The translations under genes were made by a program, and so were the position numbers. DNA of 31,779 bases from a virus, in IMG/VR virus record IMGVR_UViG_3300021962_000398, positions 1 through 31,779 of that record; one strand, given 5' to 3'. How positions within the stretch are numbered: position 1 is the stretch's first letter; the number at the start of each line of letters is the position of its first letter. Below are positions 1-31,779 of the stretch, piece after piece. The notes beneath the pieces are model-generated. The model made no database searches. It had not been told where the DNA came from and was given only the letters and a program-made list of their open reading frames with translations.

Positions 1-479
1 ATTCTCAAAACGCATGGATTCCTACCAATCACTGGGTTGGTGGATTTGTGTGGCATTACATTCAAAGAGCAAACCGCGAGAACTTCCTATATGATCTCCG
101 TTGTATTGATGGAGAGTCAATGCAGTTCACAAAGTATAGTGAAGGACAGTTCTATGGTTGGCACAATGATGCAGGACTTGCCACTCAATACAAACCAGTA
201 ACTGTTGGTAATCGTCAAGAAGGACTTGCACAAGATTTCTTAAATGAAAATATTGAACTTGTTCGTAAACTGTCCTTTGTGGTTCAGTTGAGCGATCCTG
301 ATGACTATGAAGGTGGCAACCTACAACTGCTTGATGAGGGAGGAAATAGTTATATTGCTCCTCGTAAGCGTGGTACTGTGATTTTGTTTGATTCTCGCAC
401 AATGCATAGAGTTCTTAAAGTTACAAAAGGAACCCGTAAGAGTTTGGTAGGTTGGACGTGTGGGCCACGTTGGAAATGA
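1..479 (+). CDS. PKHD-type 2OG-Fe(II) oxygenase (5' truncated)
   Basis: The reading frame is open to the left edge (codons begin at position 3), so the start lies outside the window; the GTG at 48 is internal. The protein belongs by eye to the PKHD/prolyl-4-hydroxylase group of Fe(II)/2-oxoglutarate dioxygenases. The iron-binding HxD is seen as WHND (His codon at 162, Asp at 168). The distal His is in TMHRV (His codon at 405), and the 2OG-binding Arg follows in GTRKSLVGW. The stretch LSDPDDYEGGNLQLLDEGG is typical of PiuC-like PKHD proteins. The substrate is unknown; related enzymes hydroxylate peptidyl proline or other residues. It is one of six such oxygenases around the tail-fibre genes. 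Family assignment is firm, substrate is not. Confidence 0.88.
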   Translation, partial: SQNAWIPTNHWVGGFVWHYIQRANRENFLYDLRCIDGESMQFTKYSEGQFYGWHNDAGLATQYKPVTVGNRQEGLAQDFLNENIELVRKLSFVVQLSDPDDYEGGNLQLLDEGGNSYIAPRKRGTVILFDSRTMHRVLKVTKGTRKSLVGWTCGPRWK

Positions 480-485
480 AGAACT

Positions 486-516
486 TCGGTGGAGGTAACA
501 TAAATACTTCCACCGA
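486..516 (+). promoter_or_regulatory. late promoter box inside a hairpin loop
   Basis: CATAAATA (499-506) matches seven of eight bases of the T4-type late -10 box TATAAATA and lies 28 bases before the homing-endonuclease ATG. It sits in the loop of an 8-bp inverted repeat (TCGGTGGA 486-493, TCCACCGA 509-516). There is no T-run after the hairpin, so it does not look like a terminator. Confidence 0.5.
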
Positions 517-534
517 TATCCATTAAAATAAACT

Positions 535-1260
535 ATGGAAAATCATTATGTCTATTACTCTTATGAAGAATTTGGGAGGGGTTACATAGGTTGTAGAACC
601 TGCAACTGCCTCTCAGAGGATGATGATTATCTTGGTTCTTATCACGACGAAACTTTTAGTCCAACTAATAAGATAGTTCTTGAAACATTTTCTACAAGGG
701 AAGAAGCACTTCAAGCCGAAGTAGATTTACATAAGTTTTATCAAGTAGATAAAAATCCACATTTTGCAAATAAAGCAAGGCAAAAAACAACTGGATTTTA
801 CTATGCGGAGAAAAAATTTGGTGAAAAAAATCCTTTTTATGGAAAATCCCACACAGAAGAAACGAAAAAAATTATTCGTCAACATCAAATAGAAAATAAC
901 GGATATGTAAAAAATCGTAGATCTTATGAAGGAGAAAATAATCCATTTCACGGTAAAACGCATTCAATAGAAACAAGAGAACTTTTAAAACAAGAAATAA
1001 AAAAAGTTTGGGAAACTAAACCACATCCTTGGATTGGCAGAAAACATAGTGAAGAGTCAAAAGAAAAGTTTAGAAAAAATAATAAAGGTGAAGGAAATCC
1101 AAATTATGGTAAAATAACACCACCAGAAGTTCGTAATAAAATAGGTCAAACAAAAGTTGGCAGAAAACTTTGGAATAATGGTGAACAACAAAAGTTCTCA
1201 AAAGAATGTCCTGGTGAAGGATGGATTTTGGGAGGATTAAAAACCAAAAAAGAGGTATAA
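535..1260 (+). CDS. GIY-YIG homing endonuclease with NUMOD3 repeats
   Basis: A 241-residue free-standing homing endonuclease of the Seg/GIY-YIG kind. The N-terminus has YVYYSYEEFGRGYIGCR (residues 5-21), equivalent to the GIY...YIG core, and a Glu in the EAEVDLHKFY helix around residues 61-69 that could serve as the metal ligand. Four NUMOD3-like DNA-binding repeats follow, at about 99-113, 136-150, 164-178 and 188-202, each of the form NPxxGKxHxxET. A C-terminal WNNG...PGEGWILGG element (213-234) is another module common in phage endonucleases. The gene is AT-rich and lies between two oxygenase genes, as expected for a mobile selfish gene. Its stop is two bases before the next ATG. It would cut a target in relatives lacking it and spread by repair; the site is unknown. 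Confidence 0.85.
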   Translation: MENHYVYYSYEEFGRGYIGCRTCNCLSEDDDYLGSYHDETFSPTNKIVLETFSTREEALQAEVDLHKFYQVDKNPHFANKARQKTTGFYYAEKKFGEKNPFYGKSHTEETKKIIRQHQIENNGYVKNRRSYEGENNPFHGKTHSIETRELLKQEIKKVWETKPHPWIGRKHSEESKEKFRKNNKGEGNPNYGKITPPEVRNKIGQTKVGRKLWNNGEQQKFSKECPGEGWILGGLKTKKEV

Positions 1261-1262
1261 CT

Positions 1263-1991
1263 ATGGCAGAACAAATGACAGAAGAACACCTGCAATGGCA
1301 GGAAAGGACGAATACAGGTACTGCCTGGACTCGCAATGAATCTTTTGAGAAAAATGGATATCTGGTGATTAAAAATCTTTGGGATGCTGAAGAACTTTAT
1401 CACCCTGTTCCTGAGCAGAAAGGACAGTACAACTACTGGGATAAGAATCCAGAGCACTTCAATCATGTTCCTGTTGAACAGCAGGTTGAAGGTTCTACTT
1501 CACGCTATTGGCATCCACAGTATCGTGCGATTCACTCTGGTATTCGTATGAAACTGGAAGAACATCTGGGACGTAAACTTTATAATACCTATTATTACGA
1601 TAGATTTTATTATCCTGGACAAGAACTGACTCGTCATGCTGATCGTGATGCATGTGAAATCTCTGTAACTGTTCATGTCAGTACCAATTTAACTGGAGAA
1701 AATGCCGACTGGCCTATTTGGATTAAAACTCCAGATACTTATACCGACGAAAAGAAAACACAGGTATTAGTTCCTGGTGAGAACCGTTCCGTGATTCTTC
1801 AACCTGGTGATGGTATGGTATACAAAGGTTGTGAACGTCCACATTGGCGCGAACCAATGCCAACTGAGTATGAAAAAACTTGGTATGGTAAAAAGAAAGA
1901 AAAGGAAGGGTTGTATTATCATCAAATCTTTTTCCATTATGTTCTTCAAGATGGACAAAGAGCTGAATGTGCTTGGGATAAAGCAAAATGA
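1263..1991 (+). CDS. 2OG-Fe(II) oxygenase-like protein
   Basis: A 242-residue protein. I chose the ATG at 1263 over the upstream in-frame ATG at 1221 because the longer form would overlap the endonuclease gene by 40 bases and an AAGAGG ribosome site lies at 1249-1254. The double-stranded beta-helix signature is present: HADRD (His125, Asp127), a GDGMVYKGCERPHWR stretch giving distal His194, and YYHQIFFHYV towards the C-terminus. The sequence around 105-117 (LYNTYYYDRFYYPG) resembles the strand before HxD in phytanoyl-CoA/prolyl hydroxylase-type enzymes. Its last four bases overlap the start of the next oxygenase gene (ATGA), so they are probably co-translated. The substrate cannot be read from the sequence. 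Confidence 0.75.
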   Translation: MAEQMTEEHLQWQERTNTGTAWTRNESFEKNGYLVIKNLWDAEELYHPVPEQKGQYNYWDKNPEHFNHVPVEQQVEGSTSRYWHPQYRAIHSGIRMKLEEHLGRKLYNTYYYDRFYYPGQELTRHADRDACEISVTVHVSTNLTGENADWPIWIKTPDTYTDEKKTQVLVPGENRSVILQPGDGMVYKGCERPHWREPMPTEYEKTWYGKKKEKEGLYYHQIFFHYVLQDGQRAECAWDKAK

Positions 1992-2536
1992 AGGCACCAC
2001 TTTTTGAATACCCTTCCTATCAATATCAGATTGATGACTGGGATTTTAAAAAGAAGGGTTTGTTAAATCGTATTAACTCTCAAAAGTTTTTAAGAACCAC
2101 TCTGCAAACTTTTGAGACAGACAGAAGCACTAACAAGAAATCATATCTACATTACTTTCAAGAAATTATTCGTCCAGAATTAAATGAGTTTTGTCGGGAA
2201 GCACAAGTCACTTGTAGCATGACTGATTGTTGGGTAGTCAGATATAAACAAGGAGACTATCAAGGTATTCACAACCATAAAAGTTGGGGATTTTCTGGTG
2301 TTCTTTATGTCGAGTATGACTCAAAATATCATACTCCTACTTGTTTTCTTGCCCCCTGGCAAGATCCAAGAACAGATACAACAACTCTTGCATATCCACA
2401 AGATGTGAAAGAGGGCACACTGTTTATTGTTCCTTCCTATACTTTACATTTCGCTCATCCCAATCAGTCAAGAAAGCAACGAACGATTATTTCTTTTGAT
2501 TTATTACCCAAACTTCCAAAACATCAATCTGTTTAG
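1988..2536 (+). CDS. 2OG-Fe(II) oxygenase (2OG-FeII_5-like)
   Basis: A 182-residue protein that resembles the putative 2OG-Fe(II) oxygenases with the pattern HxH...SGVLYVxY. Seen motifs are GIHNHKSWGFSGVLYVEY (residues 93-110, metal ligand candidates His95 and His97), EGTLFIVPSYTLHFAHP (142-158, distal His154 or His157) and RKQRTIISFDL (Arg165). The spacing of ligand strands fits the family. It begins inside the stop codon of the preceding oxygenase gene and is followed by a late promoter box, so the three oxygenases around the endonuclease probably form the end of an upstream late operon. The function is inferred only from fold-level motifs. Confidence 0.75.
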   Translation: MKAPLFEYPSYQYQIDDWDFKKKGLLNRINSQKFLRTTLQTFETDRSTNKKSYLHYFQEIIRPELNEFCREAQVTCSMTDCWVVRYKQGDYQGIHNHKSWGFSGVLYVEYDSKYHTPTCFLAPWQDPRTDTTTLAYPQDVKEGTLFIVPSYTLHFAHPNQSRKQRTIISFDLLPKLPKHQSV

Positions 2537-2538
2537 AT

Positions 2539-2546
2539 TATAAATA
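2539..2546 (+). promoter_or_regulatory. late promoter box TATAAATA
   Basis: Perfect match to the T4-type late -10 element TATAAATA, 31 bases before the ATG at 2578, in the first gap after the oxygenase genes. It is expected to need the phage late sigma factor (gp55-like). Confidence 0.7.
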
Positions 2547-2577
2547 TTCAAAGCATAAAAGTATCTAAAGGGTTATA

Positions 2578-3255
2578 ATGGCGCAAACAAAAGCCCAATT
2601 ATTAAATCCACTTAATGGCAGTTTAAATCTAGCGGGTATAGTTACTGCTTCTAGTTTTAGTGGTGATTTGACTGGTAATGTAACTGGTAATGTAACTGGT
2701 AATGTAACTGGAAACGCGGGTGGATTAACAGGTAATCCAAGTATTACTGTTACAAATGCGACAGTCAATGGAACATTAAGTGTTGGTGGCACCTCAGTAA
2801 TTTTAAACGCTGCTACCCTTCAAATTAATGATAAAGACATCACTCTTGGTATTACGACAGATGTTCTTGGTAACAATGTAGCAAATGATATTACTGCCAA
2901 TCATGGTGGCATTTCAATTGCATCAACTGTAGGAACACCAATTATTGATATTCCTACTGATGGAGTCAATAGTGATTTACCTACTAATAAACAAATTATG
3001 TGGGTAAAACAAAGTCATTATTCTGGATTAGGAACTGATGCTTGGATTTTTAATTATGGTGTTTCTATTGGTAATACTGCAACAGTTCAAAATGGTAGCA
3101 GATTAACCGTAGGAACTGGTTTTACTGTTTATGACGCAGGAAACGTTAGTGCAGGTGCAATTACTGCAACATCATTCAGTGGTGATGGAGCAAATCTTAC
3201 TGGACTAAGTATTCCTGCTGGTTATACAGAACTTGACAGTATGCTTTTTGGATGA
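2578..3255 (+). CDS. tail-fibre-like structural protein with TGNV repeats
   Basis: A 225-residue probable virion protein. Near the N-terminus, residues 22-46 contain tandem four-residue TGNV repeats typical of beta-helical or trimeric fibre shafts. The C-terminal part carries AITATSFSGDGANLTGL, the short motif that recurs in three more proteins of this module. Composition is rich in Gly, Thr, Asn, Val and Ser with almost no Cys, as in extracellular fibre proteins. The tandem repeats are also exact at DNA level (2671-2706), a place where copy number could change. It is preceded by a late promoter box and followed by another late box and a second structural-type gene. The exact position in the virion is unknown. 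Confidence 0.7.
   Translation: MAQTKAQLLNPLNGSLNLAGIVTASSFSGDLTGNVTGNVTGNVTGNAGGLTGNPSITVTNATVNGTLSVGGTSVILNAATLQINDKDITLGITTDVLGNNVANDITANHGGISIASTVGTPIIDIPTDGVNSDLPTNKQIMWVKQSHYSGLGTDAWIFNYGVSIGNTATVQNGSRLTVGTGFTVYDAGNVSAGAITATSFSGDGANLTGLSIPAGYTELDSMLFG
2671..2706 (+). repeat. three exact 12-bp tandem repeats
   Basis: ACTGGTAATGTA is repeated exactly three times, followed by a partial fourth unit (ACTGG). It encodes the TGNV repeats of the fibre-like protein. Exact identity, despite codon freedom, suggests recent duplication or slippage. Confidence 0.9.
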
Positions 3256-3257
3256 AA

Positions 3258-3265
3258 CATAAATA
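3258..3265 (+). promoter_or_regulatory. late promoter box CATAAATA
   Basis: CATAAATA, one mismatch from TATAAATA, 17 bases upstream of the ATG at 3283 in the short gap between two structural genes. Confidence 0.5.
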
Positions 3266-3282
3266 ACTAAAAAGATAGTAAA

Positions 3283-3681
3283 ATGGCACTTCGTAGAACA
3301 AAACTTTTAAGTGTACAATCAGTTACTGGTATTGCGACGGTTGGTATTTTTACAGCAGGAGTTACAAATACTGGGGCTGGAGTTGCAGGAACAACATATG
3401 TTCGTGGATTAATTGCTCACAATACAGGACTTGCAACTTGCACATCAGCGTTATATGTTTATCCAAGTGGTGTTGATGCTATCACTGGATATGGATATAC
3501 TGCATATAGATTATCAAAGGTTGATTTGGCAGCAAACGAAACATTCTTTTTTGAAACAAACTATCCATTGGTTTTGACTAATCAAGACAAAATTGTTGTA
3601 GAAGTTGGAGCTCCTGCTCTAGGAGGATCTGGCATTGGTAGTGCTGTAAACTACCAAATTCTTGGCGACACTGATAATTGA
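3283..3681 (+). CDS. putative virion decoration/beta-sandwich protein
   Basis: A 132-residue protein of alternating hydrophobic strands, rich in Gly, Thr, Val and Ala. It has the pattern of small beta-sandwich virion proteins: an N-terminal VTGIATVGIFTAGVT segment, a central ALYVYPSG strand, and a late strand ending LTNQDKIVVEV. Its strand order resembles that of the 123-residue protein at 7105-7476, so the two may be distant paralogues. A late promoter box stands just upstream and structural genes are on both sides, so expression late in infection and a place on the virion are likely. I do not recognise a named family. Confidence 0.6.
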   Translation: MALRRTKLLSVQSVTGIATVGIFTAGVTNTGAGVAGTTYVRGLIAHNTGLATCTSALYVYPSGVDAITGYGYTAYRLSKVDLAANETFFFETNYPLVLTNQDKIVVEVGAPALGGSGIGSAVNYQILGDTDN

Positions 3682-3696
3682 AGTAGGTAAAAAAAA

Positions 3697-4659
3697 ATGG
3701 GAGCAAAAACCACTAATAAGAATAAGAGACAAAATACTAGAAGCGATGGGCATTTATTGAGTTATCAAAGAGATAGTTTTGTTCGTGGTGGGGGAGCGGC
3801 TGCTGGTGGAATAATCGCTTCAGGTGGCACAATAGTTTACTATAGCGATTATACAATTCATAAATTTACTACGTCAGGAACTCTTTCAGTTACTTCTGTT
3901 GGTTCTTTTGGAGATGCTGTTGATGTTCTTGTCGTTGCCGGTGGTGGAGGAGGTGGAGATGGATACAACAGTAATGCCGGAGGTGCAGGTGGGGTTGCAT
4001 TTTTACCAGGACATGTCTTAACAGCGGGAAGTTACACAGTTTCGATAGGAAGCGGTTCAAATCCTGCTGGAAGATTTACCACAACACCTAGAGGAAGTGA
4101 TAGTAGTCTTGTTGGAATATTAACTGCCAGAGGAGGAGGTGGTGGTAGGGCAAGTAATGGTGGACCTGTCGATGGTTATCCTGGCGGTTCTGGTGGTGCA
4201 AGTAGTGGTTTAGCAGATCCATACCCAGTTCCAGCTCAAGCTATTGCCTATGGAAATCCCTCATCTCCAGGTTCTGGTGGCGGCGGTGGCGGCGCAGGAG
4301 CTCCCGGTTCAAATGTAGCCCCACCTCCTGGAGGATGGGGGCTGAATTATGCTAGAGCTGGTGGCATTGGCACAGACTTTTCTCCATATTTTGGAACTTC
4401 TGTTGGTGATAGTGGATGGTTTGGCGGAGGTGGTGGTGGCGGCGGCAATGCCGCACAAGAAAATCTAGCGACACGCTGGCCTGCTGCTCCGGGTGGAACA
4501 GGTGGTGGCGGACCTGGTGGTACTAATACTCCTGGAACTCCTGGTACAACTAATACTGGTGGAGGCGGCGGTGGCGCTGGTAATAATGGTGGTATACTGG
4601 GTGGAGGTTCAGGAGGTCCCGGTGTTGTATTAATTAGATACAAAACTCGTTGGATATAA
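3697..4659 (+). CDS. glycine-rich tail-fibre/adhesin protein (first copy)
   Basis: A 320-residue protein. The first 40 residues are basic and Gly/Ala-rich. A domain beginning around KFTTSGTLSVTS and leading into VDVLVVAGGGGGG starts the glycine-rich region that fills the rest, with runs such as GGGGGGGG broken by Pro, Asn and Ser. The C-terminus GGPGVVLIRYKTRWI closes it with a beta strand. This start and end are typical of the glycine-rich domain proteins of marine phage tails. Polyglycine-rich distal adhesins such as gp38 of Salmonella phage S16 fold as packed polyglycine-II helices and bind the host surface. By analogy this may be a receptor-binding tip. A second copy lies at 7968-8882. 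Location on the virion is inferred. Confidence 0.72.
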   Translation: MGAKTTNKNKRQNTRSDGHLLSYQRDSFVRGGGAAAGGIIASGGTIVYYSDYTIHKFTTSGTLSVTSVGSFGDAVDVLVVAGGGGGGDGYNSNAGGAGGVAFLPGHVLTAGSYTVSIGSGSNPAGRFTTTPRGSDSSLVGILTARGGGGGRASNGGPVDGYPGGSGGASSGLADPYPVPAQAIAYGNPSSPGSGGGGGGAGAPGSNVAPPPGGWGLNYARAGGIGTDFSPYFGTSVGDSGWFGGGGGGGGNAAQENLATRWPAAPGGTGGGGPGGTNTPGTPGTTNTGGGGGGAGNNGGILGGGSGGPGVVLIRYKTRWI

Positions 4660-4707
4660 ATTTTATAATAGAATACTTTTATATTAGTAAATACTTAACA
4701 TAAAACA

Positions 4708-5121
4708 ATGGCACATTTTGCACAACTAGACGAAAATAACATAGTTACTCAAGTCATTGTTGTGAGTAACGAAGATACTTCAGATATTAATGGAGTAGAA
4801 GTGGAAGAAATTGGAATTGCGTTTTGTAAGAAAATTTTTGGTGTAGATACTAATTGGAAACAAACATCATATAATAACAATATAAGAACTCGTTTTGCCG
4901 GTATTGGTTATTCATATAATGAAGTACTTGATGCATTTGTACCTCCTAAGCCTTTTGCTTCGTGGGTTCTAGACAACACAACTGCTCATTGGATATCACC
5001 TCTGGGCACAGAACCTGCTCGTACTGATGCAGAAGTAGAAGCATGTTTATACTATTGTTGGGATGAAGATGCATATCAGGCAGATAATACAACTGGATGG
5101 GTATTAAAATCATTGATTTGA
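4708..5121 (+). CDS. conserved cyanophage virion-associated protein
   Basis: A 137-residue protein whose opening MAHFAQLDENNIVTQVIVV and core TSYNNNIRTRFAGIGY followed by DAFVPPKPFASW are a pattern I recall from many marine T4-like phage structural regions. Its function has not been assigned to my knowledge. The Trp- and Pro-rich C-terminal half (WISPLGTEP, YYCWDEDAY, TTGWVL) could bind carbohydrate or another fibre protein, but that is a guess. It is the last gene before a strong terminator (5151-5180). A weak late-like box (AGTAAATA, 4686-4693) lies upstream. Confidence 0.65.
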   Translation: MAHFAQLDENNIVTQVIVVSNEDTSDINGVEVEEIGIAFCKKIFGVDTNWKQTSYNNNIRTRFAGIGYSYNEVLDAFVPPKPFASWVLDNTTAHWISPLGTEPARTDAEVEACLYYCWDEDAYQADNTTGWVLKSLI

Positions 5122-5150
5122 GTAAAAATAAAATAACTCTTTTTTACACA

Positions 5151-5180
5151 CCTCTTAGATTGCCCCTAAGGGGTTTTTTT
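5151..5180 (+). terminator. rho-independent terminator
   Basis: CCTCTTAG (5151-5158) pairs with CTAAGGGG (5166-5173) through a 7-base loop, with one G-U wobble, and is followed by seven T residues. It ends the transcript of the first structural gene group. Confidence 0.8.
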
Positions 5181-5182
5181 GT

Positions 5183-5190
5183 TATAAATA
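5183..5190 (+). promoter_or_regulatory. late promoter box TATAAATA
   Basis: Perfect late -10 box three bases after the terminator T-run and 26 bases before the GTG start at 5217. It begins a new late transcription unit. Confidence 0.75.
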
Positions 5191-5216
5191 AGTAAAAGAA
5201 GTAGAATAAAAGTGCC

Positions 5217-6077
5217 GTGGCATTAAATTTTCCAAATAATCCTGGTATAGGCAGCGTATATACGGATTCCACATCTGGGTTCTCTTATCAATGGAATGGA
5301 ACCCTATGGCAGAGTTATTCGTCAGCAACTGCAGCGAATATTCAAGTTCTTGATGATATCAGTGGTTCTTTTAATGGAGTCACATTAACTTTTGCATTAA
5401 CTTCTGGGGGAACAGCAGTTTCTCCAGTTAATGCTCAACAACTTGATATTAATCTTGGTGGTGTTATTCAGGCACCAGGAACTGATTATACAATTTCTGG
5501 TTCTAATATCACCTTTACTGGTCCTGCACCAACTTCTGGACTTACATTTTCTGGTAAGTTACTTGGAACTGCACTTTCATTAAATACCATACCAGATGGA
5601 ACAGTAACACCTCCTAAACTTTCAGCAGGTGGTCCTTCTTGGAACTCTGGTGGTGATTTGAATGTAACTGGTGTCGTAACTGCTGCACAATTTGTTGGTG
5701 GTGGTATTGGCGTTGGTATTCAATCGGCTGGAACTCTGGTTGGTTATGGCGTTACGCAAATTAACTTTATTGGAGCAGGTAATACATTTGCTCTAAATGG
5801 AACCACTGTTGATGTTAGCATCTCTGGTGGCGGTGGTGGCGGTTCTCTTGGTATTTCCTCCAATAGTTTCAGTGATTTTGTCGGCACAGGAATCACTCAC
5901 TTAAACTTTGTGGGTGCTGCAGTAACAAATGTTGGACTGACAACAAGTGTAGTTACCATTAACAAAACTCTCACTATTGGTAGAAGAGATCCAAATACTG
6001 CAGCAACAATTAACCTTGTTGGTTCTAGTCTCATATTGGGATTGAGGGGTGGTGGTACAGCCACTATAAATACATAA
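5217..6077 (+). CDS. fibre-like structural protein (GTG start)
   Basis: A 286-residue protein. The GTG at 5217 is chosen because the resulting start MALNFPNNPGIGSVYTD followed by GFSYQWNGTLWQSY is an N-terminal pattern I recall from many cyanophage structural proteins, and no ATG lies nearby. The middle part (about residues 40-130) reads as a beta-rich domain with DYTISGSNITF. The following part contains SGGDLNVTGVVTAAQFVGGG, a variant of the GVVTATSFSGDG motif seen in its neighbours. A GGGGGG hinge separates this from a C-terminal repeat domain. A perfect late promoter stands upstream, and another late box lies within its own last codons, so it is probably followed by a second internal transcription start. 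Confidence 0.7.
   Translation: MALNFPNNPGIGSVYTDSTSGFSYQWNGTLWQSYSSATAANIQVLDDISGSFNGVTLTFALTSGGTAVSPVNAQQLDINLGGVIQAPGTDYTISGSNITFTGPAPTSGLTFSGKLLGTALSLNTIPDGTVTPPKLSAGGPSWNSGGDLNVTGVVTAAQFVGGGIGVGIQSAGTLVGYGVTQINFIGAGNTFALNGTTVDVSISGGGGGGSLGISSNSFSDFVGTGITHLNFVGAAVTNVGLTTSVVTINKTLTIGRRDPNTAATINLVGSSLILGLRGGGTATINT
6065..6072 (+). promoter_or_regulatory. late promoter box inside the end of a gene
   Basis: TATAAATA lies in the last codons of the preceding structural gene, 29 bases before the ATG at 6102. A second near-match, CATAAATA, follows at 6073-6080. Confidence 0.65.
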
Positions 6078-6101
6078 ATAAATTAGTATTGGACAATATC
6101 A

Positions 6102-6341
6102 ATGCCAGAAAGAATTCCTCTAGTTTATAATCCAAATAACGGACAAATTCAAGAAGTTTCTGCTTCTGATGAAGTCAGCGTTGGTATATTGACAGCCACT
6201 ATTATTTCCAATCCTAACGTTATAACATCTTCTATTACTCTGTCCAATAGTGACTTTAATTATGCTCAGATAGGTCCAATTACAATCGGTGTTGGACAAA
6301 CTATTACTGTTGGTGCCGGTGTTTCATATTCTGTACTATAA
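6102..6341 (+). CDS. small putative structural protein
   Basis: A 79-residue protein, Ile-, Thr- and Ser-rich, beginning MPERIPLVYNPNNGQIQEV. I recall a similar RIPLVYN start from other cyanophage fibre regions. The body contains VGILTATIIS, a shortened echo of the VTATSFSG motif, and ends in beta-strand-like segments (TIGVGQTITVGAGVSYSVL). It follows a perfect late promoter and precedes the three paralogous mini-proteins, probably in the same transcript. Role unknown; a small component or adaptor of the fibre is likely from context. Confidence 0.6.
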   Translation: MPERIPLVYNPNNGQIQEVSASDEVSVGILTATIISNPNVITSSITLSNSDFNYAQIGPITIGVGQTITVGAGVSYSVL

Positions 6342-6356
6342 GGGGAGGAATGTTTT

Positions 6357-6575
6357 ATGTCGAAAATAACGGTTAATTCTCTTTCTAATGGTGAAGGAAC
6401 AGGTGCAATCACTTTTCCTAAAGGTATGGGATTAGCAGCGAATCAAACTTTAACTGCAAATAGCGTAAGTATTACTGGTGTCGCAACTGCAACATCTTTT
6501 TCTGGAGATGGATCTGCACTTACAAATCTACCAGGAGTAAATGTTTCAAAAGGAATTGCTCTTTCTTTTATATAG
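6357..6575 (+). CDS. mini structural protein, paralogue 1 of 3
   Basis: A 72-residue protein preceded by GGGGAGGA (6342-6349). It has the layout shared by the next two genes: a short N-terminal strand (SKITVNSL), a GTGA segment, a variable middle, then the motif GVATATSFSGDGSALTNLP and a short C-terminal tail ending KGIALSFI. The conserved motif is encoded by a 47-bp DNA segment repeated in all three. The same motif ends the protein at 2578-3255. I infer small fibre or decoration subunits produced by tandem duplication; no function is known to me. Confidence 0.65.
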   Translation: MSKITVNSLSNGEGTGAITFPKGMGLAANQTLTANSVSITGVATATSFSGDGSALTNLPGVNVSKGIALSFI

Positions 6576-6988
6576 TAAAAATCATGTCATCTCAACTTAG
6601 AGTAAATAGTATAGAACCATCAACAACAGGAATAGCTGTTAGTTTTCCTTTTGGGCTTTCAGTTTCTCCAGGTTATGCTTTAACAACCAGTGGATTAAAT
6701 GTATCTGGAGTTATTACTGCAACATCTTTTTATGGAGATGGATCTGCCCTCACAAATTTACCTTTAGCTCCTATAGGTCAAATAATAGCACTTTACACTG
6801 TGATTTAAAATGTCAACACTCAAAGTAGATCAAATAACGAATAGATTAGGAACAGGAGCTCCAGTAATAGATAACGGAGCAGTTGTTTCTGCAGGTTATG
6901 CTGTAACTTGTGCAGGTGGAGTGAACATCACTGGTGTAGTAACTGCAACATCTTTTTCTGGAGATGGTGCAAACCTGACAAATTTAAC
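6486..6988 (+). repeat. 47-bp segment present three times
   Basis: Copies at 6486-6532, 6716-6762 and 6942-6988 all begin ACTGCAACATCTTTTT and encode TATSF(S/Y)GDG(S/A)xLTNL. They differ at only a few bases between the first two copies and more in the third. A more diverged copy lies at 3163-3209. They are spaced about 230 bases apart, one per gene. Confidence 0.85.
6584..6808 (+). CDS. mini structural protein, paralogue 2 of 3
   Basis: A 74-residue member of the same set, starting eight bases after the stop of paralogue 1. It reads SSQLRVNSI at the N-terminus, SPGYALTTSG in the middle, and GVITATSFYGDGSALTNLP, with Tyr replacing the usual Ser in the motif. The tail IGQIIALYTVI matches the hydrophobic end of paralogue 1. 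The short gaps make translational coupling likely. Function unknown; virion role inferred from the neighbours. Confidence 0.65.
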   Translation: MSSQLRVNSIEPSTTGIAVSFPFGLSVSPGYALTTSGLNVSGVITATSFYGDGSALTNLPLAPIGQIIALYTVI

Positions 6989-7055
6989 TTCAGTGACGTC
7001 TGCAAAGGCAATTGCTTTCAAAAAGATATTAAAATTTGATGAATTCAGGACTTGA
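6810..7055 (+). CDS. mini structural protein, paralogue 3 of 3
   Basis: An 81-residue member, starting one base after the stop of paralogue 2. It has the common layout: STLKVDQI, a GTGAPVIDNG segment, SAGYAVTCAGGVNITG, then GVVTATSFSGDGANLTNL. Its C-terminal tail (KAIAFKKILKFDEFRT) is longer and more basic than in the other two, so this copy may contact a different partner. It is the last gene before a late promoter. Confidence 0.65.
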   Translation: MSTLKVDQITNRLGTGAPVIDNGAVVSAGYAVTCAGGVNITGVVTATSFSGDGANLTNLTSVTSAKAIAFKKILKFDEFRT

Positions 7056-7073
7056 GAATATAATAAATAACAA

Positions 7074-7081
7074 TATAAATA
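7074..7081 (+). promoter_or_regulatory. late promoter box TATAAATA
   Basis: Perfect late -10 box 23 bases before the ATG at 7105, with a weaker neighbour (AATAAATA) ten bases upstream. Confidence 0.7.
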
Positions 7082-7104
7082 AACCAAACGAAAAGAAGTA
7101 AACA

Positions 7105-7476
7105 ATGGCAAACCCAAATATTGTTAATGTTGCGACTATTAATGGAATAACCACTGCAACAGCATTATCCAATACCAGTGCAACATCTATTCTTTCTAAC
7201 GCTGCAGCAAGTGGAGTTGTATATAAAGTTAATTTCGTTGAAGCATGTAACGTAAGCTCCAGTACCGCTAACTTTACTTTAACTTGGAACAATAATGCAG
7301 CTGGCGGTGGAACTGCATATGGTATTACTAAGAACGTTGGTATTACATCACAAACATCTCTCGTTGTTCTTGATAGAGCATCTTCGCTTTATCTAACGGA
7401 AAATACATCTCTTGTTGCTACATCATCAGCTTCTAACGCATTTGATGTTGTAATTTCATACGAAACTATTTCGTAA
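7105..7476 (+). CDS. putative virion decoration/beta-sandwich protein
   Basis: A 123-residue protein starting MANPNIVNVATINGITTAT, an N-terminus I recall from cyanophage structural genes. Strands alternate through YKVNFVEACNVSSSTANFTLTW (only part of the domain) and SLVVLDRASSLYLTENTSLVATS to VVISYETI. This is the order found in small immunoglobulin-like or jelly-roll decoration proteins that tile capsids or tails. It may be distantly related to the protein at 3283-3681. It has its own late promoter, and the next gene follows after 20 bases with an AAAGGAGAG ribosome site. Exact role not known. Confidence 0.65.
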   Translation: MANPNIVNVATINGITTATALSNTSATSILSNAAASGVVYKVNFVEACNVSSSTANFTLTWNNNAAGGGTAYGITKNVGITSQTSLVVLDRASSLYLTENTSLVATSSASNAFDVVISYETIS

Positions 7477-7496
7477 TTTCTCAAAGGAGAGAATAA

Positions 7497-7964
7497 ATGG
7501 ACAGAACAATGTATTTTTCTTTTAATGGCACCGAACCAATTTTTATTACCAGTATACTTTTGTCATCTGGGCAAATTAGAACTGAACCAAGTTCATGGAC
7601 AGATGAAGAGCTTGCTGATGTTGGAGCAACGGGTCCATATTTCAAACCAGCACATGATACTAGCACAGAAGAATTAGAATGGGATTCTGATGCTTTAACA
7701 TGGAATGTAGTTCCAAGAAAAGTAGAAGAAATTTCAGAAGTTGAAATGTGGAATTTGATGAGAAGTCAAAGAAATGCAAGATTAGTTGAGACAGATCAAT
7801 TAATGCATTCTGATTATCCAATTACGGAAGAAGAAAAAGATAATCTATTAGCATATAGAAAAGCATTGAGAGATTTTCCATCTACAATTACAGATCCACT
7901 TGACTTTACTTGGCCAACTCCTCCACAATGTATCATCGATCATTTTAATTTAGACATAAATTAA
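7497..7964 (+). CDS. protein with tail-assembly-chaperone-like C-terminus
   Basis: A 155-residue protein with an AAAGGAGAG ribosome site six bases upstream (7482-7490). Residues from about 88 onwards read EMWNLMRSQRNARLVETDQLMHSD, then YPITEEEKDNLLAYRKALRDFPS. This RxxRNxxLxxTD...YRxxLRDxP pattern is that of the phage tail assembly chaperone family (Phage_tail_APC, PF16778), found next to tail-fibre and receptor-binding genes. The N-terminal half is beta-rich and acidic and may be a structural domain. The adjacent downstream gene encodes a glycine-rich adhesin, so a job in folding or attaching that adhesin is a reasonable inference. Confidence 0.72.
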   Translation: MDRTMYFSFNGTEPIFITSILLSSGQIRTEPSSWTDEELADVGATGPYFKPAHDTSTEELEWDSDALTWNVVPRKVEEISEVEMWNLMRSQRNARLVETDQLMHSDYPITEEEKDNLLAYRKALRDFPSTITDPLDFTWPTPPQCIIDHFNLDIN

Positions 7965-7967
7965 ACC

Positions 7968-8882
7968 ATGAACATCTTAAACAGACTAAGTACGATTTAT
8001 CACGTAACTGATGATATTTCTGGATTAAATAGTCTTGCTGCAGAAGTTACTTCTATTACTGGAACAGGCTCTAGCAAAGTTGTTGGGGTTAGTAGTACTT
8101 TTTATGTATTTAGTAATACAACTCCACAAGGAAGTAATCAAAATCAAACAGGAACTCTTACTATTGGTGGGAAAACCACAGCTGCTGGTTATGTAAAAAG
8201 TAAATTTATTAGAGGAGCTGCTGCATCTGCAGGAGGGAGTGCTATCACTGCTTTTATGGTAGGTGGTGGTGGCGGAACTGGCGGTATGCCAAGTGGGCAT
8301 ACTTCTGGTGGTGGTGGCGCTGGTAGACTCGTTTTTTATAATGAAAATTTTCCAGCTCAAGGAACACTCCAAATTACAACTGGATCTGGTGGACAAAGAA
8401 CCCTCTATCAGGCTGGTAGAGGATATCCTGGAAATGGTAGCTCTATTCAAAGTTATACTGCCGCTGGAGGTGGTGGAGGAGGAACTTCTTCAGGACAACC
8501 TGCAGGCAGTTTTGGTGGTGATAGTGGTGGTTCTGGCGGCGGTGGTGGTTGTGGACACAATAACCAATGGGCTGGTGGTTCAGGCGATCCAGGATCTGTC
8601 CCAGGAGCAACATTTAGTGAAGGATCCCCCGGATCCGGGGGATGTGGTCCCGGCGGAGGATCATCAAGAAATATGACAGAATATGGAATGACATCTAGTA
8701 ATCTAGGTCTTCCAGGATTATCTCCCCTTAACGGAGTTTTTGCTAGTGGTGGGGGTACTCCATATGCAGGCGGAGCTGGCATTCAAGGAAGTGGAAACGG
8801 AGCTTACAATGATAATCCCGGTGGACATGGTTTAGTTGTAATTCGAGGTAGATCTATACCAACATTTAGGAAAACCACATAA
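7968..8882 (+). CDS. glycine-rich tail-fibre/adhesin protein (second copy)
   Basis: A 304-residue protein starting three bases after the chaperone-like gene. The N-terminal 75 residues look like an attachment domain (VTDDISGLNSLAAEVTSITGTG). From SAITAFMVGGGGGTGG on, the protein is a long glycine-rich region with Pro-Gly turns. It ends with PGGHGLVVIRGRS, equivalent to GGPGVVLIRYK of the first copy. The central sequences of the two proteins differ, as expected for variable receptor-binding tips with conserved frames. A polyglycine-II packing like that of phage S16 gp38 is possible. A perfect GGATCCCCCGGATCC inverted repeat at 8623-8637 lies inside the gene. Confidence 0.72.
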   Translation: MNILNRLSTIYHVTDDISGLNSLAAEVTSITGTGSSKVVGVSSTFYVFSNTTPQGSNQNQTGTLTIGGKTTAAGYVKSKFIRGAAASAGGSAITAFMVGGGGGTGGMPSGHTSGGGGAGRLVFYNENFPAQGTLQITTGSGGQRTLYQAGRGYPGNGSSIQSYTAAGGGGGGTSSGQPAGSFGGDSGGSGGGGGCGHNNQWAGGSGDPGSVPGATFSEGSPGSGGCGPGGGSSRNMTEYGMTSSNLGLPGLSPLNGVFASGGGTPYAGGAGIQGSGNGAYNDNPGGHGLVVIRGRSIPTFRKTT

Positions 8883-8906
8883 TTAAAAATTTGTCTTTAT
8901 CTTGTT

Positions 8907-9434
8907 ATGATAGTAAAACTTTTGGATATATTAACTGATAATGAAAAAGTTCAGTTATTAAATGAAATAAAATTACTGAATGAATCTAATGATTCTCCAG
9001 GATGGAAATTTAGTGGCTCCAGCAATGAAGAAAATAAAAATAAATTATTTTGGTACTTAAATGTAGAAAATAATAAATTTTTTAGTGAAATATTATTTGA
9101 TTCAATCAAAAAACATATTAAATGTTATTGCAATGAAGATGTAAAGGTTCAACGAATTTATCTAAATGGGCATACATTTGGACAGCAAGGATATCTTCAT
9201 GAAGATGATACCAGAGAGAATTCAAGAACGCTTTTAATTTATTGCAATGATTATTGGAATATTGAATATGCTGGAGCAACTGTATTTGACTGCGAAGAAG
9301 ATGTTTATACAGTATATCCAGAACCATTTTCTGGTGTTTATTTTGCTGGATACATAAAGCATTTTTCTCAACCCGTTTCCAAAGATTTTCTTGGATTAAG
9401 AATAACACTTGCTTATAAATTAATTACGATATAA
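8907..9434 (+). CDS. 2OG-Fe(II) oxygenase
   Basis: A 175-residue single-domain dioxygenase of the prolyl-4-hydroxylase type. The facial triad and cosubstrate Arg are visible: GQQGYLHEDD (His98, Asp100), YIKHFSQP (His152) and FLGLRITLAYKL (Arg165). The internal YAGATVFDCEEDVYTVYP matches the family's region just before the distal His. The gene opens a strongly AT-rich block that runs to 12314 and holds three oxygenases and a halogenase. No late box is seen in the 24-base gap upstream, so it is probably read from the structural operon. Substrate unknown. Confidence 0.8.
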   Translation: MIVKLLDILTDNEKVQLLNEIKLLNESNDSPGWKFSGSSNEENKNKLFWYLNVENNKFFSEILFDSIKKHIKCYCNEDVKVQRIYLNGHTFGQQGYLHEDDTRENSRTLLIYCNDYWNIEYAGATVFDCEEDVYTVYPEPFSGVYFAGYIKHFSQPVSKDFLGLRITLAYKLITI

Positions 9435-9453
9435 TTTTAAAGAGGTATTTGAA

Positions 9454-10053
9454 ATGAATGTAAAACATTATTGTGAACCATTTCCATATATTATTGTTAA
9501 TGATTTATTTGATGGAGACGAATTAGATTTAATTTGGCAAGAATTAGAATTTATTTGTCATCGGGAAAAAATGTCTTCTCCCGAAGAGACTGGATCTGCA
9601 GTTGAAAATGATGTTTATTTGAAAAAAAATATTGGAGTTTGGTTAGATAACGTATATGCTGATAGAAAATATTCAAATATTTTGGCGGTAAATAGAAAAA
9701 TTTTTGTTCATAGAAAATTTATTTGGGAAAATCATCCACATTGGTTTTTTAAACAAGACTGTCTCAATACAGACACCACTTTAATTTCATATTATGAAAA
9801 TTCAGACTATTATGAAAAACATGCAGATCAAGCATATTTTTCAGCAATAACTTGGTTTTTTAAAGAACCAAAAAGATTTAAAAATGGAAATTTGATATTT
9901 GATGATTATGATATTAAAATAGAAGTTGATAATAATAAAACAATAATCTTTCCATCTGTGATTAAACATAGTGTTGAAAAAATAGAAATGAATGCACAAT
10001 ATCTTGAAAAAAATATGGGAAGATTTTCAATGGTTCAATTTGCTAGATTTTGA
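9454..10053 (+). CDS. 2OG-Fe(II) oxygenase
   Basis: A 199-residue dioxygenase with an AAAGAGG ribosome site at 9438-9444. Motifs seen are YYEKHADQAYFSAITWF (His123, Asp125), TIIFPSVIKHSVEKI (His172) and GRFSMVQFARF (Arg190), the complete set for iron and 2-oxoglutarate binding. The N-terminal YCEPFPYIIVNDLFDGDEL resembles the lead-in of prolyl-4-hydroxylase-like proteins. It ends three bases before the halogenase ATG. Being directly coupled to a flavin halogenase suggests action in the same modification pathway; this is inference from context. Confidence 0.8.
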   Translation: MNVKHYCEPFPYIIVNDLFDGDELDLIWQELEFICHREKMSSPEETGSAVENDVYLKKNIGVWLDNVYADRKYSNILAVNRKIFVHRKFIWENHPHWFFKQDCLNTDTTLISYYENSDYYEKHADQAYFSAITWFFKEPKRFKNGNLIFDDYDIKIEVDNNKTIIFPSVIKHSVEKIEMNAQYLEKNMGRFSMVQFARF

Positions 10054-10056
10054 GTA

Positions 10057-11643
10057 ATGAAAAATAAAAATATTAATTCTATCGTAATTGTTGGTGGAGG
10101 ATCGGCAGGATGGATGACTGCCGCCACCCTTGTTAATTTCTTTCCACAAAAACAAATTATTTTAATCGAAAGTCCAAAAATTTCTTCCGTTGGTGTAGGA
10201 GAAAGTACACTAGCACATATCAAATACTGGTTATATGCGCTGGGAATTGATGAAAAAGACTTTATTTTAGAGACTGATGCATCAATTAAATTAAGTATTA
10301 AATTTACGGATTTCTATCAAAAAGATTACGGACATTTCCATTATCCTTTTGGTAAAATTTATGTTGATAATAAAGAATTATACAATAACAATACCTGGTT
10401 ACTCAAAAAAACTTTATATAAAGATACTTGTCCTACTGATTATGCAAAAACGTTTTTCCCTGCAATTTCATTAATTGAAAAAAATAAAATAAGTAAAAAT
10501 GAAAACGGTTACTTTGGAAATTTTAATCTGAAACATGACTCTGCTTATCATTTTGATGCATCTAAATTTGCAGATTGGTTAAAGAACAAATATTGTATTC
10601 CAAGAGGAGTTCATTTTATTTCCGCAAATGTCAATCATGTTCTTTCAAATGAAGATGGAATCTCCGAAATTCTTTTGGATAATGATTTAGTTGTTACTGC
10701 AGATCTTTTTGTTGATTGTACTGGTTGGAAAAGTTTATTGCTGGGCAAATCACTAGATGTAAAATTTAATTCATATAGTGATATTCTTCCTAATACAAAA
10801 GCTTGGGCTACAAGAATACCTTATATTGACAAAGAAAAAGAATTAGAACCTTATACAAACTGCACTGCCATTGGTAATGGTTGGGTGTGGAATATTCCTT
10901 TGTGGAGCAGAATAGGAACAGGATATGTCTATAGCGACAAATATATTACAGATGAAGAAGCACTAGAAGAGTTTAAAGAACATTTAAGAACTAAAACAAC
11001 TATTCCAAATCGTGAAAGAATCAATGATGATTTAGAATTTAAAAATATACAAATGAGAATAGGTATTCATGAAAAAACTTGGTTTAAAAATGTTGTTGCA
11101 ATTGGATTATCTGCTGGGTTCATAGAACCTTTAGAAAGTAATGGACTTTTTACAGTTCATGAATTTTTACTAAAATTAGTCGATGCTTTAAGTAAAGAAA
11201 AAGTAAATCAGTGGGATATTGATGTATATAACTATTCGACTTTTAAATTATACGATAATTTTGCAAAATTTGTTTCCTTGCACTACAAACTTTCCGCAAG
11301 AGATGACACTGACTATTGGAGAGATGTGACTGGCAGAGAAACCGATTCAAGTAGAATTTTAAATGACTGTGAATTTAAATTAAGCATGGACATCAAAGAT
11401 AAAAAAGATGGACACTATGAGAAAGGAGGATTCAGTTGCATAGCAAATGGCATGAATTATCCTGCCTTGACTATAAACAATATTATGGAAAATGAATTTT
11501 ATAAAAACGTTGAAGATACTGAAGTTAGATTAAAAGAAATTATAGAATATTGGGATAATCTAAAAGAAAATTGGGATAATCATGCTAGAGATGAGCAAAG
11601 TTTGTATGAATTTATGAAGAAGGAATTTAATTTAAATGATTGA
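10057..11643 (+). CDS. flavin-dependent tryptophan halogenase homologue
   Basis: A 528-residue protein, the usual length for the family (PF04820). The FAD-binding GGGSAGWMTA lies at residues 13-22, followed by SVGVGEST (44-51). Lys78 in ASIKLSIKF aligns with the catalytic Lys79 of PrnA, which channels hypohalous acid. The signature WxWxIP is present as GWVWNIPLW (275-283), keeping FAD from acting as a plain monooxygenase. The catalytic Glu equivalent is Glu360 in EPLESNGL. It should therefore be active, using FADH2 from a separate flavin reductase, oxygen and halide. A related enzyme, VirX1 from cyanophage Syn10, halogenates varied small aromatics and prefers iodide. Substrate here is unknown. 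It sits between 2OG oxygenase genes and overlaps the next by eight bases. Confidence 0.93.
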   Translation: MKNKNINSIVIVGGGSAGWMTAATLVNFFPQKQIILIESPKISSVGVGESTLAHIKYWLYALGIDEKDFILETDASIKLSIKFTDFYQKDYGHFHYPFGKIYVDNKELYNNNTWLLKKTLYKDTCPTDYAKTFFPAISLIEKNKISKNENGYFGNFNLKHDSAYHFDASKFADWLKNKYCIPRGVHFISANVNHVLSNEDGISEILLDNDLVVTADLFVDCTGWKSLLLGKSLDVKFNSYSDILPNTKAWATRIPYIDKEKELEPYTNCTAIGNGWVWNIPLWSRIGTGYVYSDKYITDEEALEEFKEHLRTKTTIPNRERINDDLEFKNIQMRIGIHEKTWFKNVVAIGLSAGFIEPLESNGLFTVHEFLLKLVDALSKEKVNQWDIDVYNYSTFKLYDNFAKFVSLHYKLSARDDTDYWRDVTGRETDSSRILNDCEFKLSMDIKDKKDGHYEKGGFSCIANGMNYPALTINNIMENEFYKNVEDTEVRLKEIIEYWDNLKENWDNHARDEQSLYEFMKKEFNLND

Positions 11644-12175
11644 AGAACTTAAAAATCCATTGACAGAAAATTATCTTTTTTTAAAAAAACAAGTTTTAAG
11701 TAAAACTTTCGCTTGGTATTGGACTGAATATAGCACCTACAATAAAAAATGCGATGGATATACTGATGTTCCATTTTACAGTCATTGTGTGTTAGAACGT
11801 CCCACACAGTCAATGAAGGATAACTTATATCCAAGAGTAACATCAGAAAAATATATTAATATAGTTAATGAAGTAATTAAAGAGATTGCAATTTTTAATT
11901 CTTTTGAAATTAATTCTCTTTTCAGAGTTAACTTTAATTGTACATATTATATTGACGGAAACCCAACTATCCCACATGTAGATCATAATTTTCCTCATAA
12001 AAATCTTTTAATTTACTTGAATAATGCTGAGGGAGAAACTATTGTATATGGAGATGAAAAAACTTACTATTTTCAACCCAAAGAAGATGCAATTATTTCC
12101 TTTGAGGGACTCCATTCTGGAGGACAACCTCTAAGAAACCAAAGAAGAATAATCATGATTGCGACATATTGTTAA
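11636..12175 (+). CDS. 2OG-Fe(II) oxygenase
   Basis: A 179-residue dioxygenase whose start overlaps the end of the halogenase gene by eight bases, so the two are very probably translated together. Motifs are TIPHVDHNFPHKNLLIYLN (His114, Asp116), then ISFEGLHSGGQPL (His160) and RNQRRIIMIATY (Arg170 or Arg171). The short acidic loop GETIVYGDEKTYYFQP between the ligands is the family's usual beta hairpin. Such enzymes insert a hydroxyl group or, in some lineages, a halogen; the Asp ligand is intact here, so hydroxylation is expected rather than Fe-dependent halogenation. Substrate unknown. Confidence 0.8.
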   Translation: MIEELKNPLTENYLFLKKQVLSKTFAWYWTEYSTYNKKCDGYTDVPFYSHCVLERPTQSMKDNLYPRVTSEKYINIVNEVIKEIAIFNSFEINSLFRVNFNCTYYIDGNPTIPHVDHNFPHKNLLIYLNNAEGETIVYGDEKTYYFQPKEDAIISFEGLHSGGQPLRNQRRIIMIATYC

Positions 12176-12176
12176 A

Positions 12177-12314
12177 ATGGAATATCAAGAATTTGAAAAA
12201 ATAAAAAAACTTATTCATACTCTTAAATTGTTAGACTTTACCAATGAAGATATTGAAAAGGTTTTAAAAATAGACAAAAAAACTATAATTAATATTGTGG
12301 AATCATTAGATTAA
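12177..12314 (+). CDS. 45-residue HTH-like small protein
   Basis: A short gene starting one base after the stop of the oxygenase gene and ending 29 bases before a terminator. The whole protein looks helical. The part FTNEDIEKVLKIDKKTII (residues 21-38) has the spacing of a helix-turn-helix: an amphipathic helix, a short turn, and a second helix beginning at a Lys-Lys-Thr. It could be a small DNA-binding regulator for this block, but the length is minimal and I do not recognise the family. Confidence 0.5.
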   Translation: MEYQEFEKIKKLIHTLKLLDFTNEDIEKVLKIDKKTIINIVESLD

Positions 12315-12343
12315 GCACAGAACCACTTCATAAACCGTCCCAT

Positions 12344-12374
12344 ACCCCTCTACAGTCCGCTGTGAGGGGTTTTA
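12344..12374 (+). terminator. rho-independent terminator closing the late module
   Basis: ACCCCTC (12344-12350) pairs with GAGGGGT (12364-12370), and ACAG (12352-12355) with CTGT (12360-12363) inside it. The T-run is short (TTTTAT). It shares flanking sequence (AACCGTCCC before, GGGTTTTAT.ATGTCT after) with the terminator at 15205. Confidence 0.78.
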
Positions 12375-12383
12375 TAATGTCTC

Positions 12384-12412
12384 TTGACACACCTCACCAA
12401 ACCCTTTACAAT
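12384..12412 (+). promoter_or_regulatory. sigma-70-like early promoter
   Basis: TTGACA (12384-12389), a 17-base spacer, and TACAAT (12407-12412): a nearly perfect host-type promoter. Predicted start is near 12419, giving a leader of about 18 bases that includes GGAGG (12422-12426) before the ATG at 12437. It opens the early region. Confidence 0.78.
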
Positions 12413-12436
12413 AACCTTTGTGGAGGTTGAAAAACA

Positions 12437-12655
12437 ATGATCTCAATGAAAGCTCCAAAGACAAAGAAACGCTTTGTGAATGTAACTCCTTTGAGTTCTA
12501 AAGCAAAGAATCGTTTTGTGAATATCATGAGTTCTTTTCATTCCTGTGAGATTGAACAAGAAACCAATGATAAATTCTTTCTAGTATCCATCAATCGTCA
12601 ATACTGTTTTTGGGTACAGAAAAATGGTAATGAACACTGGGAGATTACGAAATGA
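12437..12655 (+). CDS. conserved small cyanophage protein
   Basis: A 72-residue protein with a GGAGG site 10 bases before the ATG; an internal ATG at 12446 (MKAPKTKKRFVNVTPLS) is an alternative start that matches my memory of homologues. The first 30 residues are very basic, with the phrase RFVNV...RFVNI repeated, and the rest is a small mixed domain ending YCFWVQKNGNEHWEITK. It is the first gene under the strong early promoter and overlaps the RlpA-like gene by four bases. Function unknown; RNA or DNA contact is suggested only by charge. Confidence 0.7.
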   Translation: MISMKAPKTKKRFVNVTPLSSKAKNRFVNIMSSFHSCEIEQETNDKFFLVSINRQYCFWVQKNGNEHWEITK

Positions 12656-12963
12656 TTGGATTGATTGCTGGACTCACATGTGGAATCTCTACATTCTACG
12701 GAATGGGTGATGGTTTTCATGGTAAAACTACTGCAAACGGAGAACGATTTGATGCTTACCGTTGGACTGCTGCTCATCCTTACTTGCCTATGGGAACTAA
12801 AATTAGGGTTACGAATCAAGATAATGGAAAACAAGTAATTGTGAGAGTTAATGATCGAGGACCTTATTCTCATGCTGACTTAGATCTTTCCTATTCTGCT
12901 TTTGCTCACATTGAATCTGCACGTAAAGGAAATGCTACCGTATGTTGGAGGGTTGTAGGATGA
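12652..12963 (+). CDS. RlpA-like double-psi beta-barrel protein
   Basis: A 103-residue protein that is almost entirely an RlpA-type domain. Seen motifs are STFYGMGDGFHGKTTANGE (13-31), WTAAHPYLPMGTKIRVTN (38-55), VIVRVNDRGPY (62-72) and DLDLSYSAFAHI (76-87). His42 and Asp68 correspond to the residues that form the active site of lytic transglycosylase RlpA of Pseudomonas. RlpA cuts glycan strands lacking stem peptides, or in other bacteria only binds peptidoglycan. The first 12 residues are hydrophobic and may serve as a short export signal. It overlaps both neighbours by four bases, and the next gene encodes a secreted-looking protein, so a cell-envelope job is likely. Confidence 0.85.
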   Translation: MIGLIAGLTCGISTFYGMGDGFHGKTTANGERFDAYRWTAAHPYLPMGTKIRVTNQDNGKQVIVRVNDRGPYSHADLDLSYSAFAHIESARKGNATVCWRVVG

Positions 12964-13334
12964 AAAAACTGATTGCTCTTGCTTTGATTCTTTCTGGTGC
13001 TCCTGCACTTGCAACACCAGAACAAACTTATTATCGTCCATTCCGATATGAAACTCCCTGTATCTTAGAACAAGGTATTCAAACCTATCCTGATATGTGT
13101 GTGGTGATTGAAACTCGTGAAAAGGGTGGAGCACTTCGCACTCGCAATATCTTCTCCAACAAGCACGGACTCACTATTAAGGGACGATTTGATAAAGAAG
13201 ATGGATATATGACTTGGGATAGTCATAATAAGTTTGAATATAAGTGGGAATACAAAGTAGGCGGAAGTAATGATTTGGGTGCTTGGACTTATGTAATGCC
13301 TGGATTCTTAGTACAAAACGTTTCTTGGGACTAA
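12960..13334 (+). CDS. putative periplasmic protein with signal peptide
   Basis: A 124-residue protein starting inside the RlpA stop codon (ATGA). The N-terminus MKKLIALALILSGAPALA is a textbook signal peptide with an AxA cleavage site after residue 18. The mature part has two Cys (in PCILEQG and MCVVIE) that could form one disulfide, and is beta-rich (MTWDSHNKFEYKWEYKVG). No lipobox is seen, so it should be released into the periplasm. Coupling with the RlpA-like gene suggests a shared envelope target. I do not recognise the family. Confidence 0.72.
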   Translation: MKKLIALALILSGAPALATPEQTYYRPFRYETPCILEQGIQTYPDMCVVIETREKGGALRTRNIFSNKHGLTIKGRFDKEDGYMTWDSHNKFEYKWEYKVGGSNDLGAWTYVMPGFLVQNVSWD

Positions 13335-13510
13335 TGGAAGTTACTGAACACAACATTCACGACACAGACTTAAACCTGAATGATATTACTGAACTTATCC
13401 GTATCGTAAAAGAAGAAAGTAAAAATCATTCAGATAATCGTGCTCAAATGTTATATTATGGAGTTTTGATTGGTAAATTAGTTTGTCTCCGTCATGACTT
13501 GATTAAATAG
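13334..13510 (+). CDS. small hypothetical protein
   Basis: A 58-residue, mainly helical protein. The ATG at 13334 overlaps the preceding stop by one base (TAATG); an upstream in-frame ATG at 13283 would run 51 bases into the previous gene and is rejected. The N-terminal half is acidic (HDTDLNLNDITELIRIV), the C-terminal half hydrophobic and ends LVCLRHDLIK. Not recognised. Confidence 0.6.
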   Translation: MEVTEHNIHDTDLNLNDITELIRIVKEESKNHSDNRAQMLYYGVLIGKLVCLRHDLIK

Positions 13511-13530
13511 TATTAGAATAGGAGAGAGCA

Positions 13531-13698
13531 ATGTCCGCTCTATTTCTCACGACAACAATTACATGCAGTCAAGCATTGGGCATAATCCGAAAAATTAAAT
13601 CTAATAATGTTTTGCCAGAATATGTAAAAACTGAATTAATTGAAATTATTCGTGAAACTATTCCAACTTGTCCTGTAATAGTTAAAAAAGATGGATGA
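13531..13698 (+). CDS. small hypothetical protein
   Basis: A 55-residue gene with a good GGAGAG ribosome site five bases before the ATG. The middle (ALGIIRKIKSNNVLPEYVKT) looks like two short helices with a basic turn. It overlaps the next gene by eight bases. I do not recognise it; support comes from the ribosome site and the tight tiling with its neighbours. Confidence 0.58.
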   Translation: MSALFLTTTITCSQALGIIRKIKSNNVLPEYVKTELIEIIRETIPTCPVIVKKDG

Positions 13699-13861
13699 AG
13701 CACCAGATGTTAAATGGAACCGAGGACTTGATTTATTCATTGAGAGCGTTCATAAACCAGATCATGAACTGAGACAATGCGCTCACAATCAAAAGTGTTA
13801 CAACGAACTCATGGCAGTTCGTGAGCATGTTTTAGAATATCTAAAACTACTCAGACGATGA
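13691..13861 (+). CDS. small hypothetical protein
   Basis: A 56-residue helical protein between two overlapping genes (eight bases with the previous, four with the next). It contains HKPDHELRQCAHNQKCYNE with two Cys seven residues apart and ends in a basic amphipathic helix (EHVLEYLKLLRR). Family not recognised. Confidence 0.55.
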   Translation: MDEAPDVKWNRGLDLFIESVHKPDHELRQCAHNQKCYNELMAVREHVLEYLKLLRR

Positions 13862-14097
13862 ACACCTACACAATTTGGTTTATATTATTTGCTTTTGCTG
13901 CATACTTCATTGTAACTGATGAGAGTGTAGCAAAAGCAGTATTTTTTGTATCTCAACTGGTAAAAAATAAGTTTGAGGTTATGAAATGGTGGGCTATGAA
14001 TAATCCCAAACTTCCATGGGTTCGTTATTTAATGCATCGTCGTTCTATGAAACTTGCAGAAGAATTGATGAAAGAGTTAGAATCTAAAAATAAATAA
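13858..14097 (+). CDS. small one-TM membrane protein
   Basis: A 79-residue protein. Residues 5-20 (TIWFILFAFAAYFIVT) form one clear membrane segment, followed by a Trp-rich stretch (MKWWAMNNPKLPWVRYLMH) and a charged C-terminal helix. This is the layout of a small inner-membrane protein with a cytoplasmic basic tail. It starts inside the preceding stop (ATGA). Several similar one-TM proteins occur in this early region; they could target host membrane processes, but nothing shows which. Confidence 0.62.
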   Translation: MNTYTIWFILFAFAAYFIVTDESVAKAVFFVSQLVKNKFEVMKWWAMNNPKLPWVRYLMHRRSMKLAEELMKELESKNK

Positions 14098-14116
14098 ACT
14101 ATATCTGGAGATAAAT

Positions 14117-14440
14117 ATGCTTTCTACGCAATATCGCCTTCGTCTTGAAGCAATCTGTGATAAGATTGTTAAAAGAGAGTCAGTAGAATTAAGCGAAATG
14201 ATATGGGCAGAGAAACTTGCGAAAGCAAATCGTTCTGCTGCTACAATGTTGCGCCAGGCAAGAAGAAAAGCGGAAAATCCTGATATGGTTGAAGGTGATA
14301 TGGATGACTTTCTCAATCAATTAGATATTGGTGGGATTGGAAACGAAAGATTTGGTAAGAGACATTTTGAAAGTATTGATGACTTGCACGATTGGTTTAG
14401 GCGTGATGAAGACGAAACCGATTGGAGGACTCGTGATTGA
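14117..14440 (+). CDS. conserved cyanophage protein of unknown function
   Basis: A 107-residue protein with a CTGGAGAT ribosome site. It begins MLSTQYRLRLEAICDKI and continues WAEKLAKANRSAATMLRQARR, a pattern I recall from many cyanophages. The N-terminal 55 residues are helical and basic; the C-terminal half is acidic (DMDDFLNQLDIGG and RRDEDETDWRTRD). The split of charge could let it bridge a nucleic acid and a protein, which is a guess. It overlaps the next gene by four bases. Confidence 0.7.
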   Translation: MLSTQYRLRLEAICDKIVKRESVELSEMIWAEKLAKANRSAATMLRQARRKAENPDMVEGDMDDFLNQLDIGGIGNERFGKRHFESIDDLHDWFRRDEDETDWRTRD

Positions 14441-14643
14441 AATACGACGATTTCATTCACAAGGGTACTGAGTTCTATATGGATATGGTGCGTTTGATTG
14501 ATGTCAAACTCAAGTATCGTTTAGAGTTAACTGATGAAGAGAAAGAAATTAAAGATCACATCATGGAGTTTCAACATCAAGTTAAAATCAATGAGTTGAG
14601 AGATAAATTTGAGAAGTGCTACGAGATTGACAAAGACAAATAG
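14437..14643 (+). CDS. small hypothetical protein (TTG start)
   Basis: A 68-residue helical protein. The TTG at 14437 is chosen because GGAGG at 14424-14428 is eight bases upstream, and it gives the usual four-base overlap (TTGA) with the previous gene; the next in-frame ATG is 42 bases further in. The sequence is highly charged (LELTDEEKEIKDHIMEFQHQV), probably an alpha-helical hairpin. The end of the gene also holds the -35 box of the next promoter. Not recognised. Confidence 0.6.
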   Translation: MKYDDFIHKGTEFYMDMVRLIDVKLKYRLELTDEEKEIKDHIMEFQHQVKINELRDKFEKCYEIDKDK

Positions 14644-14655
14644 ATAGTCTATAAT
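14627..14655 (+). promoter_or_regulatory. consensus sigma-70 promoter
   Basis: TTGACA (14627-14632), 17 bases, TATAAT (14650-14655): both boxes are perfect. The -35 lies in the last codons of the preceding gene; predicted start near 14662, 16 bases before the ATG at 14678, so the leader is very short. Confidence 0.8.
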
Positions 14656-14677
14656 TCCTAAACACATAACTTTTATC

Positions 14678-14878
14678 ATGGATTATAAACCATATTCACC
14701 TGAGTGGCATCGCTACAGATACTTAAAAGAAGCGATTGATAAGTATCTGGATGACTATGTGGATAATGCAACTGTAATGTCTGATATTCTTGATGTTCTT
14801 TCTGCACGTTCAGAAGCAGCTCATAGAGAATTTGTGCAGATTAATGAATTAGAATCAATGCTGCATAAAGCGCAGTAG
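14678..14878 (+). CDS. small conserved cyanophage protein
   Basis: A 66-residue protein beginning MDYKPYSPEWHRYRYLKEAI, then an amphipathic helix with YLDDYVDNATVMSDILDVL and a charged C-terminal helix. A perfect sigma-70 promoter directly upstream implies strong immediate-early expression. No ribosome site is clear. I recall the PYSPEWHRxRYLxEA start from other cyanophages but know of no function. Confidence 0.68.
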   Translation: MDYKPYSPEWHRYRYLKEAIDKYLDDYVDNATVMSDILDVLSARSEAAHREFVQINELESMLHKAQ

Positions 14879-14915
14879 GTATATACTCGTAGGCATAAAT
14901 TATTGTTAAGAATCC

Positions 14916-14944
14916 CTGACAAATCACCTAGATAGTTGTAGAAT
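14916..14944 (+). promoter_or_regulatory. probable sigma-70 promoter
   Basis: CTGACA (14916-14921), 17 bases, TAGAAT (14939-14944), in the 129-base gap between genes at 14878 and 15008. Nothing else was found in that gap apart from this and the GGAGG at 14998. Confidence 0.52.
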
Positions 14945-15007
14945 AATGAGGTCATAAGAATGAAAGAAAATTCTTGATTATGATATTCTTTGTGCGTGGA
15001 GGTCATT

Positions 15008-15181
15008 ATGCACAACTTAATTTCTTACAATCAATTAGCTGCATGGAAACAAATTGAACCAACCCTAAATGAATTCATCGATCAGCACGAACTTATGAAT
15101 TCCTATTTTGAGTGCTTGACTGAGTGCAGTGAGGATACGCAGAGTTGTAGAAAAATATGTAGGCAAATCCTTTCATCATAG
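15008..15181 (+). CDS. small protein with twin CX3C motif
   Basis: A 57-residue protein. ATG 15008 is chosen because GGAGG (14998-15002) lies five bases upstream; the GTG at 14990 would include that site. Four Cys form a CX3C...CX3C pattern (Cys36, 40, 47, 51) on what should be two short helices, able to make two disulfides or bind a metal. The N-terminus MHNLISYNQLAAWKQIEP is one I recall from cyanophages. A terminator follows 23 bases after the stop. Role unknown. Confidence 0.68.
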   Translation: MHNLISYNQLAAWKQIEPTLNEFIDQHELMNSYFECLTECSEDTQSCRKICRQILSS

Positions 15182-15204
15182 TCCAGTTGTTTAACCGTCC
15201 CTTC

Positions 15205-15232
15205 ACCCTTGACTTTCTCAGTCAAGGGTTTT
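15205..15232 (+). terminator. rho-independent terminator
   Basis: ACCCTTGACT (15205-15214) pairs perfectly over 10 bp with AGTCAAGGGT (15220-15229) around a TTCTC loop, then TTTTATT. It shares flanks with the terminator at 12344. Confidence 0.85.
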
Positions 15233-15237
15233 ATTAT
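15209..15237 (+). promoter_or_regulatory. possible promoter overlapping the terminator
   Basis: TTGACT (15209-15214, inside the left hairpin arm), 17 bases, TATTAT (15232-15237). Predicted start is near 15244, beyond the ATG at 15236 and 16 bases before the in-frame ATG at 15260. Confidence 0.42.
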
Positions 15238-15673
15238 GTCTACATATCAATCCCCTCCAATGACTTACAAAGCAACCCTAAAAGTTTCTTTCGATACTGA
15301 ATGGACTTCTACACATTACAGTAGTGGTTTTGATGATATGATGCTCCCCGAAGAGCATTATATTTTTCAGGTTCCTGCTGAAGATCTTAATACTTATCAA
15401 TTGTTTAACTTTTTCGCAACCGTTGCCCGTGCGATGGGACACGATGACATCAACATTATGAAAGGTGCTTGTGCTCTCGCATTTGGTGAACACCGAAAAG
15501 AAGAAGATATGCGTAAGGTTGCTGATGAGTTTGAACTAACTTTGGGTGAAGACCTGAGGAAGAAGTTTGATGATATGCAACAGGCAGACGCAGAGTGGGA
15601 ACGTCTTAAAAAAGGTCCGATGGGAACTGCATTGACTGATGAAGAACTGACTAATCTGGAGGAAGGAGTATGA
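15236..15673 (+). CDS. conserved hypothetical protein, 137-145 residues
   Basis: A 145-residue protein if started at 15236. If the overlapping promoter is real, translation would start at the ATG at 15260 (MTYKATLKVSFDTEW, 137 residues). The N-terminal part is a beta-rich domain (ATLKVSFDTEWTSTHYSSGF, then EHYIFQVPAEDLNTYQLFNFF). The C-terminal part is helical and charged (KEEDMRKVADEFEL, DDMQQADAEWERL). Its stop overlaps the next ATG by four bases. I do not recognise a family. Confidence 0.65.
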   Translation: MSTYQSPPMTYKATLKVSFDTEWTSTHYSSGFDDMMLPEEHYIFQVPAEDLNTYQLFNFFATVARAMGHDDINIMKGACALAFGEHRKEEDMRKVADEFELTLGEDLRKKFDDMQQADAEWERLKKGPMGTALTDEELTNLEEGV

Positions 15674-15942
15674 AACTGATTCAGTTTGGTGTAAGAGACG
15701 ATTACGGAACCGAAGTATATTTCACTCTTCTTACCACAAAACGATACTCACTTCTTCAATTTGCGGTTGATTATGGTGAGTATGGTAACTGGATTGAATG
15801 GCCTTATTTTCAGATGAGTATGGGTTATGGTAGGTTACTATCAGTTCTATTCTCCATTGGAAGAGTTGGTTTTACTTTTGATATTGCTGGTCGTAACTGG
15901 CGCGATGAGTTGTTTTATGTTCAGAAAGATGAAACTCTTTGA
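15670..15942 (+). CDS. small protein, paralogue pair member 1
   Basis: A 90-residue protein starting at ATGA overlap with the previous gene. It reads MKLIQFGVRDDYGTEVYFTLLTT, then SLLQFAVDYGEYGNWIEWPYFQMSMG, then FSIGRVGFTFDIAGRNWR (only fragments given). The next protein has the same order: MKL, D(Y/F)G, YFxLLT, a hydrophobic strand, and an Arg-rich end, so the two are probably products of duplication. High aromatic content suggests a compact beta-sheet domain. Function unknown. Confidence 0.65.
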   Translation: MKLIQFGVRDDYGTEVYFTLLTTKRYSLLQFAVDYGEYGNWIEWPYFQMSMGYGRLLSVLFSIGRVGFTFDIAGRNWRDELFYVQKDETL

Positions 15943-16189
15943 TTATGCACACTATGAAGACTTTGGGCACGAGTGGTATTTCCAACTACTCACATACTAC
16001 CCAAAGTTTGCTCTATGTGATATTGGTGTCCAATGGGATGATTACCCTGCCACTGAAATCTTCCCATTGTTACTGATTAGTTTTGGTAGCAGGTCTTTGT
16101 GTGGATTTTCATTTCGTTGGAAGTGGTTTCAGATTAGGTGTGATATAATTCAGACACGACCCCGTAACCTTAAAGCATACGGACGATGA
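15929..16189 (+). CDS. small protein, paralogue pair member 2
   Basis: An 86-residue protein. The ATG at 15929 gives a start (MKLFDYAHYEDFGHEWYFQLLT) that lines up with member 1; the longer form from 15827 would lie mostly inside the preceding gene and is rejected. It shares YFxLLT, a central ILLxSxG-like strand (PLLLISFGSRSLCG) and FSFRWKWFQIR at the end. It overlaps the upstream gene by 14 bases and the downstream by four. Not recognised beyond the pairing. Confidence 0.62.
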   Translation: MKLFDYAHYEDFGHEWYFQLLTYYPKFALCDIGVQWDDYPATEIFPLLLISFGSRSLCGFSFRWKWFQIRCDIIQTRPRNLKAYGR

Positions 16190-16371
16190 CTGAAATGAGA
16201 CACCAGCACAAACTCCAAAAAACCAGAATGTTGATTGATGCTGTTGAGTACTTCATTTACACTATCAAAGATGCTGCTTCTCAACACTGGGTGAATGAAT
16301 ATCAAGAGTTGCTGAAAGAACTTGAAGAAGAAGAAGCACAACTTGAAAGAACTATTGAGAGGAAATCGTGA
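16186..16371 (+). CDS. small coiled-coil protein
   Basis: A 61-residue, all-helical protein. Residues 41-58 (ELLKELEEEEAQLERTIE) form a strongly acidic coiled-coil-like helix. It starts at the ATGA overlap with the previous gene; a second ATG lies at 16195. The next gene begins within its stop. Function unknown. Confidence 0.6.
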   Translation: MTEMRHQHKLQKTRMLIDAVEYFIYTIKDAASQHWVNEYQELLKELEEEEAQLERTIERKS

Positions 16372-16577
16372 TGACTAAAGACGAACTCAAGAATTTCAAT
16401 CCATCAACTGTAGATTATTACCAAGTTGCCTACAAATACGATAGAGCAGACCCAAACGAGTTCCGCACACAAAAACATGAAACAATGAGAATGGCACTTG
16501 CTGGCGCTCACTTTCTTGAAGCACGAGGACAATATACTATCATCTCTGTAACACCAATCTATAAAACTAATGACTGA
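16371..16577 (+). CDS. small hypothetical protein
   Basis: A 68-residue protein started at the ATG at 16371 (TGATG overlap); a GTG directly upstream at 16368 would add one residue. The phrase DYYQVAYKYDRADPNEFRTQ is followed by a helix ETMRMALAGAHFLEA and a strand YTIISVTPIYK, a small alpha/beta fold. AGAGGAAA upstream (16357-16364) can serve as ribosome site. Not recognised. Confidence 0.6.
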   Translation: MTKDELKNFNPSTVDYYQVAYKYDRADPNEFRTQKHETMRMALAGAHFLEARGQYTIISVTPIYKTND

Positions 16578-16842
16578 ACTATCACTCAAATGGAAACAAA
16601 TCTTTGATGAAATCTCAACAGCAGATAACCACATCACAGGTAAAATCAACTACTACAACCTCGCAAGTATCTTGGAGGATTTGTATGTAGAAAATGCTGA
16701 ACTCAAAGCAAGGGTAGAAGCACTTGAACGGGATACACAACCTTGGACACATCCTGAAAGTGGTTTAGCATCAAATATTGGTTCTGATCTATTAGACGCA
16801 TTTCATAACATTGCTATCAATTCCAAGAATAAAAATGACTGA
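16570..16842 (+). CDS. small hypothetical protein with coiled coil
   Basis: A 90-residue protein overlapping the previous gene by eight bases (ATGACTGA). Residues 34-54 carry a heptad-like helix (LEDLYVENAELKARVEALER). The C-terminal part is polar with DAFHNIAINSKNKND. The next gene overlaps by the same eight bases. Not recognised. Confidence 0.58.
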   Translation: MTELSLKWKQIFDEISTADNHITGKINYYNLASILEDLYVENAELKARVEALERDTQPWTHPESGLASNIGSDLLDAFHNIAINSKNKND

Positions 16843-16999
16843 ACCATACCCTGATGCGATGTTTGAAGAAGCAGAACGCAGAGAACTCATCAATGAAGCC
16901 CTTATAGAACTTGATGCGATTGTATTGGGAGGACAAAACACCAGAGAGTTTTATCTTTCAGTATCTCATATTCGTAATGTATTGGAAAGATTGAAGTGA
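16835..16999 (+). CDS. small hypothetical protein
   Basis: A 54-residue acidic helical protein. ATG 16835 is preferred over the upstream in-frame start at 16811 because it repeats the ATGACTGA overlap used by the gene before. Sequence includes MFEEAERRELINEALIELDA and HIRNVLERLK. Not recognised. Confidence 0.57.
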   Translation: MTEPYPDAMFEEAERRELINEALIELDAIVLGGQNTREFYLSVSHIRNVLERLK

Positions 17000-17166
17000 C
17001 ATACAAAGTCAGATATACTGGTTTTGGTCCATATAAAGATAAGTTTGAACCAAATCAAATCTTTACAGTGAAAGAAATGTTACCTTATGCTTGGCACGAA
17101 AACTTTACCTTTGAAGAAGTAGAAGGTGAATATCATACAATTTTCTTTGAGGATGTGATAGAATGA
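16996..17166 (+). CDS. small hypothetical protein (GTG start)
   Basis: A 56-residue beta-rich protein with a GTG start overlapping the previous stop by four bases (GTGA). It reads MTYKVRYTGFGPYKDKFEPNQ at the N-terminus (first 20 residues to Asn), then FTVKEMLPYAW and EGEYHTIFFEDVIE. The layout resembles small SH3-like or sensor-like beta proteins of phages, but nothing specific can be claimed. Confidence 0.55.
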   Translation: MTYKVRYTGFGPYKDKFEPNQIFTVKEMLPYAWHENFTFEEVEGEYHTIFFEDVIE

Positions 17167-17312
17167 ACTTCACAAAACGCCAACTGGTTCTATTGACGAC
17201 TGCCCTTACTCTGTTCTATGATGAGATCGCAAAGACCGCACCTGCCGAAATGAAAACAGAAGTAATGGAAATCGCAGAGATGGTTCAGGATGCTTATACG
17301 GAGGCAGAATGA
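17163..17312 (+). CDS. small hypothetical protein
   Basis: A 49-residue helical protein between four-base overlaps on both sides. The first half is hydrophobic (RQLVLLTTALTLFYDEI) but interrupted by charge, so an amphipathic helix is likelier than a membrane span. The second half is acidic with five Met/Glu-rich turns. Not recognised. Confidence 0.52.
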   Translation: MNFTKRQLVLLTTALTLFYDEIAKTAPAEMKTEVMEIAEMVQDAYTEAE

Positions 17313-17611
17313 CCAATCTAATTAATAAACTACTTGCTTTTTTTAATATCAAACTTGTATCTACTAAATCCGATACAAGTTTGGTGAAAGAAAGTGTAAA
17401 GTTCTTGGACCAACATAAGGGTTATTGGAATGATGTTATTTTTTCCCCTCCCTATGTTGGGGATATTAACTATGTCCAAGAAAAAGTAAAGGATGAGTTT
17501 CCACAAGTTTCTGGAAAAACTTATATTTGTGAAATGATACCAGAAAAAAAATATTACGATTATAATGGAGATACTTATACAGCAGAACAACTTCAAGAGA
17601 AACTGCGATGA
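17309..17611 (+). CDS. hypothetical protein, 100 residues
   Basis: A 100-residue protein with CGGAGGC (17299-17305) upstream. The N-terminus (NLINKLLAFFNIKL) is a hydrophobic helix that may lie along a membrane. The remainder is mixed, with EKKYYDYNGDTYTAEQLQEKL at the C-terminus (20 residues from the first Lys-Lys). A chance SPPY near residue 46 resembles a methyltransferase motif, but the protein is too short and lacks an AdoMet site. Not recognised. Confidence 0.58.
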   Translation: MTNLINKLLAFFNIKLVSTKSDTSLVKESVKFLDQHKGYWNDVIFSPPYVGDINYVQEKVKDEFPQVSGKTYICEMIPEKKYYDYNGDTYTAEQLQEKLR

Positions 17612-17793
17612 GTAGATTTACTGAAAACCCAGACGAAATCGTACTTCAAGACATTCAAATGTTTCATCTTGAAAGTATGAATGAAAGGACACTCTGGATT
17701 GGTGTTTACGGTGATGATGGTAAAATCTATCACTTGAATATTTCTGCGGATGGTGATAAACTGCGTTATTATTGGAGTGATGAAACCGCGTGA
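17608..17793 (+). CDS. small hypothetical protein
   Basis: A 61-residue protein starting inside the previous stop (ATGA). The C-terminal half is a beta meander (TLWIGVYGDDGKIYHLNISA, then DKLRYYW). Acidic overall. Not recognised; the ATGA coupling and composition match its neighbours. Confidence 0.58.
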   Translation: MSRFTENPDEIVLQDIQMFHLESMNERTLWIGVYGDDGKIYHLNISADGDKLRYYWSDETA

Positions 17794-17799
17794 TTAAAA

Positions 17800-17958
17800 A
17801 TGTTTGAAACTAAAACATCTTGGTGGTTTGAGAAACAAGACCGCAAAACCTGGTTACATCGTGCTCAATCTGAACTTGAAAAGATTGTAGAACGACACGA
17901 TGATGATATTGAACAGATTGAAAGACGATTGCGTTATTTGGAGGAGGAGTTGCCGTGA
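17800..17958 (+). CDS. small coiled-coil protein
   Basis: A 52-residue protein starting six bases after the previous stop. After an aromatic N-terminus (TSWWFEKQDRKTWLH) it becomes one long charged helix (ELEKIVERHDDDIEQIERRL) that could dimerise. It overlaps the next GTG start by four bases and contains that gene's GGAGGAGG site. Not recognised. Confidence 0.55.
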   Translation: MFETKTSWWFEKQDRKTWLHRAQSELEKIVERHDDDIEQIERRLRYLEEELP

Positions 17959-18302
17959 GGTTTGAGAATCCAACAAAACTTGAACTTTTCCTTGATGGAT
18001 TCCGTAACTTCTGGAACTGTCTTGATTGTTATAATGATGGTGATACTTGGGGATACCAGGAATTTTGGGAGGGACTATCATTAGGTTGGTATATGGAATA
18101 TATCTACCCATATGATGATGCTTTTAATCCCACTATTTCTCCTGAAAGAAAGTTAAGGTTGGACCAGAAACCACCAGTCATTTATGTTTCACAAGAAGCA
18201 TATGATGCTCTTATAGAAGCAATCAATAAACCACCAGATCCCGAAGTAGTAGAGCGATTAAAACAAATTATATCTAAACCCGCACCTTGGGAGGAACAAT
18301 GA
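17955..18302 (+). CDS. protein with DUF1778/TacA-antitoxin-like C-terminus
   Basis: A 115-residue protein with a GTG start, strongly supported by GGAGGAGG at 17941-17948 and a four-base overlap. The first 60 residues are aromatic and acidic (FRNFWNCLDCYND, WGYQEFWEGLSLGWYMEYIY). From residue 75, PPVIYVSQEAYDALIEAINK leads into PPDPEVVERLKQIISKPAPWEE. The pattern xxxSxEaydaLxeaLxxPPxPxxxLxxLlxxxxPW is that of the toxin-neutralising C-terminus of DUF1778/TacA-type antitoxins. No RHH DNA-binding domain and no GNAT toxin gene are seen next to it. It could blunt a host toxin or be an unrelated use of the motif. Confidence 0.65.
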   Translation: MRFENPTKLELFLDGFRNFWNCLDCYNDGDTWGYQEFWEGLSLGWYMEYIYPYDDAFNPTISPERKLRLDQKPPVIYVSQEAYDALIEAINKPPDPEVVERLKQIISKPAPWEEQ

Positions 18303-18550
18303 CACAAGACGATAAACAATTTCTGAAAGAGTTTCTGCGTGGATTTGGTGGTGCTAGTATTATTTTTATCGGTCTTTGTTTAGTACTTTCCTATATCGTC
18401 TGGGCATCAGGTAGTAATACCGAGACAGATAAATCACAGTCCACCAAAGTAGTTGGTACATACAAAGAATGTGATATAATTCAGTGGCACTATGGATCTC
18501 TTGCTGAATACAAATACTTCCTATATTGTCCTAATGAACGAGAAATCTAA
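18299..18550 (+). CDS. one-TM membrane protein
   Basis: An 83-residue protein with GGGAGGAA upstream. Residues 17-37 (GGASIIFIGLCLVLSYIVWA) form one membrane segment after a short cytoplasmic, charged N-terminus. The C-terminal part (about 45 residues) has two Cys (KECDII, LYCPNE) and would be periplasmic if the positive-inside rule holds. ATG 18299 is taken because the upstream TTG lies inside the ribosome site. Family not recognised. Confidence 0.62.
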   Translation: MTQDDKQFLKEFLRGFGGASIIFIGLCLVLSYIVWASGSNTETDKSQSTKVVGTYKECDIIQWHYGSLAEYKYFLYCPNEREI

Positions 18551-18710
18551 AATCTACTATAATGTCTGGTGCTGTGCTTATCAACGCAGAGGGATATATA
18601 AAGGAACAGATAGAGAACATAGAGAGCACGAAACTGTGAGAATGTGTCTTGATATGAAAGATGTGAAGTTCTATCAGTTTGATACTGAAAAACCGCGATA
18701 TCTAAAATGA
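18534..18710 (+). CDS. small protein of the CAxQRxxIY type (copy 1)
   Basis: A 58-residue protein. ATG 18534 overlaps the previous gene by 17 bases; the ORF is open further upstream but only inside that gene. It carries VWCCAYQRRGIYKGTDREHR then EHETVRMCLDM and FYQF. The protein at 20624-20797 has the same order (CAVQRSNIY, DRHAREHTTV, FWRQF), so they are paralogues. A helical, His- and Arg-rich core is shared. Function unknown. Confidence 0.62.
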   Translation: MNEKSKIYYNVWCCAYQRRGIYKGTDREHREHETVRMCLDMKDVKFYQFDTEKPRYLK

Positions 18711-19045
18711 CTTGGACTCAATACATCTTCACACATTTGATTCCTTCATGGTTCCAAACCATTGGAGGTAATTTTCGTATCTGGAGAGATTTAGTAACTG
18801 GGAACTACAAAGATTATGCTCTAATGTGGTATGATGACCCATATGAAGAGTGTTATGAATGGTTCTGGTCTTCCTTGAATATTGATGACACACTACCAAA
18901 AGAGTTTCTTGAACATCTTCAGCAAATGGTAGATGATATTGAGAGTGGTAAAGTAGAGACAGTTCCATTTACTCAAGAGATGTTTGATGAGATAGATAAT
19001 CTTGTTGGTGATTTGGTAGAGGAGAAAGAAGATGGGGATGTTTGA
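18707..19045 (+). CDS. hypothetical protein, 112 residues
   Basis: A 112-residue protein starting at an ATGA overlap. The N-terminal half is aromatic (WTQYIFTHLIPSWFQTIGG, DYALMWYDDPYEECYEWFW); the C-terminal half is acidic and helical, ending DLVEEKEDGDV. It overlaps the next gene by 14 bases. Its Trp/Tyr-rich start resembles that of the protein at 17955-18302 in flavour, but no clear alignment can be made. Not recognised. Confidence 0.6.
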   Translation: MTWTQYIFTHLIPSWFQTIGGNFRIWRDLVTGNYKDYALMWYDDPYEECYEWFWSSLNIDDTLPKEFLEHLQQMVDDIESGKVETVPFTQEMFDEIDNLVGDLVEEKEDGDV

Positions 19046-19424
19046 TTATGTTCGTTCTTCATATAATCTTGGAGAAAACTTCACAAATGTAGAGTGTCAA
19101 ACCAAAGATATTGAAGAAGGATATAGTGGCACGATGTCACACTTCTGGATAGATCCTGCTGGTTACTTGTGGGTTGGTGATTATACTGGAACTAATACGT
19201 TTGAGATTATTGAGAAGGATGATCCAAGATATAATGATAAACATTTTTTCTTAAATTATGAATGGATTCCTACAGGAGTTCATGGAAAATATCATGTTCA
19301 TCCAATCACCAAATATGTGGAGATTTATCCATCAAATTGGGATGGACACTATGATGATTGGCCCCGTTGTAGAATTCACTTCAAGTATGGTAAAGTGGTT
19401 GAGTACGAACATATCACCAGATGA
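19032..19424 (+). CDS. conserved MGMFDYV-type phage protein
   Basis: A 130-residue protein that begins MGMFDYVRSSYNLGENF and continues VECQTKDIEEGYSG; this start (MGMFDYxxxxxxLP...FQTKDL) is one I recall from many phage and bacterial hypothetical proteins. The body is beta-rich and His/Trp/Tyr-rich (SHFWIDPAGYLWVGDYTG, VHGKYHVHPITKYVEIYP). Homologues are small soluble proteins of unknown function. It overlaps both neighbours. Confidence 0.7.
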   Translation: MGMFDYVRSSYNLGENFTNVECQTKDIEEGYSGTMSHFWIDPAGYLWVGDYTGTNTFEIIEKDDPRYNDKHFFLNYEWIPTGVHGKYHVHPITKYVEIYPSNWDGHYDDWPRCRIHFKYGKVVEYEHITR

Positions 19425-19747
19425 TTAGCACAGAACTATTCCCCTATGAAAAGTTTGGGTTTAGATTGGAGTTTGGTGAAAAAAAGAACTCTACAATCTG
19501 CTGGTTTGAGTGCCAGGAACACCTTGACAAATACCTAGAAAGGTATAAACTAGATAAGAGAACTATTAAGATTGATTATCGTGATGGAGAACCCGTTGAA
19601 CCAAGTAAAAAACGTAAGAGAAGTGTGGAGCAAAAGCCTAAACCAAAAAGTAAAGGAAGTGCAGGTGCAGTTCGCAAACGAAAATCCAGCGTGGATTCCG
19701 TGGGAAACACTACTCGCAATACAAGAACTAAAAAACCCAAAAAATGA
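19421..19747 (+). CDS. protein with very basic C-terminal tail
   Basis: A 108-residue protein. The N-terminal half is a small folded domain with ICWFECQEHLDKYLERYKL, a phrase I recall from cyanophage proteins; Cys28 and Cys32 are spaced CX3C. From about residue 60 the tail is a disordered Lys/Arg/Ser/Pro-rich segment (KPKPKSKGSAGAVRKRKSS to TRTKKPKK), typical of nucleic-acid or nucleoid binding. Starts at an ATGA overlap. Likely role, by composition only: binding host or phage DNA or RNA. Confidence 0.65.
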   Translation: MISTELFPYEKFGFRLEFGEKKNSTICWFECQEHLDKYLERYKLDKRTIKIDYRDGEPVEPSKKRKRSVEQKPKPKSKGSAGAVRKRKSSVDSVGNTTRNTRTKKPKK

Positions 19748-19917
19748 ACAGTAAAACTTATTTGTATTATATTGCGATTCCTGCTCTTGTGTTTTTCGTT
19801 TCTGCAACAGTTTCTTACAATCTAACACCAGAAAAAACACCTGAGCATACATCTACCGTTGTTGGTAGTTCTGGTGATCTTAAATGCACTACATCTTGTG
19901 TGGTAAAGGAACAATGA
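19744..19917 (+). CDS. small exported or one-TM protein
   Basis: A 57-residue protein between four-base overlaps. Residues 6-23 (LYYIAIPALVFFVSATVS) form a membrane segment or signal peptide; two Cys near the C-terminus (LKCTTSCV) are spaced CX3C. The short tail would face the periplasm. Not recognised. Confidence 0.57.
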   Translation: MNSKTYLYYIAIPALVFFVSATVSYNLTPEKTPEHTSTVVGSSGDLKCTTSCVVKEQ

Positions 19918-20081
19918 CATCCAAAGTTAATCTTATTCTTGCTCTGCAGCAGATAGAAAATATTTCTAATCTACTGCGAAAGAATAACTATGAAGCATTT
20001 TTTACTTCACATCTCCTCCCTGTTAAATACGAAATAGAACGACAACTTGTACTGCAAAATGGAAGAAAAGAAGATAATTGA
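19914..20081 (+). CDS. small hypothetical protein
   Basis: A 55-residue helical protein starting at an ATGA overlap; an upstream in-frame ATG at 19884 would lie inside the previous gene. It includes NLILALQQIENISNLLRKNN, an amphipathic helix. It overlaps the next gene by 23 bases. Not recognised. Confidence 0.55.
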   Translation: MTSKVNLILALQQIENISNLLRKNNYEAFFTSHLLPVKYEIERQLVLQNGRKEDN

Positions 20082-20271
20082 TGATTGTTTTTATGTTCAA
20101 AAAGGAAAATTTCTTTGGGATAGTTATGATCTAGAAGGTAAAGGTCTTGTATCAGCACTTACAGAAGAATCTTGTATTAGTGGGACAAGATTTTACCTGA
20201 AAGGTAGACAAGAAGGGTGGGATGATGCTAATATTGTAAAACACGATGGAACTGTTGGAGGAAAACTCTAA
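20059..20271 (+). CDS. small conserved cyanophage protein
   Basis: A 70-residue protein. The ATG at 20059 is preferred to that at 20047. The C-terminal part (SGTRFYLKGRQEGWDDANIV then KHDGTVGGKL) is a pattern I recall from other cyanophages. It is a small beta-rich fold with a conserved Gly-Gly-Lys-Leu end. Its last base is shared with the next ATG. Function unknown. Confidence 0.62.
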   Translation: MEEKKIIDDCFYVQKGKFLWDSYDLEGKGLVSALTEESCISGTRFYLKGRQEGWDDANIVKHDGTVGGKL

Positions 20272-20453
20272 TGACAACCCGATCATTTATTGGAAAAACT
20301 GGAGATGTCTGGACCTGGGAAGAAACTCTAGAAGTTACAGAAGCACTTAAACAACTTCATACTTCTAAATTTGCTGGCAACTATGAAGGACCACTTTATG
20401 CACCACACCCTGATTTGAAGAAACCAAATGAATACAAATCCACTGACTCCTGA
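20271..20453 (+). CDS. small hypothetical protein
   Basis: A 60-residue protein starting at a TAATG overlap with a GGAGGAAA site (20259-20266). It opens TTRSFIGKTGDVWTWEETLE, probably a beta hairpin plus helix, and ends in a Pro-rich stretch (PLYAPHPDLKKPNEY). It overlaps the next gene by 26 bases. Not recognised. Confidence 0.57.
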   Translation: MTTRSFIGKTGDVWTWEETLEVTEALKQLHTSKFAGNYEGPLYAPHPDLKKPNEYKSTDS

Positions 20454-20646
20454 CGAAGTACAAAAAGCAGCAGAACAATTCTTTCCGCTGTTTGATATTG
20501 TACGCAATCGTATGCCTGCCAATGCTACAACAGAAGACACACTTAAAGTGATGGAAACTGTATGTAGTTTAGCGCAGAAACTTCGTGCAGAAGAAGAGAA
20601 AACAAAGTTTGGTTTTAACAAAAATGAAACTGCGTCTAACGCCTAA
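20428..20646 (+). CDS. small hypothetical protein
   Basis: A 72-residue, all-helical protein: LTPDEVQKAAEQFFPLFDIV, then TTEDTLKVMETVCSLAQKL and a charged tail. The pattern suggests a three-helix bundle. Overlaps of 26 and 23 bases with its neighbours are longer than usual here, but each frame keeps a coherent composition. Not recognised. Confidence 0.58.
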   Translation: MNTNPLTPDEVQKAAEQFFPLFDIVRNRMPANATTEDTLKVMETVCSLAQKLRAEEEKTKFGFNKNETASNA

Positions 20647-20797
20647 TCAACAACTATGGGCTGATGTGTTCCGTTGTGCTGTTCAAAGATCTAACATTTA
20701 TTTTGATGCACAAGATTTAGACAGACACGCTAGAGAACATACTACAGTTATATTAGCACTACAAAAAGGTGAAGAGTTCTGGAGACAATTTCTGTGA
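20624..20797 (+). CDS. small protein of the CAxQRxxIY type (copy 2)
   Basis: A 57-residue protein; ATG 20624 is chosen over 20585 to limit overlap. VFRCAVQRSNIYFDAQDLDR and AREHTTVILALQKGEEF match the protein at 18534-18710 in order and spacing. The N-terminus (MKLRLTPNQQLWAD) differs. It ends in the GTGA start of the next gene. Function unknown. Confidence 0.62.
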   Translation: MKLRLTPNQQLWADVFRCAVQRSNIYFDAQDLDRHAREHTTVILALQKGEEFWRQFL

Positions 20798-20931
20798 GCG
20801 ATACAGATCCTACATCTCCTTGGTATGAGTTTATCTCATACTGTCGTTGTTGCGACAGTTTAGGCATACCTATTCGTCTACAATCGTTTATGCGCTATCA
20901 GCAGTATTTAAAAGAAATTGGTTTGATATGA
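20794..20931 (+). CDS. small Cys-containing protein (GTG start)
   Basis: A 45-residue protein with a GTG start in a four-base overlap. It reads PWYEFISYCRCCDSLGIPIR and then RLQSFMRYQQYLKEIG; three Cys occur within four residues (CRCC). It ends with the ATGA start of the next gene. Very short, supported mainly by tiling between overlaps. Confidence 0.5.
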   Translation: MSDTDPTSPWYEFISYCRCCDSLGIPIRLQSFMRYQQYLKEIGLI

Positions 20932-21158
20932 TTAAAGCATTTGTTACTTGGTTTTTTTCTCCTTCTAGAAAAGAAATGATATGCGAAGAACCAGACATTT
21001 ATTCAAAGATTATTGAACTTGAAAATCGTATTGCAAGATTAGAAGAAGAAAATATTGAAACCTCAAATACTCTTTATGAGATAATGAACTCTATTGATGC
21101 AGTTGATGTCCGTATAGATATACTGACTGGAGAAAACTGGATTGAAAAGAATGTATGA
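20928..21158 (+). CDS. small membrane-anchored coiled-coil protein
   Basis: A 76-residue protein. The first 12 residues (MIKAFVTWFFSP) are hydrophobic and could anchor it. From KIIELENRIARLEEENIE on it forms a clear heptad coiled coil, followed by a short acidic end. ATG 20928 is taken; the open frame extends upstream only within the previous gene. Not recognised. Confidence 0.58.
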   Translation: MIKAFVTWFFSPSRKEMICEEPDIYSKIIELENRIARLEEENIETSNTLYEIMNSIDAVDVRIDILTGENWIEKNV

Positions 21159-21327
21159 AAACCTCGATACATTTGAAAAAGCACTTTCTCATTTCAGCAC
21201 AAGAGTTGATATCATCGTTGCCCTTGAAATGGGAGGTAAGTTAAGTGCTGAAACTGCTTACAAAAACATTAAAATGGAACTCAAAGAACTCAAACGAGTT
21301 CGTAAGCAATGGAAAAAGGATATGTAG
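21151..21327 (+). CDS. small helical protein
   Basis: A 58-residue protein, entirely helical: LDTFEKALSHFSTRVDIIVA, then LSAETAYKNIKMELKELKRV. The basic C-terminus (RKQWKKDM) could bind RNA or DNA. ATG 21151 is preferred to the TTG at 21142. It overlaps the preceding gene by eight bases. Not recognised. Confidence 0.57.
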   Translation: MYENLDTFEKALSHFSTRVDIIVALEMGGKLSAETAYKNIKMELKELKRVRKQWKKDM

Positions 21328-21442
21328 TAAATGTGGTGAAGAGAAACCACTTGACAAGAACCACTTCCAGGTAGTAAAATACTTTCGTTATGGATTCTCG
21401 TACTACTGCAACGAGTGCAACAAACCCAAACCCAGAGATTGA
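21245..21442 (+). CDS. zinc-ribbon-like small protein (GTG start uncertain)
   Basis: The frame codes for RICSKCGEEKPLDKNHF followed by YYCNECNKPKPRD: two CX2C pairs 22 residues apart, the pattern of a treble-clef or zinc-ribbon module seen in small phage proteins and HNH nucleases (no HNH is present). No ATG exists in the open frame. The only start with a ribosome site is GTG 21245, eight bases after GGAGG (21232-21236), which makes a 65-residue protein with an 83-base out-of-frame overlap with the gene before it. The zinc module is convincing; the start is not. Confidence 0.55.
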   Translation: MLKLLTKTLKWNSKNSNEFVSNGKRICSKCGEEKPLDKNHFQVVKYFRYGFSYYCNECNKPKPRD

Positions 21443-21444
21443 TT

Positions 21445-21990
21445 ATGGACTTTGACTACAAAAAGCATTCTCTTGAGCATCTTGAAGAATGGTTGCATGA
21501 TGCACTAGACTGTGAGGATGTGACACCACAAGAAATCTACGACACTATCGTAAATGTTGTGGATGAGAATATTGAGTATCACAAAAGCTATTTGACTAAG
21601 AATATTGAAGTTCTTTCTCTGCTAAAAGGTAATCGACCTGTTGATTTTGATGATTGTATGCCAGAGTGGGGGCATAGTGATATGGAAGCACTCAAATATA
21701 CCGAAGAAGAACTGGATGCAATGTGTGATGCTGCGGCAAAACAAGAAGAGAAAGATAAGTGCCGTGAGTATAACCTAAGAGAAGCAGAATACTATAACAA
21801 GCGAGCACAACTTGATGCTGAATACGATAAAGTCGTAAAGTGGCGTCTTCCTGTTGAAGTTGATGGGTTGACTGGTGATTGCTATGTTGAATTTCCTGAA
21901 GATTTACTTGCAGCAGCAAATCTCAAAGAAGGTGATCAAGTAGAATGGGTTGATAAAGGTGATGGTTCTTATCTTCTGCGGAAAGTTTGA
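21445..21990 (+). CDS. two-domain protein with AbrB-like C-terminus
   Basis: A 181-residue protein; ATG 21445 follows the previous stop by two bases. Residues 1-64 form a helical domain (HSLEHLEEWLHDALDCEDV...) and 65-130 an acidic linker. Residues 133-181 read WRLPVEVDGLTGDCYVEFPE, then DLLAAANLKEGDQVEWVDKG and DGSYLLRK, which matches the swapped-hairpin SpoVT-AbrB-like fold (strand, P-[DE]-x-L, GD-x-[VL]-x-W, strand). AbrB-like domains bind DNA as dimers and often serve as transition-state regulators or antitoxins; cyanobacterial hosts carry their own. A phage regulator is likely. The next gene starts inside its stop. Confidence 0.7.
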   Translation: MDFDYKKHSLEHLEEWLHDALDCEDVTPQEIYDTIVNVVDENIEYHKSYLTKNIEVLSLLKGNRPVDFDDCMPEWGHSDMEALKYTEEELDAMCDAAAKQEEKDKCREYNLREAEYYNKRAQLDAEYDKVVKWRLPVEVDGLTGDCYVEFPEDLLAAANLKEGDQVEWVDKGDGSYLLRKV

Positions 21991-22184
21991 TGTATACGAT
22001 TCAACTTCTTGCACCCCTTGTTGGTGCTGTGTGCTTTGAAAACTTTACAGAAATGCAAGGAACTTTATGTAATGTTAGACAAAATCCACCATCTGTGGTA
22101 AAATATTATGAACCTGGTAAATCCTGTTATAAAAATGGGATTTTCTATGAAAAATGTGAAAATAGCCCTGAGGTTAAGTATTAA
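21990..22184 (+). CDS. small Cys-rich, possibly exported protein
   Basis: A 64-residue protein; ATG 21990 shares one base with the previous stop. A hydrophobic start (MYTIQLLAPLVGAVCF) could be a signal peptide or anchor. Four Cys (15, 27, 46, 56) are spread over a polar domain. Ends at a TAATG overlap. Not recognised. Confidence 0.58.
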   Translation: MYTIQLLAPLVGAVCFENFTEMQGTLCNVRQNPPSVVKYYEPGKSCYKNGIFYEKCENSPEVKY

Positions 22185-22414
22185 TGGCACTATCTGAATC
22201 TGTAGAACAAAGTCTAAAAGAAGCAGAAGCAGCATTGCGTAATGCACTTGCATATGCTGCACGTCAAGAAAAACCTTTTGTTGCAAGAGAAATCTCTTCA
22301 ATGATTTGTTCTATTGATAATCTTATTCGAGTAGATCAACTGGTTGATAAACTGGAAGATAGATTGAATGGATTTGGTGATGATAAAGGTTCTTTCGGAA
22401 ATTTCTTTGGTTAA
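22184..22414 (+). CDS. small conserved helical cyanophage protein
   Basis: A 76-residue protein starting MALSESVEQSLKEAEAALRN, then ALAYAARQEKPFVAREIS and a helix VDQLVDKLEDRLN, ending in a Gly/Phe-rich tail (GDDKGSFGNFFG). The ALSESVEQSLKEAExxLRNAL start is one I recall from many cyanophages. It is all alpha-helical. It is the last gene before a 94-base gap. Function unknown. Confidence 0.66.
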   Translation: MALSESVEQSLKEAEAALRNALAYAARQEKPFVAREISSMICSIDNLIRVDQLVDKLEDRLNGFGDDKGSFGNFFG

Positions 22415-22451
22415 GAACTTTTACAACACTCTAAAGACAATATTAAGAAAT

Positions 22452-22480
22452 ATCACATCTCCCTTAAATAGTGTTAGGAT
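22452..22480 (+). promoter_or_regulatory. weak sigma-70-like promoter
   Basis: ATCACA (22452-22457), 17 bases, TAGGAT (22475-22480), each four of six to consensus, in the 94-base gap before the ATG at 22509. CGGGAG (22494-22499) serves as ribosome site. Confidence 0.35.
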
Positions 22481-22508
22481 ATGGACATAATCACGGGAGC
22501 AAACATCT

Positions 22509-22673
22509 ATGACTCTTTCATCTGGAAAACAAGAAAAACTTACTGAAGATGAGTGGAAAGAAATGGATGCACTCAGAAAAGTAATTAAACAAGCACCACA
22601 AACAGTTCATCCAGATAAAATGGAACAGTTCACTGAATACTTGGTGCGAAGTTTGAAAGAAATGGGAAATTAA
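22509..22673 (+). CDS. small hypothetical protein
   Basis: A 54-residue helical protein with CGGGAG ten bases upstream of the ATG. It reads LTEDEWKEMDALRKVIKQAP, then PDKMEQFTEYLVRSLKEM. It stands alone between a probable promoter and a terminator. Not recognised. Confidence 0.62.
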   Translation: MTLSSGKQEKLTEDEWKEMDALRKVIKQAPQTVHPDKMEQFTEYLVRSLKEMGN

Positions 22674-22676
22674 TAG

Positions 22677-22704
22677 AGAGGGGCAGAAATGTCCCTCTTT
22701 TTTT
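22677..22704 (+). terminator. rho-independent terminator
   Basis: AGAGGGGC (22677-22684) pairs with GTCCCTCT (22691-22698), one wobble, loop AGAAAT, then seven T residues. Ends the long early-type region. Confidence 0.85.
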
Positions 22705-22711
22705 CTAAATA
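22704..22711 (+). promoter_or_regulatory. late-like box TCTAAATA
   Basis: TCTAAATA, one mismatch from TATAAATA, directly after the terminator T-run and 14 bases before the ATG at 22726. The location matches the arrangement at 5183. Confidence 0.42.
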
Positions 22712-22725
22712 CTTGAAAAAGGGTT

Positions 22726-24372
22726 ATGGCAGCAGTAGCAGATCCTAAAGAAAATCTTGCATGTTTAGCATTTGCATATTTTCTAGTGCATCCTGATTAT
22801 AAAAAAGATTCAGATCAACATAAACAAGATTGGATTGATATTTTCAAAGATTTTAAAATAACTCAACTATCTCAAGAATATAAAGCACACTTAGAACCAA
22901 ACTTTAATTTCGCAGTTCTTAAAAGTAAATATGCTTTTAATACTGGAAAAGGTGATATGCACCTGGAAGCAATTTATAATCAAATGGTAAGTCTTTTTGA
23001 CTCAAGTTTTTTGAAGGCGGGAAAGGATTATAGAATCTACGGGCAGGATAGCGTATTTGTTGATGTCATAAAAAATAAGTGTTTAACTAGACTTTCAAAA
23101 GTATTTGCAGATGCCTTATCGGCGGGAGCAAGCGTAACTAATTTAACTCCCGCCGATTTTTATATCGTAAATCATTCCATAGTAAATCAAATTAAAAAAG
23201 ATTTCACCGATACCATCATAAATCCAAAAAAAGACGAAACTATTCTCCTCAATTATTTTAAGTATAAAGATAAAACTTATTCTGGACTTATAAAAAAGTA
23301 TCTAAAATCAGGTGATTTAATTCCAGTATCTCATAAAATGCCAAAGGGAAGAGAATCATCGACATCAGTAAAACTTGCAGGTGATTTGAAAAATATTGGA
23401 AAAGTTCCTAAAAGTAATCTAGATCCATATTCTCAACTGGTGATTGTTTTGAATGGAAAATCTCCAAATCAAGTTGAAAGAATAATTGAAGATGTAATTG
23501 ATATTAAGTATGACAAATGGGATATTAGAGATGGTGGTTCTGCATCAACTTGGAAACTATTTTTTGATTTTAATTATAAGAAAATAGATCCTCAATTTGA
23601 TAATACTATTTTTGGTTTAGAACCGTTACCAGCAAACGGCGCTGGTAGTTTTAATGGTAAGTTTTATATTAGTACCTCTCAAAGTGCAAGTACACCTTGG
23701 GTTGCAGGAATGGCACCTACTTCATTAGAACCATTTTTAAAAAGATATCCTGGATATAATCAAATTATGAACGTACTGAGTAGTAAAATGAAAAGAATGT
23801 TTGATAATATTATCCTAAGTAATTTACAATCTCAAAATAGAGCAACTGCAGTGAATCAGTTTAATCAAATTAAACAACTCCCAGAATATCGAAAGTGTAT
23901 AGCATTATTATCCACTAAAAAGTTTCATTCTTTTAAAGAATTGTTGAAAGTTATGGAACCATTTTTTGGGAAGATTTCGTATCCAGACGGATTTGAAAAA
24001 TATTTGAAAGGAATGATTTATTCAATAAAAAAAGAGGGTGGATTTAGATCCAATCTAGATGTCATTCCTAGAGAACAACTTAAGTGGAATGAGAAACAAC
24101 AAAAATATACAACAGTACCAGATAGACTTCCAGAACACTATACTTCACTGCAAATGTCTTATTTCTTCTTCGTAGGGGGAAGATCCTTTAGAACTTTCTT
24201 AAAAAAATCAATTTTCTTCACTATTTTTGGTGCGATTACAAAAAGAGGATTTAATGCAGTTGGTGGGGGTTCTGGTACAACTAATCTATTAACAAAAAAA
24301 GTGAGTTTTAATAAAATGTATGAAGATGTGGAAGTATCATTAACTGCTGCTCCTCATTTAATCATGTTGTGA
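22726..24372 (+). CDS. 548-residue protein of unknown role, nuclease-like motif
   Basis: The largest gene of the window. Residues 142-148 (PADFYIV) and, 50 residues later, GDLIPVSHKMP (196-206) follow a pattern PADxYxV...LIPxSxK that resembles the metal-binding half-sites of PD-(D/E)XK nucleases (Asp144, Lys204), although the usual acidic residue before Lys is Ser-His here. The rest has a helical middle (FLKRYPGYNQIMNVLSSKMK) and a C-terminal region with MSYFFFVGGRSFRTFL. A late-like promoter suggests expression with virion genes; similar long proteins of unknown function occur in other T4-like marine phages as I recall. AT-rich relative to the following genes. Function undecided. Confidence 0.6.
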   Translation: MAAVADPKENLACLAFAYFLVHPDYKKDSDQHKQDWIDIFKDFKITQLSQEYKAHLEPNFNFAVLKSKYAFNTGKGDMHLEAIYNQMVSLFDSSFLKAGKDYRIYGQDSVFVDVIKNKCLTRLSKVFADALSAGASVTNLTPADFYIVNHSIVNQIKKDFTDTIINPKKDETILLNYFKYKDKTYSGLIKKYLKSGDLIPVSHKMPKGRESSTSVKLAGDLKNIGKVPKSNLDPYSQLVIVLNGKSPNQVERIIEDVIDIKYDKWDIRDGGSASTWKLFFDFNYKKIDPQFDNTIFGLEPLPANGAGSFNGKFYISTSQSASTPWVAGMAPTSLEPFLKRYPGYNQIMNVLSSKMKRMFDNIILSNLQSQNRATAVNQFNQIKQLPEYRKCIALLSTKKFHSFKELLKVMEPFFGKISYPDGFEKYLKGMIYSIKKEGGFRSNLDVIPREQLKWNEKQQKYTTVPDRLPEHYTSLQMSYFFFVGGRSFRTFLKKSIFFTIFGAITKRGFNAVGGGSGTTNLLTKKVSFNKMYEDVEVSLTAAPHLIML

Positions 24373-24396
24373 CACTTTTGAAACTGGTGCACTGAC

Positions 24397-24425
24397 TTGA
24401 CGTTCCTTCTTTTCTGTGTAAGAAT
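24397..24425 (+). promoter_or_regulatory. possible sigma-70 promoter
   Basis: TTGACG (24397-24402), 17 bases, AAGAAT (24420-24425), in the 122-base gap before the ATG at 24495. The gap also contains an imperfect repeat of TTAGACAT/AATGTCTAA around 24434-24465. Confidence 0.4.
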
Positions 24426-24494
24426 ATAAGAGTTAGACATAGAGATTTCTATCGAAGAATGTCTAATGATTCTTATTCCAAAAGAAGGAACACC

Positions 24495-25460
24495 ATGACA
24501 ACAAAACAAAGCGTCGATTTGACGGATAAAATCAGCACGATAAAAATTGGATTCGGTGAATTTGAAAAAATCACACAATGTCCAGTTCAACGTAATCACG
24601 ACAAACGTGCAAAAGACAAGAAAACCCGTGAAAAATTGGGTATTTTGCAACCACAACATTGCATAGTATCAGTTGCAGTCCTTAGGGAGGATTCTTATGA
24701 TCCTACCAGCGGCGTAACGTACATGAAAGATACTACGTTTTTGATTGATGGGCACACTCGCAGAAAGTTTTGGCAACTTGGATATTCTGATAAAATCCCA
24801 GAGTATGTAATTGCTAGTAAGTTTTCTGTCGAATCTATCAAAGAACTGCGTGAATTGTATTATACTTACGACAATTCAAGTAATACTGAAAAACCAGCAG
24901 ATCTTGCCTATGGTGCATGTCGTCTGTTGAATCTACAATTACAAAATCATAAGTTGTACGAAGTTAGTGCTTTTACTTGGGCAGCACACTTTTACAACAA
25001 AAACATTTTCACAAAATCAACATCTTATGATGGATTTGGTTTGGGACAAATTTACTCTGTATTCAAAGATGAAGTACAGTTCCTTGATTCTTTCAAATGG
25101 AACGCACCTTATAAGATTCATGGGTGGATACGCACAGCAGCACTGCTTTTCTTGAAAAAGTACAATAACGAAACATCGAAAGAAATTGTAAAACGTGTAT
25201 TTACTGATGATTTTCAAGGTAAAGATTCAGAGGGTAGGTTAGATGGCGTTACAAATATGATTCAATGGTTGAAAAAACCAGATGAGGAATGGGCACAATC
25301 GTTTTCAACTATTCCTGTTTTTGTAGAAAAATCTTTATACTGGTTGAATCAAGCATATCTTGAAGATACTGAAGGTAAAGAACGTGTTTCTAAAAAAGGA
25401 AGTCATATCGGAACATTGGATAATTATGTTCAAAAAGCATCTGTTGTTGCAGCAGCATGA
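24495..25460 (+). CDS. ParB-like (ParB/Srx-fold) domain protein
   Basis: A 321-residue protein. ATG 24495 with GAAGGA five bases upstream is preferred to the ATG at 24459. Residues 83-93 (LIDGHTRRKFW) followed by LGYSDKIPEYVI match the core of ParB N-terminal-like domains (xxDGHHRxxAxxxxGxxxVPVxV), which bind a nucleotide or act as a nuclease. The next section, ELRELYYTYDNSSNTEKPADL, has the length and polarity of the adjoining ParB helices. The C-terminal 190 residues are helical and unrecognised. No ParA is nearby, so partition is unlikely; single ParB-like proteins in phages often sit with DNA-modification genes. Followed by a terminator. Confidence 0.62.
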   Translation: MTTKQSVDLTDKISTIKIGFGEFEKITQCPVQRNHDKRAKDKKTREKLGILQPQHCIVSVAVLREDSYDPTSGVTYMKDTTFLIDGHTRRKFWQLGYSDKIPEYVIASKFSVESIKELRELYYTYDNSSNTEKPADLAYGACRLLNLQLQNHKLYEVSAFTWAAHFYNKNIFTKSTSYDGFGLGQIYSVFKDEVQFLDSFKWNAPYKIHGWIRTAALLFLKKYNNETSKEIVKRVFTDDFQGKDSEGRLDGVTNMIQWLKKPDEEWAQSFSTIPVFVEKSLYWLNQAYLEDTEGKERVSKKGSHIGTLDNYVQKASVVAAA

Positions 25461-25480
25461 TGCCATAAGTTGTCCTAATA

Positions 25481-25508
25481 CCAGGGTGCTTGACGCCCTG
25501 GTTTTTTT
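25481..25508 (+). terminator. rho-independent terminator
   Basis: CCAGGGTG (25481-25488) pairs with CGCCCTGG (25494-25501), one wobble, loop CTTGA, then seven T residues. Confidence 0.88.
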
Positions 25509-25518
25509 GTGCGACAAT
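25490..25518 (+). promoter_or_regulatory. sigma-70-like promoter overlapping the terminator
   Basis: TTGACG (25490-25495) begins in the hairpin loop; after 17 bases comes GACAAT (25513-25518). Predicted start near 25525, 15 bases before the helicase ATG. Confidence 0.55.
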
Positions 25519-25539
25519 TTATTCATTGGTTCATAATTC

Positions 25540-26784
25540 ATGATTTCCTTTCGCCCTCACCAGCAAGAATGTCTTGAGGAAACTGCAATTTATCCCAAAG
25601 GTATTATCTGTGCAACGACAGGTGCAGGTAAAACTCTTGTAGGCATTGGTGACACAATAAGAGAGTTTGAGAAAGAGACACCACAAACTGTTGTGGTTGT
25701 TGCTCCTCGTATTTTGCTTGCGAATCAACTGTCTTCTGAGTATCTTGAACACATTGACAATGTTGCTGTTCTTCATGTTCACTCAGGAGAGACAACTCAC
25801 TTTAGCACTACAAAACCTGCAGATATTCAGCACTGGGATCAGATAGTGAAGGTGGCATTTAATCCCGATGCTCCTAAACATAAACTAATTTTCACCACTT
25901 ATCATTCTCTGCACAAGATTAAGGAAGCAGGTATCAAGGTGAATACAATTCATTTTGATGAAGCACATAACAGTGTGCAAAAGAACTTCTATGTTGCTAC
26001 TGAACACTTCAGTCAACATGCTGATCGTTGCTATTTTTATACTGCAACTCCAAAGTATTCTTCAACTCCTAATAAACCTGGCATGAATAATGTTCAGGTT
26101 TATGGCAACATCATTGCTAACATTGCTGCGCCACGAATGGTGAACGAAGGTTACATCATTCCTCCCAAGATTGTTGCCAAGCAAGTATCTTTGGACAGCA
26201 CAAATGCCTTTGAACGAGATCGTAATCATCTGCTGGAAAGTATTGATGACTCTGGTGTTTCTAAGATTCTCATTTGCTCCAAAGCAACCAAACAAATCAT
26301 TGCTTTGATGTCACAAACTGACTTCTGCCAAGAAGTGACTGAACGTGGGTATTCTTGGATGGTGATTACTTCTAAGACTGGTGCAATTATTGATGGTAAG
26401 AAAGTGAATCGTGAGGAGTTCTTTGATACTCTACACAAGTGGAGTGTTGATGATTCCAAGAAGTTTATTCTTCTTCACTACTCTATCCTGTCTGAAGGTA
26501 TCAATGTTTCTGGTTTAGAATCTGTTATTTTTATGCGCTCCATGGATGTGATTGGCATTACTCAAACCATTGGACGTGTGGTAAGATTGCACCACAATGA
26601 TGCCAAGAGACTTCGCACTGGTGAGATTGAACCTGGCAATCTATCACAATATCAGAAATCTTATGGACTTGTGATTGTACCTACCTTCAACTCTGTTGGT
26701 ATCAACACCACGAAGAAGATTCAGAGTGTTGTTGATACCATCTTTGCTAAAGGTGAACCTGCTATTTCGGTAACAAAAAGATGA
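25540..26784 (+). CDS. SF2 DEAH/ResIII-type helicase
   Basis: A 414-residue superfamily 2 helicase with all main motifs: Q-like RPHQQ (5-9), Walker A ATTGAGKT (25-32), motif Ia VVAPRILLANQ, motif II DEAH (140-143), motif III TATP (168-171), motif V SEGINV (318-323) and motif VI QTIGRVVR (342-349). The order and spacing match the ResIII/RecG/UvsW branch that moves on DNA. It is shorter than T4 UvsW (which helps remodel replication forks), so it could be a UvsW counterpart or a helicase partner of the nuclease and methyltransferase downstream. A private promoter overlaps the terminator upstream. It overlaps the next gene by four bases. Confidence 0.88.
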   Translation: MISFRPHQQECLEETAIYPKGIICATTGAGKTLVGIGDTIREFEKETPQTVVVVAPRILLANQLSSEYLEHIDNVAVLHVHSGETTHFSTTKPADIQHWDQIVKVAFNPDAPKHKLIFTTYHSLHKIKEAGIKVNTIHFDEAHNSVQKNFYVATEHFSQHADRCYFYTATPKYSSTPNKPGMNNVQVYGNIIANIAAPRMVNEGYIIPPKIVAKQVSLDSTNAFERDRNHLLESIDDSGVSKILICSKATKQIIALMSQTDFCQEVTERGYSWMVITSKTGAIIDGKKVNREEFFDTLHKWSVDDSKKFILLHYSILSEGINVSGLESVIFMRSMDVIGITQTIGRVVRLHHNDAKRLRTGEIEPGNLSQYQKSYGLVIVPTFNSVGINTTKKIQSVVDTIFAKGEPAISVTKR

Positions 26785-26963
26785 AAGAAGGATTTATTGT
26801 AGGTGATGGCACATATGCTGCCATTCCTTTCGGAAAAAAACAACTCATGATCATTCACAATGGACAACAACTAGATGTTGTCAACACTGTGGCGCAGGCA
26901 CATGCCTACATTAAGCAACACAAAAAGTCCAGTTCGCAAAGTGGCACAGTGATTCCCCACTGA
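26781..26963 (+). CDS. small protein coupled to the helicase
   Basis: A 60-residue protein starting at an ATGA overlap with the helicase gene. The first 45 residues form a small mixed domain (FIVGDGTYAAIPFGKKQLMI, then NTVAQAHAYIKQH) and the tail is polar (KKSSSQSGTVIPH). Coupling suggests a helicase cofactor. Not recognised. Confidence 0.6.
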   Translation: MKEGFIVGDGTYAAIPFGKKQLMIIHNGQQLDVVNTVAQAHAYIKQHKKSSSQSGTVIPH

Positions 26964-27006
26964 CGCCAGAATCCATGTATCTTTAATTCGTAGTCAATTC
27001 CTACTC

Positions 27007-27648
27007 ATGACTCTTAATCAAATCATCTCCGACAACTTTGAAGAAATCCTCAACGAAGTTAATCAGGAGATTCTTGATTTCCGCATCATTAAGTTCTGGA
27101 AGAAAATCAATCCTGAACTGACTCTCAATCAACTCCGCGATTCTTTCTGGACTGATTCCAAATCCAGGGCAGAGTTCAGTGTTGACTTGGGTGTGGAGTT
27201 TGGCAAGATGTTTGAACTCTTCCTGCCCTTCTTCCTTCAAGAAAAAGGTTACGACTGCCGCCCTTCTTTCAATAGTGGTGGTGACATGATTTTCCTGGGC
27301 AAACCCTACGAAATCAAAACTGGACAGGGTAATGACATTCAGGGTGCAACTCATTCTCCTAAAGAAGAGAAACCCATGAATCTTGTTCAAGTTCTTTGGG
27401 ACTTCAACAAAGATGTTTCTCTGAATCAACTTCTTGAGACTAAGGCATTTGTTGCTAACATGAACCTGTGCGTTCTTGATGATATTCGCATCACCCGCAT
27501 GGGCACTCATACTGGTAACAACTCCCGCACCACTTTCAAGTTTCCTGTAGAAATGTTCACCGAGATTCAAGAAAGCATGGTGTTTGGACGTTGTACCAAA
27601 GGAACCAAAAATGTAGTCTTCAAGAAGACTCCTATTGCCTATTTCTGA
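27007..27648 (+). CDS. PD-(D/E)XK nuclease, probable type II restriction enzyme
   Basis: A 213-residue protein. The core GGDMIFLGKPYEIKTGQG (91-108) gives Asp93 and, nine residues on, Glu102-Ile-Lys104: the D...ExK active site of PD-(D/E)XK endonucleases. It is followed by GNDIQGATHS, a polar segment of the kind that contacts DNA. An N-terminal helical part (EFGKMFELFLPFFLQEKGY) precedes the core, as in many type II enzymes; the length is typical. I think of the ScaI-like family but cannot confirm it. The methyltransferase gene follows 63 bases downstream, separated by a terminator and promoter. More C-rich codons than its neighbours may hint at a separate origin. A phage of this kind could use it on host DNA or competing phages. 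Confidence 0.72.
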   Translation: MTLNQIISDNFEEILNEVNQEILDFRIIKFWKKINPELTLNQLRDSFWTDSKSRAEFSVDLGVEFGKMFELFLPFFLQEKGYDCRPSFNSGGDMIFLGKPYEIKTGQGNDIQGATHSPKEEKPMNLVQVLWDFNKDVSLNQLLETKAFVANMNLCVLDDIRITRMGTHTGNNSRTTFKFPVEMFTEIQESMVFGRCTKGTKNVVFKKTPIAYF

Positions 27649-27663
27649 GTTTCTTGGTAGAAT
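27635..27663 (+). promoter_or_regulatory. sigma-70-like promoter for the methyltransferase gene
   Basis: TTGCCT (27635-27640), 17 bases, TAGAAT (27658-27663). Predicted start is near 27670, inside the left arm of the terminator at 27667, so transcripts from it could not form the full hairpin. Confidence 0.52.
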
Positions 27664-27666
27664 ACT

Positions 27667-27693
27667 GGGGGAGGTTTCTCCCCCCTTTTTTTT
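27667..27693 (+). terminator. rho-independent terminator
   Basis: GGGGGAG (27667-27673) pairs with CTCCCCC (27678-27684), loop GTTT, then CTTTTTTTT. Very strong; placed between the nuclease and methyltransferase genes. Confidence 0.9.
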
Positions 27694-27711
27694 ATTGTCT
27701 CCGATCCTTTC

Positions 27712-28563
27712 ATGAACGCTGTTTTTCAAGAGAATTGTATTGATGGTATGAAGAAGTTGCAGGAAGAGTCGATTGACTTGACTGTAACGAGTCCACCATA
27801 CGATAACCTTCGCACCTACAATGATTCATCAATGTGGGATTTCAATGTATTCAAGGAAGTTGCAGAACAACTGTATCGAGTCACAAAACCTGGTGGTGTA
27901 ATTGTCTGGGTGGTTGGTGATGCTGTGATTAAATCTAGCGAAACTGGCAGTTCTTTCCGCCAAGCACTACATTTCATGGATTTGGGATTCAAATTACATG
28001 ATACTATGATATATGAGAAGAATGGTTCTTCCTTTCCTGCCAGAGCAGAAGGTAACAGATATTCTCAAATCTTTGAGTACATGTTTGTTCTTTCCAAAGG
28101 AAGCAAACCTAAAACTGCAAATTTAATTTGCGACAAAGAAAATAAGTGGGCAGGATGGACTAACTGGGGCAAAGGTACATTTAGGGATAAAGAGGGAAAT
28201 CTGGTTGAGCGCAAGCAGAAACCCACCCCACAGTTCTCTCCCCGCAACAATATCTGGAAATATAACACAGGAGCAGGATATACAACTAAAGATAAGTTTG
28301 CTTTTGAGCATCCTGCGATGTATCCAGAAGCACTGGCAAAAGATCACATTCTCTCTTGGAGCAATGAAGGTGATTTAGTTCTAGATCCTTTTATGGGAGC
28401 AGGAACAACCGCTGTTTGCTGCATTGAAACCAACAGAAACTATGTTGGTTTTGAGATTGATGAAAAGTATTACAACATCTGCACTCGCAGAATTGAAAAC
28501 CGTGTGACAGTTATGGAACCGTCCACTGAGACTACCAATCCCCTGCTGGATGCCCTATCTTAA
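27712..28563 (+). CDS. class-beta DNA methyltransferase (N4-C or N6-A)
   Basis: A 283-residue AdoMet-dependent DNA methyltransferase. The catalytic motif IV TSPPY (26-30) comes first, then VTKPGGVIVWVVGD (57-70), a variable target-recognition part (about 100-195), and HPAMYPEALA (200-209) before the AdoMet-binding motif I DPFMGAGTT (225-233) and VGFEID (245-250). This order is class beta. SPPY is commonest in N4-cytosine enzymes but also occurs in adenine enzymes, so the base is open. It lies next to the putative restriction nuclease, whose cutting it would block by methylating the phage's own DNA. It could also act as a solitary methyltransferase against host restriction. Confidence 0.88.
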   Translation: MNAVFQENCIDGMKKLQEESIDLTVTSPPYDNLRTYNDSSMWDFNVFKEVAEQLYRVTKPGGVIVWVVGDAVIKSSETGSSFRQALHFMDLGFKLHDTMIYEKNGSSFPARAEGNRYSQIFEYMFVLSKGSKPKTANLICDKENKWAGWTNWGKGTFRDKEGNLVERKQKPTPQFSPRNNIWKYNTGAGYTTKDKFAFEHPAMYPEALAKDHILSWSNEGDLVLDPFMGAGTTAVCCIETNRNYVGFEIDEKYYNICTRRIENRVTVMEPSTETTNPLLDALS

Positions 28564-28627
28564 GTTCATGAGGCACACAGGTTGCTTCAAGACAACACAA
28601 ACCCCTTTCAAGTAACTTCAAAGCATC

Positions 28628-29014
28628 ATGGCAACTCGCGCACGAATTGGACTTGAACTCAAAGATGGTAGTATTCTTTCTGCCTATCATCATTGGGATG
28701 GTTATCCTGAATGGTTGGGTCGTATTCTGACTACTCATTACAACACCAAAGAGAAAGTTTCTGAACTGATTGATGGTGGTGATATGTCGTCCTGTTGGAA
28801 TGATGACAAGGAAGCAGAGTATTATTCTGCTCGTGGTGAAAACTGCCCTCCTCGTCTTGATTCTGATATTGTAGAGTATCTGCTTCCTGATAACAGCGAA
28901 GAGTTTGCATATGTCTTCCGTAATGGTGAATGGGTGTGCTACAATATGAATCAGTTTGATGATAGCAAACTTCCTGAAATCGTTGAAATCCCCTCTGGAG
29001 CACTTGCAGTATGA
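28628..29014 (+). CDS. conserved cyanophage protein, MATRARIGLEL type
   Basis: A 128-residue protein starting MATRARIGLELKDGSILSAY, then HHWDGYPEWLGRILTTHYN and LIDGGDMSSCW. This sequence pattern is widespread in T4-like cyanophages and some other phages as I recall, always without a known function. The fold is probably a compact alpha/beta domain with a Cys-Pro-Pro loop (ENCPPR) and an acidic strand before FAYVFRNGEW. It overlaps the next ATG by four bases. No clear promoter was found in the 64-base gap upstream. Confidence 0.72.
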   Translation: MATRARIGLELKDGSILSAYHHWDGYPEWLGRILTTHYNTKEKVSELIDGGDMSSCWNDDKEAEYYSARGENCPPRLDSDIVEYLLPDNSEEFAYVFRNGEWVCYNMNQFDDSKLPEIVEIPSGALAV

Positions 29015-29193
29015 GTAACACAAACAAAAAATATGTTATCTCTGGATTGATTGGTTTTGCTGTCATTCTTGGTTGGAATGTCTTTCTAGTCCAGCGAGAT
29101 CAGAAGATGTTTGATGGGTATGATAAAATGAATGCTAAGGAGCACTATTGCTCTCAACTTAAAGTTTGGCACCCTGACTGTAAAGTAGAATGA
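29011..29193 (+). CDS. small one-TM protein
   Basis: A 60-residue protein at an ATGA overlap. Residues 9-27 (VISGLIGFAVILGWNVFLV) form one membrane segment after a short basic N-terminus. The C-terminal part has two Cys (HYCSQL, HPDCKV) that may make a disulfide outside the membrane. Not recognised. Confidence 0.6.
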   Translation: MSNTNKKYVISGLIGFAVILGWNVFLVQRDQKMFDGYDKMNAKEHYCSQLKVWHPDCKVE

Positions 29194-29315
29194 GTATCGC
29201 ACTTGCTATAGCAATCTACACTGCACTTGTTGCATTTGTATCATCACTTATGGTATATTACTTCAAGGTAATGTACCCACGCGAAGAAGCACAACTTAAG
29301 GAGAAATCCAAATGA
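29190..29315 (+). CDS. 41-residue membrane protein
   Basis: Residues 2-26 (alternating ALAIAIYTALVAFVSSLMVY) span the membrane; the tail is charged (PREEAQLKEKSK). It begins and ends in ATGA overlaps. The size recalls small phage membrane peptides. Not recognised. Confidence 0.52.
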   Translation: MSIALAIAIYTALVAFVSSLMVYYFKVMYPREEAQLKEKSK

Positions 29316-29449
29316 TTCCCAAACGCATCCGAGACATGATTAAACAAGCAGAAATGGACAAAGCAGCGGAAGACTTTTGGAAAGAAGTTGAAGCAGAAGC
29401 AGAAAAATACGAAGTTACAGTTGAGTATTTTTTAGCGGAGTTTTATTGA
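29312..29449 (+). CDS. 45-residue helical protein
   Basis: Charged helical protein (RDMIKQAEMDKAAEDFWKEV then EKYEVTVEYFLAEFY), with AAGGAGAAA (29299-29307) before its ATG. It overlaps the preceding gene by four bases and the next by one. Not recognised. Confidence 0.52.
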   Translation: MIPKRIRDMIKQAEMDKAAEDFWKEVEAEAEKYEVTVEYFLAEFY

Positions 29450-29562
29450 TGACTTTTATTCTTGGTATGGGACTTGGTGCCCTTCTTACAATCGGTTTTT
29501 CACTTCTTGTGGTTGCATCTGATGCTGATGATGCGATTGACAAAGAGTACGATAACAATTAA
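29449..29562 (+). CDS. 37-residue membrane protein
   Basis: Residues 3-23 (ILGMGLGALLTIGFSLLVV) form one membrane segment, followed by an acidic tail (DADDAIDKEYDNN). It starts at a TGATG overlap with the previous gene. Very short; support comes from composition and tiling. Confidence 0.45.
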   Translation: MTFILGMGLGALLTIGFSLLVVASDADDAIDKEYDNN

Positions 29563-29587
29563 ACTTGAGAGGTATTTACAAAGACAA

Positions 29588-29827
29588 ATGGCACAAAAGT
29601 TTCTCTACATCGTTGAACATTACATTCCCTTTCCTCAATCAGAATATGGTGGAGTTTGGAATGTGATTGCTGAAAGTGATGAAGAATGTTTTGATTTGAT
29701 TACTACTCTTGATGATGGATATAATTCACAGTATTATGGAGATTTGAGAGAGAACATTCTCAACTCACGCACTTATGCTCTTGCTGAAGATGTAGAGTCT
29801 GCTGTTATTGAAGAGTTCACAACCTGA
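29588..29827 (+). CDS. small hypothetical protein
   Basis: A 79-residue acidic protein. ATG 29588 is chosen; the open frame upstream only overlaps the previous gene. It reads AQKFLYIVEHYIPFPQSEYG, then NVIAESDEECFDLITTLDDG and a helix DVESAVIEEF. A small alpha/beta fold is likely. Its stop shares one base with the next ATG. Not recognised. Confidence 0.6.
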   Translation: MAQKFLYIVEHYIPFPQSEYGGVWNVIAESDEECFDLITTLDDGYNSQYYGDLRENILNSRTYALAEDVESAVIEEFTT

Positions 29828-29988
29828 TGATTGATACCTCGCTAAATCGTTTGGAGTTTAATCTCAAAGAGCAATATCAAGAACGTATTGCTTATTTACA
29901 AAACAAGATTAGTGAACAACAAAGTGAAATCATCAAACTTCAAGAACAAATTAAATACATGTCAAAAGACAAGTTCTATGATTGCTGA
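29827..29988 (+). CDS. small coiled-coil protein
   Basis: A 53-residue protein, almost entirely a coiled coil (LEFNLKEQYQERIAYLQNKI then SEQQSEIIKLQEQIKYM), starting at a TGATG overlap. It overlaps the next gene by 11 bases. Probably a dimer. Not recognised. Confidence 0.55.
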   Translation: MIDTSLNRLEFNLKEQYQERIAYLQNKISEQQSEIIKLQEQIKYMSKDKFYDC

Positions 29989-30259
29989 TTTTCACCACAT
30001 AGCACCAGAGGGTTATTCTTATGAGTTTGATGAGTTCAAAAAAGGAACAATTTCTATTTGGTTGCGTTGCTATCGTAAGTTTGATTACAATCACGGCGAA
30101 ACAACCAGAACCATTTGGGGATTCTATAAACCCAAATCAGGAGAATACTTCGCCCCCATTAATAGTAGTACAATCGGTGCTTGTGTAAATATCACGGACA
30201 CGCGGAATTATACTGCGATGCCTCTAAACCTTAACCCTTTGGAAGCAGCATTTGTATGA
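29978..30259 (+). CDS. conserved small cyanophage protein
   Basis: A 93-residue protein. ATG 29978 is taken; the longer frame from 29888 lies inside the coiled-coil gene. It has GYSYEFDEFKKGTISIWLRC, FDYNHGETTRTIWGFYKPKS and YFAPINSSTIGACVNITDT, then PLEAAFV at the end, an order I recall from several cyanophages. A beta-rich small domain with no known function. Ends in an ATGA overlap. Confidence 0.66.
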   Translation: MIADFHHIAPEGYSYEFDEFKKGTISIWLRCYRKFDYNHGETTRTIWGFYKPKSGEYFAPINSSTIGACVNITDTRNYTAMPLNLNPLEAAFV

Positions 30260-30531
30260 GTTACGAACCACAAGTCAACGATTATGTGAAGTGGAAAAAT
30301 GGTATTGAAGGTTGGGTTTATTTTAAGGACAAAGAGTATATCACGATTGAACACTCTGTACGTCCAAAAGATGAAATCAATCTTGAATGTTGTCCTATTC
30401 ATAAAAACGATAGATTGCTTGTGGTTTGTTACCCAGATCAGTGGAAAGAATTAGAATATGTAACATCAAGAGAATCAGCATATGAAAAAGAGAAAGACGG
30501 TTTGGCGATGGTGGGCGAAGGCATTGGGTGA
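30256..30531 (+). CDS. conserved small cyanophage protein
   Basis: A 91-residue protein beginning MSYEPQVNDYVKWKNGIEGW, then VYFKDKEYITIEHSVRPKD. This is a small beta-barrel-like (SH3-type) pattern I recall from cyanophages. Two Cys occur next to each other (LECCPIH). It overlaps the next gene by 50 bases, the longest overlap here among well-supported genes. Function unknown. Confidence 0.64.
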   Translation: MSYEPQVNDYVKWKNGIEGWVYFKDKEYITIEHSVRPKDEINLECCPIHKNDRLLVVCYPDQWKELEYVTSRESAYEKEKDGLAMVGEGIG

Positions 30532-30691
30532 AAAAGCAAGTAAAGATGATAGAGAATCGGATCATATTGCTTGCATACGAACTTTTATATTTGTCACTTA
30601 CCTTATTACTAACGCTTTCATTGTTGCAGGCGTCATAAGACACTGGAATGATGTCCCAACGATAAATAATCAAAAAACATTGGTAAAATGA
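30482..30691 (+). CDS. conserved small membrane protein
   Basis: A 69-residue protein that begins MKKRKTVWRWWAKALGEKAS, a very basic Trp-rich start I recall from many cyanophages. It continues with IRTFIFVTYLITNAFIVAGV as a single membrane segment (about residues 32-51) and a short tail. The basic side should stay in the cytoplasm. Strong conservation suggests a host-membrane target common to cyanophages. Function unknown. Confidence 0.72.
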   Translation: MKKRKTVWRWWAKALGEKASKDDRESDHIACIRTFIFVTYLITNAFIVAGVIRHWNDVPTINNQKTLVK

Positions 30692-31032
30692 AGACGTTTC
30701 AGCAATTTCAAGAAAGCATAGAACAAAGAAGAATTGCTGCTCGTCAACAGACGCAAAGGCGTGAAACCTCTGCACAGCAAGTAGCGCAATCTTATCATAC
30801 TCGAAAAGCAAATGAAGCAAAAAGAGAAGCGTTAAAACAAGAAATCAAGAGGGAGTTGCAAACAGAGCAAACTCCAACCATGGAACCCAATTTGTATAAT
30901 CAACTGATTGCAAGACGCCAAGCATCACAGAAGTCTGCACAAATCAAGCACGTTCACCAAGAGATTGGTGCGGAAGCACAAGCACAACAAGCACAAAAAA
31001 GAGCAGAAATGAAAGCAATTATGAGACGCTAG
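30688..31032 (+). CDS. charged helical protein with MKTFQQF start
   Basis: A 114-residue protein starting at an ATGA overlap. It starts MKTFQQFQESIEQRR; a MKTFxxFxE start is common to several T4-like cyanophage proteins. The rest is Gln/Arg/Ala/Lys-rich and helical (KREALKQEIKRELQTEQTPT, HQEIGAEAQAQQAQKRAEM), probably a long coiled coil able to bind nucleic acid. No known function. Confidence 0.62.
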   Translation: MKTFQQFQESIEQRRIAARQQTQRRETSAQQVAQSYHTRKANEAKREALKQEIKRELQTEQTPTMEPNLYNQLIARRQASQKSAQIKHVHQEIGAEAQAQQAQKRAEMKAIMRR

Positions 31033-31082
31033 TGGACAGTTAGACAACTGGCACACAGTTTCTCCACAACGTCTCAATCCGT

Positions 31083-31100
31083 TCTACATTACATTTGTTC
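31083..31100 (+). promoter_or_regulatory. promoter element, first of two 18-bp copies
   Basis: TCTACATTACATTTGTTC occurs here and again at 31352-31369. It contains the -10-like TACATT (31085-31090). It lies 14 bases before the ATG at 31114. A conserved TTTCT...CTCCA precedes both copies. Confidence 0.5.
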
Positions 31101-31113
31101 CTGAGATTTTTTG

Positions 31114-31317
31114 ATGATTCTCTACACATCTGAAAACAGTGCTTGCGTCTACACTCTTTCGCAAGAAGATGGTGATGAACTTTATTTTGCTCCCATCTAT
31201 TCTGATGGAAGTGTGAATCTGCATGAGTTTGCTCCAGTTGATTGTGTTGATGAACTGGATGAAGAAGATATGATTCAGATTCGCAATCGCTTGAGTGTTC
31301 TGTGCCAGTTGCAATAG
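31114..31317 (+). CDS. small acidic conserved protein
   Basis: A 67-residue protein; ATG 31114 rather than the TTG at 31111. It begins MILYTSENSACVYTLSQEDG, continues LYFAPIYSDGSVNLHEFAPV and has an acidic helix (DCVDELDEEDMIQIR). I recall the FAPI..DGSVNL phrase from cyanophages. Small beta-rich domain, function unknown. It has its own promoter element. Confidence 0.66.
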   Translation: MILYTSENSACVYTLSQEDGDELYFAPIYSDGSVNLHEFAPVDCVDELDEEDMIQIRNRLSVLCQLQ

Positions 31318-31330
31318 TGGCACAACACTC

Positions 31331-31369
31331 TTGATTTCTTCTCCAAAATCCTCTACATTACATTTGTTC
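31331..31369 (+). promoter_or_regulatory. sigma-70-like promoter with second 18-bp copy
   Basis: TTGATT (31331-31336), 17 bases, TACATT (31354-31359). The sequence 31352-31369 repeats 31083-31100 exactly. AAGGAA (31374-31379) precedes the ATG at 31386. Confidence 0.55.
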
Positions 31370-31385
31370 AGTTAAGGAACACCTC

Positions 31386-31526
31386 ATGAACTCCTTTGAT
31401 GATTTCCAAATTGAAGAATCTGCTGGTTTTGACTTTGCAGAAGCATCTTACGATGGACTCTTTGATGAAGTCGAAGATGAAAACAAATCTTTCAACTCTT
31501 ACCTGAACTCCAACTACGATTACTGA
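31386..31526 (+). CDS. 46-residue highly acidic protein
   Basis: A short protein with 13 Asp/Glu and a single Lys, and many aromatic residues (FDDFQIEESAGFDFAE, YDGLFDEVEDENK). An AAGGAA site lies six bases before the ATG and a repeated promoter element upstream. Acidic mini-proteins of phages can imitate DNA and block host enzymes, but this one is too short and unstudied to call. Not recognised. Confidence 0.58.
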   Translation: MNSFDDFQIEESAGFDFAEASYDGLFDEVEDENKSFNSYLNSNYDY

Positions 31527-31527
31527 A

Positions 31528-31689
31528 ATGACATTTACCGTCGAAAAAGGATTCTGGATTACAAAACTAAATACTGCAACAGATCGTCGCATTAAAAAAC
31601 TTGAAAGTGAAGATGTAGAAACTGACACCACAACTCATCAAGGACGCAAACAAATTGGTTACTGCTATTTGGAGTACATTTCGGAATGA
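31528..31689 (+). CDS. small hypothetical protein
   Basis: A 53-residue protein beginning one base after the previous stop. It has TFTVEKGFWITKLNTATDRR, a basic helix (RIKKLESEDVE) and a C-terminal strand YCYLEYISE. It ends in an ATGA overlap with the last gene. Not recognised. Confidence 0.56.
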   Translation: MTFTVEKGFWITKLNTATDRRIKKLESEDVETDTTTHQGRKQIGYCYLEYISE

Positions 31690-31779
31690 CTGACACTGTA
31701 AATGTTCTACCTCATCTTCGTGAATTGAAAGATGCTTGGAGAAGGCAAGATTTTGTTTTTACCAAACAACAGCAAGAAG
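31686..31779 (+). CDS. hypothetical protein (3' truncated by the window)
   Basis: The gene starts at an ATGA overlap and runs off the right edge after 31 codons. The visible part, MTDTVNVLPHLRELKDAWRR then QDFVFTKQQQE, is a basic amphipathic helix. It cannot be identified from this fragment. Confidence 0.55.
   Translation, partial: MTDTVNVLPHLRELKDAWRRQDFVFTKQQQE

Follow-up and report, generated by a model that had tools for sequence, protein, structure and literature searches.

A predicted type II restriction-modification pair in T4-like cyanophages, with an unannotated endonuclease family beside "solitary" methyltransferases

Marseilleviruses and chloroviruses combine a virus-encoded methyltransferase with a paired restriction enzyme, the former being the precedent for exclusion and the latter for an attack on host DNA (PMC7253447). 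Both groups infect eukaryotes, whereas the pair considered here, which has the same composition, is found in T4-like phages of cyanobacteria. The Nitratiruptor phage NrS-3 carries a complete type II pair on its genome (R.Nph3I/M.Nph3I), but it is temperate and its lysogen could be protected by the pair. Since T4-like cyanophages are lytic, any benefit of such a pair must come during infection. We found no report of a complete pair in T4-like cyanophages in the open-licence literature; in the cultured cyanophages syn9 (gp62), S-MbCM6 (S-MbCM6_046) and P-TIM40 (P-TIM40_60), the methyltransferases are annotated as lone enzymes beside hypothetical proteins. It is also of relevance that cyanomyoviruses have no denA, ndd or denB, and a review from 2010 suggested that an undescribed method of host DNA degradation is possible (PMC2984593).

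The locus described here lies in a virus record of 31,779 bases (the window, i.e., the whole stretch analysed), which carries T4-like cyanophage genes and whose DNA similarity is restricted to patches and to Synechococcus phages. We consider it highly likely that two of its genes, R and M, constitute a type II restriction-modification pair of a T4-like cyanophage. The catalytic motif, the predicted fold, the linkage and the purifying selection were established by computation; cleavage, a shared site, protection and the role of the pair are all inferred. The features of the locus are as follows:

27007..27648, plus strand: R, predicted PD-(D/E)XK restriction endonuclease of 213 aa, based on invariant residues, AlphaFold and Foldseek
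Within R: conserved blocks E70, D93, E102, K104 (first), G113-T115-H116 (second) and N172-S173-T175 (third)
27635..27663, plus strand: promoter-like sequence TTGCCT-17-TAGAAT, running past the end of R, assigned to M and conserved at further loci within this clade
27667..27692, plus strand: intrinsic-terminator-like hairpin in the intergenic stretch, GGGGGAG-GTTT-CTCCCCC with a T8 run behind it
27712..28563, plus strand: M, class-beta DNA methyltransferase of 283 aa, based on PF01555, the TSPPY and DPFMGAGTT motifs, and PDB and PADLOC matches

Both open reading frames are located where a preliminary description of this DNA had placed them, and R ends 63 bp upstream of M. A 242-aa minus-strand open reading frame lying over R (27001-27729) has no support and was read as a by-product. 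The ResIII helicase encoded upstream (25540-26784) was considered as part of a type III system and rejected, since this UvsW-type gene is present in 419 cyanophage records and is not directly beside the pair in syn9 or S-MbCM6. The pair would thus require no helicase or specificity subunit, which excludes types I and III.

Other genes around the locus deserve mention in their own right. A ParB-like gene (phrog_2615) shifts its position, being upstream in the window (24459-25460), between R and M in L006 and L007 (L006:3593-4555) and beside R in the phage DSL-LC02 (L002:6737-7729); it is not a constant partner of the pair. Two open reading frames, 8907-9434 and 11636-12175, match the same "endonuclease V" family (phrog_274), are mutually dissimilar by BLASTP and flank a tryptophan halogenase (10057-11643). 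A homing endonuclease with NUMOD3 repeats (535-1260) runs at its end into the beginning of a ferrochelatase gene (1221-1991). Finally, a 548-aa open reading frame (22726-24372) belongs to no Pfam or PHROG family and has a relative in L005 at 24% identity.

The preliminary description had assigned R to the PD-(D/E)XK nucleases on account of Asp93 and Glu102-Ile-Lys104, and all four residues are found at these positions. The AlphaFold model of R (pLDDT 88, pTM 0.86) carries the helix-strand-strand-strand core of this superfamily, with E70 on a helix (51-79), D93 on a strand (92-96), and E102 and K104 on another (99-107). Among solved structures, Foldseek placed NaeI, EcoRV and ThaI nearest, and every one of the PDB matches ranked 1 to 39 is a PD-(D/E)XK nuclease, with NaeI and EcoRV at the top. 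The E-values are weak, never reaching 0.001 (the best are 0.017 for R of the window and 0.005), and for this reason our claim is limited to the superfamily and a restriction-enzyme-like predicted fold; we do not claim membership in the NaeI or EcoRV family. A second, independently built model, of an R-family member from the marine contig L082, has its elements arranged in this order too, and NaeI and EcoRV are once more its best matches; the confidence of this model is moderate (pLDDT 69) and it was used only as support. Matches to BFVD models (best E-value 1.8e-10) could not be named and were excluded from the evidence.

R thus shares with the type IIP enzymes of the NaeI/EcoRV fold group the predicted core fold and a D...(D/E)-x-K active site; it differs from them in having no detectable sequence similarity, fold E-values of 0.005-0.1 and conserved G-x-T-H and N-S-x-T blocks of its own. 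The preliminary description proposed comparing R with type II enzymes, ScaI-like and others, and its restriction-modification reading withstands this comparison: the nearest folds are type II enzymes, although at weak E-values. No relationship to ScaI was found. The latter negative is limited, since the presence of a ScaI model among the Pfam, NCBIfam and PADLOC profiles was unchecked.

R has no sequence match in PDB, Pfam, PHROGs, NCBIfam, PADLOC or plasmids, nor to characterised restriction enzymes. Comparison of 34 R members with Pfam and PADLOC yielded no credible match, the PADLOC REase_II profile reaching an E-value of 0.016 for one member only, and the two members scanned against NCBIfam matched nothing. 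Relatives of R were found only in phages; none was retrieved when bacterial and archaeal genomes were scanned twice, but the short peptide patterns used for this could have missed distant relatives. In the alignment of 34 members, with identity down to 19%, D93, E102 and K104 are invariant, as are V63, E70, G113, T115, H116, G166, N172, S173, T175 and G194. The D-x(5-18)-E-x-K signature is present in each of the 59 distinct R-family open reading frames collected, which include three clades: A (the type of the window), B (including DSL-LC02) and C. R is under purifying selection, with dN/dS mostly between 0.04 and 0.2 and a single pair at 0.38. Very probably, R founds a new endonuclease family, its cutting activity being inferred.

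For M, the assignment to class beta by the preliminary description holds: motif IV (TSPPY) precedes motif I (DPFMGAGTT), the catalytic and SAM-binding motifs are intact, and the match to PF01555 (N6_N4_Mtase) has an E-value of 4.5e-45. Relatives of M are labelled N6A methylases in cyanophage records. However, the best PDB matches are N4-cytosine methyltransferases (8s9m/8s9n), and such enzymes typically carry motif IV as SPPY; on these grounds, we infer from sequence that the product of M would be N4-methylcytosine.

M also matches the PADLOC orphan methyltransferase profile (2.5e-91), and the first question is whether it should be taken as such. As a simple orphan phage methyltransferase, M fails, for R is found directly upstream and is kept there in relatives. 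All five close relatives of R (82-84% identity) are accompanied by M, and every M of at least 80% identity whose neighbourhood is covered has an R with its motif intact; the possibility, raised in advance, that close relatives would retain the methyltransferase and lose the nuclease motif was not borne out. In L006 and L007, the ParB-like gene is interposed between R and M; in L008, an R of only 26% identity precedes, with an ATGA overlap, an M that is 73% identical; and still more diverged R genes (15-25% identity) lie immediately next to M on many cyanophage contigs, frequently with this overlap.

We surveyed 80 viral loci with relatives of M which, after removal of 16 duplicates and 2 contig edges, amount to 62 distinct methyltransferases. 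R is adjacent in 33 of them, lies within about 1.8 kb in 4 and is absent nearby in 25 (≈40%), at least 4 of which have R elsewhere on the contig. Methyltransferases without an R of type A, B or C often present an overlapping open reading frame of approximately 205-240 aa with D...E-x-K and related downstream blocks. In total, linked R and M form 49 distinct pairs that span seven R subfamilies, and over these pairs R and M distances are correlated (Mantel r 0.77, permutation p 0.0002). The correlation is also present within clades A (0.71), B (0.74) and D (0.78), and was not seen within C, which has only five pairs. Between clades, identity is 15-25% for R against 45-80% for M; since R diverges far more than M, a shared recognition site is not demonstrated. 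In the marine contigs L074, L081, L082, L085 and L094, we observed the order MTase1-R-MTase2, which looks like one nuclease shared by two methyltransferases and might reflect an asymmetric site.

The R-related open reading frame is not restricted to metagenomic contigs. It occurs in cultured marine cyanophages, namely syn9 (gp61), P-TIM40 (P-TIM40_59), S-MbCM6 (S-MbCM6_045), S-H35, S-RIM4 and MS29, with syn9 gp61 and P-TIM40_59 annotated as unknown. A profile comparison between the R family of the window and the open reading frame of these isolates gave a probability of 96.8% (E-value 2.5e-10) with D93, E102 and K104 aligned, against 0.1% for three unrelated phage protein controls. In syn9, S-MbCM6 and P-TIM40, the neighbouring methyltransferase belongs to the same family as M (55-58% identity); what distinguishes our reading from the existing annotation is the identification of its neighbour as a relative of R. 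The 17 phage-collection records with the R-related open reading frame are the same 17 with an M of at least 55% identity. Many of these are near-identical strains, representing about six distinct phages, and neither isolate nor contig counts, which include close relatives, are independent events. By whole-genome profile search, the R-related open reading frame was detected in 7/7 genomes with M and in none of 6 cyanophages without it, except for a marginal match of 43 residues in S-SCSM1. The preliminary description regarded a nuclease next to such a methyltransferase as uncommon in T4-like phages; this is not the case, and the partner is simply unannotated in cultured and many metagenomic cyanophages.

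There are exceptions. An unannotated record of 636 kb has an M that is 64% identical and no R-related open reading frame beside it. Conversely, the complete genome of DSL-LC02 (OR032571.1) harbors an intact clade-B R (35683-36339 = L002:5947-6603) and no detectable methyltransferase of PF01555, PF02086 or PF00145. How the DNA of this phage escapes its own R is unexplained. Its describers reported a DNA glycosyltransferase candidate (PMC10611076), and we can only speculate that it could protect the DNA differently.

These observations bear on a subtler alternative, in which M is effectively an orphan that counters host restriction and R an unrelated neighbour, such as a recombination/repair or homing-type nuclease. 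The many members of the M family without R nearby, the PADLOC classification and the occurrence of R alone in DSL-LC02 are compatible with it, and M could indeed also act against host restriction. We nevertheless regard this alternative as improbable: R stays with M even where subfamilies are highly diverged and neighbourhoods vary, often with the ATGA overlap and with divergence in step; the two genes are one-to-one in the isolates examined, except for DSL-LC02; none of the homing-nuclease families of Pfam matches R; and its nearest folds are restriction enzymes and not resolvases.

The organization between the two genes varies. The layout with a terminator and a private promoter for M, proposed in the preliminary description, is a feature of the window's own clade. 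In other clades, M usually shares a few bases with R, an arrangement that suggests translational coupling, as far as gene layout can tell. A comparable hairpin between R and M is found in L003-L005. Promoter-like sites in the window alone are about as numerous as chance predicts (4 observed against 3.7 expected); however, a promoter-like element (TTGnnn-17-TATACT/TATAAT) recurs at the same place, where R ends, in L003-L005, L006, L039 and L060, and this recurrence in relatives is stronger evidence than the scan of the window. The start point of such a promoter is expected inside the left arm of the hairpin, from which we infer that M transcripts would not contain the full hairpin.

Returning to R and M as a type II pair, we propose that M would methylate a specific site in phage DNA, probably at N4 of cytosine, and that R, with its NaeI/EcoRV-like PD-(D/E)XK fold, would cut the same site when it lacks the methyl group. 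In an infected cell, unmodified DNA would be cleaved by the pair and the modified phage DNA would survive. For a lytic phage, this would expose the host chromosome as well as any co-infecting genomes. The main benefit may be that competitor phages infecting the same cell have their DNA destroyed; breaks in the host chromosome would be a second benefit, compatible with the first. We are not able to name the recognition site. In most R-bearing groups, CAATTG has an observed/expected ratio of 0.32-0.39, lower than in R-less groups (0.60-1.06), but subfamily C breaks this pattern (1.11), and AGCT, GATC and other palindromes are avoided in several groups regardless of the presence of R.

Within the restriction-modification reading, exclusion of competitor phages, or of other unmodified DNA in co-infection, is a serious but unsettled candidate for the main use. 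The patchy, accessory distribution of the pair among related phages and the fast divergence of R fit an inter-phage weapon, and the marseillevirus system offers a precedent, as it spares host DNA but can cut the DNA of relatives lacking the pair (PMC7253447). On the other hand, there are no co-infection data, and distribution alone cannot separate exclusion from an attack on the host. That the pair serves mainly to break down the host chromosome as a source of nucleotides, in the manner of chloroviruses, remains possible, though we hold it only tentatively. Such a use would suit T4-like cyanophages, which are without the denA, ndd and denB route, and the packaged restriction enzymes of chloroviruses contribute to host DNA breakdown (PMC7253447). 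The marseillevirus example runs against it, and so does distribution: M of at least 55% identity is present in 17 isolate records versus 419 with the group-typical helicase, so the pair cannot be a general route of host DNA degradation. Such patchiness speaks against the pair being essential for host DNA breakdown and points rather to competition.

In summary, we think it likely that an unannotated, phage-specific and fast-diverging endonuclease family beside "solitary" methyltransferases means that lytic marine and freshwater cyanophages, including syn9 and P-TIM40, wield a complete type II system against competitor and host DNA during infection. Since syn9, P-TIM40, S-MbCM6, S-H35 and S-RIM4 are isolates, the question is directly testable. 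The R family offers new candidate restriction enzymes, and the pair is a concrete candidate for host DNA breakdown in the subset of cyanophages that has it. If lytic cyanophages also carry the cutting half, their methylation would be an offensive tool as well.
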